From Blepharisma japonicum (taxonomy: Eukaryota > Ciliophora > Heterotrichea > Heterotrichida > Blepharismidae), in assembly GCA_949751835.1 (NCBI GenBank), contig CATKHK010000041.1:186001-250000 (forward strand): a stretch of DNA of 64,000 bases. Reading direction: 5' to 3'. Numbering within the stretch: position 1 is the first letter of the stretch; the number at the start of each line of letters is the position of its first letter. The notes beneath the pieces were generated by a model. It did not search any database, was not told the origin of the DNA, and saw only the letters and a list, made by a program, of their open reading frames with translations. This document shows, one piece after another, positions 1 through 64,000 of the stretch. The position numbers and the translations under genes are program-made.

Positions 1-750
1 TTTGGGTAAACAAAACAAGATTTTAATACATAAAACCTTATTTCTCTTTTATAAGGGAAACAAGCTATGTGTACTATCAAAATGTTCATGTGTAATAAGG
101 GAGGGAAGTTAATTATAAAAGTAATTGATGAATAGTATAAAAAAATAGTCGATTAGATTAATATTTCGAGATCATTTGGTTCCATTCTTTTTCAATTAAA
201 TAAAGAACTTGCAGCAAAATTATTGGAGAAATGGATATCGATTTATATACAATTAAAATTTTATCAAAACTATGCAAATGATTTGAGATTGAAAAGTCAT
301 TTTTCGCATATCTACTCAAATCTGATTTGGTAAAGTTACTATAGAGAGCCAACGGACTTTCAACTAGAGTGCTATTAAGGTTATTATTAAGCACTTATTT
401 TCTATAAAAATTTTGAACTATTTAATACCAAATTTTTAGCAAATTTTATATTTTAAAATTGTCTGATTGACTAAAATGCATCTAATTGGATATTCAAGGC
501 AAATATATATATATTTACTATATAATATAGTTTGGAAATGTATTACGAATGAATTAAATCAAGCAAAAAAAAGAGCATATAATATCTTTTTTTACTTTAT
601 TTGTATTTTAACTCCATCGTTCATATCATTATATTTGCCAATTAAACTCTCTAAAGTCATATAGATAGAAATAAACTGATTTTATGAAATCAATGAATAA
701 AATCTAAAATTTTTTTAAATTGTATTTTAAAAGAAAAAACTGTCTCTTAA
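1..750. other. AT-rich region without a supported gene
   Basis: Only short open stretches occur (for example 158-394 on the minus strand and 467-664 on the plus strand). They have no recognisable domain and low-complexity AT-rich composition. I see no RNA gene or repeat here. Confidence 0.5.
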
Positions 751-1109
751 TAAAATAAGCTCTTTCTTCAGAATATAATTCAATTTTGTTCCTTTCCAGA
801 GTTTTCTGAGAAGCCATAAAAAATACTTTCAAATTCTTTTGAAGGCTAGTCTGTAATAAATTATAAAATGTTTTCCAAATAAGCTATTAAGTTAGTAAGA
901 CTAATTGAAGCTTTGGCTGAGTAATATTCTTGATGATAAAACAGTTTTCTTATTGATTGAAAATGCTTGATTTTAGCTGGTGAAGTGTAGATTTCTGGGC
1001 TTAAACTTTAAAAATCAGTCATGCTATAGATATTTCTCCTTCTGATAGACTATACCCCAAATATCCAAATAAACCTAAGTCAACTAAATTGCAGTCACCT
1101 AAATTGCAA

Positions 1110-2155
1110 TAATTAAAAGCGATAAAGCAACTGTCAGAAACTTGGAGAGGTGATCATAGCAGCAAAAATTGCTATTGCCCACCTTAACATTTTAATACTT
1201 TAGCTATATAAATGGAAAGTTTAGGACTCAAAATTATTGTTGTTTCTAAGAATATAAGGCTAACCAATGCTCATATGAATTTGAAATTACGAGTTCTCTT
1301 CAAAAATCGAACCATCTATTAGAGCAATTTCAAAAAGCATTAGAACAGAATAGTCAGTAAATTTGATTGCGTTTGAGATCTATCTTATCTTTACCTTAAT
1401 ATCCCACCAAAAAAGCTAATACAGAAAGCCATTTCTGATTGATCGCTAAACTATTAATAGCTTCTGGATTTCAAGCTTATTTTCGAAGTTTTTTTGCCTC
1501 AAAAAGCTAAAATGGTTTGCAAAAAATATATATTCAAATCAACGCAATATTATTGAATTTGCATCGTAAAGATAAAGATATTTTCATAGCAAACAAACTA
1601 GCCTAGCAAGACATATAGAGTTCTGATAGCAAAAAACTAATGCCCAAATATCACCAGTAAAATGGTGCTACCGAAAAAAATATAAATAATCCAAACCCCC
1701 AAGTTGAAAAATCAAACGTAGAGTGAATTCTTCAACTTAAATTTGAATTATCACCTAAAATGACAATTTAAGCTTCTAGATTTATCGGCATTATTGGGCA
1801 TCTCGAACCATATGAAAACTCAGACTATAAAAAAGGAATTAGCATTTGAAGAAGATTTTAATTCAATGAGCATATTTTACAAGCATTTATGAGTATAGGA
1901 TTTTTTATTAATATGGGAGTAAATATGGAGCCATTAATATTTGCCAATATTTACTATCATAACAAAAATCCGAATGCTCAATAATTTGTCATTCTGGAGT
2001 TGTCCTGTTCTTGAATTTTCCTGGATTTTTTTGATCCCATCGATTTTCTTCCGAAAATTGAACTTCGAAGATTTTTCAGCCTACAATAAAAAATGATCAT
2101 ATACCATTCTGGCATTATCATATTTTCTTTTATGATATAATAAATATTTGGGCTT
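1110..2155 (+). pseudogene. possible eroded coding DNA upstream of the zinc-finger gene
   Basis: This stretch looks richer in G+C than the flanking spacers and is in the same frame as the zinc-finger gene at 2156. In that frame it is broken by about a dozen TAA/TAG codons between 1316 and 2155, close to what chance would give in DNA of this composition, plus several TGA. It could be the decayed 5' part of a longer gene, a gene with UAA/UAG recoding, or ordinary spacer that reads well by accident. By eye I cannot decide; the evidence is weak. Confidence 0.22.
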
Positions 2156-2611
2156 ATGACATCAGATAGCCATTTAAACAATTGGGATCTCCTGATCTGG
2201 GATCTCTTAAACAGAAATTTAGATGGGAATTCTTATTATAGCCAACAATTAGCTGAGGTTGGAAATCAGAATGAAATAAATAGTGAATCAACACATAATC
2301 ACTGGGGGTGGCCTACAAGCCTACTTATAGAATTAATCGAATTTTTAATAATGGCAGCAATTCAAAGCTGTCCAGCTGAAAATTCTATTGATAATGGTCA
2401 AAAAAGAAATGATATTGAAGCTACAGAAAATTGGAGCTCTTACTGCAAATTGTGCAGAAAATCTTTTGCTAATCAGCAAGGATTCAAGCAGCATGCAGGC
2501 AAGAAGCACAGCAATAAAAAAAGGGCACATAAATGCAATGTATGCTTTAAGAAATTTTATACAAAATACATCTTGAAGACCCATCTTCAGAACGTCCATA
2601 TCAACAAATAA
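2156..2611 (+). CDS. C2H2 zinc-finger protein (two fingers)
   Basis: A 151-residue protein ending in two tandem C2H2 fingers. Finger 1 uses C97, C100, H113 and H118; finger 2 uses C127, C130, H143 and H148. Such paired fingers normally bind DNA, so a nuclear role is likely but inferred. The N-terminal 90 residues are rich in Trp, Asn and Glu and have no recognised domain. The first ATG of the open frame is at 2156, but the frame may once have extended further 5', and a micro-intron upstream cannot be excluded. It stops at TAA. It stands alone in a gene-poor stretch, so it could also be the last exon or the remains of a larger gene. Confidence 0.6.
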   Translation: MTSDSHLNNWDLLIWDLLNRNLDGNSYYSQQLAEVGNQNEINSESTHNHWGWPTSLLIELIEFLIMAAIQSCPAENSIDNGQKRNDIEATENWSSYCKLCRKSFANQQGFKQHAGKKHSNKKRAHKCNVCFKKFYTKYILKTHLQNVHINK

Positions 2612-3700
2612 GGTATGGCAGCTCCTAATCAATTAATTAATCATTTAGGCCTAGACAGAATTTTTTATTAATAATAAAAATGATCCTTCCTTTTAAGAAT
2701 ATCCATAAATGGCTAGAAATCCAAAATTATTGTATTTTCTAATTGCTTACCAAAGCTATTGAATCATTAAAAATTCTTTAGTATTTTAATAAATCCTTAA
2801 TTTTTCTGCAAATCATATCTATATATAGCATTACATGCTGTAAGCAGTGAACGAATAAAAAGATCTAATGTAATTCATTTTCATTAAGAATATGGAATAA
2901 ATGGCAAAAATAAAATAATAGGAGCTGTATAATTTAGGGTTGATTTTCTAAACATTATATTTCAGAAGACTATTAATTTCTGAATCTTTCAATATTAACT
3001 AGTACATAAGAAATTTATTTTTGATTATTTCTTTTGCTGCATATTTTGGAATATCTATAACCCTTTATTTTTACAATGATATTTCATTTGGTTTGAGGCA
3101 TACTTTTTATCCATTTATCTGTTTAACTATAACACTTGCTATTATTTGTAAATACTAGATTATTAAATTAGCATTTATTCATTAAATTCAGGATTTTTTT
3201 AAAATTTTAGCTATTTATCTATCACTCAAATATGGAGAGACTTTAAAAATTAGAAAAATAATGTAGCCAGTTTAGCAAGGAATAATAAAAAAATAATACA
3301 AATCATCTTACTATCTTATTAAATTTTAGGTAATTTTGCAGAATAATAGATCAATAATAAATTCTTATTAATATTAAAAATCAAATTTTTGATTTAGTGT
3401 TAATAAAAATATTGACAGTTGTTCTAAAAATCATTGAATTGCAGCTAGATTTTTCAGCAAATAAATATGTTTTTGATAAATTCTTAATCTTTGTTTGAAA
3501 TTAAATTTTGAGTTATAAAATATACGAAATAGTAATGTGTCTAGCAAAATATAACTGTAAATCCCATCATAATATCTTTCGAATTTATATATCTAATATA
3601 AGTCTATGCCACTGATCCCTCTCTTATAATTCTTGAAAATACTTATTTCACTTAAAATAGCAACTATGCCTAATTTCAGATTCCATAATAATCTGTGGTT
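2612..3700. other. long AT-rich spacer upstream of eS4
   Basis: About 1.1 kb without a supported gene. Around 2940-3180 the plus strand reads as two hydrophobic segments with in-frame TAG, perhaps by chance. Just before the eS4 start (about 3600-3640) there is a short pyrimidine-rich stretch that may belong to its promoter or leader. Confidence 0.45.
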
Positions 3701-4492
3701 ATGGCAGGAGGAATTAAGAAGCACTTGAAGAGAATCAGAGCCCCTCATCATTGGATGCTAAGCAAAATGGGTGGAACTTGGGCTCCACGTCCATCAACTG
3801 GCCCACACAAGCGCCGTGAGTGTCTTCCTCTCGTTGTTTTGCTCCGCAACAGACTCCGCTACGCTCTAAACTTCAGAGAAGCCACATTAATCGTCAAAGA
3901 GAAGCACGGACAAGTCCAAGTTGATGGGAAAATCAGAAAAGACGTTAAATACCCAACCGGATTCATGGATGTTATATCTCTTCCTCAAACAAAAGAGCAT
4001 TTCAGACTCCTCTATGACACCAAAGGTCGCTTTCAGGTACTCCGTATTGACGAAGCTGAAGCAAAATTCAAGCTTTGCAAGGTTAAGAACCGTATTGTAG
4101 GGCCAAACCACGTGCCATACATTATTACACATGATGGAAGGACTTTCAGATATCCACACCCTGACATCAAAATTAACGACAGCATCAAGCTTGAATTGGC
4201 AACTGGAGAAATCAGCGACTTCATCAAGATGGAAATGGGAAACACTGTTATGGTTACTGGAGGTAAAAACACCGGAAGAGTAGGAACTTTAAGCTATTTA
4301 GAAAGACACGAAGGCGGCTTCGATATTGTCCACATAAAAGATGCTCATGGAAATATGTTCGCTACTAGGCTGACTTATGCATTTGTCATTGGAAAAGGCA
4401 AAAAACATTTGGTATCTTTACCTAAGGGAGAAGGTGTTAAGAAATCAATTTTAGAAGAGCAAGCTGAATTCATTAAGAAACAGGCAGAATAA
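3701..4492 (+). CDS. RPS4: 40S ribosomal protein S4 (eS4)
   Basis: A complete eS4 of 263 residues, the usual length for the family. It is a structural protein of the small ribosomal subunit. The N-terminus ([18 protein letters not shown]), the S4-type RNA-binding region near residues 40-110 ([24 protein letters not shown]), and the KOW/ribosomal S4e segments ([26 protein letters not shown]) are all present. The ATG at 3701 is chosen because it gives the family's normal N-terminus; upstream in-frame codons include only a GTG. There is no intron and no TGA codon. Codon use is visibly more C-rich than in neighbours, as expected for a highly expressed gene. The next gene, a kinase, is convergent, 115 nt away. 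Confidence 0.97.
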
Positions 4493-4607
4493 GTTTAATA
4501 CGATTTCTTAATAATTTGAGAGTTATTTATAAAAATTAAATACTAATAATTTTTATGCTTTTATATATCCCAAATTTAGCATAAAAATTAAAGCGGTTAT
4601 AATTACA

Positions 4608-5562
4608 TTACCAATCTATAAAAGGATCATATTCTGTAGCTATAGCTGGAGCCAAAGTATCTGAATCTGGATACGACCCAACATTTATATTTTCTGTAGG
4701 ATCTCTGAGCACAGGAATATACGGCATTCTTATTCTTTTATGATATAAAAGATTTCAATCAATTTCTTCAAATCATGCATGACTTTTTATATCATTTATC
4801 TTATACCTTTTTGCTGTATCTGAAGTCACCAAATGTTTTACTAAATTTTTAGCTCTCGGATTGAAGTTTTTTGGGTACCGGATTTTTCCTTTAAGGATTT
4901 TCCTATAGATTTTTGATGGGTCTGTTGTATTGAATGGATCAACCCCAGCAAGTAGTTCAAATATAAGAACTCCAATCGTCCACCAATCAACACCTTGGTC
5001 ATGGCCTTTATTTAATATAACTTCTGGAGCTAAATATTCAGGTGTCCCACAGAGGGTGTAAGTCCTTTCCTCAATTACTTTAGCAAATCCAAAATCTGTT
5101 AATCTTAAATAGCCATCTGCATCAATTAAGATATTTTCTGGCTTAAGATCTCTATAAACAATGTTGTTTTGGTGCAAATATTGCAAAGCCAAAATCATTT
5201 GTGCTGCATATATACAAGCATGGGTATTTTCGAGTTTTCCAATAGTTCTCAGATACTTAAAAAGATCTCCACCTGGGATGAATTCTAAAACAAAATATAA
5301 ATATCGGGTGTCTTGATTAAATCCTTTGAAGTTTATTATAAACGGATGACTAACTCTTTTTAAGATCGTAAATTCCGAGACGATATGTTCTACTTCTTTT
5401 TTTTGTAATATAGTTGCTTTTTTAATAACCTTCACAGCTACGTACTCACCAATCGATTTCATAAAGCCTAACCTTACTCTGCCATAAGCGCCTAAATTGA
5501 TGGATACCTTTACCTAAAGTATGGAGAATATCTATGTCACTCAAGCTGACTTTGTATTCCAT
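4608..5562 (-). CDS. cAMP-dependent protein kinase (PKA)-like catalytic subunit
   Basis: A compact AGC kinase of 312 residues after removal of a 16-nt intron at 5492-5507. The intron splits the glycine-rich loop; splicing restores GKGAYGRV at residues 17-24. The ATP-binding Lys is K39 (VAVK), the catalytic loop is YRDLKPEN (131-138), DFG is near 151, and the activation loop RTYTLCGTPEYLAPE carries the PKA-type phosphorylatable Thr. The C-terminal tail has the PKA signature H-x-W-F-x-x-I-x-W, in which both Trp codons are TGA, and ends YDPFIDW. It most likely phosphorylates Ser/Thr downstream of cAMP; the name is from family resemblance. An in-frame TAA four codons before the ATG fixes the start. 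It is divergent from the V-ATPase gene. Confidence 0.93.
5492..5507 (-). other. 16-nt intron in the PKA-like gene
   Basis: On the coding strand it reads GTATCCATCAATTTAG. Unspliced, the frame is lost inside the glycine-rich loop; removing exactly these bases gives GKGAYGRV. Confidence 0.9.
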
Positions 5563-5940
5563 TATTAATTGTTAAAAAATCTCTAGGAGTGCATAAATGC
5601 TAGAAATATTTGCATTTTCTAAGATATAAATACTTTAGGAATTTAGAAAGTCTATAATGGGATAGAGGTAGAAGTGAATCTTTTTCCTTTTTTAAAGCCT
5701 TAAAAATATTATATAATAAAAACTAAAATTAAAATGCCTAATAAAAATTTAAAAATAATTATCAGATAGCCTCATTAGTTTAGAATTGATCTTTATAAAT
5801 AATTATTTATTTATTCCATTAAATTTATCGGAAAAAATAATTAAAAATCGTATTTTAATCTTGTCTTGAAATCTCTTAGATCATTCCTTTACGCAAAAAT
5901 ACTTTTATATTATTTAATCATCATTGGCTAAATAAGTAAT
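5563..5940. promoter_or_regulatory. divergent promoter region, kinase / V-ATPase d
   Basis: A 378-nt AT-rich spacer between two divergent genes, so it must hold both promoters and 5' leaders. No specific motif could be identified. Confidence 0.4.
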
Positions 5941-7116
5941 ATGGAACTCCTTACATTCAACGTCGATGATGGGTATGCCGAAGCTTTAATTCGTGGCATG
6001 AGAATGTCCTTTATCAGAAAAGAAGAATACGACGCCCTCAAAGATTGTGCCTCACTAGGAGATGCCAAAATGCTTCTTGAAGAGACTGACTATTTACCCT
6101 TCCTCCAAAACGAGCCAAGCCCATGCCAACCTAATGTAATTAGAGCTCGTATGAAAGAAAAGCTTGCAAAAGAATTTGAGCACATGAAATCCAATGCGGC
6201 CCCACAGCTTTTCAATTTCTTAGAAAAAGTCTCCCACAAATACATGATAGATAATGTTGTCAACATGATTGAAATTATCAAAAACAAAGATATTAACAGA
6301 AAAAGGCAAGCACAGCCAGACCCTCTAGGGTATTTTAGAGGTATTGAAGGGATTTTGAGATTTGAAAGCGACGATATTGCTGAACTTTACCAAATTGTGC
6401 TAATTGATACACCAGTAGGAGATTATTTCCAAAGACTGCTTGAAGATATAATTAAAGCTGGGGCAATGCAAAATAGAAGCATAGAAGATGTCCACAGGCA
6501 GCTTGCCGATATTACTCCTGAAGTGTTAAGAATTTCTTTAAAGAAAATGTGGCTTGAAGATTTATTTGATCTCGCCAAACAATTAAACGGGATTTCCAAA
6601 GAAATTTTAGAAGACTTGATAAAATTCGAAGCTGACTGCATGACAATCCAAATCATTTATAACTCAATCAGCAACGAAGAACTAAACAAGCCAGCTGCTA
6701 GAGAAACTGACAGAAAAGCTCTATGCCCTAATGTAGGTTATCTATATCCAGAATATGAAGCCCAGCTATCAAGAGCTTTTGATATTACAACACTGAGAGC
6801 GGCTGTAGAAAGTTTCCCACTTTATATAGAGATGTTGAGAAATGTGGCAGACCCTGCTAATGAAGAAGAAATGAATGACCCTTCAAGAAAAACATTGGAC
6901 GATATTATGTATGAGATTGGAATTAAGAAATATAGCTTGGCCTTTGACCAGCAGTTCCATTATGGATGCTTTTATGCATATTTAAAGCTGAAAGAACAAG
7001 AAATTAGAAATACTGTTTGGCTTTGTGAAATGGTCAGCATGCAGTTGAATAGGCAAGATAAAGCCTGGACGAAGTATGAGAAGCTCATTCCTTTTAGTTG
7101 TTTAAGAGAGCCATAA
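5941..7116 (+). CDS. V-type ATPase subunit d (V0 sector)
   Basis: 391 residues, intronless, matching the vATP-synthase AC39/subunit d family, usually about 350 residues. It sits on the cytosolic face of the V0 ring and couples it to the V1 central stalk for proton pumping into vacuoles. Family features visible are the N-terminal FNVDDGYAEALIRGMR, the central PLGYFRGIEGI, the LIDTPVGDYFQ segment, and the C-terminal region ending WTKYEKLIPF. Extra residues compared with yeast or animal proteins lie mainly in the first half and near residues 225-265. The start is the first ATG, directly after an A/T-rich leader. It stops at TAA. Confidence 0.93.
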   Translation: MELLTFNVDDGYAEALIRGMRMSFIRKEEYDALKDCASLGDAKMLLEETDYLPFLQNEPSPCQPNVIRARMKEKLAKEFEHMKSNAAPQLFNFLEKVSHKYMIDNVVNMIEIIKNKDINRKRQAQPDPLGYFRGIEGILRFESDDIAELYQIVLIDTPVGDYFQRLLEDIIKAGAMQNRSIEDVHRQLADITPEVLRISLKKMWLEDLFDLAKQLNGISKEILEDLIKFEADCMTIQIIYNSISNEELNKPAARETDRKALCPNVGYLYPEYEAQLSRAFDITTLRAAVESFPLYIEMLRNVADPANEEEMNDPSRKTLDDIMYEIGIKKYSLAFDQQFHYGCFYAYLKLKEQEIRNTVWLCEMVSMQLNRQDKAWTKYEKLIPFSCLREP

Positions 7117-7385
7117 GTAGTAGCAATTAAATATCTTTAATCATAAGAAGGATTGATAATAAGATATATAAAATTTTTATGTGAAATTATATTAAAATCC
7201 AAAAAAAAAGATAATGCTGGTGTGGTAAAAATAAAATATGCTATAAATTTGCATAATTTATATAATATTCCAAAAATAAGATAAAGTTATTCATACCCAG
7301 GTAAGCTTTAAAGCCTTTTTTTATATAGCATATATTAGTTCAAGCCAAAATTTTGATTTCCATATTGGATATTTATAAAATAAAA

Positions 7386-7910
7386 ATGATCACAAAAGTA
7401 AAGCCTATCCTTTCAAATATCGAAGAACTCACACATTCAATTGAACAGCTCTCCACAGAAGAACTACCACGTAGCAGGCCAATAAAAAGCAGATTACTCA
7501 ACAGAGCAAACTGAAATGAATTCATCAACTATTTTCCGAGCAGTCACAATTCTTCACCTCGGTTAAAAAGAGCCAATGAGCCTAAAGGCTTCGAATGAGA
7601 TGGCACGAAATCACAGTCATCCTCTCAAGCATTTTGGGCATGGTCTTGTGGATCTAGTTTAGGAAAAGGAGATTCTAATATAGGGAAAGTAGATGATTTA
7701 AATTACATTGTGGAAAGAATGGGGGATAAAATGACCAGTTTGCTTAGCCGTCAGCATAAATTACTTTCACTAGTGATGGACGCTGAAACCATCGGAGAAG
7801 ACTATCAAGTTGATGACTTGTGCGTTCTTATGGAGCTCTGTGGAAATAACTCAGAACTTCATCTAGAAAACAAAAGATTGAAAAGACGTTTGGCTTCAAT
7901 GAAAAGCTAA
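7386..7910 (+). CDS. tandem-family protein 1 (unknown function)
   Basis: 174 residues with two TGA codons read as Trp (residues 43 and 71), without which the gene appears broken. I do not recognise a known domain. The first 100 residues look disordered and Ser-rich. Residues 106-132 carry the motif shared with the next three genes: a Met-rich helix followed by a basic-hydrophobic stretch (RQHKLLSLVMD). A Lys/Arg-rich tail ends the protein. It is the first of five similar-sized genes on the same strand, each with its own long AT-rich upstream region. The motif could form a helical interaction module; that is a guess. Confidence 0.75.
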
Positions 7911-8664
7911 GCTGTAAATATTAAATAATGTAAATATTGTGATGTAAAATGAATTTAAAACATCATAGCAAAATCTGGATCTTTAAATAACTACCATTTT
8001 GAACTGTAACTCAGGACACAAAAAAAATTTTGAGAGTCCAAAAGGAACTCATTGAGCGAATTTAACACTGAAAAATGGATTTTCAGCACGATAGTAAAAA
8101 ATATTTTCTTATATTTTCTAAGTGAGTGCTCTTAAATTATTTGCAAAGATAAATACAAATAGCCTTTAAATAATAGATCAATAGTTAGATGTATAAAAAT
8201 TTTAATATTCTAAAAGTTTTTAATTTCAAATACCCCCCAAAATTACAGCATCGGATTATTTTTTGACTAATAAGCATGCTTCTAAATTTAAATCATTTTA
8301 AAAATTGAAGATAATTTAGTAAAATTACTCTTAAAAAGAATCAAAAATATTTTTTAAAGTAAAATTAAGACATCAAATATCACAATATGGCATTAAAATT
8401 AATATTTGATGAGAAATTAATTTAATCAAAAAAAAAGTGAGTAATCTACTTCCACTTCCTTATAAGTTCGAAATGACTAAAAGTTTTACTACTGCATCAA
8501 ATTCATATTATTGAACTTAAATTCTAATTTTTGCATTTCTTAGAGCAGTTTTCTTATTCGGTGAATTTTAACAAATGATCATTATTTAAATTTTTATGAA
8601 AGCATATTATCGTTTGCTACCATATTTGAAACATTTTTAATACTGGCAGGCTTACAACTTTAGG
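7911..8664. other. spacer between tandem-family genes 1 and 2
   Basis: About 750 nt, very AT-rich, with no supported gene or clear remnant of another family copy. It presumably contains the 3' end of gene 1 and the promoter of gene 2. Confidence 0.4.
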
Positions 8665-9165
8665 ATGGCTCAAATTGCAATTTCTTCAATCTCAAGCTTC
8701 AAAAACTTACATTCAATTTTAAAGAAGTCTAAAACCTTGGCTCTTAAGAGCTATTTTGATGACCCAGAGGCCAAAAAGAACGAAAACAGTGATGGGAAAG
8801 ACACCTATTCTAGAACATCATTAATTTTACCTATTACAAGACAATCAAAAAGACATGTTTCCTTCAAAGACCTTGAAAGTAAAAATGAAAAATTTTCATG
8901 CAAGTACCTAAGAGATTCTCATAACGAATGCTATAGAACTGATATAGATTTTTTGTTTAAAAAGATGAATTCAGAAATGTCATTAATGTTTGACCGTCAA
9001 CGAGAAGTGCTTTCAGTCATAATTGATGATAGTGGCATTAATAAGCTCCACAATCTGAATGATTTTAATGAATTGGTTGACTCTTATGCTATAAAAAAGC
9101 CGTTAGAAATAAAAAAAAATATCAAAACAGATTTTTCAAACTTTGGAGCTGAGAATGATCATTAA
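8665..9165 (+). CDS. tandem-family protein 2 (unknown function)
   Basis: 166 residues, no TGA. Residues 95-122 hold the shared motif (DFLFKKMNSEMSLMFDRQRE then VLSVIID). It also shares two further short stretches with protein 4 of the array: an N-terminal LHSILKK (residues 15-21) and a central KRHVSFKDL (62-70), so these two are the closest pair. LHSIL also recurs in protein 5. The rest is Lys/Ser-rich and probably disordered. No catalytic motif, membrane segment or signal peptide is visible. The ATG is the first in the frame. Confidence 0.78.
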   Translation: MAQIAISSISSFKNLHSILKKSKTLALKSYFDDPEAKKNENSDGKDTYSRTSLILPITRQSKRHVSFKDLESKNEKFSCKYLRDSHNECYRTDIDFLFKKMNSEMSLMFDRQREVLSVIIDDSGINKLHNLNDFNELVDSYAIKKPLEIKKNIKTDFSNFGAENDH

Positions 9166-9562
9166 GAAAATTGATATACAAAGGGCATGGATAAATAAAC
9201 ATAATAGATTTAATTAGTTTGTAGCAAACTATTTGTTTGCATAATCTAAAGCAGTTTATATTTGGCTGTACTTGGAAAAACTTGAATTCTTACTATATGA
9301 AATGGAGGGTAAATTCAAGTTAATTTGCTAAAATTATTTCCTTAAAGCTTTAATTGTTTTCATGTTGCCATCTTCTTTCCTATATTAAAAATTATCTTAT
9401 TTAGATTAATATAACTATCTTTGGTATCTAAATTTCCTTTTTTCTGCAATACTTACTACTATCCCAAAAAAACAGAATAATTATTTTAAATTTGAATTCT
9501 GATCGAATCTCTCCATTTTCTTCCTCAATTTTTTACTATAAATCACCCAACAATATCACATT
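9166..9562. other. spacer between tandem-family genes 2 and 3
   Basis: About 400 nt, AT-rich, no gene seen. The last 80 nt before the next ATG are pyrimidine-rich on the plus strand. Confidence 0.4.
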
Positions 9563-10057
9563 ATGAAAAGAATGCATCCACTTATCTGCAACCTTGAAGA
9601 TTACACTCAATGTTTAGAAAAACTCTATAACCCAGATGTGTTAAAGCACAAGTCTAATTATAGTGATCTTCAAGAAAATTTTTTAGATATCATGAATTCC
9701 TCTTATCCTTATGATTTTGAAAAATCCCCGCAATTACCGAGAAATTTCATTTCTCAAGAAAATCATTTTCGCTCTAGAGCGATTTTTTCTTTTTCAGCAA
9801 AAGCTAGAGAAGAAAGAGCAAGAAGGATGGGAAAAGATAAAAAAGGGAATTTAAACTTCATTGTGCAGAAAATGAATGAAGAATTGTCTTTTATGCTGAG
9901 TAACCATAGAGAAGTTCTTTCGTTACTTATAGATTCGCAGTCGTCTATAGAAAATTTTAAAAATCATGATACAGGTTTACAATTGTATAGGAATAATTCA
10001 AAAAATATTGCAAGAAGAAATGAAATGACAAAGCATTTCGCTTCAGTACTGATCTAA
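9563..10057 (+). CDS. tandem-family protein 3 (unknown function)
   Basis: 164 residues, no intron, no TGA. The shared motif lies at residues 98-124 (NFIVQKMNEELSFML, then HREVLSLLID). A basic segment precedes it (AKAREERARRMGKDKKG, 80-95). The N-terminal half differs from the other members and lacks the LHSIL and VSFKDL stretches, so only the C-terminal motif unites the family. Function not recognised. It has its own upstream spacer, so co-transcription with its neighbours is unlikely. Confidence 0.77.
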   Translation: MKRMHPLICNLEDYTQCLEKLYNPDVLKHKSNYSDLQENFLDIMNSSYPYDFEKSPQLPRNFISQENHFRSRAIFSFSAKAREERARRMGKDKKGNLNFIVQKMNEELSFMLSNHREVLSLLIDSQSSIENFKNHDTGLQLYRNNSKNIARRNEMTKHFASVLI

Positions 10058-10878
10058 AGTATATAAATTATAATTAGTAACATTAATTTATATAAATTAA
10101 AGAGCGAATTTTATGTGATTTTGTAATGATTGTAATAAAACCGTCAATAATAGTAAGGAGTCGTTGAAAATCCAGGTGCTATTATATTGAACTGAAAAGA
10201 ATTATTCGGCACTTCTGCAAATTTTTCAACTAATTATACTAGCTGTGTAAAATATTGATCACTAATGGAATTGTATTGAAGATTTCAACTGTCGATGCAA
10301 TTCAATAATTTTGGCGATTTAATAAACTGATCAGTAATTAAGCCATAATAAAGTGTAAAAATGGATGAGGTTATGCATTCACTGATTTATATAAATTCAA
10401 AACAACTTTAAGCAAGTTGCTTAATATTATTAAGAGATGTTATTTTCATAAAAAAGAGCAACAGCCTCAAGTTCTAGTGACAATTTATGGTATTTTTAAG
10501 TTAAGCACAATTTAGAGTTTACATTTTTGCAAATAAAAAAAAATCAAAAAACCATGTCTGGCCAGTGTTTCAGTATTCAATATTTTACTTTAATATAATC
10601 TTTAAGTGAAGAACTAATTACAATTACACTCCTAAAAAATTATCTCTTTTGTGAATAGTCAACTCAAATTGGCTAATTTGACATTAAAGTATTTGCCAGA
10701 TGTTTTTATGTCAAAAACAATTATATAAGAGCATCACTCTCCATTTCATGGGTATTTTATATATATCTATAAAGAGTCTATTCAAAAATTTTGATACTCT
10801 TAAAACTACTCATTAAATTTTTAATTCTTTTTCATATAAACCATATTTTCGTGTTCTGAAGTGGCTAATATAAAAAAT
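10058..10878. other. spacer between tandem-family genes 3 and 4
   Basis: About 820 nt without a supported gene. Slightly richer in G+C around 10140-10380 than other spacers, but all frames are interrupted and nothing is recognisable. Confidence 0.4.
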
Positions 10879-11346
10879 ATGACACAAATTTTAAAATCAT
10901 CTCTTGGAGTGCAATCACTTGACTCAATCCTTAAAAAGTGCAACTCATTCCCAGTCGAAGATTTCACTAATAGTGATATCATGAGAACTCAAAAAAGAAT
11001 TGCAAGTCTCTCTGGAGTGATTAAAGAAAAAAAAGTCATTCAGCCTAAAAAACAAGTCACTTTCAAAGACTTAGTTGATAAAAAGCGTGTAAATTGTAAT
11101 AATATATGTAAAAAAACTTTTGTAAATAGCTACAGCGATGTATTTCAAGAAGTGAACTCTAAAATGTCTGCTATGTTGGGGAGCCAGCGGGATTTTTTGT
11201 ATCAAGCTATGGAAGGAAACGATAATAACAGAAATAGCTTCGGAGGCTTAAAATGCCAAATTGTATCTAATGAACTTAATTTGAAAGGAAAAATTTTAGA
11301 GCAGCACTTAGGAAGATTTAAAATTCAACGATTAATAGTAAATTAA
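10879..11346 (+). CDS. tandem-family protein 4 (unknown function)
   Basis: 155 residues from the first in-frame ATG at 10879. The frame is open a little further upstream but only a GTG at 10861 is available there, so the ATG is preferred. It shares LDSILKKC (residues 14-21) and KKQVTFKDL (57-65) with protein 2, and a weaker version of the C-terminal motif at 86-112 (DVFQEVNSKMSAML, then QRDFLYQAM). Function unknown. It is the most divergent of the first four copies in the C-terminal motif. Confidence 0.75.
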   Translation: MTQILKSSLGVQSLDSILKKCNSFPVEDFTNSDIMRTQKRIASLSGVIKEKKVIQPKKQVTFKDLVDKKRVNCNNICKKTFVNSYSDVFQEVNSKMSAMLGSQRDFLYQAMEGNDNNRNSFGGLKCQIVSNELNLKGKILEQHLGRFKIQRLIVN

Positions 11347-11589
11347 AAATTTTGTTAATATCAAATAAAGTGTAACAGCTAAAAAAACTTCTAGTGGTTT
11401 GTCAGAAGATGCTTTATACTGGCCCAATGATTTAAATTTAAATATTACAGAATATTTAATTAAATAATGATTTGTATTTAATGTTTAGTATGTAAATTTG
11501 AATATTTTCAATTTTGAATCAAGAACTTTTATATCTTTAAATATAAGCGTAACGATTAATCTTATTATTTTGCTCTTGATTATTAAAAT

Positions 11590-12282
11590 ATGGTATCAAT
11601 TGAAATCTCAGCTGACCAAGAATCAAAATTGCATTCAATACTTGATAAAGGCTTAGAAATTTTCAATTTGAAGTCAGAGCTTTATTCACCTAGCAAATCA
11701 GCCTCAAATACTATCACAAGTAATCAATCAATTTCAATCTCTGAAGCAACCTTCAAAAATGAGTTAGAAAAACTTCAAGAAAAAATCCATTCACTCGAAC
11801 AAAAGTTAAAACCTACTAAAAGCATACAAAATACTCCAAGATTCAAAAAAACCCTTAAAAAATCCAAATCCAAAGTTGAGTTTGAAGATCCTTATGATTT
11901 CTATTACAAAAAGCCAAAAACTCCTAAAAAATCCAGAAAGCCGAAAAAAAGTTTAAATCGAATATTTAATGAGCTTACAGAAGAATTAAATTATGAAATT
12001 GAATCAAATGAAAAATTACGAAAATCAAACTTAAAGCTAAAGAATGAAATTATTTCGCGCAAAAATCTACAACCTAGGCTAAGAACTCTAAAAGAAGATT
12101 TTGAGCTGCTTACTCAATCATATGAGCGCTCAGAAGAAATTAGGAAGAAACAAAAAGCAATAATTGAAGATTTAAAGCAGCAGCTTCCGTCTATATCTCC
12201 GTCTATTTCAGAGTACTCCAAAACCTCTCCAATAGTAAAACAAAAACAAGGAAGAATTTCGAAACTAACAATCAAACAATAA
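11590..12282 (+). CDS. coiled-coil protein, probable fifth member of the tandem family
   Basis: 230 residues. The N-terminus has LHSILDKG (residues 14-21), like proteins 2 and 4. Near residues 124-146, LNRIFNELTEELNYEIESNE lines up with the shared motif (compare LNFIVQKMNEELSFML in protein 3). The remainder is predicted coiled coil (about 55-77 and 125-200) with a Lys-rich linker. So it may be a longer paralogue at the end of the array, or an unrelated coiled-coil gene with chance similarity. Its stop lies 9 nt from the stop of the convergent next gene. Confidence 0.72.
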   Translation: MVSIEISADQESKLHSILDKGLEIFNLKSELYSPSKSASNTITSNQSISISEATFKNELEKLQEKIHSLEQKLKPTKSIQNTPRFKKTLKKSKSKVEFEDPYDFYYKKPKTPKKSRKPKKSLNRIFNELTEELNYEIESNEKLRKSNLKLKNEIISRKNLQPRLRTLKEDFELLTQSYERSEEIRKKQKAIIEDLKQQLPSISPSISEYSKTSPIVKQKQGRISKLTIKQ

Positions 12283-12291
12283 ATTTTAAGA

Positions 12292-12693
12292 TTAACTTGT
12301 ATTATGCTTTTCAGAGACGTGGGTTTTTGCCTGACCTTTTATTAGTCCCCCTTCGTTGCACACATCACAAATAAATGTTTCTTTTTGTGGATTTTCCAAT
12401 CTGAAGAAAATTGTGTTCCCAGTAACTTTGTTTTCCACACTCAGTCTGCTTGCTTGGTTTTTGCTGTTTTCATATAAGATTAAATCAGGCTCTGGCATTA
12501 TTCCTTGGTTTTGATCGTAAACTCTTTTCAAACGCACTAAAAATTCAGCTGACTGTTTTGAGTTCAGGCCAAGCTCGTCACACAGAGAAAGGGAGTCTTT
12601 GGCAATGAGTAGTAAAGCGTCTAAGTCGCAGCCGAGTTCTTCAAGCTTGCTGAGTTTTTCGATGTCTTGATCAATGATATAGCTTAAATCCAT
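12292..12693 (-). CDS. small protein with a C-terminal C2H2-like zinc site
   Basis: 133 residues. The only recognisable element is a C-terminal zinc-finger-like pattern: C109, C112, H125, H130, with 13 residues in the middle. The N-terminal 65 residues are acidic and helical (LSKLEELGCDLDALLLIAKD). No known family recognised. The ATG at 12693 is the first in the frame. It is convergent with the preceding coiled-coil gene, whose stop is only 9 nt away, so their 3' ends must overlap. Confidence 0.7.
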   Translation of the reverse strand: MDLSYIIDQDIEKLSKLEELGCDLDALLLIAKDSLSLCDELGLNSKQSAEFLVRLKRVYDQNQGIMPEPDLILYENSKNQASRLSVENKVTGNTIFFRLENPQKETFICDVCNEGGLIKGQAKTHVSEKHNTS

Positions 12694-13036
12694 TTTTTAA
12701 ATTATAAGAGCATGGGGGATCTTGAATACTCGTATTTAGCTAAAATTATTCATGCTATTTCTATTTGCTAGAAAATATCATTTTAGTAAAGATTTTAATT
12801 TAATTCATTTTGCAAAGAATTTTAGTTTAAGAACTTTTATTTCCAATAAACATGATAAAATTATTGATTTTATTTTCTAAAATAATAATGGGTGATAATA
12901 TTTTTTACAAAAATAGCCTGGATGATAATATTAAATAAAATCAATAACTTTTTAAATAACAATTTTATCTTCTCTCATTTTATTTGGCGTAATCCTCTTT
13001 ATTCATTCAAAAGTAATCTGATACACAATATTTAAA
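12694..13036. promoter_or_regulatory. divergent promoter region
   Basis: 343 nt of AT-rich sequence between two divergent genes. No specific motif found. Confidence 0.35.
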
Positions 13037-14044
13037 ATGGGAAATGACTGCCGCAGACCAAACAAAATTTATTCACCCAAAAAAGTTCAGCTTTTAATAA
13101 GAGACGAAACTTTCAGCCTTCCAATCATACCCCAATCTTACGATCTCCTTGAGCAAAACGTTGAAATGGTAGCAAAGTATATGTATTCTAATCCAGATCC
13201 CCTGGACTACTACCATATGTCTTTTATAAACTCCAAAAATGGAGCCCAACAGCAGCTTACTGACAGCAAAACTTATTACTCAGCATTTCGAAACTGACAC
13301 GAAAAAGTTTTACAAATCCGAGTCGACAAAGATTCTTATAAATGCATGTTCGCCTTAAATCCAAGTGAGTCAGGGCTCCCAAACCTTGACGAAACAATAG
13401 TAGCTTTAGTTGACCATTTACGAAATATTGAAGGGAATATTATATCTCTACTTGAAGGATATAATAATCTGCTGAAATTTGCAGAAAAGTTTAGTGCTTA
13501 TACTAAATGTCCTTGCATAAAAGTTGTTATAACCACGCTCATATTAATCGTATCAAGCTCGCCGAACGCAAAAACTGCAATGGTTTTCCTCAGCTCTTTT
13601 CCATATATTGACTTCAATTTAGACCTTCTAGAAAATGAAGCTTTAGAAGGAGCGAAATATTGAAATGAATTTTCTTTATGCTTACAAAGAGCAATCCCAC
13701 AAATGCTAGTATTGAAAAAGGCACTGGCTGACGCACAAGTAGGCTTAAAACAGCACAGTATGTCAAATGGTCATACAATTAAAAAAAGCAACAATTTTTT
13801 ATTGGAGGCTGAAACCTTTTCAAAAGCCCTCACTGCTGGGTTCAATTTTGTAAGAAAAATTAAGAACCTTCACAAGAACGTTGCAGAAATGGTAGAAAAC
13901 TTAGCAAAACCTGAGCAGGAAAACACAATTAGAGGTATCCAAAATATCATTGGACTTTCAGGCTCTACTGACCCAGCCTCAGCATTAAGGCTATTTGCCC
14001 TTCGCCCAAGTGTGAAATTATCAAATATTAAGCAAGCCATATAA
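13037..14044 (+). CDS. unknown protein, potentially N-acylated
   Basis: 335 residues, continuous only with two TGA codons read as Trp (13295 and 13661). It starts MGNDC, a plausible N-myristoylation/palmitoylation signal. I do not recognise a domain. The first 100 residues may be a small globular fold (VQLLIRDETFSLPIIPQSYD); the middle contains a hydrophobic helix with Cys (CPCIKVVITTLILIVSS, about 157-173), and the rest looks helical. No transmembrane topology is convincing. Its stop lies 15 nt from that of the convergent zinc-binding gene. Confidence 0.75.
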
Positions 14045-14059
14045 TATAATTTAGCATAA

Positions 14060-14560
14060 TTAATTGGCTCTTAGATATGGATTTGAGTACATAGCCCCGC
14101 AATAGCATCGTATTGAGATAGCATCTATTGGGAAATAACTTACTCTTCGGCAATATGTACACATCATTGCATTCATTTGCTTAATTGCAGTCAAATTCAA
14201 GCATCTTGGGCATGATACAAAACAAACCTCATGTGAACATTGTAGCATTAAACTACAGACTGAACATTTAACTAGTTTTAAATTGTTAGAATATTGAGGT
14301 GGAATTTGTGGAGTGGGTGGCGAAATATTGGGACTCGGGGATGGAGGATTAGGCTGAGCTCGTGGAGTTGGTGTTGGGATATTAGGAGTCGAAGGCAAAT
14401 TATTAGGTCGTTGTTCTGGAGGAGAGTTAAGAAGAGGATCTTGGAATTTGAATTCTTCTATTTGTTCAGGAAACTCAGGCTCGTTTTGATAAGATCTTCT
14501 TGAGACAGGCTTCATCTCTACATCTGCAGGCTTTTTTTGAGACATCTTGTCTATCACCAT
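14060..14560 (-). CDS. proline-rich protein with LSD1-like zinc ribbons
   Basis: 166 residues. Residues 44-88 are a Pro/Asn/Ser-rich linker. The C-terminal 70 residues carry CxxC-type clusters: C99/C102 with C117/C120, then C134/C137 with C152/C154. The spacing and the pattern CSVCSLML..C..C resemble LSD1-type zinc fingers, known in plant and protist cell-death and membrane-associated proteins; this match is from memory of the family and is tentative. Two start choices exist (14560 or 14545, MSQKK). Function otherwise unknown. Confidence 0.7.
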   Translation of the reverse strand: MVIDKMSQKKPADVEMKPVSRRSYQNEPEFPEQIEEFKFQDPLLNSPPEQRPNNLPSTPNIPTPTPRAQPNPPSPSPNISPPTPQIPPQYSNNLKLVKCSVCSLMLQCSHEVCFVSCPRCLNLTAIKQMNAMMCTYCRRVSYFPIDAISIRCYCGAMYSNPYLRAN

Positions 14561-14737
14561 TTCGAGAAAATATTTGAATATATCAATTCAGAATAAATTT
14601 ACTCTTTATAAAGAAATTTAATGAATGTTCTATGGTTAATTGTTTCAAAGTGAGGTTTCTCTTTCATTTTAAATGCATTAATTAAGGTACTCTTAAATGA
14701 TTATTTGCTATTAAATAATTGTCTAAAAATATTGATT

Positions 14738-15625
14738 TTATTGATTCATAAACTTCAAAAATTCATTATCAATCTGTGAGCCTTGCTGATAATTAAATTT
14801 CAGCACTCCTGGAGGCGGTACACAACACTTACGGCTTTTACAAGCAGCTGTTCCTTTTTGATTCAATAAATCCAAGTTTTCTTTCGACAGCTGATCTCCA
14901 GGCCCTAATTTTGCTAATTCTGACTGTATCTGCTTATATTTTTTAACATAAGCCCTTAATAATCCTACCTTATCTCCTTTATGCTCTTCAAAATTAAACC
15001 CAAATTTCCTTCCAAATCTAAGCTGAAGCAAATAATCATCCAGCGATTTTTTTGAAATTCCAACCTGCACAGCAGCTTCTTCCAGTGTAAGTCTGACTGT
15101 TTCTCCTTTTGCATTAATAGTTCCATTGTACAGATTTCTCCATCTTGCTACCTTTTCAATAATATAGCCAATTTTTCTTTCTTTAGTACGCCTTGATCCT
15201 TGCTCTCCTTTTTCTGAAGCATCTTCGTCATCAATGCCTGCTTCCTCAGCAAGGTTGTCTATTGTATTTATGTATCTGCACTTCAGTTTAATCAAGTGGT
15301 TCCTAATGTCATTTTTGGGGATTATGGATTCGTATGATAAAGGATAGTGGCCTACAAAGACATATATGTCTTTTTCGTAAGAGTAGTAAGAAATCATTGA
15401 GCCAGAGATGGAATAGCCCTTGACTTCAAGGAATTTTAATAGTGAATTGAGCGCCAAGTCACCAGAGGAGGTAAAATTGATATTTTTTAAGTCGATATTT
15501 GTGATCAAATCTTGCTCATACCTACCCAGATGGCCATATTGAAGCTCAATTTCTAAATTCTTCCATTCACTCTGTACATTTTTGATTAATTCGGTGGGGT
15601 TTCTGGTCAGATTTTCCATGCTCAT
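14738..15625 (-). CDS. ciliate conserved protein with SLDDYLLQLR motif
   Basis: 295 residues from the ATG at 15625; the open frame continues upstream, but only a GTG lies there. The most distinctive part, about residues 150-235, reads KIGYIIEKVARWRNLYNG, then LTLEEAAVQVGISKKSLDDY, LLQLRFGRKFGFNFEEHKGD and KVGLLRAYVKK. The alternating helices and GISKKSLDDY resemble a helix-turn-helix. I recall similar sequences in ciliate hypothetical proteins, but have no function for them. A Cys/Pro-rich tail (KCCVPPPG) follows. Nuclear DNA binding is a possible but unproven role. Confidence 0.72.
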   Translation of the reverse strand: MSMENLTRNPTELIKNVQSEWKNLEIELQYGHLGRYEQDLITNIDLKNINFTSSGDLALNSLLKFLEVKGYSISGSMISYYSYEKDIYVFVGHYPLSYESIIPKNDIRNHLIKLKCRYINTIDNLAEEAGIDDEDASEKGEQGSRRTKERKIGYIIEKVARWRNLYNGTINAKGETVRLTLEEAAVQVGISKKSLDDYLLQLRFGRKFGFNFEEHKGDKVGLLRAYVKKYKQIQSELAKLGPGDQLSKENLDLLNQKGTAACKSRKCCVPPPGVLKFNYQQGSQIDNEFLKFMNQ

Positions 15626-16218
15626 TAATTTTATATGTAAATGGGATGAAAACCATACCACAATTTGGTGTTTAGGATTGAAAATTTAGTAATTTTTAGT
15701 AAAATTTTAATTAACATTTTCTAAAACTAATGGAATTAAATTTCATATGTATATAATTAAGCCTACTAATTTTAGGAAAATAAAAAAAATAACTATTCTT
15801 TTAAATCGAGAATGTATCATAAGTTGTCGATAAGTTTTTATGAATTTAAAGCTGAAATCTATCCATATTATTAGTCTTTCTTCCTATTTTCAGCTATTGG
15901 ATCCTAAATCATGATTTAAAGCTTTTAATATAAACTTCATTCAATAAGCTATTTTCTATTTATTTAATAAATCAGCATTAAAGAATAAAATTTCTAATTA
16001 AAGCTAGCTTATGGTTTTAGGCTTGATAGCTTATGGGTTTCATTAGAATAAGCATCTAATTTTTGTTTCGATATTTTCTCTAATAATATCTATATACGAT
16101 GACACAAATTTATTTTTTTATTCTAAAAATTTAGAGATATTTATTTTATAAAGATTAAGCAATAAAATAAGCTTTTACTATTCATTATAATTATTATAAG
16201 ATTTTTACATCAACAATA
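15626..16218. promoter_or_regulatory. divergent spacer upstream of the 7TM-RGS gene
   Basis: About 590 nt, very AT-rich, between divergent genes. No coding remnant or RNA gene recognised. Confidence 0.35.
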
Positions 16219-17400
16219 ATGTGGAATCAAATCTTGATTATTGAAATTATTTGACCTACAACTTTTGCGCTTCTTACGACAATTTTTCTTTGATCTGGTA
16301 TCTATGTTTACAAAAACCGAGAATACCATGAAATTTTTGCAAAGTCTCCAGGAATTTTAATTATTACAATAGTGCTTAATTATGTAAACACAATCTCAGC
16401 AATGTCAATTGGGTTTCTCACATTTTTCAATGAGGAGAATAGTATATTTGTTGTCTTGCCTATTATGATTATTTACAGCTTTGCCCGGCATGCATTATAT
16501 ATTTCAATAATCCTGAAAATTTATAGGCTGGAGCTTATCAAAGAAATAAGATCAGGGAGCTTTTTGCTATATAAAGCTTTTCTTAAGAAAAAGGATCGAA
16601 TCACAACTTGATGAAACATAAAAGTGCTGATATTGTATTCTACAATAGTTTCTTCAACTTTTATTTCGGTTTTGGCATTAAAATATGCCTTTAATTATTC
16701 AGGAAACTTAAACAGCACAGATAAAAGAGATATTGACCTATCATATGATTTTATTTGACTTATAGATGTAGTGTTAGAAGAAATTGGGTTTTCAATTTAT
16801 TATTGCAGGATAAGAAACGTAAAAAATGTAGGTTTAATAAAAACTGAGTTGATGCTGTATTTAGTAATATGATCATTTGGAATAATTGCTCCTTTTTGTC
16901 CTGATGAAACATTTCATCTCTATGCAGTTCCGGCAAGAAACCTATCAACTTTATTTGTTATCATATTTATGACGAGAAAACAATCAAAAATAAATATAAT
17001 TATTCCAGTTCCGCGTTTAATTGATTCAAGACTGATACTTGAAAATTACTCAGTTTATGAAAGTTTCCAAAGCTTTGTTAGGAAGTCAAAAAACAAAAAT
17101 TGGAAGCATTTTCTGGACATTTTGGTTGCTATTAATGTCTATAAGTATGATCCATGCATTGAAAGAGCAGAAAACGTTTATAAGATTTTCAATGAAATCC
17201 AAGATATGCTCCCCGAATTTTTTATTAAGAAAATAAAAAATGAGTGGAGATCGAATAGAAGTGTAATTGAAATTGATGCAGAATTTTTCAGTGAAATTGA
17301 AGAGTATATTTATCATCAGTTTGATATAGCTGTATATCCAGATTTTTGCAGATCTGATGAATATTTGGATTTAAGCCAAGAAATGCATGAAATAATATAA
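16219..17400 (+). CDS. seven-transmembrane protein fused to an RGS domain
   Basis: 393 residues, with six TGA codons read as Trp (two of them adjacent). Seven hydrophobic segments can be counted in the first 250 residues, the first beginning around ILIIEIIW and the last around LSTLFVIIFM, directly followed by a basic MTRKQ. Residues about 270-385 match an RGS domain: SRLILENYSVYESFQSFVRK, then WKHFLDILVAINVYK, ERAENVYKIFNEI, and EFFSEIEEYIYHQFD. RGS domains speed GTP hydrolysis by G-alpha. This architecture is known in plant AtRGS1 and in protists, and predicts a membrane receptor that turns off heterotrimeric G signalling. It stops at TAA. Confidence 0.85.
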
Positions 17401-17759
17401 GACATAAATTAATTGTATCAATAACTTTGATATAAATTATTATATATTAGAAGAAAATTCAAAATATCATAACTTATTAAGTGGTTTCTGACTTTTTTTA
17501 TTATATATTTTAGAAATAATAATTATTATATTCTAAAATCTTTTTCGCAAATTATAACTTCCATATTTAAATTATTTAATTCTGACCAAAATGCTAATTT
17601 ATTTTTATTCATATGATGCGTTTAAAAATAAAAAGAAGGATAAAAAACTGAGGTTTTATTTGCCAATTAAAATCAGATTATTTTCTCATTTCCTATTTTA
17701 ATTACAAAAAACAAATATATAATGACCCTTAATAATATAGTCAGTATATATAAATTAAA
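17401..17759. other. AT-rich spacer
   Basis: About 360 nt with no gene seen; presumably a 3' end and the promoter of the Mpv17-family gene. Confidence 0.4.
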
Positions 17760-18311
17760 ATGGCGTTTCAGCTTATTGCCTCATACAATCGTGCCTTAAA
17801 TTCTCGTCCTCTTATTACCAAGTCTATTTCTACATTCTTTATTATTGGGGCAAGTGATGCATTGAGTCAATACATTGAAAGCAGGCTTCAAAAAAAATCT
17901 TACATCCAAAATTTTGATATGAAGAGATGCTTTAAATTAAGCTGTTATGGAGCCTTCTATCTTGCCCCACTTCTTCATGGATGGTATGGATATTTAGCAA
18001 AGAAATTTCCAGTTCCAGGAATGGTATCGACTCTAAAGAAGTTATCATTAGACCAAACATTCTTTTGCTCTTTAAGTATATGATCATTCTTTACAGCTGT
18101 AACTCTTTTTAATGGTGGCACTTTGAAACAAGGATATGAAAAAATAAAAAAAGATTATTGGGAGACTCTAATTGTCAACTGAAAAGTGTGGCCAGCGGCA
18201 ATGATGATTAATTTTTCTTTTATCCCCTTGCATACACAAGTGATTTTCGTAAACTTTATTGCTCTCTTTTGAAACTCCTATTTATCATATATATCTAACT
18301 TAAAAAATTAA
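17760..18311 (+). CDS. Mpv17/PMP22-family membrane protein
   Basis: 183 residues, normal for the family, with three TGA codons read as Trp. The last two fall in the most conserved part: the motif N-W-K-V-W-P-x-x-M-M-I-N-F near residue 140 and F-W-N-S-Y-L-S near the end. Members are four-helix proteins of the mitochondrial inner or peroxisomal membrane, linked in animals and yeast to mitochondrial DNA maintenance and small-solute flux. The N-terminal part (YNRALNSRPLITKSISTFFI, then GASDALSQYIE) is also typical. It ends about 200 nt from the convergent phosphate-carrier gene. Confidence 0.9.
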
Positions 18312-18510
18312 AAGTTATTCCATTTAAATGTCAGAAAGTTTTATTATTTTATATTTTTATGGTGATAAATGGTATTTTTTAATATCAAATATTTCATTTT
18401 GAAAATAGAGTTATTATAATCTTCTCCTCTAGAAGTTCTAATTTTTTATAAAAAAATTTTTCTGACTAGTTTAATTCATTTTAATTAATTGATATAGATA
18501 AACGTTTATC

Positions 18511-19500
18511 TTATTTCTTAGGTCCAGTTGATCCAGTTGGTTTGAGACCCCACCATGTCTTCCATGTATCATACAACCACCATTGTAAACCAGTAAGTGT
18601 TCCAATCATAATAATTCTTGGAATGAGTCCTTTCCAGAGACCTCCAGCTGGCATATCCTTATAAATTTTCTTAATTTCTTCCATGAAAGCACCTTGGGTT
18701 TGTTTCTTGTTGTATGCAGTAAACAAAGTGTCTGCAGGGTGACTAACTAAAGCGCAAACAACACCAGCAATATAGCCTGACAAGAATGTAATTCCTAAGT
18801 TGAAATTTTTCCCGAAATCATCTCTAGTTGCATGCAAAATATTCTTGAAAATAAACTCTACTGTTCTTTCAAAGACCACAAATTTCATGATAGTGTATGG
18901 AATTTGTCTGCACCAAAGTGGGGTAATCCCTTTGTAAAAGCCATTGAACCCTTCATTTGCTGAAATTTTGCTCCAAGCTGGGCCAAAGGTGGTTGGGAAA
19001 GTTCCTTCAGGGCTTGTTTGGATTCTTACTTTTACTGCTTCAAATGGACATAAAAGCATATCAGCGAAAAATTCAGCTGAAGCAGATGAAAGAGCATAGG
19101 TTAAGGTTCTGAATGAATAAGCTTTATCACCTCCTAATAATGATTCGGCAACTCCTCCATAGAGATCTTTAAAGACCTCATAGAATCCAAATTTGGCCAT
19201 ACCTTGGAAAGAGTATCCAATAAAGGTTGGAAGCCAGCCAAGGGTCATCCAGGACTTCCCACTTGCATTGAGTGCTCTATAAGCGTCACCCATACCTTTT
19301 AGCTTGGTTGGGTCAGCTTGTAGTCTGCATTTGACAATATCGATTGGGACAACAGCAGTATGAGTAAGACCACAGGCAAATACTCCTCCAGCCATACACT
19401 TTAGATAGTAGCTTAGGTCATGGACATCTCCGTGGCCTCCAGCTCCTTGAGCTGGACCAGCGCAATGAACTGGCTTTGAGCCGAACAGCTGCTGAAGCAT
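18511..19500 (-). CDS. mitochondrial phosphate carrier (SLC25A3 type)
   Basis: 329 residues, three mitochondrial-carrier repeats. Signature motifs P-x-[DE] are seen in each: PIDIVKCRLQA, PFEAVKVRIQT and PADTLFTAYNK. Sequence such as LTHTAVVPIDIVKCR, LGWLPTFIGYSFQGMAKFG and LWCRQIPYTIMKFVVFE is characteristic of the phosphate carrier rather than ADP/ATP carriers. It imports phosphate with protons across the inner mitochondrial membrane for ATP synthesis. Codon use is C-rich for this window, suggesting high expression. No intron or TGA is present. The C-terminus WGLKPTGSTGPKK is short and basic. Confidence 0.95.
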   Translation of the reverse strand: MLQQLFGSKPVHCAGPAQGAGGHGDVHDLSYYLKCMAGGVFACGLTHTAVVPIDIVKCRLQADPTKLKGMGDAYRALNASGKSWMTLGWLPTFIGYSFQGMAKFGFYEVFKDLYGGVAESLLGGDKAYSFRTLTYALSSASAEFFADMLLCPFEAVKVRIQTSPEGTFPTTFGPAWSKISANEGFNGFYKGITPLWCRQIPYTIMKFVVFERTVEFIFKNILHATRDDFGKNFNLGITFLSGYIAGVVCALVSHPADTLFTAYNKKQTQGAFMEEIKKIYKDMPAGGLWKGLIPRIIMIGTLTGLQWWLYDTWKTWWGLKPTGSTGPKK

Positions 19501-20050
19501 TTAATATTATAAACTATGAGCCATAATAAATCAGTGAGATCATAATAAAGGATTAAATTTTTATTTGATATTCTAGGATATTCAGCAAATTTTGATGAAC
19601 CAGGCACAAATGAAAAATTACTGGTAGCTAATTAAAGGTTTGGTGCTTTATCAATATTTTTATAAATTATTTGTTTACTGAATTATAAAGATTTGTTGGT
19701 TATTTTGAATTTATACATATGATAATTATTATTGCAAGCTCTTTGGAGTTTTTTAATCAAAATCATGATACCCAATTCACTCAGAATTTATTTTTATCTA
19801 GTAAGAATGACGTATATTATCAAAAACTAAACAAAATATGTCTAGAGAAAATTCTCGATTTTAGATTCTATCAATTGTCAGAATATTCCATGATAATGTA
19901 TGTAGAATAATGACACAAATTTTATAATCAAATAAAGAATTACAATCTCAAATAATAAGGCCTTTTTTGTCAGGTTTAAAAAATTGGAGATTTTAACTTA
20001 TAAATATCTATTTAGAGGTGTATTATAAATTATAATTATTGATATCCATA
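19501..20050. other. AT-rich spacer upstream of the phosphate carrier
   Basis: About 550 nt. One small open frame (19719-19910, plus) has no recognisable similarity and typical spacer composition; I do not call it a gene. Confidence 0.4.
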
Positions 20051-20932
20051 CTAAGCATCAATTAAAAAGGCAAAGCAATGGCCAAATCTAGCTCCAAAAT
20101 TTCCACCCCAATACACCTTATCCTTCCCGCTGAAAATGGCCTCAGCAGTATATGCACAATTAGGCTGAATTTCTGCCTGTAAAGAAAGAGTAACCCATGG
20201 ACACACAATATCATCAACCGGTTCTCCATAAGGACAGTCAATTAATTTTACTTGCTCATTTTCCCCTTCCTTATTCTTAAGTTTAAGGGTCACTTTTGCT
20301 TCGGCCTCTGCTCCAGATTCTGCCTTTCTTGCCACAGGGCTTCCTATCACAAGTATTCGTTTATTTTCCTTTTTGGGTATTTCTATTACTTGTGACAAAT
20401 GGCACCACTCAAAGGATGACGCAAAAACTTTATTATTGTGCTTATAGCACCCAATGTCTTCAATTGCCCATCCTTGGCCTCCATCTTCATGGACCCAGCT
20501 GGCAAACTCGAGCTCTCCATAAGGATTTTTAATCAGATTTTGTGTGTCTTTTAATTTTTTCTTGAGGTCTTTGAGGGAGTTATAACTAATGCCTGCTAAT
20601 GCTTCAAGCTCATGTTGGAGGTTATTGAAACTTAGGACAGGGATAAAGAATTCTTGGAGTTTTGAGATTATGATGTTAAGGTATTGCTCGTCAGTTTTTG
20701 GTTCTTTTCGCTTGATGGTTTTGGAGTCTTCAGGATCTGGGCTGGGGGTGTTTGGAGATGGAACGTGCGCAGGAGCAGGAGCTTGGGCCGGAGCTGGGGC
20801 TGGCGCTGGAGCTTGAGGTGCAGGCTTTGATATGTTGAGGAAGCTTGGAATGTCTTTGGTTCCAGTTAGAGTTGGCTGGGGTAGAGTTGATTTTTCTGGA
20901 TGATTCACGGCTGTACCCTGGAGACAACCCAT
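20051..20932 (-). CDS. FBA-domain protein with MGC acylation signal, no visible F-box
   Basis: 293 residues. The C-terminal 165 residues match the F-box-associated (FBA) domain of FBXO2/FBXO6-type proteins, a jelly-roll fold that in animals binds N-glycans of misfolded glycoproteins: NLIKNPYGELEFASW, GGQGWAIEDIG, FASSFEWCHLSQVIEI, and near the end YWGGNFGARFGHCFAFL. The N-terminus is not an F-box. It starts MGC, a likely myristoyl/palmitoyl anchor, followed by a Pro/Ala repeat tract (PAPAPAPAQAPAPA, about 37-58) and a helical segment. So it may hold the FBA domain at a membrane without joining an SCF ligase. Function beyond the domain is unknown. Confidence 0.82.
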   Translation of the reverse strand: MGCLQGTAVNHPEKSTLPQPTLTGTKDIPSFLNISKPAPQAPAPAPAPAQAPAPAHVPSPNTPSPDPEDSKTIKRKEPKTDEQYLNIIISKLQEFFIPVLSFNNLQHELEALAGISYNSLKDLKKKLKDTQNLIKNPYGELEFASWVHEDGGQGWAIEDIGCYKHNNKVFASSFEWCHLSQVIEIPKKENKRILVIGSPVARKAESGAEAEAKVTLKLKNKEGENEQVKLIDCPYGEPVDDIVCPWVTLSLQAEIQPNCAYTAEAIFSGKDKVYWGGNFGARFGHCFAFLIDA

Positions 20933-21334
20933 ATTTACTTAAATTATCCAATTAATACTTAATGGATTGCATAAGGCTATTAATTCTGATTATTTTAAAA
21001 GATATAGCAAAAGTTCAAAAATACCTTTTGCAGCCCAATTTATAGAAATCTATATCAGCAAAATATTCCTTATATAAACCAAAAATGGATAATTTTTTTT
21101 ACTAAAGAAATGATAAGCTACATAAAAGAAATTTTTTATATTATATTTCTCAAAATATATATGAACTATCATTCTCAGAATCAATTAGCTCTTTAATAAA
21201 CAATAATCTGAGTTTTCTTTCAGTTTTTATATTAGGTTACTTTTAGCTTTTAATATTACGTTTCCCACATAATATTTCAAAAATTGAGTGTATGTTTATG
21301 AATGTCTTAAATTTATTTCATTTTATTATTTAAT
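20933..21334. promoter_or_regulatory. divergent promoter region
   Basis: About 400 nt, AT-rich, between the FBA-domain gene and the coiled-coil gene. No motif identified. Confidence 0.35.
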
Positions 21335-22642
21335 ATGGGTGGTCTTTTCGCTAAAGGGAAATTAAGACGATTAGGATTAGAAAAAAATGCCTTATTAGCT
21401 CAATGTGAAGAATACGAAAAAAAAATCGCAGAGCGAAAAGCTGAGCATGAGATAGAAGAAATCTCTAAAGATGAACAGTTAGATTTTCTAATACATCAAG
21501 AACAGCTGAGGGCAACCAACTCAATCAAGACCTTTGATCGGCTAATTGGAGTAAAAATTGAAAACTGGACAATCGAAAATTTACTAGCCCATTTTCTAGA
21601 CCTAGAAGACTGTGAAGACAAAACAAGCCCTTATTTATGTCTAAGAGTCGAAGAATCTCAAATAGAATCAAGAATCTGCCGTAATCTTATGGATTTTATT
21701 GAAAAAATCAAAGAATTGAATATAAATAAATCAGAAATGCTGGTTGAAAATATTGAAAAATTGGAGATGGAGCTTGCAAGTTTCCCAAATTTGATTAAAA
21801 TTTTAAATCAAATTAAAAATCAAGAAAAAATACTTTCAAGTAACCAAGAAGATATCCTAGAAAAAGTTTCGCTTGAATTAACTGAAAGAAGTGAGCTTGA
21901 AAAAGACCTGGTTCTTTTGCAAAGAAAACATGCTTTCCAAATGTACAATAAGCAAGCAGAAGAAAAACATGCCGAAATAGAAAAAATGAAAAGTCTGCTA
22001 GGAAAGGTAAAAAAAGAAAAAGAAGATTTACTTGACCATTGGGAAAGTATGAAGTCAAGTGATGGAAAAATTGAAAGTGAAGAAATGCTAGAAATAAGAA
22101 GAGGGATTCAAAATAAGCTTAATGAAATCGCAAAAAATAAAGCTAGTATTGAAGATGGGCTGGTTTATCTACAAAATCATACTGATATTTTAAATGAATT
22201 AGAACTTTATAAAGATAAACTGCAAAAAGCTGTTTTAAGAGTAAAACTTGCTTATGATGAAGAAGACAGCATTAAGGAAGAAAAAGAAAATTTAATGGAA
22301 GATATAAAAGAGCTGGAAAAAATGAAAAAGAAAAGCATTGAATTAAAGCTTCATGAAAGACAAATTGAAAGCCACATTCGGTATCTTAACGATATGTCAG
22401 GAAGCAATCAAGAAGAATTTTCACAGTATCTTGATAAAATGAATCTAGAAGTCCACAAGCTAGAAGACGAAGTAATAATCGAAGAAGCCAAATTCCAAGA
22501 ACTCTGTGAATCTCGTGACAGATTGAAGAAAATAATAGAAAAATCTATTAAAAAGATGATGCTCCGAGGACTTACATATGTCACGAAAGTTGGCCCTGAG
22601 CAGGCATTTAAAAGATGGGTATGGAGCATGTCTGATAGTTAA
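21335..22642 (+). CDS. long coiled-coil protein with MGG start
   Basis: 435 residues, no TGA. Almost the whole protein is predicted coiled coil, with heptad-like Leu/Ile and many Glu/Lys residues (about 10-60 and 140-410). The short C-terminal end is more ordered and aromatic (MLRGLTYVTKVGPEQAFKRW). It begins MGG and has a basic N-terminus (KGKLRRLG), so N-myristoylation is possible but weaker than in its neighbours. It resembles general structural or axonemal coiled-coil proteins; no specific family recognised. The EF-hand gene follows 107 nt downstream on the same strand. Confidence 0.8.
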   Translation: MGGLFAKGKLRRLGLEKNALLAQCEEYEKKIAERKAEHEIEEISKDEQLDFLIHQEQLRATNSIKTFDRLIGVKIENWTIENLLAHFLDLEDCEDKTSPYLCLRVEESQIESRICRNLMDFIEKIKELNINKSEMLVENIEKLEMELASFPNLIKILNQIKNQEKILSSNQEDILEKVSLELTERSELEKDLVLLQRKHAFQMYNKQAEEKHAEIEKMKSLLGKVKKEKEDLLDHWESMKSSDGKIESEEMLEIRRGIQNKLNEIAKNKASIEDGLVYLQNHTDILNELELYKDKLQKAVLRVKLAYDEEDSIKEEKENLMEDIKELEKMKKKSIELKLHERQIESHIRYLNDMSGSNQEEFSQYLDKMNLEVHKLEDEVIIEEAKFQELCESRDRLKKIIEKSIKKMMLRGLTYVTKVGPEQAFKRWVWSMSDS

Positions 22643-22749
22643 TCTTTTTAGAAAAATTAAAAAATTTAAAAAATCTTAACGGGAAAAGTCATAATTTAAT
22701 AAGACTATAATAAGCATCATATTAGATTTAATTTTTCATTTTATTAAAT

Positions 22750-23451
22750 ATGGGTTCAGCTCCTAGTAATATTAACAAAATTCCTAAGCTCCGGCAATCA
22801 GAGCTTCAAGAATTTTCACGCCAAACCTTATTTTCCCCAGAAGAGGTAGAAATGCTGTACAAGCGATTTTATGAAATTTCAAAATCTGAAGTAGATGACG
22901 GTGTAATTGATTATTCTGAATTTTGTCTTGGCTTAAAACTGCCTCTTTCACCTATGATTTCTGATAGAGCATTTCGGCTATTTGATGCGAATGGTGACAG
23001 AGTTATAAATTTTCGAGAGTTTTTATTAGGGTTAAGTACATTTATTACAAAGAATACTGAAACACCTAGAACGAATCAAGAAATGAATAAGTCTATTATA
23101 GCAACGAAGTATAGAGACCAAATTGAGGCGTCTTTTAGGATGTATAATGTAAAAGAAGAAGGTAAAATATACATTGATGATATAAAAGCTCTTTTAACTT
23201 CTGCAGTTTCACAGATAACATCTTTTGGCCTCAATCAAGAACAAATTTCACAAATAGTTGAGAGATTGATTAAGAGAGAAATATGTATGGAAGATGAGCA
23301 TGGGAAATACATTGATAAGGATTCTTATAGAAAGATGATTATTAATGACAATCGAATCGTCAAATGATTGGGAATCGATATGGAAAGAGTTGTCCATAGT
23401 TATAGGTTTGTAAACGTCAAAAAATCGAGATCAAGGTGTTTACCTTTATAA
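22750..23451 (+). CDS. EF-hand calcium-binding protein (calcineurin B/NCS-like)
   Basis: 233 residues; the last 28 follow a TGA read as Trp (23365). The layout of four EF-hand units and the MGS start (possible N-myristoylation) resemble calcineurin B or neuronal calcium sensor proteins. Only the second EF loop is canonical (D79-A-N-G-D-R-V-I-N-F-R-E90). Loops 1, 3 and 4 lack key acidic residues (for example YNVKEEGKIYIDD), so a single calcium site is predicted. It is probably a membrane-tethered calcium sensor; the target is unknown. The C-terminal extension is basic (VKKSRSRC). Confidence 0.83.
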
Positions 23452-24129
23452 TTGATATATTTTTGATTAAAATGAATAAATTGTAAATAATATTCCATTT
23501 AAATATTCCTAGGCATATAGCACAATTAGAGAGCAAGCTAATTTTATATTATGAAAATTTATTAGAAATAGTCTTTTAGTTAGCATATTTCTTAGACTAA
23601 GCTCATCAAAATTTTCTCCATTTTAGATTTACTCCTGAATCAGAGATATATTTAAAATATTAATAAAATAGATAAATATTTAAAATTATATGAAAAGGCA
23701 AATCTTAACTTTAATTCAGAACCCATAATTTCTAAGCGTGAAAGCATGTATCTTTTAACTTATGAAAAATTTTCTCAGAGTAGATAATAATGTTTTTACA
23801 ATCAGATATCTATAATTCCAAAAACTGTATATATTTAAGAATGGTATCTATGCTATTTGAGTGTCCTGTGCCTTCATAAATATTTAAGCTCAGGATTACC
23901 AATAATTTTAGTTTGTAGGCGTCTATTTAAAAAGTCATATCACATCACATGATTTTATAGAATGACTCCAAGTGCTATAATCTTAGCTCCTACTTATGAT
24001 CTGGTTCCAATTTTGAGAAGCTTAAAGATTCACAAAACTTATTAGATTTTAAAGCATAATAATTCTTTAAAGACCTGAAAGTGCATCTTAAAATTTTTAT
24101 TTATTATTTAATTTTTTATTATCCATTAA
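23452..24129. other. spacer between convergent EF-hand and meckelin genes
   Basis: About 680 nt between two 3' ends, unusually long here since convergent gaps elsewhere are 1-200 nt. No frame, RNA or repeat recognised; it may hold decayed DNA. Confidence 0.4.
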
Positions 24130-27100
24130 TTATATCAAGAATCTTCTATCCACAAGAGTTTTTCTTGATAAATTCCTTTCCCCTAAGTCTTGCCTGAACC
24201 AGACCGCAATTTTACTAAAAACATAAGTAACAAGAGCTGCAATATATATATTCTGCGCTGCTATATCAATAAGATCAAATATCAAAATATCTAATAACAG
24301 CAAGCTAAACTCTCTTCCCATGAAAAAAATATTTTCAAATCCCATTGCTATATCTCGATAGAAAAATGGCATTCCTACAAAGTTAGTCATATCAGTTGGA
24401 GGCATGCTCAAAAACCTTTGTAAAGGAGTTTTATCTAATACTTGGGATTTATTATTGTGTATCACTTCAGTGATATAAGCCTTGAATTTATCGTTCAGCT
24501 GATTTCTTATATCATCCATAGTTTCCTGTGTCAAAGGTTCCGTTGTATTTTTCCGATTAAGCCACAATTTAGAAGCTTGATTTAATTTTTGAGCAGCCGC
24601 ATAAGAGTTTGCATCATAGTCTGTAGCATTTGATGTCATTGTATTATATGTTTCTCTAACTCTCCAAGGGATATAAATTTCAAAAGTTTGTAGTTGTGTA
24701 ATATCAGCTTCGATTAAGCCTCTTTTCTTTGCTCTGCCAGATTCTTCTTCTCCTAATCCTTTAAGTAGTTCATCTAGGGTTATATCTGCAATACCTATAG
24801 GAGAACATCCATGTATATAATATCCATGCAATGCATCATCCAATATAAATACCGAAATATTTGTTATTGCACAAAGGTCAACAAAATTATGCAGCTGGGT
24901 AGGAATCCATGTACTTATGATTTTTCTAATAATAAATTGAGTATACCCTATTACAAGTATCAAAAAAGAATCAATAAAAAATCTTAAGACCATATTCATA
25001 GGTGATTTTGTGTAACTACCTTCATCAGTATAAAGATTTGGCTGAGCAGACCCAAGCTCTTCCCATCCTATTCCACTTAAGAAAAGGAGTGTAAAAATCA
25101 AAGTAAACTCAATATTTATGTACCTGCAAGCTTGTATTTCATTAAGCTCATTAGAGACAAATAGTGTTCTCCAAGCACTCACATTGACTTTATAATATTC
25201 AGGGCGAGGTTCTTCCCCTCTTACTTCTTGAATAATTGCTTTAATTTGGTCAGCACCAGGCCTCAAAATTCTTCCTGGAGTCTCCCAATCAATGAATAAA
25301 AAATCCACCTTGGCTTGAGTCATAATAATATTAAGCACCCACAAAATTTGAAATGAAACAGTTAACCCAAAAACTACTTGGAACGCTACATAATCATCAG
25401 GATATGAATTCTGTGGAGGAATCAGGACATATACATGGTACTGCATTTTATAAAAAATAAACCAATAAGCGGTAAACACAAAGAGGTACCAAAACATTGT
25501 AAACGCCCACACCCCGAAAAACATTCATGCGCCTGCAGTAATCATTTTCATGGTATGGCCATCTCTTGAAATGATTGGAGGGTTATTTTTCTTCCAAATA
25601 TATATTTTTAGAAGCCATATAAGAATAAGCACAAAATTAGCCACAATAAAAATGGCTAAAGCGACTTTCCAGAATCCTGAAGTATTCATAGTATATTCGC
25701 TGGTAAAAGTCAAATGGGAACTTTTATCTTCTTGTTCAATATAATTTACAAGCCTTGTCCGATATTTAATGAGCAGTAACGGCACATAAATTTTTGAGTC
25801 TGCATCATTCCTAAGAGTGACCCTTAGCTTGATTGATTTCGGGTAAGTCAAAACTGTGGTATCATTTCCATAAATATATGCATTTGTGCCAACTTTGCCA
25901 CTTACGTTATCATATATAAAAAACCTTCTTACAAGCCTTCATGACGATTTATCTGAGCCTTTATTTGGCTTATCTCCATCTTTGTCTATGAAATTATCAA
26001 TTAAAATAGGAACATCAATTAAGCTTCCATCTTGGTCTAATAAATAAGGGTCATAGAAAACAGTTTCAGAATAAGTGATATAAGGTGTAAGGTCTAAGTC
26101 ACAGTCATAAACTTCATTAGTCCCAAAAGTTTTATAATTCTTTGTGTCATCGTCTGAATGAGGACATAAAATCAGCTGATCAGTCAGGTCGACATACTCT
26201 ACAAAGGTACCATTGAGCATAAATTTGGCAAGCTTAAATTGAAGCTTATTTACTTTAGTGTCATCAGATGAGTCAAAAGTGACCTTCATATTTACAATAT
26301 CAGAATCCAAAACGTCGTCTGCAGGATTTCCATAATAAAGCCAAGCCATATCTTCTTTTAGTCCTGGATCACTTGTTTTCTCTGATGAAGGTGTCGCTGT
26401 TTTTCTTTTGCCTTCAATGTACTCATATAATTGGCAAACTGTGGATTGTTCATTATATAATTGAAGAACACATAAATTGGCGAGGTTTTGGCAGGCTTCA
26501 ATACTGTGGGTATTGTTACAGTCTCTTAAAGATTTCAAATAAAAATAATTAAATGTGTCACTTGTAGCAATTGTGATTTGGGAAACACCTTTATTGGTTT
26601 CTACATAGTTATAAATAACGCTCCTGGCAGATTCCAAAGGATATTGGGTTAGCAAGTCTGCTACTTCTGAATTTTTAACACAAGTCCCTGCTGATTGGGT
26701 ATATTCGCTAATGCAAACGCATTTATAAGTTGAAGGATCTCTTTCCATTATGTCTAAATAAGGGCATTGTTCACAAGAATGAGAGCCAGGGCCAGGGTAA
26801 TAATTGAGAGAAGAGCAAGCTTGACAAGTTTTCTCAGTTAAATAAGTTCCATCCTGATTAAACTCTTCGACTACTTCATAGCTGGCAGATGAACAATAGC
26901 AATCTTTAGTTGTTTGGTCAATCCCATTTGGACAGGTTTGACACGCATATCCATCAGAACTTGGAGCGCCTGGTGAGCACGCAATACAAGAGAACGTTGG
27001 AAGCTCATTTGTATTAGGGTCTTTATAAGTCCCAGGAGCACATTCACATGATAGTCAATCAGAACTTGCAATTTTATTATCCCCACAAGTATCACAGTCC

Positions 27101-27198
27101 ATTATTGCTGTATTGTAGTAATATTTTGTTGAATTGCAGCTAATTTGAGTTTGAATTGCAAGCACATAGGAAACTAAAAATACGATAAGTGCGGGCAT
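24130..27198 (-). CDS. TMEM67: meckelin (TMEM67/MKS3)
   Basis: 1022 residues, intronless; several TGA codons read as Trp join what would otherwise be four pieces. Human meckelin is 995 residues. It has a signal peptide (MPALIVFLVSYVLA), a Cys-rich ectodomain (about 20-190) and a beta-rich ectodomain. C-terminal membrane helices follow with family signatures: DFLFIDWETPG, VSAWRTLFVSNELNEIQ, FVDLCAITNISVFIL, GYYIHG, QTFEIYIPWRVRE, and the C-terminal KTLVDRRFLI, almost identical to animals. Meckelin sits in the ciliary transition zone and gates membrane-protein entry. The ATG at 27198 is chosen because it begins the signal peptide. The Cys-rich gene is 52 nt upstream on the same strand. Confidence 0.96.
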
Positions 27199-27250
27199 TT
27201 GTAAATTTATTATAATTTTAAAATAAAAAGTCAATAATTAAGGAACTGGA

Positions 27251-28390
27251 TTAATTTATCAAGCATGCAAAAACTACCCCAGCTATTAGAGTTAATACAT
27301 TTCCAAAATTATCAAGGTAATACTCGTATTGCTGAGATATGCTTATATACTTCGTATTGAAAATTTCAGCAACACAATCTTGATTATTTTGAATATCAGG
27401 GTAATCTTTAATAAGTGTATCGTAATAGGAATAAATTGCCATATTCTTAGCACCCCACCAGTCTTTCATACAAACCGGGTTGAACCTTCTTTCTGTATTA
27501 CAATACAAAAGAGCACTGCTTGCTAAATAATCAGAAAGTTTGTCTAAGAATTTACCATATATCGTATCTCCTGGAAACAATCCACAATATGCTTTTCCTT
27601 CAGGATTATACCCACATTTGCATTGTGAATATAATGGCATTTCGTATTGTGGGTCTGTCACAGAAGGACAATCACTGTCAGAGCTACACGCAACAGGTGG
27701 CTGATTTAAACTTGGCAGCCTCGGCAAACAATAAGACATATAGCATTGTGTTCCACACAAATATGAAGCACAAAGGGAATTATTGAAGTATGTAGGATCA
27801 CAGCTTTGGACTCTATGATATTCCTCTACGCTTAAATATTTGACACAAACCCCAGTTCCAGGCTTAGCATTTGTAGCTATATCACATCCAGCACTATTTA
27901 CACAGTCACCATCTTCACTACACCCTTTCTCTCCAATTTCAAGCTGAAGAACGCAGGTACTGTTTGCACAGTGATAGCCAGGGTCACAATTGTTTTGAGA
28001 AGTGCAGGATTCGCCTACGCCTGAACCTCTACATATACCTTCTATGCAGCCTTTTGTAGCATAAGTGCTGCAATCATCATTGCTGACACATTTTTCACCT
28101 GGCCATTTTGCGGCGTTTGTGGGATTAGGCTTGATGGCGCAGGAACTGTTTTTTCCGGCTGATTCTGGGCAATAAGGATAGGCGACGTTTGTACAGTTTG
28201 TGGCATAATAGGTGCCATTTCCAGATGGGTCATAGTAAACGCAGGTCTCTGAAGTGAACTCTTGAGTAGAAAGCTTACAAGTGTAGGATGAGCATACTAT
28301 AGCTTCTTCAGCTTCTACAGAATATTCCGTAAAACATAGTCCTGGTGAAAGAAATAGCAAGAGTCATAGTATTCCTGTATGCTTTTCCAT
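27251..28390 (-). CDS. secreted or surface-anchored cysteine-rich protein
   Basis: 379 residues. The start at 28390 gives a signal peptide (MEKHTGILWLLLFLSPGLC) whose Trp is TGA. More than 30 Cys follow, in patterns like GEKCVSNDDCS, GESCTSQNNCDPGYHC and CSEDGDCVNSAGC, similar to Dickkopf/EB-type disulfide modules found in many protist surface proteins. Many N-glycosylation sequons (NGT, NCT, NSS, NST) are present. A hydrophobic stretch ends the chain (NVLTLIAGVVFACLIN), which could be a GPI-attachment signal. Function unknown. It lies 52 nt upstream of meckelin, on the same strand. Confidence 0.85.
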
Positions 28391-28699
28391 GTTTATATGA
28401 GTAAGTTTAAATAATACTCTTATAAATTTCTTGGATTGTTGACTTATGCTATCATCGAAAAAAACACCTTCCAATACAATAAACAGAAATAATTTAAATT
28501 TATGACAAAAACTTCACAAGAAACAGAAATTAAAGATAAAATTTATATATGAAATATTCAAAAAATAATGTTAAATTCTCTTATTTTTCACATTACAATT
28601 TTTTGTATACTGATGTCAAACATTTAGAATCGCTTTGTCAATTTTCTTTTGAAATTATTAATTACCAAAAATTCTAATGAGATCTTATGTAAATTCACC
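28391..28699. other. AT-rich spacer
   Basis: About 310 nt between two minus-strand genes. No gene or repeat seen. Confidence 0.4.
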
Positions 28700-29401
28700 T
28701 TATATAATCTCACACCTCCACTGTTTATTAATCTCATCATACAAATCAATTTCATTTTCTGCCTCCAAAGTGTTTTTATCATTTTCATTAATTTTGCATG
28801 AAGGCGGAACCATCCTTTTTACCACAAATACCGGCGAGTCCAGCTCTTTTTGCGGCTCTTCTTCAGCCTTATGTGATTCCTCCACACTGGCTTGTTTTTC
28901 TTCTTCGCCTTTCGAATTTTTATTATCATTATGAAACGTTGTAATTATTTTCGGAGAAGGCTTGTTATCCTCATTCCCTTTAGCGGAAATATTTTTTTCT
29001 GGCTTAGCAGGTTCTGATGGCTTTTTAAAATAATTTGTAAGGTAGATTTGCAGTTCATTGATATGGGCTATTAATTTCTTCATTGCTTGATCTACCTCTT
29101 CTAGATTTTTTGGAGGGTTTTCAGCACAAAGATTTTGTAAATTTTCTGAAAGTTTTTGACATATGAGGGCGCCGACATATCCGCTGGATCCTTTTAGAGA
29201 GTGAGAGCTTCTTTTGAGCTCTGGCCAGTTTCGTGAATTATAGGCAGATTGGATGTCATTTAAGGAGTTGTTGAGATCTTTAGCTTCGAATCGCTTCAGA
29301 AACTGCATAAACATTTTTTCGTCGACGAATCTGCTAATGCCATAGTTGAAATCAATCATCTGATCGTCTTTATGATTATTCATTATTAAAGCAAAGCTCA
29401 T
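28700..29401 (-). CDS. histidine phosphotransfer (HPt) domain protein
   Basis: 233 residues from the ATG at 29401; the open frame above it has only a TTG. Residues about 20-120 form an HPt four-helix bundle, with the phospho-accepting His67 in SSHSLKGSSGYVGA. HPt proteins shuttle phosphate between hybrid histidine kinases and response regulators, which ciliates are known to have. The rest (about 130-233) is a disordered Glu/Lys/Pro-rich tail containing VFVVKRMVPPS. No kinase or receiver gene is nearby, so partners lie elsewhere in the genome. An alternative start is the second Met, six residues later. Confidence 0.87.
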   Translation of the reverse strand: MSFALIMNNHKDDQMIDFNYGISRFVDEKMFMQFLKRFEAKDLNNSLNDIQSAYNSRNWPELKRSSHSLKGSSGYVGALICQKLSENLQNLCAENPPKNLEEVDQAMKKLIAHINELQIYLTNYFKKPSEPAKPEKNISAKGNEDNKPSPKIITTFHNDNKNSKGEEEKQASVEESHKAEEEPQKELDSPVFVVKRMVPPSCKINENDKNTLEAENEIDLYDEINKQWRCEII

Positions 29402-29631
29402 TATTTTAAACAGTTGCCCATGAATATTCAATAATTCTGATATCTTTCAAGATAAAATATAATTAAGATATATACAGGTTTTCTAGAAATAAAAGAAGGC
29501 TAATATTATTTATAAGAGCGGCTTAATTTTTTCATAATTATATAATAAAAATATATAATTTTATAATACAAAAATTAAACTTATATTTTAAGCCAATATT
29601 AGCACAAAACATCATAATTTTATTAATTTGG

Positions 29632-31692
29632 TTATATGCTGTCTGAGTTCCACCCTAAATAATTTTTACATTCTTTAAGAATTTTGCTTGCTAATTTATA
29701 GTCGAAATTTGTACACACTTCAAATTCATTAGCTTCCTTTGGGCACTCCTTTAATATTTTTTCTGCCCATCAATATTTATTGACCCCAAACAGTCTTATA
29801 CACAAGTTCCTTTTTGCCCAATCATGGCTAATTATTTCTTTAATCTCATTTTGATTATCAGACTGTAAAAAGATCTTAACTTTTTCAATCATAGCGTTTG
29901 TAAAGTTAACAGACAAGCTTTCCAGTTTTTCTTGGAGTTCTCTTTGTTTCTACCTCAAAATTACCTGCTGTAGCTTGAGCTTTCTTTTTTCAGCTAAGGA
30001 TTCCCCTTTTGCCGATTTTGGGATGTTGTCGGACCACTCTAATAAATCCTTGGAAACAAGCTTTAGGTTTATAATTACATCAACCATTTCGTTTACAAGG
30101 TTTGGGTTGTTTTTGAGCTTTATTTTCAGCTGCCTTGATTTTCTTTTCATTAGCCTTTTTATTTTTGCTTTTTGAGTTGGGTCATTTTTTTTGAAATATT
30201 TTAAAGGCCCCATAGATACAGTAGTGAAAATAGCACCTTGCTTTATTTCTTGTTTTTCGATATTCACAATATTTGTTTCTGCTTTTACCATTATTTTTTC
30301 GACTGGCTTAATAGGCTCAATTGGGATGATTGACTCTTGAAATACCTCTTCCTCAATACTTGACTTAATTCTCTCTCTTTCGCACTCATCTCTGACAGAT
30401 AAAAATAAATTTTCTATTTCCTTTTCAAGCTTATCTTCTTCTGGCCTAAGCTCTTCTTTAATTTCTTTATTAGACTCTGATGCTAACTGTTTGACTTTTG
30501 CATTTTGATTTGAGTCATTGCTTTCAGAATATTTTAAAGGTCTCATAATTCTTTGAGTAAAATTGGCACCTTGCTTTTCAGTTATCACAATATTTGTTTC
30601 TGCTTTTACCATTATTTTTTGAGCGGGCTTAATAGACTCAATTTCAACTCTTTCTCTTTCACGCTCATATCTGACAGATAAAAATAAATTTTCTATTTCT
30701 TTTTCAAGCTTGTCTACTTCTGGTGGATCCTCTTTTATTTCTTCATTAGGCTCCGGTATCTCTGATTTTTTAATTGGGATATCTTTTTCGAAATATTTTT
30801 CAGAAAAAATAACGCTTTTCTTTATTTCTTGTTTTTCAGTACTTAAAATATTTGTTTCTGCTTTTACCATTATTTTATCGACCTGCTTAATAGGCTCACT
30901 ATCAACTCTAGATTCTTTATATAAGTCTTTCTCAATCCTTGGCTGAGAATTTCCTTTTTCACACTCATCTCTGACGGATAAAACTAAATTTTCTATATTT
31001 TTTTCAAGTTTATCTCCTTCTAACTGAAGCTCTTCTTTTATTCCTTCATTAGACTCTTTTATCGGTTTTTTTATTTTTGCTATTTGATTTGGGTCATCTT
31101 TTTTGAAATATTTTGAAGGTCCCATGGCTCTTGTAGTAAAAATAACACCTTGTTTTATTTCTTGTTTTTCAGTATTCACAACATTTGTTTTTGTTTTTAC
31201 CATTGCTTTTTCTACTGGCTTAATAGGCTCAATTTCAACTATAGGCTCTTTATATAAATCTTCTTTGATACTTGATTGAACTATTTCTTTGTCACACTCA
31301 TCTCTTGTAGATAAATCTTTTATATTTTTTTCAATCTTCTCTGCTTCTTCTTTTGTTTTTTGATTTGAGTTATCTTTTTTGAAATATTTTGAAGGGCCCA
31401 TCGCTCTTGTAGTAAAAATAACACCTTGCTTTATTTCTTGTTTTTCAGTATTCACAATATTTGTTTTTGCCTTTACCATTATTTTGTCGACCTGCTTGAT
31501 AGGCTCACATTCAACAATTGGCTCTTTATATAAATCATCTTTAATACTTGGTTGAAATCTTTCTTTATTACATTCATCTCTGACAGATAAAAATAAATTT
31601 TCTATTTCTTTTTCAAGTTTATCTACTTCTGGTTGAAGCTCCTCTTTTATTTCTTCATTAGACTCTGATGATGTTCTTAACAAAATGCTCAT
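29632..31692 (-). CDS. protein with five long internal repeats and a unique C-terminal domain
   Basis: 681 residues after removal of a 15-nt intron (29950-29964). Residues about 15-530 are five imperfect repeats of about 85-115 residues. Each contains a helix like KLEKEIENLFLSVRDEC, then EPIKPVEKIMVKAETNIV, EKQEIKQG and usually IFTTRAMGPSKYFKKD. Repeats 3 and 4 are the most degraded. The unique C-terminal 100 residues, partly encoded by exon 2, look globular and Trp/Cys-containing (HDWAKRNLCIRLFGV, KYWWAEKILKECP). No family recognised. The repeated K-P-x-E-K-x-M-V-K core suggests a multivalent binding protein. One Trp in exon 2 is TGA. Confidence 0.82.
29950..29964 (-). other. 15-nt intron
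   Basis: Coding-strand sequence GTAATTTTGAGGTAG. Unspliced it ends the protein at an in-frame TAG; spliced, the frame runs on for 105 residues. Confidence 0.85.
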
Positions 31693-31845
31693 ATATATTT
31701 AAAAATTACAAATTATTTAATTATCAGAAGGTGTAAGATTCCCTCAAGAAAAACATTATAAAGATTGCTTTATTTTAACAATATTTAAATAATAAAAGAG
31801 AAAAAGATTATTAAAAGCTAGAAAAGATTTTGATAAACTCATTAT

Positions 31846-33033
31846 TTACTTCAAAATTCTTTTACTAATTTCTTGAGTAAAAGAAAGTGAGCTTGTCCAA
31901 CCAGGAGAAACAATATTTAAAAAGTGAATTGATTTCTCATCTCCTTCAACAGCAAAATCGTCTACAAATGTATAAGTTCTTTTATCAACCAATTGTGGAA
32001 ACATTGCTGGAATCCCCCAGTGCTTATAGTCTTCTCTTACTACTCCACTAACTAATTGGTTGCAATCTGCAACTATATTACTTTTTTGGTATTTTCTAGC
32101 TTCTCTTAGGAACAGCTTAATATACATTTTCCAATTTTTGGAGAAAAGACATCTCAGATATAAATTAGAAGACGATAATACTTCGCTTAAACTGAAGCCA
32201 TGGTTTCATGCATATTGTTCTCTCCACAATGCAGGAGTTGCAGTTGGGCCTAATTTATATACTCCATGCACAGTATTTGTCGTATGGACTCCAAGACCTA
32301 AATCTGGAGAAGGGCATGGGTATATTAATGTATTAAACCCTTTTATCCCTGGATTTCCATCAAGATAAAGTCCAATAATTGGCAGAATTTCATAATTAAG
32401 ACCAAACCCAAATTGTTTCGCTATCTTATCAACATACATCCCTGCACAATTTATCACAAATTTCGCCTCAATTGGGAATTTTGACGTTTCCACTATAGTA
32501 GTGCTTATATTGTCAGCTTTTGATAAAAATTTGCACCCTTCAATGATTTTCACCCCTTTTTCTTCGCATTCCTGTTTTAAAGCTTTAATCACTCCTTTAT
32601 TGTCTGCTATTGAAGTAGAAGGAGACCAAATATATCTTTGCTGCGGGATTATTCTGGGCTCTATAGATTTAGCTTCATGATAGTCTATTAGTTTTAAGGG
32701 TGCGCCGTTTTTAATCCCTCTGTCATAAAGGCTTTTAATTTCTTCTGCTTCTTTGTCGTTTGCTGGTGCAATGATTTTTCCGATATTTTGAAATTTTATA
32801 CCATGGGATTTGCAATATTCAGTGATAAGGGCATTTCCCTTTACTGAATGGACAGCTTTAGATGAGCCATTAGGATAATAGATTCCTGCATGGACCACTG
32901 CGCTATTACGGCCACTTGCGTGAGCTCCGCAAAAATCTTTGTCTATAAGGACAACTTTTCCGGACTGAGACATCACCCGAGCCATGCTCAGTCCTATGAT
33001 GCCACCACCAATAATAAGAAAATCAGCATTCAT
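31846..33033 (-). CDS. FAD-dependent L-2-hydroxyglutarate dehydrogenase-like protein
   Basis: 395 residues; one TGA (at 32206-32208) is Trp. The N-terminus has the dinucleotide-binding motif IIGGGIIGLSMA (G9, G11, G14), followed by GRNSAVVHAGIYYPNGS, strongly like L2HGDH (HNSGVIHSGIYY in human). Family members oxidise L-2-hydroxyglutarate to 2-oxoglutarate with FAD, in mitochondria in animals. C-terminal matches include LGLGVHTT, GPTATPAL and HFLNIVSPGWTSSLSF. The ATG at 33033 gives the bacterial-type N-terminus. An in-frame ATG at 33126 would add 31 residues that could be a targeting extension. I am sure of the DAO superfamily and fairly sure of the subfamily. Confidence 0.87.
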
Positions 33034-33291
33034 TTTTATTGGTTTCAAAAAATAATGATCATATGCAGTATTTTCTCTGATATAAAATAAAAAATATATT
33101 GAAAATAGATTGAATTGGCATTTCATGTATTGTAAAAAAAATTGTACCTTATAATAATTATCTCTAATTATTATGATAATTTTGAATAATTATGCTTTTT
33201 AATTGTCTGCCAAAAGTTTATGGATCGATTCTGCTATGGGATTTATGAATTAAAAAAAAATATTTTGGATAGCTTATATGAAAATTTTTTA

Positions 33292-33933
33292 TTAGAGTTT
33301 TTTAGAAAGGAAAAGCGTTTTATAAATCTCCATCGTTGCTCTTGCATCCTCAATCGACGAATGATGGCCTATCTGTATAGCTTTCCCTAGCTTCTCAAGC
33401 GTAAGCTTTTGTAATGAAATTGCTGACACTCCTTCAGTTAATTTATAAAGCTTTTGTGTATCTCTAATTACATTTGCAGGCAAGTTGATTCTTAATGCCT
33501 TTAAGTCATGGCTTATGGCATGCCCTACAACTAATTTATTTTTTAGGGTGTCCATGACTAATTTTTGTATTTCAATAAAAGATTTGGCATTTTTTAGATG
33601 CCTTGCTTTAATTCCTGTGATTGAAGTTCTATAGTTATTTACAGGCTCACTCTGTTTTACATACTCATCAAGAAGAACGTTGCCATCCATATCGACAATA
33701 GAAACCCTGGCCAAGCTGTTTTGATCTGAATTAGTGCTGACCATTTCACAATCAATAGCAACAATATCATGCTTTGCTGCTGATTTAGGCACTTTATAGC
33801 TAGGATTATTTTTCCAATTTTTATTCACTAATGAGTCTGTTGGAGGGCGTTTTTGAGGTAGAATTATTGGCTTTTCTTCTTCTTCAGAAATTTTGTCAAG
33901 AAGCTTTAGCATGCGTCTTTTCTCTTTGTCCAT
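33292..33933 (-). CDS. REXO4-like 3'-5' exonuclease (DEDDh)
   Basis: 213 residues. Residues about 55-210 form an RNase T-type exonuclease with all catalytic residues: D61 and E63 in AIDCEMV, D143 in GHAISHDLKAL, H191 and D196 in HHSSIEDARATMEIY. The sequence SLARVSIVDMDG, LLDEYVK and YRTSITGIKARHL is typical of the REXO4/ISG20L2 group, nuclear exonucleases involved in pre-rRNA processing. It is shorter at the N-terminus than animal REXO4, with about 50 Lys-rich residues ahead of the domain. No intron or TGA. A decayed BAH gene lies just upstream. Confidence 0.92.
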   Translation of the reverse strand: MDKEKRRMLKLLDKISEEEEKPIILPQKRPPTDSLVNKNWKNNPSYKVPKSAAKHDIVAIDCEMVSTNSDQNSLARVSIVDMDGNVLLDEYVKQSEPVNNYRTSITGIKARHLKNAKSFIEIQKLVMDTLKNKLVVGHAISHDLKALRINLPANVIRDTQKLYKLTEGVSAISLQKLTLEKLGKAIQIGHHSSIEDARATMEIYKTLFLSKKL

Positions 33934-33945
33934 TTATTATTATCT

Positions 33946-34340
33946 TACTCTAGTTTATACTAAAAGATAGGCCTGCTATCACTTTCGATTGTTTTGATTC
34001 TCATATTATAGGATTCTTGTGAAATATGCACGTTAATCATTTTCATTAAAAAATCTTCAGGTAAAATACTTTAGCTTTGTGACGTATTATTCAACGCCGA
34101 TTAATTTCCATAGATCACTGAAAACAGTTCTTTCGGATAACCCTTTTAATTCTAAATCTCTAGATTTAAAATTATCATATTTAAAATTTTGCACTTTTTA
34201 TCAAAAGCCTATCATATCTTCTCATTTTCTTTGCTTACTATTATAATATCATTTATAATACTCTCCTCTCATTTTTCCAAAAACTCGATTAGACATTAGA
34301 GCATTTAATTTTTTGCTTTAAAAACTTAATTTTCTATGCA
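33946..34340 (-). pseudogene. decayed copy of the adjacent BAH-domain gene
   Basis: The plus strand here can be lined up with the BAH gene at 34415-34834 and its 3' flank: compare ttactctagtttatacta with ttactctgggttatatta, then the segments covering the last 45 codons. The reading frame is lost through stops and small indels, and the 5' end has diverged beyond alignment. It is an old tandem duplicate of a host gene lying directly downstream of it. Confidence 0.75.
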
Positions 34341-34414
34341 GATTTTTACTTTGAAAATTTTACTAATAATTTGAGCATTCTTTTTCGATTTTCTATTTTT
34401 TACTCTGGGTTATA

Positions 34415-34834
34415 TTAAGAGATAGCTGAAGTATCGCCTTCAATTGTTTTAGTCTCTGCGTTATAAAATGATCTTGTAAAGTATGCATTTTTGTCATTTT
34501 CTTTTAAAAAATCTTCAAGCTTAAGAACTTTTGCCTTACCTTTTATCATTTCCATGTCAATTTCTTGTCTCAAATTGCTGTCAAATAGTTCTCTTGCATG
34601 AGTTTTTTTAAGTCCTTGAATATCTTTAGGCTTATAAAACCATCTGATTTTAATTTGGCCAGTCTCCTCGTCGAAATTCCATCATATCTCCTCAATGGTA
34701 GCAACTGCTGATTTATCATGTTCTTCGTTTACTAATATAGTATCATTTACATAAAATGATTTTTTGTGAATTTTTAAAAACTTTCTGCTTAACCTTTTTG
34801 ACTCTGGCAGCTTTTTAGCTTTCAGCACTTTCAT
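34415..34834 (-). CDS. small BAH-domain protein
   Basis: 139 residues; continuous only with TGA read as Trp at residue 51, next to a TGG Trp. Residues about 22-110 match a bromo-adjacent homology (BAH) domain: FYVNDTILVNEE, ATIEEIWWNFDEETG, KIRWFYKPKDI, ARELFDSN and MIKGKAKVL. BAH domains bind nucleosomes or modified histone tails in silencing and replication complexes. The protein is only the domain plus a basic N-terminus (KAKKLPESKRLSRKF). A SANT-domain gene lies 65 nt upstream on the same strand, and a dead BAH copy lies downstream. A chromatin role is inferred from the domain. Confidence 0.85.
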
Positions 34835-34899
34835 TTTTACAAATTATATTTGGGTGTAGATGCACTTATTATCTATAAAAAACTTAAAATTTTATCAGC

Positions 34900-35262
34900 T
34901 TAGTTATTGATATAGATCCCATATTGCCATTTCCCGCTTTTTTTGCCCATCTTTTCATTTGCTTTCTTGATTGCGCCAATTCTTTTGGGATCTTTCAGTC
35001 CGTTCCATTCATCTAGATTGTAAGCTCCAAGTAAAATGCAAGTCCTTAATTTCAATTCAATTGGTGATTTATTTGGCATGTATTTCTCTGCAATTTCTTC
35101 ATATTCTCCTACACCAAAATCTTCAATTCCTTTTAATAGCTGATTTTCATCATCTTGCGACCAATAAGCTCCTGGAAAATCTGCGAAGTATCTATGATTA
35201 ATATTTCCTTCTTGGTCTACTATAGGGACTCCAGATAGAATTCGTCTGAGCTCTTTATTCAT
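34900..35262 (-). CDS. small SANT/Myb-domain protein
   Basis: 120 residues. Residues about 32-85 form a SANT/Myb-like three-helix unit (YWSQDDENQLLKGIEDFGVG, then YEEIAEKYMPNKS, ELKLRTCILLG, YNLDEW). The N-terminus and a basic C-terminus (KRIGAIKKANEKMGKKSGKW) flank it. Such domains bind histone tails or DNA. It precedes the BAH gene by 65 nt on the same strand, so they could share regulation or even a transcript. There is no intron or TGA, and the ATG at 35262 is the first in frame. Confidence 0.8.
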   Translation of the reverse strand: MNKELRRILSGVPIVDQEGNINHRYFADFPGAYWSQDDENQLLKGIEDFGVGEYEEIAEKYMPNKSPIELKLRTCILLGAYNLDEWNGLKDPKRIGAIKKANEKMGKKSGKWQYGIYINN

Positions 35263-35599
35263 TTATTAAAATGGATCTTCTTGCGGTTTTGCAATTGATA
35301 TATTATGATATAATTAATATAAAGATTTAAAGTAATATTCTAATCAAAGGAAACATTGGCTTATGGCAGATTTTTATCAATTTAATATTTGAATGCTTAA
35401 AAGCAAAAATATAAATTTATTATGTAATTGCTTTAAAAGTATAAAAATTTCAACTCTAAAACTTTATGATGCAATTATACTAATAGAATAATATACGAGC
35501 TTTATATAACTCCAAATCTATTTTTATAATCTTTTTTATATTGATCTGAATTCTTTTTTCTTGGCTATTTATATAATATCTGAAATTATAAATCTTATT
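35263..35599. other. AT-rich spacer
   Basis: About 340 nt. Nothing recognisable; it ends at a MORN-gene fragment. Confidence 0.4.
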
Positions 35600-35745
35600 T
35601 TATAAATTATAGGAAACAGTTGTCCATGCCAATATGCTACATCTGAACAAATTGATACAATTGAAATTGAAGATATCAGAGCCGAGCCCAATCAAAAGTT
35701 TGATATGTCTAATATTATAAAATTTCAAGCAATATGGCGAGACTA
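35600..35745 (+). pseudogene. 5' fragment of the IQ/MORN gene
   Basis: About 145 nt closely resembling the first 45 codons and last bases of the leader of the gene at 38101: gaaacagttgtccatgcc, then acaaattga.aca and tatgtctaatattataaaat occur in both. The start codon has become ATA and similarity stops inside the IQ motif region. It is a truncated duplicate, not expressed as protein from this start. Confidence 0.85.
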
Positions 35746-35815
35746 GCAGATTTAGCAATACTGGGCAAGAGTTAAAGCATAATGCTTTATTTATGCTGTA
35801 AATTTTCATTAATTA

Positions 35816-36928
35816 TTAGCAGATATTTACTGCCATTCCGCAGCGTCCACGGTGAAGATAAGAGCCAGTGTTTCCTTTTCCTACCCTTGTATCCCTCTTA
35901 CCCTTATTTTTTCCATCTTCATATTCTGCTATAAGACGCCTTTGAAATTCTTCTTTACTTAAATCCCAATTATTTCGATTTAGTAAAAAATCTCCTGATA
36001 AACTATTAATTAATTCCATTCTCTGACCAAAAATCAAATTTTCAACAAAATCACCCATTTCTCTATTGTATTTGATCCCCCTGCTTTTGCATTTTTTAGG
36101 AGTGACTACTAAGTAACTATTTTGATCTCTTCTATATCTTTGTATTAAATGAGCTGACTCGCGCAAGAGTGTTACTACAGTTGCTGCTTGATATATTGAA
36201 TTATTAATACTAAATGAGCCATTAACAAATACTATATCCCCTATCGTAGTAAGTCCATAAAGTTCAGAAGGGAACACAGCGTAATAAGAAGAATTGCAGA
36301 CTCGACTAAAGAGATCATCAAGGGAAACACTTGAATCTATAACACTAAATGCCTCCGAAACTAGGCTGCTTGATATAAGACTTCTATAAAACTCCAAGCA
36401 ATACGAATTATCTGACTGTGAAATTCTTGCAGGAGGATTATTTTTAAAGTTGTTAAAAATGTATTTCATACTCAAAAAGCATGCACCAGGAACGCGGATG
36501 TAGAAATATATTGCCAATGTTTTTAATAGCGATCTAGCTTCTTCGCTTAATGTGAGATCGGTCATCACATCATAGAATTCTTGACTGGAGAATAACTGGA
36601 GATTTGATTGAAAAATTGGGTAATTTCCTGGATCAGTAAGGGTATCCTCACTTACTTTATCAAGTAGATCTCATTGAGAACTCAAGGCTAAGTATAATAA
36701 TAGCTGAAAAGGGTTTGGACAAGATAAGATATCATCTTGTAAGAGTTCTGAGTAAGGCACTCCTAAAAGATTGGAAAATCTATTTCTCAGCTCACTGATA
36801 TGGCTATGGCTGAGAATATAGTTGTGATCTTTACTGCTTTTTTCGTGTTTGGTGTTTGAGAGAAATTGACCTACAATTTCATGATATTGACACAAAGTTA
36901 TGAATTCTTGGTATTTTTCTGATTCCAT
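35816..36928 (-). CDS. unknown protein with a metallopeptidase-like RESAH motif
   Basis: 370 residues, one TGA as Trp (36671). No firm family. The C-terminal half has TVVTLLRESAHLIQRYRR, then VVTPKKCKSRGIKYNREMG and DFVENLIFG. This arrangement recalls zinc-peptidase-like proteins with H-E-x-x-H and a downstream acidic residue, but the first His is Arg here (R-E-S-A-H). If related, it should be catalytically inactive. The N-terminal half is helical, without motifs. It lies between a MORN fragment and a dead cysteine protease gene, so this stretch has been rearranged. Codon use looks normal and the frame is intact. Confidence 0.7.
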
Positions 36929-37029
36929 TTTTCAATTATAATAGAGCGTTGATATATCCAAAATTAAGAATATTTAGTTAAATTCTATCATTGGATGATA
37001 TTAAAATATTGGATATGATGGCAAAATTT

Positions 37030-37660
37030 GAATCCCATATTCACCTACCCCTAGTACAATTGAAATTCTCAAGAATCCCAAACTCCCAAAATGAGTTCAT
37101 GCATATGCAATAAAAATAAAGTGGCAAATTGTCTAGGTTATATCCTTAAGCTTGAGTAGCCCAATCAAGTCATCCTTACAAGGGATATTTGACCTCCCAA
37201 TGACTATTTTTGATCTCGTAGGTCTCAAGGGCTAGTCAGAGTTGCTGCTCATAATTTCTTATTCATAGTTTTACCATCCTGCTCGAATTGCTCAACAATC
37301 ACCGATGCTGATGTTTAAAAATTGCAGATTTAGTGGCATTATTTTAATATGTTGAGATCTTAACAAGAATTTATTTTGCTTTTGATGTATTGCATGCTCT
37401 TGTTTTCTAATTGTTGGATAAATCTCTTCAGTTGTAAATCGATTTGCCATAGAAAATTTATAAATATTCGTCGTCATTCCTCCATTGCAGCCATTATTTC
37501 TAAATGATCCTGAACAATCGATAACTTCTTGCACAGATAATTGAATAAGATTATGATCTGTAGCACAATACTGGTTTTTATAGCACATATAGCTGCATAT
37601 GCCCAAGAAGAATTCATTTCTAAGTTATCTCACAGCCTTTTTGATGCAAATCTCATTTTC
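37030..37660 (-). pseudogene. papain-family cysteine protease pseudogene
   Basis: The minus strand holds recognisable pieces of a papain/cathepsin: SSWAYAAICAIK (the active-site region, with Ser where the catalytic Cys is expected), then in another frame LSVQEVIDC and NNGCNGGMTTNIY, and near 37090 a remnant like the NSWG...GVGE(C)GI C-terminus. At least two frame changes and several stops break it. It is a decayed host gene; no intact relative is in the window. Confidence 0.75.
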
Positions 37661-37679
37661 TTGCAATTTTAAGTTTTTA

Positions 37680-37716
37680 AGCAACCGATTTTAAGTGATA
37701 TCTGAAATCGGTTGCT
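37680..37716. repeat. 12-bp perfect inverted repeat (hairpin)
   Basis: Arms agcaaccgattt (37680-37691) and aaatcggttgct (37705-37716) are exact reverse complements, with a 13-nt loop. It is rich in G+C for this region. It lies at the 5' side of the dead protease gene. It could be a remnant of a mobile element or a regulatory hairpin; nothing else supports either. Confidence 0.8.
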
Positions 37717-37799
37717 CAGGCACTATAATTTTATTCTTATGTGCTCTGCTTTTTTCTTAGTTAGCCAGATCTGAGAATTGGTTAGTTTGCGTATACCAA

Positions 37800-38073
37800 G
37801 TTTGACCTTAAGAGTTGAAAACCCTATTTCTGCTCCCATTCCTTCTTGACTCCTTTCTCATTTTAGCTTCAATTTTCCCTCTTGTCTCTGCTTCAATTTA
37901 TGCTCCCTTTTCAGCTTCTCATCATTCATCTTCTTCGCATTCATTAGATGCTTTTCTAGAGCATCTAATTCTTACTCACATAATGCCTCTAATCCATAAA
38001 AGAGTCTCTATTTGCACATTTCCATAAATTTCAACTTTTCGTGGAAAGCTCGAAGGCTAACTTTTTTCGGCAT
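37800..38073 (-). pseudogene. possible remnant of a coiled-coil gene
   Basis: From an ATG at 38073 the minus strand reads as a Lys/Glu/Leu-rich helix (ELDALEKHLMNAKKMNDEKL) with one TAG, one TAA and one TGA in the frame. The amino-acid pattern is more protein-like than random spacer, so a decayed gene is likely. The divergent MORN gene starts 27 nt away, so this stretch may also supply its promoter. Confidence 0.4.
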
Positions 38074-38100
38074 TAATGGTAAAAATAAAAATTATAAATT

Positions 38101-38985
38101 ATGGGAAACAGTTGTCCATGCCAATATGTTACATCCGAACAAATTGACACAGATGAAATTGAAGATCTTAGAGTCGAGCCCAAGCGAAAGCTTGATATGT
38201 CTAATATTATAAAATTCCAAGCAACATGGAGAGGCTACTCATTAAGGAAAAAATTAAATAAAGAAATGAATGAATTCGTTGAGATGAGACATACTGATAA
38301 TACTGCCGATTTTTTAGCTGAAGATAACCGAGAAATTAACGAAGAAACAGGAAAATTTTTCGAAGATGGAGGATTTTACAAAGGCGAATTGAATGGTAAC
38401 GTCAGAGAAGGCACAGGAACTCATACTTGGCCTGATGGATCTGTCTATGAAGGATCTTGGAAAAATGACAAAGCAAACGGAAAAGGAAAATTTACCGATT
38501 ACCAAGGTAACGTTTATAATGGAGATTGAAAAGATGACCAAGCACACGGATATGGCACTTTTATTAAGGCAGATGGCTCGAAATATGAAGGCGAATGATG
38601 GAATGATCAACCTCATGGGAAAGGCACAGAAATTTGGCCCAATAAAGATATGTATGTAGGGGAATATGTAAATGGAAGCAAAGAAGGGCAAGGAGAATTT
38701 ATTTGGGCTGATGGAAGCCATTATAAAGGTGGAGTAAAAAAGAATAAGTTCCATGGAAGCGGGACTTATAAATGAAGTAATGGAAAATCTTATTCAGGAG
38801 AATGGGCTAATGGGAAAAGAGAAGGATATGGAGTATTTAAATGGCCGAATGGAAATATATACATGGGCAATTTCAAAAGTGATAAGAGACATGGAAAAGG
38901 GAAGATTACTCTTGCTAATGGAAAACAGGTAGTTGGATATTGAAACCAAGGGAAGTTTAATAAGCACCAAATTAAAAACAAATAA
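38101..38985 (+). CDS. IQ-motif and MORN-repeat protein with acylation signal
   Basis: 294 residues, with five TGA codons as Trp, several at the conserved Trp of MORN units (G-D-W-K, G-Y-W-N). It starts MGNSCPC, a good myristoyl-palmitoyl signal. An IQ motif (IIKFQATWRGYSLRKKL, about 35-52) could bind calmodulin. From about residue 90 to the end run eight MORN repeats (for example YEGSWKNDKANGKGKFT). MORN proteins bind membranes or act as rulers, and many are ciliary or basal-body linked. It is probably a membrane-anchored calcium-linked scaffold. A dead copy of its 5' end lies at 35600. Confidence 0.9.
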
Positions 38986-39141
38986 ATGATAAAAGACAAG
39001 AGTTGTGTATCATTCCTTCAGTATTAAAATAATTAATATTTTAATTAATAGATAAATTTTTGGTTTTTTTTATTATAAATGATTTTATAATTTCTTAAAT
39101 TCCCATAAAACGAATAAGTATAAAGAAAATAATAAAATTAA

Positions 39142-39423
39142 ATGGGCTGCTGCAATAGCCTCAGGACTGAACCTCATCAAATGATTATGTCAGAGAATTA
39201 TGATATTACAAAAACTCCACACCAAGATAGCATTTCAAAGTCAGTTCTTCATAACCAAATTAATTTTCAAATTACAAGAATAAAAAAACCTCAGCCTGCT
39301 TTGAATGAATCTGTAATATCAAGCGTTTATGAGACTGATAACGATTTACCTCTACCTGATATAACGGTAGACGATGTCAATAACTCCAATATAAAAGAAA
39401 AACGACCCAATTATTTGGTATAA
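39142..39423 (+). CDS. small protein with MGCC acylation signal
   Basis: 93 residues, beginning MGCCNS, a strong candidate for N-myristoylation plus palmitoylation. The rest is polar and probably disordered, ending RPNYLV. No domain or family recognised. The ATG is directly downstream of an A-rich leader, and the stop is TAA. As a short gene it carries moderate confidence, supported by the acylation-type start shared with neighbours. Confidence 0.6.
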   Translation: MGCCNSLRTEPHQMIMSENYDITKTPHQDSISKSVLHNQINFQITRIKKPQPALNESVISSVYETDNDLPLPDITVDDVNNSNIKEKRPNYLV

Positions 39424-39530
39424 TCTAGACAAAAATTTTCCTCCAAGGAGGCTTATATAATAAATTAAGCATTTATGTAATGTAAATAACTTATTACTGA
39501 TTATTATGCTATGGAAAAACTAGCTTCCTA

Positions 39531-40223
39531 TTATTGAGAATTTTGAAGCTCTAAAGGAAGTTTTTCTTCAACACTTGCTAAGTATTTTCTTCATCCTGAT
39601 GTAGTTAATAATTTTCCGCTCTGAAAACGACACATACCCTCAACAAACCCTTTTTCGCTTATAGTTGGCTTTCTTTTGTCATCTAAAATAAAATCGACAA
39701 CATTATCAATAGCAAAAATTTCTGCTTGTTTCAAAGCTTTGAAATAATTTTGAATCCTCTTTGCCGAATCCTCATCTCTTCCATCAATAAGCGTTCCTAA
39801 AATATAAATAGAATTCCTTGAAATAGTCTTGAAAACCTGCCCTTTTATTCTCGTTATTTCAATTTCTTCTTCTAACGTTTCATCAAAAATTTGAAATAAA
39901 AGTGTTGCTTTTGTAATATTTCTTCCTTTGCTCAATAAAATTCCAATAGTTAATAAATCCCTCATCAATATTTCATTATCTGAGTTTTTAAGTTTGCTAT
40001 ACATTTTTGTAATGTTTTTATGTGTGTCATAGTCTTCTATATGTATATTTAGAGATTCAGCAATTTTAAAAAGCTGAGCGCAATTAATTTTCCGATTAAA
40101 GCTAAATTTTCGAATAATTGAATCTGTAACTTCTGCATCAAGCTGGTAAAATCCTAAACATTTTTCGCTCTCAACTAAGGCAGCTTCAATATTTGAGTGT
40201 GACCTTGAACTTAGACAGCCCAT
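39531..40223 (-). CDS. EF-hand-like helical protein with MGC start
   Basis: 230 residues; the last 21 follow a TGA read as Trp (39591). It begins MGCLSSRS, a myristoyl-palmitoyl type signal. The overall helical layout (AEVTDSIIRKFSFN, AQLFKIAESLNIHIEDYDTH, MRDLLTIGILLSKG, LLFQIFDETLEEEI) resembles degenerate calcineurin B-like EF-hand proteins without calcium-binding loops. That relationship is a guess from the pattern. No catalytic motif. It is divergent from the AP180-like gene. Confidence 0.72.
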
Positions 40224-40643
40224 TTTAGATTTAAAATGAGATTCGTTTTATTTTAAATTTATTTGAATTTTTTGGCTTAGCCACTTATTAATAAAATCCT
40301 TTTTGGAATTATTGTAAAAATAAAGCGTTCTAAATTTTATCAAAAATCTATTTTTTAGCAAAGTCTTATGATTATATATCAAAATTCAATACGAATTAAA
40401 ATTAATAGCTTTGAATTTGCCAAAACACAATTTTTTTGAAACTCTGGAATTTTCTCCAATATTATTTTCGGAAAGCTTAATATGAAACTTACATCCTTTA
40501 AATAGTATTTTTTCCTCATTATAAGTCTTACTAAATCTTATTATTTCTCAAAATATTTTATAGATCAATTATCATGCTCCTCCAAGGTCTTTCCTCTGCT
40601 GTTTTCTTTGCTTTAAAATTCAAAACTCCTTATATAATCAAAA
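40224..40643. promoter_or_regulatory. divergent promoter region with pyrimidine-rich leader
   Basis: About 420 nt between divergent genes. The last 140 nt before the adaptor ATG (about 40500-40640) are strongly pyrimidine-rich on its sense strand, as also seen ahead of actin. Confidence 0.45.
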
Positions 40644-42326
40644 ATGTCGGCTGCCAATATCAAAAGATCTCTTCACGCCCTCGGTGCTCGTACAAAATAC
40701 GAGAAATCTCTCCTCAAAGCTACCTATCATGGTGACAACGATCCTCCAAAAGAAAAGCATGTCCAGACAGTCTTGTGGACTCTTCAAGGTCAGAACATCC
40801 AAACTCCCCCAGAAGTCGCCTTTTCACTTCTGACCCAGCAACTCTTGACAAGCAGCTGGGCTACTCTTCTTAAGGCTTATATAATCCTTCACCGTGGAAT
40901 CGAGCAGGTTGGCACAGGCTACTCATCACGTCTTGCTGAGTTAAATATTTCAATGCAAAGCTTTAATGATCCTAGCGAGCGTGGCAGTGCTCACAACCAG
41001 ATAATCCAAGACTATTATGTCTTTATCCGATCTAAAGCCTTGAACCATTCCCGCAAAGGCTCGCTTATGCTCTCACAACAAACTGACTTATTTAAAGCAA
41101 TTGATAAACTGAATGATGCAGATTTGGTAAAAGAAATTGGATATTTGCTGACTGAGCTGCAAAATTTAGTAAAAATGGGGCCTAGCTTCAGCCAGGCTAT
41201 CAGAAATTACCAATTAAGAGTCACTCAGAACGCAGCCTTTTTAGTTTTGAAAGATGCCACACCGCTTTACAGAGTGATTTCTGTGACACTGGACAAAATG
41301 GTGGAGAGGTTTTTTGGGTTTGATAGACAAATTGCAGAAATTGCAATGGAGCATTTTAAGCGTTTTGAAACTTGTACAAGAATGCTGAGCCAGTTCTTTG
41401 AGTTAGCTCATCATTTGCCGTTTTCAGGACTTGCACCACCTACATTTGTGAATAGACCAAGAGAAATTGTGGCACAAATGAGATCTTACATATCAGAACA
41501 GCCTGAACATGTACCATCAGCAGAACGTGTAGCTGATATTCCAGAAGATCTTCATATGTCCCCTTCAGAATTAGAAGAACAGCGAAAAATGCTTGAGGAG
41601 TATGAAAGGCAGCATAATAAAAAGGCTGAAGAAGAAAAAAGGAGAAACCCTCCTCCAGCATCTCAGCCTAAACAAGAAACAGCTGTTAAACAAGATGACG
41701 ATTTAATATTCCAAGAGATTGCTCCTCCTTCAGCTCAAAAAGTTGACCCGAAGGCTGAATTTGTGATGTCTGCGTTTAATCAGCCACCTACAAATCCTGG
41801 AAATCCAGGTGATCCTAATGCTATGATGAACCCTATGATGAATCCAATGATGAACCCTATGATGACAGGTATGATGATGAATCCGATGATGAACCCAATG
41901 ATGAACCCGATGATGAATCCGTTTATGACTGGAATGATGATGAACCCAATGATGAACCCTATGATGACTGGAATGATGGTGAATCCTGCAATGCAAACTG
42001 GGGTTAATGCCAAATCAAACTTAGACCCACTTTCACAACCTTTTGGGGACGCTCTTCCTGATAAGAGAAACAACCCATTCAATAGAGCATCAACTGGAGC
42101 AAATCCATATCCTGGAACTAAAACAAATCAAGGAGCATTTCCAGTAAATGCAGGATCATCTTTAGATGGACTGTTTACTCAGCCCCCTCAAAGAGCTTCG
42201 AATCCTTTTGAATCTTCAAATCCAGCTTCTAACCCATTTTCTGCCCCAAAGACAACTTCTTCAAATCCATTCGGAACTCAAGCGCCAAAAGGAAATTCCA
42301 GAGATCCATTTTCTGATTTAATTTAA
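40644..42326 (+). CDS. ANTH-domain clathrin adaptor (AP180/CALM type)
   Basis: 560 residues. Residues 1-about 290 form an ANTH domain: KATYHGDNDPPKEKHVQTVL (phosphoinositide-binding region), SSWATLLKAYIILHRG, then the long helical part FFGFDRQIAEIAMEHFKRFE. It would bind PI(4,5)P2 and clathrin at the plasma membrane. The C-terminal tail holds a Met-Asn-Pro-Met repeat tract (about 393-452) and five or more Asn-Pro-Phe motifs (NNPFN, SNPFE, SNPFS, SNPFG, MNPFM), which bind EH-domain endocytic proteins. It is intronless and its codon use suggests good expression. Confidence 0.94.
   Translation: MSAANIKRSLHALGARTKYEKSLLKATYHGDNDPPKEKHVQTVLWTLQGQNIQTPPEVAFSLLTQQLLTSSWATLLKAYIILHRGIEQVGTGYSSRLAELNISMQSFNDPSERGSAHNQIIQDYYVFIRSKALNHSRKGSLMLSQQTDLFKAIDKLNDADLVKEIGYLLTELQNLVKMGPSFSQAIRNYQLRVTQNAAFLVLKDATPLYRVISVTLDKMVERFFGFDRQIAEIAMEHFKRFETCTRMLSQFFELAHHLPFSGLAPPTFVNRPREIVAQMRSYISEQPEHVPSAERVADIPEDLHMSPSELEEQRKMLEEYERQHNKKAEEEKRRNPPPASQPKQETAVKQDDDLIFQEIAPPSAQKVDPKAEFVMSAFNQPPTNPGNPGDPNAMMNPMMNPMMNPMMTGMMMNPMMNPMMNPMMNPFMTGMMMNPMMNPMMTGMMVNPAMQTGVNAKSNLDPLSQPFGDALPDKRNNPFNRASTGANPYPGTKTNQGAFPVNAGSSLDGLFTQPPQRASNPFESSNPASNPFSAPKTTSSNPFGTQAPKGNSRDPFSDLI
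41822..41995 (+). repeat. MNPMM/MTGMM coding repeat in the adaptor tail
   Basis: Tandem short repeats of atgatgaacccnatgatg type, encoding Met-Met-Asn-Pro units interrupted by Met-Thr-Gly. Copies differ mostly at third positions, which fits selection for the protein sequence. Confidence 0.85.
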
Positions 42327-42686
42327 GAATATTGGTTATATCCTTAACTTAATTTCTTTTATGTAATAAGTGTTTATAATTTTAATATTAATTAATGTTT
42401 TTGTAGAAGAAAATAGAAGTAAAATCAATTTATATAAAGCTTAGCTTATAAGGAAGATGCTAATATGAATAAAAAAGAAAATTATAATAAATAAAATTTA
42501 TTTGTAATAGTTTTCTATAAAAACTAATGCGATTAATAATTTTTTTATACAATAAAATAATTCAATAAAATTCATAATCAAATAGAGTTATTTTCTATAA
42601 GAAGAAATGCTAATTAATCTTTCATTTTTAAGACTTAATTTATTAAAATTAAAACTAAAATAATCATAATATTTATCTAAAAATAT
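42327..42686. other. AT-rich spacer
   Basis: About 360 nt with no gene seen between two plus-strand genes. Confidence 0.4.
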
Positions 42687-43649
42687 ATGGCGCTTACCAG
42701 AAGACGAGCTTCAGAGCCACCCTCTGAAATATTTTCTCTCCCAATTTCACATCTCAACAAACTAAATAAGCTTTTGCCAGCTGGTTTTAAACTCGAAGGC
42801 ACAGCTGCCAAAGATCCAGACAGCCCATCTACAGATTCAGAAAAGAAAAAATACAAGAAACGTAGCCGTTCTCGCCAAAAAGAAAGGATTAAAATCAACA
42901 CTTATTCTGAATGGGCTGATCGTGACGTTGGGCTAAAAATGGGCGGAGAAGCAGCTCGCAGATGCTACGAAATCATCCAAAATCTCAAAATGCACATCTT
43001 GGTAGCTCCCTTTTTACAACCAGTAGACCCTGTTGCCCTTAATCTCCCTGATTACTTAGAGATCATCCAAGACCCTATCGATATTTCTACAGTTGAAAGA
43101 AATCTGAAAGCTGGGCTTTACTCTAACTCAATGCAATTTGCAACTGATATGAGAAGGATTTGGCTAAATTCATTTACCTATAATGCAGTAGATTCGGACA
43201 TGTTCTATATAACTCTAGAAATGGCGACTTATTTTGAGCGACAATTCAAGGACCTTGAAGGGGTTTTGTTTTGTCCTGGAACAGAAATTAAAAAAATGCC
43301 ACGTGAGAAGCTCGTAGTTAAAGAGTATATGAACAAGCCTATGACCTTGCAAGAAAAGAAGGTTTTGGGGGCAAATATCAAGAAATTAAGCAAAGAACAA
43401 AAGGAGAAGGTAAAATTAATTGCTGGGCTCGATAAAAGTGGGAAAAGTAAATTAAATTTAACAACTTTATCGCCGACTATTTGTAGAGAACTGGAAAAAT
43501 TTGTGAAATTAAGCTATCAGGCAAGTTTGCATAGAAATAGGCAAAGGAATTTGCTGGGGTTGAAGAGGCAGTTTCATAGTGATTTTTGTTATGGATTATC
43601 GGAGAAAAGGATGAAAGGTTATCATAATGAAGATATGGAGTATTATTAA
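42687..43649 (+). CDS. bromodomain protein with ET-like domain (BET type)
   Basis: 320 residues. One bromodomain (about 92-195) is recognised by APFLQPVDPVALNLPDYLEI, IQDPIDISTVERNLKAGLYS, and NSFTYN with the acetyl-lysine-binding Asn. Downstream (about 218-285) MTLQEKKVLGANIKKLSKEQ and LTTLSPTICRELEKFVK match the NET/ET protein-interaction domain of BET proteins. A single bromodomain plus ET is a reduced BET layout; animal BETs have two bromodomains. It likely reads acetylated histones. The N-terminus is basic (KKKYKKRSRSRQKERIK), consistent with nuclear import. No TGA codon. Confidence 0.93.
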   Translation: MALTRRRASEPPSEIFSLPISHLNKLNKLLPAGFKLEGTAAKDPDSPSTDSEKKKYKKRSRSRQKERIKINTYSEWADRDVGLKMGGEAARRCYEIIQNLKMHILVAPFLQPVDPVALNLPDYLEIIQDPIDISTVERNLKAGLYSNSMQFATDMRRIWLNSFTYNAVDSDMFYITLEMATYFERQFKDLEGVLFCPGTEIKKMPREKLVVKEYMNKPMTLQEKKVLGANIKKLSKEQKEKVKLIAGLDKSGKSKLNLTTLSPTICRELEKFVKLSYQASLHRNRQRNLLGLKRQFHSDFCYGLSEKRMKGYHNEDMEYY

Positions 43650-44129
43650 GTGTTTTTGGAGTAAGACGAGTAATTTGAAAATAATTATTATGTATTGAAT
43701 AAGTTTTCTTTAAAAGAGCTAAACTCCCCATAAAGCTATTCACCTGATTTGCAAAAATAAAGCATAAAATCTTGCCTATATTAATAAAGTTGAACACGAT
43801 AACTTGACAACCCAACACTAGTTTATATAAAAGAAACCTTAGCAGTTAATTTTTTAAGTAGCATATGCAAAATTGAATAAAATTTATCTAGAATTTATAA
43901 AAACAGCGAATTCTTGCTATTAAATTAATAAGATATGTGCTAAATTTTTAAAATGATTTAAAAAGCTTTTTTATTCTTATTTTCAGATAAATTATATATT
44001 TATATAAAATATAAACATAATCTTATTTATTGGCAATCAAATTATAAAGTAACTGAATTAAATTTATCTAAATCCTAACATCTCGCATTACTAAAATTTC
44101 AAACAAAAATGATAATGGTAGAGAAAATT
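43650..44129. other. AT-rich spacer
   Basis: About 480 nt, AT-rich, downstream of the bromodomain gene. No gene supported. Confidence 0.4.
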
Positions 44130-44467
44130 AATTTATTGCCCCAGCAGGTCTTTTTTCTCCCCTCACTGCTATTCTCCTCCTCATATCTTTATTTTATCAA
44201 TTCTTTTATTTCTTATCCCCTCCCATCATCCCTACAAAATTTCCCATCTTGTCTCATTCTATCATTTTAAATTGTCAACAATTTCTCTTAAAACTTCCAT
44301 TCTTTCTTCTCTCGTCTCCTTTTTCAATTTAACACTCTTCTAAATAATAATTCTGTCTCACTCTTCACTATCGTATCCTATAAGGCTTATTTTCATTTTA
44401 TTTCTTCCCCAACTTTTCCGACTGATCCTGTCTCGATTTTCCAAATATGTTTCGTCAATGGTTATAA
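44130..44467 (+). promoter_or_regulatory. pyrimidine-rich tract upstream of actin
   Basis: About 330 nt on the actin sense strand made mostly of C and T (for example tcttttttctcccctcactg and tctcgtctcctttttcaatt). It ends close to the actin ATG. It may be the promoter plus a long untranslated leader of a highly expressed gene. No known motif assigned. Confidence 0.55.
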
Positions 44468-45598
44468 ATGGTGGATCAGAACGTCCAAGCTCTCGTCATT
44501 GACAACGGTTCAGGAATGTGCAAGGCCGGCATAGCCGGTGACGATGCCCCAAGAGCTGTCTTCCCAAGCATTGTCGGTCGCCCAAGAATGCCTGGAATCA
44601 TCGTAGGAACAGAACAAAAAGAAGTCTATATTGGTGATGAAGCACAAGCTAAGAGAGGTGTTCTCAATCTGAAATACCCAATTGAGCATGGTATTGTTAC
44701 TAACTGGGATGACATGGAAAGAATCTGGCATCATACTTTCTTCAACGAATTAAGAGTCCCAGCTGACGAGCACCCAGTCCTCCTCACTGAAGCTCCTCTC
44801 AACCCTAAGAACAACAGAGAAAAGATGACTCAAATCATGTTCGAAACTTTCAACGTCCCTGCTTTCTATGTCGCCATCCAAGCTGTGCTCTCATTATACA
44901 GCTCTGGCAGAACCACTGGTATGGTCGTTGATTCAGGAGACGGAGTCACTCACGTCGTCCCAATCTACGAAGGGTATGCTTTACCACACGCAATTCAAAG
45001 AATCGACGTTGCCGGTCGTGACTTGACCTTGCACTTGGTCAGACTCATGACTGAGAGAGGCCACTCACTGACCAACTCAGCTGAGAAAGAAATCGTCAGA
45101 GACATCAAAGAGAAACTCTGCTACGTTGCTTTGGACTTCCAAGAAGAAATGAACAAAGCTAGAACTTCTTCAGAAATCGAGAAAAACTACGAGATGCCTG
45201 ATGGAAGCACAGTCACACTTGGAAGCGAAAGATTCAGAGCCCCTGAAGCTTTGTTCCAGCCAAGCTTGCTAGGGCTTGATATTGACGGCATGGACGAGAC
45301 TACTTATAAATCAATCATGAAATGTGACTTGGATATCAGAAGAGACTTATACGGAAACGTTGTCATGAGTGGAGGGTCTACCATGTATCCAGGTATTTCT
45401 GAAAGACTCAATAAAGAACTTGTAGCAAAGGCACCACCAAGCATGAAAATTAAAGTTGTTGCACCACCTGAAAGAAAATACTCAGTCTGGATTGGAGGAT
45501 CAATTCTCAGCTCACTTTCAAGCTTCCAACAGATGTGGGTCACCAAGGCTGAATATGATGAAGCAGGAGCTAGCATTGTTCACCGCAAGTGCTTCTAA
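44468..45598 (+). CDS. ACT: actin
   Basis: 376 residues, the standard actin length, ending IVHRKCF. Nucleotide-binding signatures are conserved: [35 protein letters not shown] with the usual His73 position, [18 protein letters not shown] and [17 protein letters not shown]. It differs from animal actin more than usual for the protein (for example PRMPGIIVG for PRHQGVMVG, and [13 protein letters not shown]), typical of divergent ciliate actins. No intron or TGA. The GC-richer codon use marks high expression. It converges on a neudesin-like gene 33 nt away. Confidence 0.98.
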
Positions 45599-45631
45599 GT
45601 AAGCTAATTTATCATTAAGCATCATTGTTAG

Positions 45632-45988
45632 CTAAATTATGAGGTAGCCTACAACTGGATATTTGTCTAAAAAGTTCTTTGTCCAGCCTTTGAGGATCAG
45701 CTTTTCTTCGTCTGTAAGAGTGACTTTTCTAGGGTCAAGCTCTAAGATTTTCAAGTCGAATCTTTGTTTTGCAAGGCCTATAGTAAGATCTTTGCCTTTA
45801 AGATAATAATATTCACCACCTTGCTTGAAGTTCGGAGAATTGGTGACATCAAAAATGTAGCCTGCACAGCCAATGTAGACTTTTGAATATCTCCCATCAA
45901 ACACTGAAAGCTGCCTTCTGGTTAGTCTCAAGCCAAATTGAGAACTTGCTATTGTGATTAAAAAAAGAATAATGAGAAGTTTTCTCAT
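45632..45988 (-). CDS. secreted cytochrome b5-like heme-binding protein (neudesin-like)
   Basis: 118 residues. The N-terminus is a signal peptide (MRKLLIILFLITIASS). The rest matches the MAPR/cytochrome b5-like fold: LTRRQLSVFDGRYSKVYIGC, AGYIFDVTNSPNFKQGG, EYYYLKGKDLTIGLAK, and NFLDKYPVVGYLI, closely like neudesin (FDVTSG, GKDSTRGVAK, YPIVGY). These proteins bind heme through Tyr residues, here EYYYLKGKD. It is likely in the secretory pathway or ER lumen. No transmembrane helix beyond the signal. It is convergent with actin, and a methyltransferase gene lies upstream. Confidence 0.88.
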   Translation of the reverse strand: MRKLLIILFLITIASSQFGLRLTRRQLSVFDGRYSKVYIGCAGYIFDVTNSPNFKQGGEYYYLKGKDLTIGLAKQRFDLKILELDPRKVTLTDEEKLILKGWTKNFLDKYPVVGYLII

Positions 45989-46021
45989 TATATAAAATTA
46001 ATTCAAACTAATATTTTTAAG

Positions 46022-46735
46022 CTAGAGAAGGCTATCTTTATGCACATAAAGATACTGCCATTTATTCACGACTCGCTCCCAGCCAAGGTTCTCTAAATAC
46101 TCGTAGACTAGTTTGTAACTTCCTCCATGATCCATGTTCCCTTCATCTAGAAGCACAATAGAGTATTTATGAAGTTTGCTATAAGCTGCTTTTATTTCTT
46201 GTAAATGATAATGTTGGATATAATCCAGCTTTTTTTCGTCATAGTCCAGTGAATCCATGTAAAGAAAATCAATTGGCTTATCATAATTTTTCAAAAATTC
46301 AACTGAGTCACTTTTGATGATGCTCACATTTTCTTCAATTCATTTTGTAACTTCTTTGGCTTTATTTACGGCGTTTTGGTCATTATCAACTGATGTCAAG
46401 AATTTTTCTGTTGCATAAGCGAATAGTCCAAAAATAGATGTTGAGCATCCATCATATGAGCATTTTTCTTCGCCTCATTCAGTGCCAAGCTCAATTAGAT
46501 TTTTTGAGTTTCTGTAAATCATAAGCTTCATAGCTTCTGAAAAAGTGATAAACCTTTTATCGTCTTTGGGAATCTTCTCAAGTGCAGTAAAAATTGCTAT
46601 TTTGCTGTCAGCTTCCAGTGTGGGGGAACGCTCTGAGTAAGGGTTAACTGAATTTCATTGCACATTTCTTGCTTGAGAAAGCGCGCAAAATATTACAAAT
46701 AAAATAGCACAATTGGTATTTGCCATGAAGCCCAT
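46022..46735 (-). CDS. class I SAM methyltransferase with a signal peptide
   Basis: 237 residues, three TGA as Trp. A hydrophobic N-terminus (ATG at 46735, or the second Met at 46726; CAILFVIFCALSQA) suggests entry to the secretory pathway. The Rossmann-like core has motif I as LIELGTEWGEEKCSYDG, then FLTSVDNDQNAVNKAKEV with the acidic motif II, DFLYMDSLDYDE, and a SIVLLDEGNMDHGGSY segment. This resembles the FkbM/Methyltransf_24-type families; the substrate is unknown. An ER/secretory SAM methyltransferase is unusual. It stops at TAG and lies 33 nt from the neudesin-like gene on the same strand. Confidence 0.8.
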
Positions 46736-46764
46736 ATGCAATTTATTATATTATTTGCAAACAA

Positions 46765-47562
46765 TTACTTTTTAATGCTATTACTTATTAAAAAAATTGG
46801 TTTCGTAATTATTTCAGATTCCAATACAGCACATGCGAATATGTAGTCTCCGCTCTTAATGTGAGGATGCTTTCATTCGCTTATCATAGCTAAATTTTTT
46901 GTTAGAAATACACTGAGAATTCACATAATTATTTCCGTTGCAAGAACATAATAAATATCATTCCAGTCTTCAGCAGTTCCTAAAAATGCCAAGATCAGGC
47001 ATATCATGGTGATAATTACTATTATTGTGTCTGTACTGAAGGATTTATTTATTCATACAAAAAAAGCAATTGTTTGAAAAACTGCCAATAAATTAATTAT
47101 TGGGACAAAAGCCAAAAATATTGGATAATTTGCTAAAATTGCTGTAAATAGCCCAATTTTGACTACGCACAACGCTGATAGAATCCCAATATCTGCTGGA
47201 GTTTTTTTAAGCTCTTTAGCTGCATATGGAATTGTGCAATATAAGCAAACCAAAGCTCCAAGGCATACCAAAATACTAAGCCAGCCCTGCAAAGCACTTT
47301 TTAAGGAATCACTAATAAGTAAAAGACCTCCAACAAGTGAAATTATGCACAGCTGAGAAACAAAAGTTAAGCATACACTTCATACAAATGAGACTAATTC
47401 TTTTATTTTCATTTTACTTACTTCTTTTGCAGTCAATTTCCTCATTGGCTTCACCAGGGTTTGTTTAGATGGTTTTTCTTTTGGTTGTAATTCAGATTCT
47501 GTCTTAATAATGCTTTCAGTTTCTTCAATTTCATCAATTTGCTCTTCATATTTTACATTCAT
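46765..47562 (-). CDS. polytopic membrane protein (about six helices)
   Basis: 265 residues with four TGA codons as Trp, so the gene would look shattered under the standard code. The first 60 residues are cytosolic, acidic then basic (VKPMRKLTAKEVSKMKIKEL). Six hydrophobic segments follow, such as CLTFVSQLCIISLVGGLLLI, WLSILVCLGALVCLY and AILANYPIFLAFVPIINLLA, with TEDW-like loops. The layout (a basic N-terminus then six or seven short helices) resembles TMBIM/BAX-inhibitor proteins, but no signature confirms that. Function unknown. Confidence 0.75.
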
Positions 47563-47690
47563 TTTATAATATTTCTTGAAATAAGTAACTGTTCATCTTA
47601 TCCAGCATTAAATATAAAACTCACGTTTATTTAAATATTACCTAAATTAATTTCTTTAGATTAATCTATTAGTTTGCAAGACGCTCTTTA

Positions 47691-48785
47691 TTAATCAAAT
47701 TGAACTAGCTCGACTGGTTCTCTCACATCATAATCCTCTATCATTACTGAGTCATATATTTCGTCCTCCGAATATCTTTCTTCATAATATTCTTCAGACC
47801 CAGGGTCCTCATAATCTTCTTCATAGCTCATCTGTGGGCTATCTCCTTCTATTTCAATTAATTTTTTAATATCATCTCCTTTATTGATTTCCTGTATCCT
47901 TTTATCTATATCCTGAAGCCTCTTTTTTTCCTCATCAACACTATCAAACTTATTTGGCTTCTTTTTCCAGTCTTCTTCTCTAGGAGAATCACTCATACTC
48001 CCTGAGTCTATTTCAGGAGGAATAAACTTTCCTTTTTGCTGGTTAAAAGGAGGGTAATTTGATAGCTTTTTATCTGGAACTTTTAATTCTGGCTCTGAGC
48101 CTGATTCTGAGTCAATTTCAGGAGCGATAAAATTGGTGGGTTTTTGATTTTTAAATGGAGGGATATTTTGAAGAGGCTTGGAAACTGGCGCTGGCTTAGA
48201 AGGGGGAGGAGAGTCACTTTTAGGAGAAGGCTCAGCAGGAGGTGTTACAAATTTCCCTAACTTTTGAGAATTTAGTGGAGGGATGTTAGGAAGAGGCTGC
48301 TTTGAAAGAGGAGCTAAATTTGCTTTTGGTACTGGCTGCTGTTTTTGAGGCTCAAGAGCTGCTGGCAAAGGATTTAGCTTTTGCTCAGGTTTTGGCTCTA
48401 GTTTAGGCACCGGCTTTGGTTCAGGCTTGACCATCATTGTTTGTATCATAAAAGTCAAGTATGGAACGTCTGATGGAGGAGTAATTTTCAATTCATTTTG
48501 GAGATAAGATCGAATATCGTCAATTGGTAACAAATGGCACTCAGGCACAAACACATTCAGCGAAAATTTCATCTTGTAGCATTCCATAAAATCTCTGAAG
48601 AGATAAGCTGCCAATTTTCCCTCAGGTGTTTGGGCTGCCGAAATTGCCTTAGATTTGTCAATATGAATCTTTCCCTCGTCATTTTGGACTGCTTTAAATA
48701 CATTCAACCTGAGCTGAGCCCTTATTTTATCAAGAACTCCTGCAGAATCCAGGGTCCTAATTATGATTTCTTTCAATTCTTCCAT
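47691..48785 (-). CDS. FOP/CEP43-like basal-body protein
   Basis: 364 residues. The N-terminal 110 residues match the FOP dimerisation/LisH-type domain of FGFR1OP (CEP43): ELKEIIIRTLDSAGVLDKIR, AQLRLNVFKAVQND and YLFRDFMECYKMKFSLNVFV with a following PE. FOP-family proteins locate at centrioles, basal bodies and centriolar satellites and are needed for ciliogenesis. The remainder is Pro/Lys/Gln-rich with repeats of PPFNQQKGKFIPPEIDS type (about 160-260) and an acidic, tyrosine-rich end (EEDYEDPGSEEYYEERYSED). It is on the same strand as NBR1, 63 nt downstream of it. No TGA or intron. Confidence 0.88.
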   Translation of the reverse strand: MEELKEIIIRTLDSAGVLDKIRAQLRLNVFKAVQNDEGKIHIDKSKAISAAQTPEGKLAAYLFRDFMECYKMKFSLNVFVPECHLLPIDDIRSYLQNELKITPPSDVPYLTFMIQTMMVKPEPKPVPKLEPKPEQKLNPLPAALEPQKQQPVPKANLAPLSKQPLPNIPPLNSQKLGKFVTPPAEPSPKSDSPPPSKPAPVSKPLQNIPPFKNQKPTNFIAPEIDSESGSEPELKVPDKKLSNYPPFNQQKGKFIPPEIDSGSMSDSPREEDWKKKPNKFDSVDEEKKRLQDIDKRIQEINKGDDIKKLIEIEGDSPQMSYEEDYEDPGSEEYYEERYSEDEIYDSVMIEDYDVREPVELVQFD

Positions 48786-48848
48786 TTACTATTTGAATTT
48801 GGAAGAATATTTAAAAATCAGCTATTATTTATATATTCTAAAAGACCT

Positions 48849-50138
48849 TTATTTAATAACGCTTCCACTCAATAAAGCTTCAGTAGCTTTCACAAGGTCA
48901 CCTCCAGTCTTTTCAAGAGCCATTCTGACGATTTCTGGGTTATTGAACATGTCCATGAGGGTTTGGACTTTGTTGTCAAATTCTTCTTTGACTTTTACCA
49001 CGTTAATGGTGATCCATACTCTTTGGCCGAATCTTGAGCCTTCAGGGTCGACAGCGCGCCAATAGGAGGTGTATCTCCCTTCTTCAACTGGTGCAGTACA
49101 GTTAGCGGTTATGTCTTCTTCTTCACCTGGCATAAGAGGAGGTAGTGGGATGTCTCTTCCAGTAAAGTCACCATTGATGCAAACCAACTTGCAGCCAGTT
49201 GGCCATGGATTTTTTCCTTCATTTCTAAGTCTCCAAACTTTGATGAAATTAGTGCCTGCAGTGACTTTGTCGCCTTCGTGCCCTACTACATCTTTTACAA
49301 ACCTGCAAAGAAGCCTTGTCTCTGCGTCACATTGTCTATTTTTGCATTTTTTGTCTGGGCTAGCTTTTGCAGCACTTTTTGCTTTTGGCTTAGGCTTTGC
49401 GTTTGTTTCATCAAATGCACAGATAATGGCTTTTGGAACTTGTTCTGGAGTACGAATTTTGATAAATGGATGCTCGTGCTGGGCATTTGCCTCACATTTG
49501 CCACAAAAATCGAAGTTTTGGCAGACAGAACATTTATATCTATGTCCTACAATGGGTGATGCCCCACATGAATCGCAGGTAACATTTTGATGCACAACGT
49601 CAGATTTACTGCTTTCTATTGCATTCAGGAGTTTTGGCAAGTAATTTTGCATTTCATTTCTGATCAATGCTACAATGGTATTAAGCTTGGGATCTTGTCT
49701 GGAATCAATCACTCCATTTCCTAAGCAAATCCTGCATCTATCAAATTTTCCTCCACAAGCATAGCAAGGGACGTTGAAATCTTCCTTTTCAAATGGTGCC
49801 GGCAATGACTGTGGGGCTGGAGGTCCATCTTCAATGACCTCAACATCAGGGTATGATCCTGACCTGGTGCTTTGTGTCATGAAGCTTTCTGTCAATCTTG
49901 TGCCTTTGAGGTAAAGCAACAAGAATCCATTGAGCTTTTTTCCGAACCTTTTGGCTTCAGTGAGGTCGACGTCATCTATGATTGAGACACGGTCACCATC
50001 AGGGTCTTCATATGCAATTTCTAGTATCTGATAGTTAGGGATGTACTTTTCCACAAGGAGGCGAAGCGCTGAAAATGAATCTGGACGATCAATTGTTTGG
50101 ACCTTTTCCGATCCAATGAGAAAACGAATTCCGTTCAT
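48849..50138 (-). CDS. NBR1: NBR1-like selective autophagy receptor
   Basis: 429 residues with the NBR1 domain order: PB1 (1-83), ZZ zinc finger (about 184-228, CDSCGASPIVGHRYKCSVCQ and DFCGKC), NBR1 four-tryptophan/FW domain (278-382, with FIKVWRLRNEGKNPWP, SYWRAVDPEGSRFGQRVW) and a C-terminal UBA (about 392-427). An additional CYACGGKFDRCRIC cluster lies at 125-138. The PB1 allows oligomerisation, the UBA binds ubiquitin and NBR1-type receptors deliver cargo to autophagosomes. An Atg8-interacting motif cannot be assigned with confidence. It has a long pyrimidine-rich sense-strand leader. Confidence 0.93.
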   Translation of the reverse strand: MNGIRFLIGSEKVQTIDRPDSFSALRLLVEKYIPNYQILEIAYEDPDGDRVSIIDDVDLTEAKRFGKKLNGFLLLYLKGTRLTESFMTQSTRSGSYPDVEVIEDGPPAPQSLPAPFEKEDFNVPCYACGGKFDRCRICLGNGVIDSRQDPKLNTIVALIRNEMQNYLPKLLNAIESSKSDVVHQNVTCDSCGASPIVGHRYKCSVCQNFDFCGKCEANAQHEHPFIKIRTPEQVPKAIICAFDETNAKPKPKAKSAAKASPDKKCKNRQCDAETRLLCRFVKDVVGHEGDKVTAGTNFIKVWRLRNEGKNPWPTGCKLVCINGDFTGRDIPLPPLMPGEEEDITANCTAPVEEGRYTSYWRAVDPEGSRFGQRVWITINVVKVKEEFDNKVQTLMDMFNNPEIVRMALEKTGGDLVKATEALLSGSVIK

Positions 50139-50602
50139 GACTTAGTAGTCTGGGAATTTTTTATTATGAACAGATTAATAAGTTCGTCATATGCATTTTA
50201 ACTGATCGGTTCTGATTAGGAATAAAGAGGCCTAATTAACAGAATCAGCGTAAAGCCCTCTGCTGACGATTTTTTAAATTGATTTTTATCGATGGTTGGA
50301 GAATTCGTAGATTTGTGGTGAGTTAAATAATAATCATCTGATTAAATATAAAAATGAAAAGGGAAAATAAGACTGGGATAGATGTGGAAAATTCGGGGAA
50401 AGCGATAAAAAAGAGATAATGTACATTTATTTTTAAAATGATAGGCTTTGAAATGTTCTGGGAGTTTCGTATAAAATAGGGATGGGATTTAATTATACAT
50501 ATCATGTTAAATTATGGGGAATTATTCAACAAGACCATCAAATATGACTTAAAGGCTTATTTAAGGGTAGAGGCTTGAATAAAAATAATGCAAATTAAAT
50601 TT
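50139..50602 (-). promoter_or_regulatory. NBR1 upstream region, pyrimidine-rich on the sense strand
   Basis: On the minus strand, 50335-50500 is C/T-rich (for example ctttccccgaattttccaca). No gene is supported here. The duplicated unit begins at about 50603. Confidence 0.4.
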
Positions 50603-50902
50603 TATATAATGATGAACACAGACTTAATAGATAAGGCAAGACCAATATATAAGGTTTCAAGGTTAAATAGGAATAGATTCATGAATAGCAATCTTTATTT
50701 CAAAAGAAATTATTAAAAACTACAACATATAAAATTTTATAAATTAAAGTCTGGCCTTTTGAAAGACTTAATATCCTTTTAAAATAAATAATTTAAATTT
50801 AGATATCAGATTTTCAGCTTAAGCTCAATTTTGCATGCCATTTTTAAAAAATTAATAATATAAAATTATTTATTATCGATACTTTAGTATATAGTCCGGT
50901 TT

Positions 50903-53798
50903 TTAAATATCATTTGGAGGTCTATATGCAGGATCATAATTAGTAGGGCTTTGATATGAATAATAAGGCTGATTATATCTTGGGTCATTTTGAAATCCTG
51001 GATTGCCTTGCGGATATTGAGGCTGAGGAGGCATCATTGATGGAAGCTGTTGAGGAATACTCATTTGATTTTTTACTGGGTATTGATAGCCTGGACAAGC
51101 TTGTGGATATGTTTGATATACTGGAGGAACTTGATACTGAACTGGGTTTGGCTGGCTTCCTTGAGGAACTTGGTACTGAATTGGGTTTGGCTGATTTCCT
51201 TGGAATTGAATTTGGTTAGGATCCACATACTTATTTGAAACTAAAACTCCTCCATGAGTCTTCTGAGATGACAATAACCTTGTAAACTGTGTTGCAATAG
51301 GCTGAGTGCCATTTTCTAATCCGGGGATTGCATGTTTAAGTCCATACGCCATATTACAATTTCTATACATTTCATCTGGATTTCCTCTATTTTGTCCAAT
51401 ATTATTTCCTAAGAGAACATTGACAAAAGCAATACACGGTGCTCTTCTTACAACATAATTATCAAAAGTGTCTAAATTAATTCGATCCGTAGCATTTGTT
51501 TTTTCTTTATTTTCTATTTTCATTTTATCATTCCACTTTCTCCACCCTTCATCATGAGTGATTGGGTTTTCTCTTTCATAGTCCTGCTTTATTCTTACAG
51601 TGTAAAATAAAGGGAGCTGCACAAAATAGTCATTTTTTGGATCATTTTCTTTTAAAATCCTTCTAAGTGCTGATTTTGAGTCGTATTTGCAGATTATATG
51701 GCCTATAGCTTTTAGAGGTAAAATTATATAGAGGCATGCAATTGCAATTAACAATTTTGCAGGATCGCTATTTGAGTCAGAGAAGTTATAATAAAATATT
51801 ATAACTCCAAGCTACATAAGTATTACAGCATGAGAAAAAGCTATCCACTTCAGTCATTCATTCATTTCAAATGCTAATTCAGCATTTTGCTCTTTTGGCC
51901 GTGCGTATTTTCTTAGCAGCATATACTTTGTCAATAAATATTCAAAAGCGATTCCAAAAAATGATATAGGAATTCCAATTGGAATTAATGGAGCATAGAA
52001 AAAGGTAACAATTAGTGTTTTTATTACATTTGCATATATTTCTGCCAAATCTATTTCTGGGCGTTGATATAAAATATTGGCATCTTGTTGGCTCATCTTA
52101 AGCTTGCCGTTTTCCATTGATCTTTTGGCAAAAAATCTTCTTATTACATTCAAGCAATATATTAGGCTAAACGCGTTTATAATAGGTGCCAAGCAAGCGT
52201 TAACAATCAAAATATAAGTCATCTGAGTCGCCAGTCCACCTGGGATAAACCATCTTTCTGCATGCTCACTAGTCAAAATGATCGGAATGAGGCCAGTATT
52301 AATTGACATTGACAAAATAAGCATATCAGCAACACTTACATTAAAAAGAGTCCAAGTCTGATGTGATTCATGGGCTGAAAAAATCCTTATCAATATACCT
52401 AATACAAAGTTAATAAAAACTACCAGTAATGAAAGAAAAACTGATGCAGTTTTGGTGTCAATACTGGAGTGTTCTGAATCTTTTTGGTCATCGTATATAC
52501 TTTGTTGGTAATTATTAATAAAATATATTGTAATAAAGGTTACAAAAAATGCAATTGCGCTGATAATCCATATTTGGAATCTTTTTATTATTCTATCAGA
52601 AAGGGTTATCGATAAGTTTTCCCAGAGTATGTCGGTTGGCTCAGGAGCTAAAGAAGCTGTTAAATAGCAGCCTTTGAATTTAGTTATATGATTGAACCGA
52701 AAACAATTTAAAAATCTATCAAATAGCTGTTGGAGATTTGAGCGGTTTCATTTATCGTCAACATTTATTGCTTGCAGTTGAGTTCTAAAAGTAATAAAAG
52801 CGCATGGAGCAAGATTTTCAGAGTTAAGCTTACTTAAAAGCTCTTGCTGCTTTTCTGACAATTCTTGGATTTTTGTATCACAATCTTCTAAAGTTCTTGT
52901 TTCTTTCTTTATACAGCCACAACATTTTCTTTCGGGAAAAGATCCAGGGTAAAAATATTGATATTCTCTGATATAATTTTTTCTAATTTTCCACCAAACT
53001 AATTCTCTAGTTATTTCTGTAAAAAGTTTTATGTCATGAGTAAGGACAATTTTAACTATTTCAATATTTGTATTTTCATCATTGCCGTTTTTTCTAAAAT
53101 GCTCGGAAAGCTCTTCTTTTGTATATGATTTCGGAAGGCCTTTAACCCAGACTGTAAAATTGGAAGGAGTTGTTAAATCAATATCAATATCCACAGCTTT
53201 TTCTTTAGTTTTTTTATCAACCCAAAGATAATAAAGCATTAAGACACTTCCTCCTATAAGATGCAACAAAGATTGCCACATTGGAACAGCTTCCCAGTCT
53301 CCATACCCATAGGCTATGCGTTCACTATCTTTTAAGTAAGGATTTCCATAGTTTGCGGGAGTTAAAATAATAACAGTACTCGAGTCTTTTCATTGCTCAT
53401 GCTTATCAGCTGAAATATTTCCAATCAAGCAAGCAATTCCTGCAATTAAAAATAAAATTAAAACAGCTAATAATGAATATCTCAAAAATCAGAAGTATAA
53501 AGGAAAACCAGCACCAAGCTGATTTAGCTCGTTTATTTCAGTGCATAATGGAAACTTATCGCCTTCGGTTGGAAAATTGCAGCAAGGGCATCTTTCTTTG
53601 CTTTGAAAATAAGCTTCGTTAAATATGTAAACCTTATGAGCTTTCTATGTAATAACTTACTCCATGGATTTTTGAAATTTCTAAATCAGCAGGCTGTGAT
53701 AGCAAGGACCCTGCAGGCTCTATAGGAGCAGGATTTTGAGGCTGTTGAACATTATCAGGCGCTTTATGAGAATATGCTTCAAGAGATTGCTCGCTCAT
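50903..53798 (-). CDS. OSCA/TMEM63-like mechanosensitive channel, copy 1
   Basis: About 954 residues with introns of 15 nt (51812-51826) and 16 nt (53645-53660) and many TGA Trp codons. The cytosolic RRM-like domain between TM2 and TM3 is clear (FTVWVKGLPKSYTKEELSEH, then CAFITFRTQLQA), followed by APEPTDILWENL, the signature region of this family, and a multi-helix membrane domain ending TFFYAPLIPIGIPISFFG. The C-terminus is a Pro/Gln/Tyr-rich disordered tail. These proteins form stretch- or osmolarity-gated cation channels. The first in-frame ATG (53798) is 20 codons inside the region aligned with copy 2, and copy 2's start is missing, so the N-terminus is uncertain. The remaining frame is intact. 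Confidence 0.83.
51812..51826 (-). other. 15-nt intron, OSCA copy 1
   Basis: Coding strand GTAATACTTATGTAG, with in-frame TAG at its end. Removal keeps the membrane domain in frame. Confidence 0.88.
53645..53660 (-). other. 16-nt intron, OSCA copy 1
   Basis: Coding strand GTAAGTTATTACATAG. Removal joins the disordered N-terminus to the first membrane segment. Confidence 0.86.
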
Positions 53799-53992
53799 AT
53801 AGAATTCTTCAGAAATTGTTTTCTCTTGATCTGAATTTTTATCTTTAGATTTTAACACAATAAGAATTAAATCTAAATATAGTGAGTGATAGCTTAAAAG
53901 AATTATGTTAAAACTTTTATTTAAAGAGAATAGACAGATACAAAACTATGTTGCTCTATAAATTATTATATCAGAAGATTATCATTCATCAT

Positions 53993-55135
53993 ATGGAAAA
54001 CCTATTTGAAGAAAAGTACCCACCTCCTACTAAATTAGTTGATTCAGTTATCGTTCTTGGCTTATCCACAAATCCCTTAGAAGTAGCTAACTTTTAGACA
54101 TTTTCATTGAAGGAAAGCTCGAAGGCGCACCTGAAGTGCTAGCAAAACTGCCTCCATCTTCCAAAAATTCAAAAGAGTTCAAACAAGTCCAAATATGTGT
54201 AAGCCAGCGTAGATGATTTTTACGGACAAAATCATCACGCTTGAATCCACATATTTTTCAACATTAATTGCAAGTGAAAAAGGCTACTTTACCCACACCC
54301 ACTGCTTAATTACATATGAAAAAATAAACCCAAGTATAGTTGAGAGTTCAAAGGAAAGGTGAATTCCTGAGAACTTTTTAGAATTTTGTCGTTAGAAACA
54401 TAGAAGGAGAATACAATCATATTGAAAAAGATATCTCTTATTATATCTCTGTAGCATTATGCTTGTTGATTAATATCAACTACATAAACCTGCTCAGGAA
54501 TATTTTAGAAAAAGTGTATTTCCAAACGGGAGAGATGATGCAGCAAGAAAATTTGTTGTATGATGAACATTGTGTTGCAGTTTTAATGGACTTGATAGAT
54601 ATAAGGAATATTATTGAGTTCTGAGAAAGTTTACTATTAAGTAAGCATTTAAATCATATTATTTCTAATGACTTGGACAATGAATTATGTCCCAGTTTTG
54701 AGTTCTCACTTAATTGATTGTATGAAAACCCTTTACCGATTTTGATTGGATTTAATAGTATACAAATTTCTAAAGAAGAAGTGGTTAAAAAAGCCCCTGA
54801 AGCAACTATACTAGATGTGGATTCAAATATTTTGTATTCTCATTCTGAGCCACATCTCTGTTATTTTAAAGCAAATTTGAGCAAAACTGCAGCTTGCCAA
54901 AGCTTATTATTATGTAAACCGAGGAAGACTGAATACTTTTAGAATGATTGTTTTAGAAAAATCTTAAAAGATCCACTATTTGTAAAATCAGCCAGGAAAC
55001 TACTAGACCAATTGATAGCAATGAAAGAATAAATTTTTCGTTACTGGCAATGCACTCTTTCCTAGAAGTTTTTATTGATGGAATAGGAAATTTTTCTAAA
55101 TATTTAGCATACTCAGAAGAGACTAAACTTTTGAT
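53993..55135 (+). pseudogene. truncated DENN-domain gene copy
   Basis: Matches the DENN gene at 58910 from its ATG through about codon 440, including the first intron and a shortened second intron (14 nt). The frame is broken repeatedly by small indels and missing segments, and the copy stops abruptly at about 55135, where the second duplication unit begins. It lacks the last 355 codons. It is a dead host gene made by the tandem duplication. Confidence 0.93.
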
Positions 55136-55446
55136 ATCAAATAAACACTATATTATGATGAACAGCAGACTTAATGGATAAGGCAAGACCAATATATAAG
55201 GTTTCAAGGCTAAATAGGCATAGATTCATGAATAACAATCTTTATTTCAAAAGAAATTATTAAAAATCTCCAATATATAAAAATTTATAAATTAAAGTCT
55301 TTTGAAAGACTTAGCATCCTTTTAAAATAAATAATTCTAAAATTAGATATCAGATTTTCAGATTTAGCTCAATTTCGCATGCAATTTTTAAAAAATTAAT
55401 AATATAAAATTATTTATTATCGATACCTTAGTATATAGTCCGGTTT

Positions 55447-58400
55447 TTAAATATCATTTGGAGGCCTATATGCAGGATCATAATTAGTAGGGCTTTGATA
55501 TGAATAATAAGGCTGATTATATCTTGGGTCATTCTGAAATCCTGGATAGCCTTGCGGATATTGAGGCTGAGGAGGCATCATTGCTGGAGGCTGTTGAGGA
55601 ATACTCATTTGATTTTGTACTGGGTATTGATAGCCTGGATAGGCTTGTGGATATGTTTGATATACTGGAGGAACTTGATACTGAACTGGGTTTGGCTGGC
55701 TTCCTTGAGGAACTTGGTACTGAATTGGGTTTGGTTGATTTCCTTGGTATTGAATTTGATTAGGATCCACATACCTATTTGAAACTAAGACTCCTCCATC
55801 AGTCTTCTGAGGTGACAATAGCCTTGTAAACTGTGTTGCAATAGGCTGAATGCCATTTTCTAATCCAGGAATTGCATGTTTAAGTCCATGCGCCATAGTT
55901 CTATAATTTTCATCTGGATTTCCTCTATTTTCTCCAATATTATTTCCTAGGAGAACATTGGCAAAAGCAATGCACGGTGCCCTTCTTACAACATAATTAT
56001 CAAAAGTGTCTAAATTAATTCGATCCGTATTATTTGCTTTTTCTTTATTTTCTATTTTCATAAGTTCATTCCACTTTCTCCACCCTTCATCATGAGTAAT
56101 TGGGTTTTCTCTTTCATAGTCCTGCTTTATTCTTACAGTGTAAAATAAAGAGCGTTGCTCTATATAGTCATTTTTTGGGTCATTTTCTGTTAAAATTCTT
56201 CTGAGTGCTGATGTTGAGTCGTATTTGCAGATTATATGGCCTATAGCTTTTAGAGGTAAAATTATATAAAGGCATGCAATTGCAATTAACAATTTTGCAG
56301 GATCGCTATTTGAGTCAGGGAAGTTGTAATAAAATATTATAACTCCAAGCTACATAATTATTACAGCATGAGAAAAAGCTACCCACTTCAGTCATTCGTT
56401 CATTTCAAATGCCAATTCAGCATTGTGCTCTTTTGGCCGTGCGTATTTTCTTAACAGCATATACTTTGTGACTAAATATTCAAAAGTGATACCAAAAAAC
56501 GATATAGGAATTCCAATTGGAATTAATGGAGCATAGAAAAAGGTAACAATTAGTGTTTTTATTACATTTGCATATCTTACTGCCAAGTCTATTTGTGGGC
56601 CTTCATATAAAATATTGGCATCTCCTTGGCTCATTTTCAGTTTGCCTTTTTCCATTGATCTTCTAACAAAAAATCTTCTTATTACCTTCAAACAATACAT
56701 TGGGCTAATAAAGTTAATGATGGGTGCCAAGCAAGCGTTAATAATCAAAATATACGTCATCTGAGTCGCCAGTCCACCAGGAATAAACCATTTTTCTGCA
56801 TGCTCACTAGTCAAAATAATAGGAATGAGGCCAGTGTTAATTGACATCGACAAAATAAGCATATCAGCGACACTTACATTAAAAAGAGTCCAAGTCTGAT
56901 GTGATTCATAAGCTGAAAAAACTCTGATCAATCTTCCTAATACAAAGTTAATAAAAACTACTAGTAATGAAAGAAAAACTGATGCAGTTTTGGTGCCATT
57001 GCTCGAGTGATCTGAATCTTTTTGGTCATCATACATACTTTGTTGGTATTCATTAATAAAATATATTGTAATAAAAGTTACAAAAATCACAACTGCACTG
57101 ATAATCCACGTTTGTAATCTTTTTATTATTCTGTCAGAAGGAGTTCTTGATAAGTTTTCCCAGAATACGTCGGTTGGCTCAGGAGCTAAAGAAGCTGTTA
57201 AATAGCAGCCTTTGAATTTAGTTAAATGATTGCGCCGAAAACAATTTAAAAATCTATCAAATAGCTGCTGGAGGTTTGAGCGGTTTCATTTATCGTCAAC
57301 ACCTCTTGCTTGCAGCTGAGTTCTAAAAGTAATAAAAGCGCATGGAGCAAGATTTCCAGAATTAAACTTGCCTAAAAGCTCTTGCTGCTTTTCTGACAAT
57401 TCTTGGATTTTTGTATCACAATCTTCTAAAGTTATTGTTTTTTTCTTTATACAGCCACAACTTTTTCTTTCGGGAAATGATCCAGGGTAAAAATGTTGAT
57501 ATTCTCTGATATAATTTTTTCTAATTTTCCACCAGACTAATTCTCTAGTTATTTTTGTAAAAAGTTTTATGTCATGAGTCAGGACAATATTAACTATTTC
57601 AATATTTGTATTTTCATCATTGCCGTTTTTACGAAAATGCTCGGAAAGCTCTTCTTTTGTGTAGGATTTCGGAAGGCCTTTAACCCAAACTGTGAAATCG
57701 GAAGGAGTTGTTAAATCAATGTCAATATCTACAGCTTTTTCTTTAGTTTTTTTATCAACCCAAGGATAATAAATCATTAAAACAAGCCCTCCAATCAGAT
57801 GCAGCAAAGATTGCCACATTGGAACAGCTTCCCAGTCCCCATATCCATATTCTATGCGTTCACTATCACTTAAGTAAGGATTTCCATAATTTGCGGGAGT
57901 TAAAATAATAACAGTGCTGGAGTCTTTTCATTGCTCATGCTTATCAGCTGTAATATTTCCAATCAAGCAAGCAATTCCTGCAATTAAAAATAAAATTAAA
58001 ACAGCTAATAGTGAATATCTCAAAAATCAGAAGTATAAAGGAAAACCAGCGCCAAGTTGATTTAGCTTGTTTATTTCAGAGCATAATGGAAACTTATCGC
58101 CTTCGGCTGGAAAATTGCAGCAAGGGCATCTTTCTTTGCTTTTAAAATAATCTTCGTTAAATATGTAAACTTTTTGAGCGCTCTATGTAATAACTTACAC
58201 CATGGGTTTTTGAAATTTCTAAATCAGCAGGCTGTGATAGCAAGGACCCTGCAGGCTCTGCAGGAGTAGGATTTTCAGGCTGTTGGACATTATCAGGCGC
58301 TTTAGGAGGATCTACTTCAGGAGGCTGCTCAGGTATATCTTGGATTTCAGGATATCTGTTTTCTCCATTATTCGAATCAATAGGTTCAGATTCATTAGAC

Positions 58401-58513
58401 TTCTGGTCTATTTCATTAGGGGTTTTAATTGGGGCTTCACTTCCAACAGATTCTTGAGAAATGCTTTTTTCTTGATCTGAATCTGAATCTTGATCTTTAT
58501 CTGACTCACTCAT
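55447..58513 (-). CDS. OSCA/TMEM63-like mechanosensitive channel, copy 2
   Basis: 1011 residues after removing introns of 15 nt (56350-56364) and 16 nt (58183-58198). The start is the ATG at 58513 (MSESDKDQDSDS); upstream only TTG codons continue the frame. The N-terminus is acidic and disordered, then a Cys-rich stretch and the first membrane helix, a second helix, the cytosolic RRM-like domain (FTVWVKGLPKSYTKEELSEH), and the family's multi-helix pore domain. The tail is rich in NPIQYQVPQGSQ-type repeats. It is predicted as a stretch- or osmotic-gated cation channel. It shares a divergent promoter of about 400 nt with the DENN gene. Copy 1 at 50903 is about 95% identical in sampled sequence. 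Confidence 0.88.
56350..56364 (-). other. 15-nt intron, OSCA copy 2
   Basis: Coding strand GTAATAATTATGTAG, at the same place as in copy 1 and differing from it at one base. Confidence 0.88.
58183..58198 (-). other. 16-nt intron, OSCA copy 2
   Basis: Coding strand GTAAGTTATTACATAG, identical to copy 1. Confidence 0.86.
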
Positions 58514-58909
58514 TTTTGCCAACAATAATTATTAGAGTGGAAACTATTTACTATTAATTTCTGTTAGTCATATAAAAACTGAAACAATAATAATTAAATG
58601 AATATTTCAATTGGCTATAAGAGAACAATCAATTTAATTGCTAGTTACATGACTAAAATTGTAGAGCAATTAGTCCATCAGATACATTTTTTTGATCAAT
58701 ATTTAAACTTAATTGATAAGAAAACCTATTGGATAGTTTATTTGCTGATGAAGCTTAGATTTCAGCATAATAAGAGGCAAATCTAAATATCGTGAGTGAA
58801 CTAGCTGAGAAAAACATTATATTATAACTATTTATTTAAAGAGAATAGACAGCTACAAAAGATTACTTTTTCTATAAATTATTATATCAGAAGATTTATC
58901 ATTCATAAT
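58514..58909. promoter_or_regulatory. divergent promoter, OSCA copy 2 / DENN
   Basis: About 400 nt with no supported gene; a 62-codon open frame (58598-58786) is not convincing. The equivalent region of copy 1 is only about 135 nt, having lost roughly 250-300 nt. Confidence 0.45.
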
Positions 58910-61333
58910 ATGGAAAACCTATTTGAAGAAAAGCACCCACCTCCTATCAAATTAGTTGACTCAATTATCGTTCTTGGCTTATCCACAAAATCCCTTAGAA
59001 GTAGCTAACATTTAGACATTTTCATTGAAGGAAAACTCGAAGGAACACCTGAAGTGCTTGCAAAACTGCCTCCATCTTCCAAAGATTCAAAAGAGTTCAC
59101 ACAAGACCAAATAAATGTAACCCCAACGTAGATGATTTTTACTGACAGAATTATCACACTTGAATCCAACCCACTGCCTCCAGCATTTTTTTCAACAACA
59201 ATCACAAGTGAAAAAGGCTACTTTACCCACATCCACTGTTTAATCACATATGAAAAAATAAACCCAAGTATAATTGAGAGTTCAAAGGAAAGAAGAATTC
59301 CTAAGAACTTGTTAGAATTTATCCCTAGAAACACAGAAGAAGAAAATAATCATACTGAAAATGATATCTCTTATTATATCCCTGTCGCATTATGCTTGTT
59401 GACTAATAGCAACTACATAGACTTGTTCAGGAATATTTTAGAAAAAGTGTATGTCCATACGTGAGAGATGGTGAAGCAAGAAAATTTGCTGCTTGGGTCT
59501 ACAGAGTTCTTAAGGAATTGCTTTTTTTTGCTGAATGATACAATAATCCCACCGAATGACATAAATTACACAATTAAGGTAGGAAACCAAGCAATTTCTT
59601 TGCCCCTTGAAAATAAATCAAGGTTTAGCTATAATGAAAGCTGCGTAGCAGTTTTAATGGACTTGATAGATATAAGGAATATTATTGAGTTCTGAGAAAG
59701 TTTGCTATTAAGTAAGCACGCTTTTATTCATAGTGGGAATGAGTATTTGCTTTTTTTGATTTTAGAAGCATTTAAAATAATATTATTTCCAATGACCTGG
59801 ACAATGAATTATGTCCCAGTCCTGAGTTCTCACTTAACAGACTACATGCAAACCCCTACACCTATTTTGATTGGATTTAATAGTAAACAAATTTCTAAAG
59901 AAGAAGCAGTTGCAAAAGACCCTGAAGCAACTATACTTGATGTGGATTCAAACATTTTGTATTCTCAATCTGAGCCACTTCTTTGTAATTGTGTTAAAGC
60001 AAAATTGAGCAAAAAACTTCAGCTCGCCAAAGCTTATTATTATGTAAACCGAGGAAGGCTGAATACTTTTAGAATGAATACTTTAGAAAAAAACATAAAA
60101 GATCCACTATTTGTAAATACAGCTAGGAAATTACTAGAGCCAATTGATAGCGATGAAAGAGAACAAATTTTTGTGTCACTAGTAAGACACTCTTTTCTAG
60201 AAGTATTTATTGATGGAATAGGAAATTTTTCTAAATATTTGACATATTCAGAAGAGACTAAACTTTTTGATTTCCAAGAGGATGACTTTATTAAAGGCGT
60301 TTCTTTGTGTAATAACTGCAAAATGCAAGAGTTTTGGAAAGGTTTTATTGACTCTGTTACATTCCAGCAATTTTTGTTTTATTATGGAATGTTTGATGAA
60401 TGCACACTAAATAAATTCAGAAAAATAGTAAAAGAATATAAAAAAGGAACTTATGAAATTTATGCGACGTCATCTTGCTATCCTTTTAATGTATCTTCAA
60501 GCATTAGTCCTAAGTTTATGTATGAATATTTGAAAAAAGAAGTGGAAGAGCTTCCTACTGAAAACCATAAGCAGAAATTCATTAAAAATACTGAAAAAGC
60601 TCTTCTTACAAAAATCATGAAAAAACTGCAGAGATATAGTGAATATTACGAAACAGCTGGGCTATCACAAGTGTATAACCAAAGAAAAATTTCATTAAGT
60701 ATGATTAGAAGCAATTTACTTAATAGCAGTGAAGACGCTAAAGATGTAACTAATATATATTATGGAAAGTATGGGATATCAATGCTAGCAAGAATACCAC
60801 TCTGTTTATCAAGAAGTAAATTCAGAGAAATCAGCTCAATTAGATGCTTAAATGAGCAGCTAACAAATGAATGTGAATTAAATCCAACCAGATGAGAACC
60901 ATTTGCCTTGAAACTTTTTTATTCTCTCCGTAGAAATAAAAAAAATTGGCAGCTTTCAGAATTATTAGAAATTTGTAAAATAATCAATCGGCTCAATACT
61001 AAAAGCTTGCCTCGACACCATGCAACGCTGATTCTTTCATTAAATTTCGAACAAAATGAAGGCTTAGTAAGAATTTTGATCCGAGGACAAGGAGAATTAA
61101 GTAACTTAGCTCGAGTTTATATTCAAAGCCTGAGCCATGACAGAAATGATCGAAATCCAAGTACTTCTTATGATGAAGATATGCTATCTCCAAGTGGCTC
61201 CAGAGAAATAAGCAGAGAGTTTAGCAGAGAACTCAGTGGAGAGTTAAGTCCAGTATCGCCTATTTCTGGTAATCCTGAGTTCAAGAGAAGACATACAAGA
61301 GTCATAAAATATCATATAGAAGTTAAGTCTTAA
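58910..61333 (+). CDS. DENN-domain protein (likely Rab GEF)
   Basis: 797 residues, with two 15-nt introns (59001-59015, 59117-59131) and three TGA read as Trp. The DENN module is recognisable in three parts: uDENN near residues 60-120 (GYFTHIHCLITYEKI), cDENN near 236-330 (ILEAFKIILFPMTWTMNYVP, then TPILIGF) and dDENN near 410-480 (FDFQEDDFIKG, then FWKGFIDSVTFQQFL). DENN proteins are exchange factors for Rab GTPases in membrane traffic. The C-terminal 300 residues are helical then Ser/Glu/Arg-rich (REISREFSRELSGELS). Only 9 nt, in the same frame, separate its stop from the next ATG. Confidence 0.9.
59001..59015 (+). other. 15-nt intron 1, DENN gene
   Basis: GTAGCTAACATTTAG. Removing it restores the frame after codon 30; the pseudogene copy has the same intron with one base changed. 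Confidence 0.9.
59117..59131 (+). other. 15-nt intron 2, DENN gene
   Basis: GTAACCCCAACGTAG. It contains an in-frame TAG; removal joins ...QIN to MIFTDRI. The pseudogene version is 14 nt. Confidence 0.9.
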
Positions 61334-61342
61334 TTAATTTAA

Positions 61343-62347
61343 ATGCTTGAGCTATTATGCGATAACCCTGATATTCACGATTTTTTAGACCAATTTCCAA
61401 GGTATCAGTGGCGAAAGTGCATAGAAGCAAGCGTATTGGTAGGTATCAAAAGAATAAAAGAAAAGCACTCAGTAGTTACATATGAAAAAGTATTGCAAGA
61501 AGCAGGATTTCAAGATAAAAAGAAAAAAGATATTGAAGAAGCTTTAGTGAATATGAAAAATGATATCCAGAGAATATCAAGTGTAGTGGATAACTTGGAA
61601 AATCGGCCAAAAGCTAATGAGAAAATTAATGCAAAAATTTCACAGCAGAATTCTGAGGAAGTTGAATGAAAATCTAAACAAAATTTAAAACTGGGTAAGC
61701 AGGATGCAGGGTATAAAGATCCTTCGAGGAGTTCGTCAAGATCCAAGCAAAATTTATCAGGGGTTCAGCAGAACACTCCAAGTGCCTCAGCAATGAAAAT
61801 TAACCACCACCAAAATTATAATGAGACGAAAGCTCAAAAGAATCCTAGGCTTCCAAGATACCTATCAAGTCCCCAGAACGAATTAAAAAACGAAAAAGAT
61901 GAGCAGCTGTATAATAGTAAAGGCATAATGCCACAAACAGAACCTCAAGAATTAACATGGGAGAGTTCAACCAAAAATTTGAGAGAAATTAAAGGAAATC
62001 AAATTAAAAATCCTCCAAACAATCAATATAGATGTGGATCACTATCATCACTTAGCTTTTCTCTAGACTTAAAAGAGCCTGAGACATGCCCGATCGAACA
62101 ATTACAAAATTATGTTAGCTCAGCTAACCTTCCAAAAACTGAAAAAATACCAATTTTAAGGAGCAAGCCCGAAGAAAGCACAATGCTTAAAATTGCTGAC
62201 GATTTTTTAAAAAATCCGTTTACTTCATTTCTAGCTAAAGAGTCTTCGACTGTGCCTACTTCTCCTCAAGGATTTATGAGTGGTTTATCGTCTCCTTCTA
62301 ATAGATTCAGAATTCCTAATAAAGACGAAATGCAATTCAGATATTAA
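61343..62347 (+). CDS. unknown protein directly downstream of DENN
   Basis: 334 residues, one TGA as Trp (61667). The first 70 residues look globular (ELLCDNPDIHDFLDQFPRYQ, then KCIEASVLVGIKRIKEKH), then a coiled coil (about 70-100) and a long Ser/Asn/Pro/Lys-rich disordered tail. No family recognised. Its ATG lies 9 nt after the TAA of the DENN gene and in the same frame, with a second TAA just before it. So it is either a separate gene with almost no 5' spacer or a C-terminal part of the DENN protein reached some other way. Its stop is one nucleotide from the stop of the convergent next gene. Confidence 0.72.
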
Positions 62348-62348
62348 A

Positions 62349-62726
62349 TTATAATTTATATAAATTTAGAGCAAGAGTTTTCTTTTTGTAAAAATATATA
62401 GCACCGAAGATGCATACTATTCCTATTGAGGCATAAAGTGAATATGAGTAAAAATTGTTATTGAATTTGGTGCTACGTCATGATTCATCTACGTTTGGCT
62501 GGGTTGGATGTTCTGAAGGAGAATAGTTCTTTATATCTTTAGATTCAGTTGTTGAGTCGAACTTATCTTTAACTTCTTCAATAATATTTTTAAGGTCTTT
62601 AGGATTGGAAACTATTGTATTCATCTGTAAACCTAGCGAAGTACGGAAAAATAGATTTTTTGGCCGTTCAGAATTTAGTTTTATTGATAGGGCACAAACT
62701 AAAAAGAGCAAAAGAATTAGCTTCAT
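62349..62726 (-). CDS. small single-pass type I membrane protein
   Basis: 125 residues: signal peptide (MKLILLLFLVCALSIKL), a short acidic ectodomain with PSEHPTQPNVDES, one TGA Trp, then a transmembrane helix (SLYASIGIVCIFGAIYFY) and a basic cytosolic end (KKKTLALNLYKL). No family recognised. One nucleotide separates its stop (TAA) from that of the upstream plus-strand gene, an extreme convergent packing. Confidence 0.78.
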
Positions 62727-62885
62727 ATTTATAAGAAAACGATTATTTGCAAAATAATGAATACCAAAAGGGAAATATTTTAAATCGAAAATAATAATTA
62801 TTAGACATATTATGAATTATTTTTATTGAACATTATTTAAGTCCAGAAAATATGCATTTTTTATACTCAATGTAGAATATTACAT

Positions 62886-63230
62886 TTAATTTTTTAGAGA
62901 ACTATGAACTCTGCATTTTCTTGGTAATCTAGCTCTCGGAGGGTATCGAATTAGCTCTTCTTCACCTTCAAATTCGCTTTCGTCACTACTTTCATACTCA
63001 CTTTCACTTAAATCTCTTTTGTAAATTATTATTCGTTTGGGTAGATTATCTTGATCTTCTACTTTCATATCATTGATATTTTGGAAAGTCATTTTGCAAA
63101 CGGGGCATTTATTGCAAATATCTCCCCAATGTGAAACACATGAAGAATGAAATAAAGAGTGCTTGCATGGATAAAGAATTCCACGATCTTGGCTTTCTAA
63201 AATTTCGAGACATATGGCGCAAGTTTCCAT
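62886..63230 (-). CDS. RING-finger protein, probable E3 ubiquitin ligase
   Basis: 114 residues. An N-terminal RING-H2-like finger is complete: C4, C7, C22, H24, H28, C31, C42 and C45 (METCAICLEIL, YPCKHSLFHSSC, NKCPVCK). The spacing between the two His is one residue longer than usual for RING-H2. The rest is an acidic Ser/Glu tail (SESEYESSDESEFEGEEEL) and a basic end. Likely an E3 ubiquitin ligase; no membrane segment, so it must be recruited by other means. First ATG at 63230. Confidence 0.88.
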   Translation of the reverse strand: METCAICLEILESQDRGILYPCKHSLFHSSCVSHWGDICNKCPVCKMTFQNINDMKVEDQDNLPKRIIIYKRDLSESEYESSDESEFEGEEELIRYPPRARLPRKCRVHSSLKN

Positions 63231-63951
63231 TTCAAATTTATTTGGATTAAATAAGGGGCAATAATGAAAAAGTTATATGCTCATAATTTTGTGAGGAAAT
63301 TCATTTAAATATGATAAATTAGATACTTAAAATAATAAGATTAAGAAACCTTTCTCATTTAAGGCAGAGTTTTTGTCGCTATAGAAATCATCACTGAATC
63401 AGCTAAATTTTCAAATTTATTATAATATATTTTCAAATTTAAAAATTTATCACTTTAATTAATCAAAATAAACACATGTTTAAATTTTTAAATAATTATT
63501 TGAAATTAATAATTTGCAATTATAGATTAAAGATTAAAATATAGGTGGAAGTATCCAACATATTTACTCCCTAAAATCTTTTATAAGTCATATAGAGAAA
63601 TAATAATTATGCCCCATCAAAATTCCCATAAGCAGTTACAATTTGAGTTTTAGCAAATATCTTTATTATAATTCTATTATGAATTAAAAATCTTGCATTC
63701 ACAATCACAATTTCCTAATTTTTTTTTATTTTTAACTATAAATAATAAATTTTTAAACCTTCAAAAATTTATTAACTCTCAAATATTTTTTTCTCAAAAT
63801 CGGAATTCGATCAGGATATCATATCACTTTTTACTATTCTAACCTCCTTTATATTCTAAATTTCCATAAGGCTTTTATTAGTCGAAATGAAAGTCCATAA
63901 TGTCTCACGAACGATAATAAATTGATATAGAGTTGCAATAATCTCTGCAAA
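63231..63951. other. AT-rich spacer
   Basis: About 720 nt, low in G+C, with T-rich stretches. No gene, RNA or repeat recognised. Confidence 0.4.
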
Positions 63952-64000
63952 ATGGATTTGGCACAATATCAATTAATCTGGACACGTTTTCTAGACTCTG
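63952..64000 (+). CDS. possible start of a gene cut by the window end
   Basis: ATG followed by 15 open codons (MDLAQYQLIWTRFLDS) to the edge. The composition is protein-like and follows a long AT-rich spacer. Too short to identify. Confidence 0.4.
   Translation, partial: MDLAQYQLIWTRFLDS

Follow-up and report, generated by a model that had tools for sequence, protein, structure and literature searches.

A tandem array of alternating paralogues with candidate PP1-docking motifs in Blepharisma japonicum

Introduction

PP1 owes its specificity largely to regulatory subunits (PMC10066265). According to the same paper, a serine or threonine at the x position of the RVxF docking motif is typical of targeting subunits and not of inhibitors, and loss of the non-canonical SILK motif of Inhibitor-3 barely altered its affinity for PP1. 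The N terminus of KNL1 contains SILK and RVSF (residues 58-61) motifs, and S25 and S60 were mutated in a study (PMC6715587).

Here we describe an array of small genes in a 64,000-nucleotide window (the whole stretch of DNA that was analysed) in which alternate genes match the SILK and RVxF motifs. We found no such PP1 regulators in the literature that we searched, which covered ciliate PP1 with RVxF, Blepharisma protein phosphatase, and a small share of the Paramecium papers.

Results

The first-pass annotation had proposed five same-strand genes of about 155-230 codons, of which the first four would share a methionine-rich motif. With UGA read as tryptophan, as in a Blepharisma-like genome, there are open reading frames (g1 to g5) at exactly these places. 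We will refer to the following features:

7386..7910, + strand: g1, A-type, 174 aa, with two UGA=Trp codons and the C-terminal module but without a PP1-docking motif; counterpart g1' on contig C28
7692..7907, + strand: C-terminal helix-zipper module of g1 (alignment A5; relatives p44 and p45)
8665..9165, + strand: g2, B-type, 166 aa, carrying matches to SILK and to strict RVxF
8713..8724, + strand: SILK match in g2, residues 17-20 (motif scan)
8848..8865, + strand: RVxF match in g2, KRHVSF, residues 62-67 (motif scan; consensus from PMC4794898)
8938..9162, + strand: C-terminal module of g2 (alignment A5)
9563..10057, + strand: g3, A-type, 164 aa, without SILK or RVxF
9845..10054, + strand: C-terminal module of g3 (alignment A5)
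10879..11346, + strand: g4, B-type, 155 aa, carrying matches to SILK and to strict RVxF
10924..10935, + strand: SILK match in g4, residues 16-19 (motif scan)
11047..11064, + strand: RVxF match in g4, KKQVTF, residues 57-62 (motif scan)
11125..11343, + strand: C-terminal module of g4 (alignment A5)
11590..12282, + strand: g5, coiled coil, 230 aa, with LHSILD at its start; a neighbour from a separate family, outside the array family

The motif shared by g1 to g4 is far above shuffled controls, both in local alignments and in a comparison of profiles. The local alignment scores for g1-g3 (120), g2-g4 (100), g2-g3 (81), and g1-g2 (68) were not reached by any of 1000 shuffles each, while g1-g4 (score 45, 18/1000 shuffles) and g3-g4 (score 43, 66/1000 shuffles) are weaker pairs. 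A profile of g1, g3, and their counterparts g1' and g3' on contig C28 matched a profile of g2, g4, and the counterpart g4' with E = 8.7e-6 (0/60 column shuffles). g1 to g4 are true paralogues. They fall into two types (support for the split, 100/99) and are arranged in the order A-B-A-B. The N-termini of the two types have no detectable likeness (53/100 shuffles). A search for structured RNA at 7100-13000 gave no match at the gathering score. We also looked for in-frame 15-nt introns in g1-g5, g1', g3', and g4': GT..AG 15-mers are present in g1, g3, and g1', but none has the intron-like form that we used.

The fifth gene had been described as longer, coiled-coil-like, and partially similar to the others. 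It is indeed a coiled coil, but it is not a member of the family, as its local alignment scores with g1 to g4 were reached by 45-180 of 1000 shuffles. Its relatives are four further coiled-coil genes elsewhere in the genome (E of 2.2e-5 or better), with one more match at E = 0.69, and NCBIfam gave sub-cut-off coil matches down to E = 1.8e-4. The start of g5 resembles g2 and g4 only in an 11-column stretch around LxSIL (0/100 shuffles).

Counterparts of g1, g3, and g4 lie within a paralogous block on contig C28, which implies that the array is older than the duplication of the block. Local duplication with fast divergence, as the first-pass annotation had suggested, accords with these data: the array genes within the duplicated block have dN of 0.32-0.40 (with dN/dS < 1), and the flanking genes of the same block have dN of 0.01-0.16 in three of four cases and 0.46 in the fourth. 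g1 and g1' are 54% identical, g3 and g3' share FxxKxR (FSAKAR), and g4 and g4' are just 42% identical, yet both docking motifs are kept. A search with g2 of 10 kb of C28 matched only g4' and one chance-level hit, so we rejected the idea of a g2 relic there. We also took as chance the matches of g3 at C16:436033 and C16:441777 (E = 0.03-0.05), which are in or at large membrane proteins, and weak matches on C83, C33, C92, C94, and C66 (E = 0.47-3.2).

Two minor motifs had been noticed as well, KxV[ST]FKDL in two genes and L[HD]SIL in three, and we found the former in g2 and g4 and the latter in g2, g4, and g5. In g2 and g4, these stretches (as L[HD]SILK and KxV[ST]FKDL) match the SILK and strict RVxF motifs of PP1-binding proteins, with SILK first. 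As patterns we used [GS]IL[RK] for SILK and [KR][KR][ACHKMNQRSTV]V[CHKNQRST][FW] for strict RVxF (the consensus is from PMC4794898). SILK and RVxF begin at residues 17 and 62 in g2, 16 and 57 in g4, and 16 and 54 in g4'. A SILK match followed within 60 residues by a strict RVxF match arose in just 2 (g2), 10 (g4), and 3 (g4') of 200000 shuffles. Among 71 non-overlapping ORFs of at least 120 aa (23964 residues), strict RVxF occurs only in g2, g4, and g4'; SILK occurs in seven, of which four, among the 68 other ORFs, have SILK alone. Neither motif was found in g1, g1', g3, or g3', and the scan of g5 for strict RVxF gave only a loose KVEF. Because the A-type genes have the module but lack the docking motifs, a role with PP1 cannot account for the family as a whole. 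Such short motifs are leads to PP1 docking, not proof.

The genome has five STPPase_N loci, all of which we read by eye as PP1. One of these (L033) shares 260 of 300 residues with human PP1-alpha, and it agrees at 11/11 positions of the RVxF pocket and 10/11 of the SILK pocket and acidic patch. By these alignments, the genome encodes a PP1 whose predicted docking pockets are nearly identical to those of human PP1. It also encodes known kinds of PP1 inhibitors as separate genes. Two loci, on C19 and C22, match the Inhibitor-2 profile (IPP-2) above the cut-off and contain HYNE and HYHG stretches, which we take to be the Inhibitor-2 motif, and an Inhibitor-3 homologue is on C43. The RHVSF of g2 and the RHVTF of g4' resemble the RHVMF of this Inhibitor-3 homologue. 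Since g1-g5 had no match to IPP-2 (E <= 1) or to the Inhibitor-3 profile (PPI_Ypi1), and these inhibitors have their own genes, we rejected membership of g1-g5 in either family.

The methionine-rich motif is the start of a C-terminal helix-zipper module of about 70 residues, whose second half has the form NxxLxxENxxL. The module is common to the A and B types, as judged by profile comparison, and extends beyond the array: we found it at 17 loci of the genome, ten of them dispersed. A 15-nt intron is common to seven of the ten dispersed copies. Modules p44 and p45 match the A-type pairs (0/60 shuffles) but not the B-type set alone (E = 0.12, 4/60 shuffles). Upstream of the ten dispersed modules we saw no SILK or strict RVxF, with intron-broken frames left unjoined; one of these loci (L065) has a loose RVVF.

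The first-pass annotation had proposed an interaction helix from no known family. The motif is helix-like, and no known domain with an established function was found behind it, but it is part of a larger module, and SILK and RVxF are familiar motifs. In Pfam-A, no match was above the cut-off for any of the 17 module members (14 module segments and full-length g1-g4), the best being TSC22 with p44 (20.3 bits, versus a cut-off of 30). NCBIfam had no above-cut-off match for the array family, and among PDB sequences one search found none and another found weak coiled-coil matches (E = 0.09-0.48). Other weak coil matches (such as IHO1 and Sec8_N) were scattered and below cut-off. We therefore rejected assignment of g1-g5 to any known family in these collections. 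The module family appears to be an undescribed small helix-zipper domain with a conserved tiny intron in those seven dispersed copies.

Discussion

We propose that g1-g4 are two duplicated A-B pairs in which g2 and g4 are probably PP1 regulatory subunits. The N-terminal SILK of g2 and g4, and RVxF 41-48 residues further on, would dock on two surface pockets of the PP1 catalytic subunit, away from the active site. With a serine or threonine at the x position of RVxF, phosphorylation could act as a switch for docking, a trait of targeting subunits and not of Inhibitor-2 and Inhibitor-3. The amphipathic helix plus zipper of the module may pair proteins of the family (dimerisation) or bind a common address. 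Because the A-type proteins g1 and g3 have the module without the docking motifs, they would then be PP1-null partners or competitors.

It is also possible, but rather unlikely, that SILK and RVxF match by chance. In that case, g1-g4 would be small coiled-coil scaffolds, for example in the cortex or cytoskeleton, and LxSIL would lie in an N-terminal helix that they have in common with the g5 family. LHSILD or LNSILD occupies the same N-terminal position in g5 and in three of its four relatives, so LxSIL may serve another role; A-type members lack the motifs; and p44 and p45 adjoin genes that look kinesin-like by eye. However, in the g5 family a D stands at the place where SILK requires K or R, and only one of the four relatives (L030) has a loose RVxF (KIKF, near the ORF start). 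Furthermore, each of the three B-type proteins combines SILK with strict RVxF, a combination seen in 0/68 other ORFs, and both motifs survive divergence to g4'.

Among known PP1 regulators, the order of SILK, RVxF, and then a helix, which would lie across the active site, is that of Inhibitor-2 (architecture from PMC10066265). That g2 and g4 are inhibitors of this kind is very unlikely: the genome has its two Inhibitor-2 homologues elsewhere, g2 and g4 do not match IPP-2, the helix is also present in A-type proteins that lack docking motifs, and a Ser/Thr at x is a trait of targeting subunits (same source). Slightly less probable still is that g2 and g4 are reduced KNL1-like PP1 receptors of the kinetochore. 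They share with KNL1 the motif order and the Ser/Thr at x, but g2, g4, and g4' are proteins of only 146-166 aa with no MELT-like repeat, and their module is common to A-type genes and ten dispersed loci. KNL1 has C-terminal RWD domains; for g1-g5, the comparison covered sequence profiles, and Pfam gave no match above cut-off.

More speculatively, and with a low chance of being correct, the module genes, at least 17 in number, might form a toolkit built on a single address module, in which zipper exchange between neighbouring A and B proteins controls both the place and the amount of PP1 delivery. This would be a lineage-specific targeting system with built-in competitors. If our proposal for g2 and g4 is true, then the array is a natural experiment, in which paralogues from the same family that do and do not dock are direct neighbours, and its genes diverge fast while two docking motifs stay fixed.

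TSC22, YabA, ZapB, and bZIP zippers resemble the second half of the module, where the matches fall, but these are below the Pfam cut-offs and leave the module's first helix uncovered. Inhibitor-2 (PF04979) and Inhibitor-3 (PF07491; RHVMF here) have PP1-docking motifs, as g2 and g4 appear to, but are separate genes in this genome, and g1-g5 match neither family. With KNL1, the likeness is a SILK that precedes an RVxF whose x position is Ser or Thr. More broadly, the KNL1 N terminus, Inhibitor-2, and the RVxF-ext proteins of Plasmodium (PMC4794898) use short linear docking motifs like those of g2 and g4, and we found no sequence relation to g2 and g4 outside the motifs. In contrast to these proteins, g2 and g4 have their own C-terminal helix-zipper module and alternate with sister genes that are putatively PP1-null.

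Two types of array gene in a duplicated block

All five open reading frames of the array lie where the first-pass annotation had placed them, and the family similarity that it proposed for the first four genes (g1 to g4) holds up: the alignment scores of g1-g3, g2-g4, g1-g2, and g2-g3 were each reached by none of 1,000 shuffles. The g1-g3 and g2-g4 alignments span most of the length of the proteins, and those of g1-g2 and g2-g3 run through the C-terminal Met-rich motif. The g1-g4 and g3-g4 pairs are weaker (scores reached by 18 and 66 of 1,000 shuffles). The fifth gene (g5), which had been given partial similarity to the others, has no overall relation to them (45-180 of 1,000 shuffles).

We searched the genome (45.2 Mb in 224 contigs; the window is C41:186001-250000) with g1, g2, g3, g4, and g4', and found a second cluster on contig C28, with counterparts g1' (54% identity to g1), g3' (53% to g3), and g4' (42% to g4). 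Four genes beside the arrays are likewise paired between C41 and C28, with dS of 1.1-2.7: V-ATPase subunit d (PF01992, E = 3e-62), a kinase, a 335-aa gene, and a 166-aa gene. Because these neighbors are also paired, at such dS values, C41 and C28 carry a duplicated block rather than two alleles.

Features of the window and of the C28 block
Window 4608-14560, with L017/L018 (stretches of C28): duplicated block; most genes are retained as pairs, and the V-ATPase subunit d copies are identical at 390 of 391 residues despite a dS of about 1.2
Window 5462 and upstream (minus strand), and L018:6471-7424: kinase reading frame, its 5' end cut by a tiny intron within the glycine-rich loop
Window 11590-12282: g5, from a separate coiled-coil family with relatives at C7:199211, C41:16993, C20:358244, and C56:152208; like g5, three of these four start with L[HN]SILD[KR]G
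Window 29950-31692 (minus strand): 580-aa repetitive charged protein
Window 30023-31702 (plus strand): 559-aa open frame opposite the preceding protein, possibly a by-product of the repeat codon pattern
Window 50903-53281 and 55447-57819 (minus strand): by eye, a two-gene segment present in two closely similar copies, about 4.5 kb apart, encoding a 204-206 aa Pro/Gln-rich protein and a 489-aa, apparently multi-pass membrane protein

The array genes translate with UGA as tryptophan. By eye, the tiny kinase intron is in the same place in both copies (15 nt on C28, 16 nt in the window). For Blepharisma stoltei, PMC9942806 describes UGA as tryptophan, introns mostly 15-16 nt long, and a macronuclear genome that is AT-rich and compact (41 Mbp). 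We therefore assign the genome studied here to a Blepharisma-like heterotrich.

A tree of the seven genes splits A-type (g1, g1', g3, g3') from B-type (g2, g4, g4') with support of 100/99, and pairs g1 with g1' (89/100) and g4 with g4' (94/94). It leaves the g3/g3' fork open; g3 aligns to g3' with a score of 374, versus 120 and 134 to g1 and g1'. Profiles of the two types match at E = 8.7e-6 (0 of 60 column shuffles). The order on C41 is A-B-A-B, and a search of 10 kb of C28 with g2 matches only g4' and one 13-residue stretch (E = 6.7). We infer that one A-B unit had already become two by the time the block was copied, and that the loss of g2' followed.

Between C41 and C28, dN is 0.32 for g1, 0.34 for g3, and 0.40 for g4, with dS of 1.00, 1.54, and 1.01 (Nei-Gojobori with Jukes-Cantor; dS is near saturation). 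Among the neighbors, dN is 0.01 for V-ATPase d, 0.11 for the kinase, and 0.16 for the 335-aa gene; the 166-aa gene is as fast (0.46). Thus, the array genes are fast-evolving yet under purifying selection, and the C28 paralogs bear out the earlier proposal of duplication with fast divergence.

A helix-zipper module shared with dispersed genes

The Met-rich motif is the start of a larger C-terminal module of about 70 residues: an amphipathic helix, then a linker, then NxxLxxENxxL. In nine members tested, the helical moment at 100 degrees was reached by 1-159 of 2,000 shuffles (weakest for g2 and p45). A search with g1 matches a dispersed gene, p44 (E = 0.0018 at C16:406391), and p44 in turn returns g1 (E = 0.002) as well as p45, a closely related gene on C65. 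The C-terminal 77 residues of p45 match ten loci at E ≤ 1, including p45 and p44 (weakest E = 0.01), and none of the seven array genes is among them, so it is the g1-p44 matches and the profiles that link array and dispersed genes. The p44/p45 profile matches the g1 pair (E = 2.4e-4) and the g3 pair (E = 0.023), each with 0 of 60 shuffles; with g2/g4/g4' alone it is not significant (E = 0.12, 4 of 60). The seven array genes match the ten dispersed loci at E = 1.1e-4, the eight without p44/p45 at E = 0.0029, and the dispersed loci by the first half of the module alone, ahead of the zipper, at E = 0.0013 (all 0 of 60).

In seven of the ten dispersed loci, a 15-nt phase-0 intron sits at one shared position, directly following the K in ..K|F[QS]E.., which supports their common descent; this intron is absent from the array genes. 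None of the seventeen members reaches a Pfam cut-off, and among PDB sequences the module matches only coiled-coil entries (E = 0.09-0.48). By eye, p44 (C16:406373-406780) and p45 (C65:122056-122442) each lie beside a kinesin-like gene, perhaps in another paralogous block.

Putative PP1 docking motifs in the B-type genes

Two minor motifs of the first-pass annotation look like docking motifs of protein phosphatase 1 (PP1): L[HD]SILK matches SILK, and K-K/R-x-V-[ST]-F-K conforms to the strict form of the RVxF consensus that was applied to Plasmodium (PMC4794898, where a looser consensus is said to occur by chance in about 25% of all proteins).

Docking motifs from the motif scan
g2: SILK at residue 17, KRHVSF at residue 62
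g4: SILK at residue 16, KKQVTF at residue 57
g4': SILK at residue 16, KRHVTF at residue 54

When g2, g4, and g4' were each shuffled 200,000 times, SILK with a strict RVxF no more than 60 residues after it turned up in 2, 10, and 3 of the shuffles, respectively. In a sample of the genome, 71 non-overlapping reading frames of at least 120 aa (23,964 residues) drawn from the window plus the stretches L017, L018, L019, and L021, strict RVxF is found only in these three genes and SILK in seven, and only these three have both. The scan found neither motif in g1, g1', g3, or g3'; FSAKAR/FSSKVR, common to g3 and g3', fits the weaker PP1 motif Fxx[RK]x[RK]. Upstream of the dispersed modules, neither SILK nor strict RVxF was seen in the module's own frame (frames interrupted by introns were read unjoined); the loose matches are RVVF (L065), KWIIF before the first Met (L061), and KVFF within an intron (L064). 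As a caution, the g5 family has L[HN]SILD at its N-terminus, so LxSIL may serve another role; g5 also has a loose KVEF.

At least five STPPase_N loci are present in the genome, and five of five read as PP1 by eye. The L033 protein is identical to human PP1-alpha at 260 of 300 residues, matching at 11 of 11 positions of the RVxF pocket and at 10 of 11 in the SILK pocket and the acidic patch next to it, the exception being E167, which is D. Apart from the patch residues and Asn86, the positions compared are those that we take to line the pockets. The patch residues and Asn86 are from a portion of PMC10066265.

Two Inhibitor-2 loci and one Inhibitor-3 locus lie at other sites. The Inhibitor-3 homolog has RHVMF, similar to the RHVSF of g2 and the RHVTF of g4', and the Inhibitor-2 frames have KRIKW and RGIQW, so ordinary regulators of this organism evidently carry RVxF-like motifs. 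SILK is absent from the frames of the two Inhibitor-2 loci.

A possible role as targeting subunits

PP1 subunits take PP1 to a site or a substrate, holding it through SILK and RVxF at places other than its active site. The module, common to both types, would be a natural candidate for an address or for dimerization, and the A-type proteins would act as partners or competitors without delivering PP1. According to PMC10066265, x is S/T in more than half of the RVxF regulators, phosphorylation there weakens binding, and Inhibitor-2, Inhibitor-3, and DARPP-32 have no phosphorylatable residue there. By this comparison, g2 and g4, with S/T at x, resemble targeting subunits that can be switched more than they resemble inhibitors. 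KNL1 has SILK and RVSF close to its N terminus, with Aurora B repressing both (PMC6406801, PMC6715587); g2 and g4 also combine SILK with an RVxF that has S/T at x.
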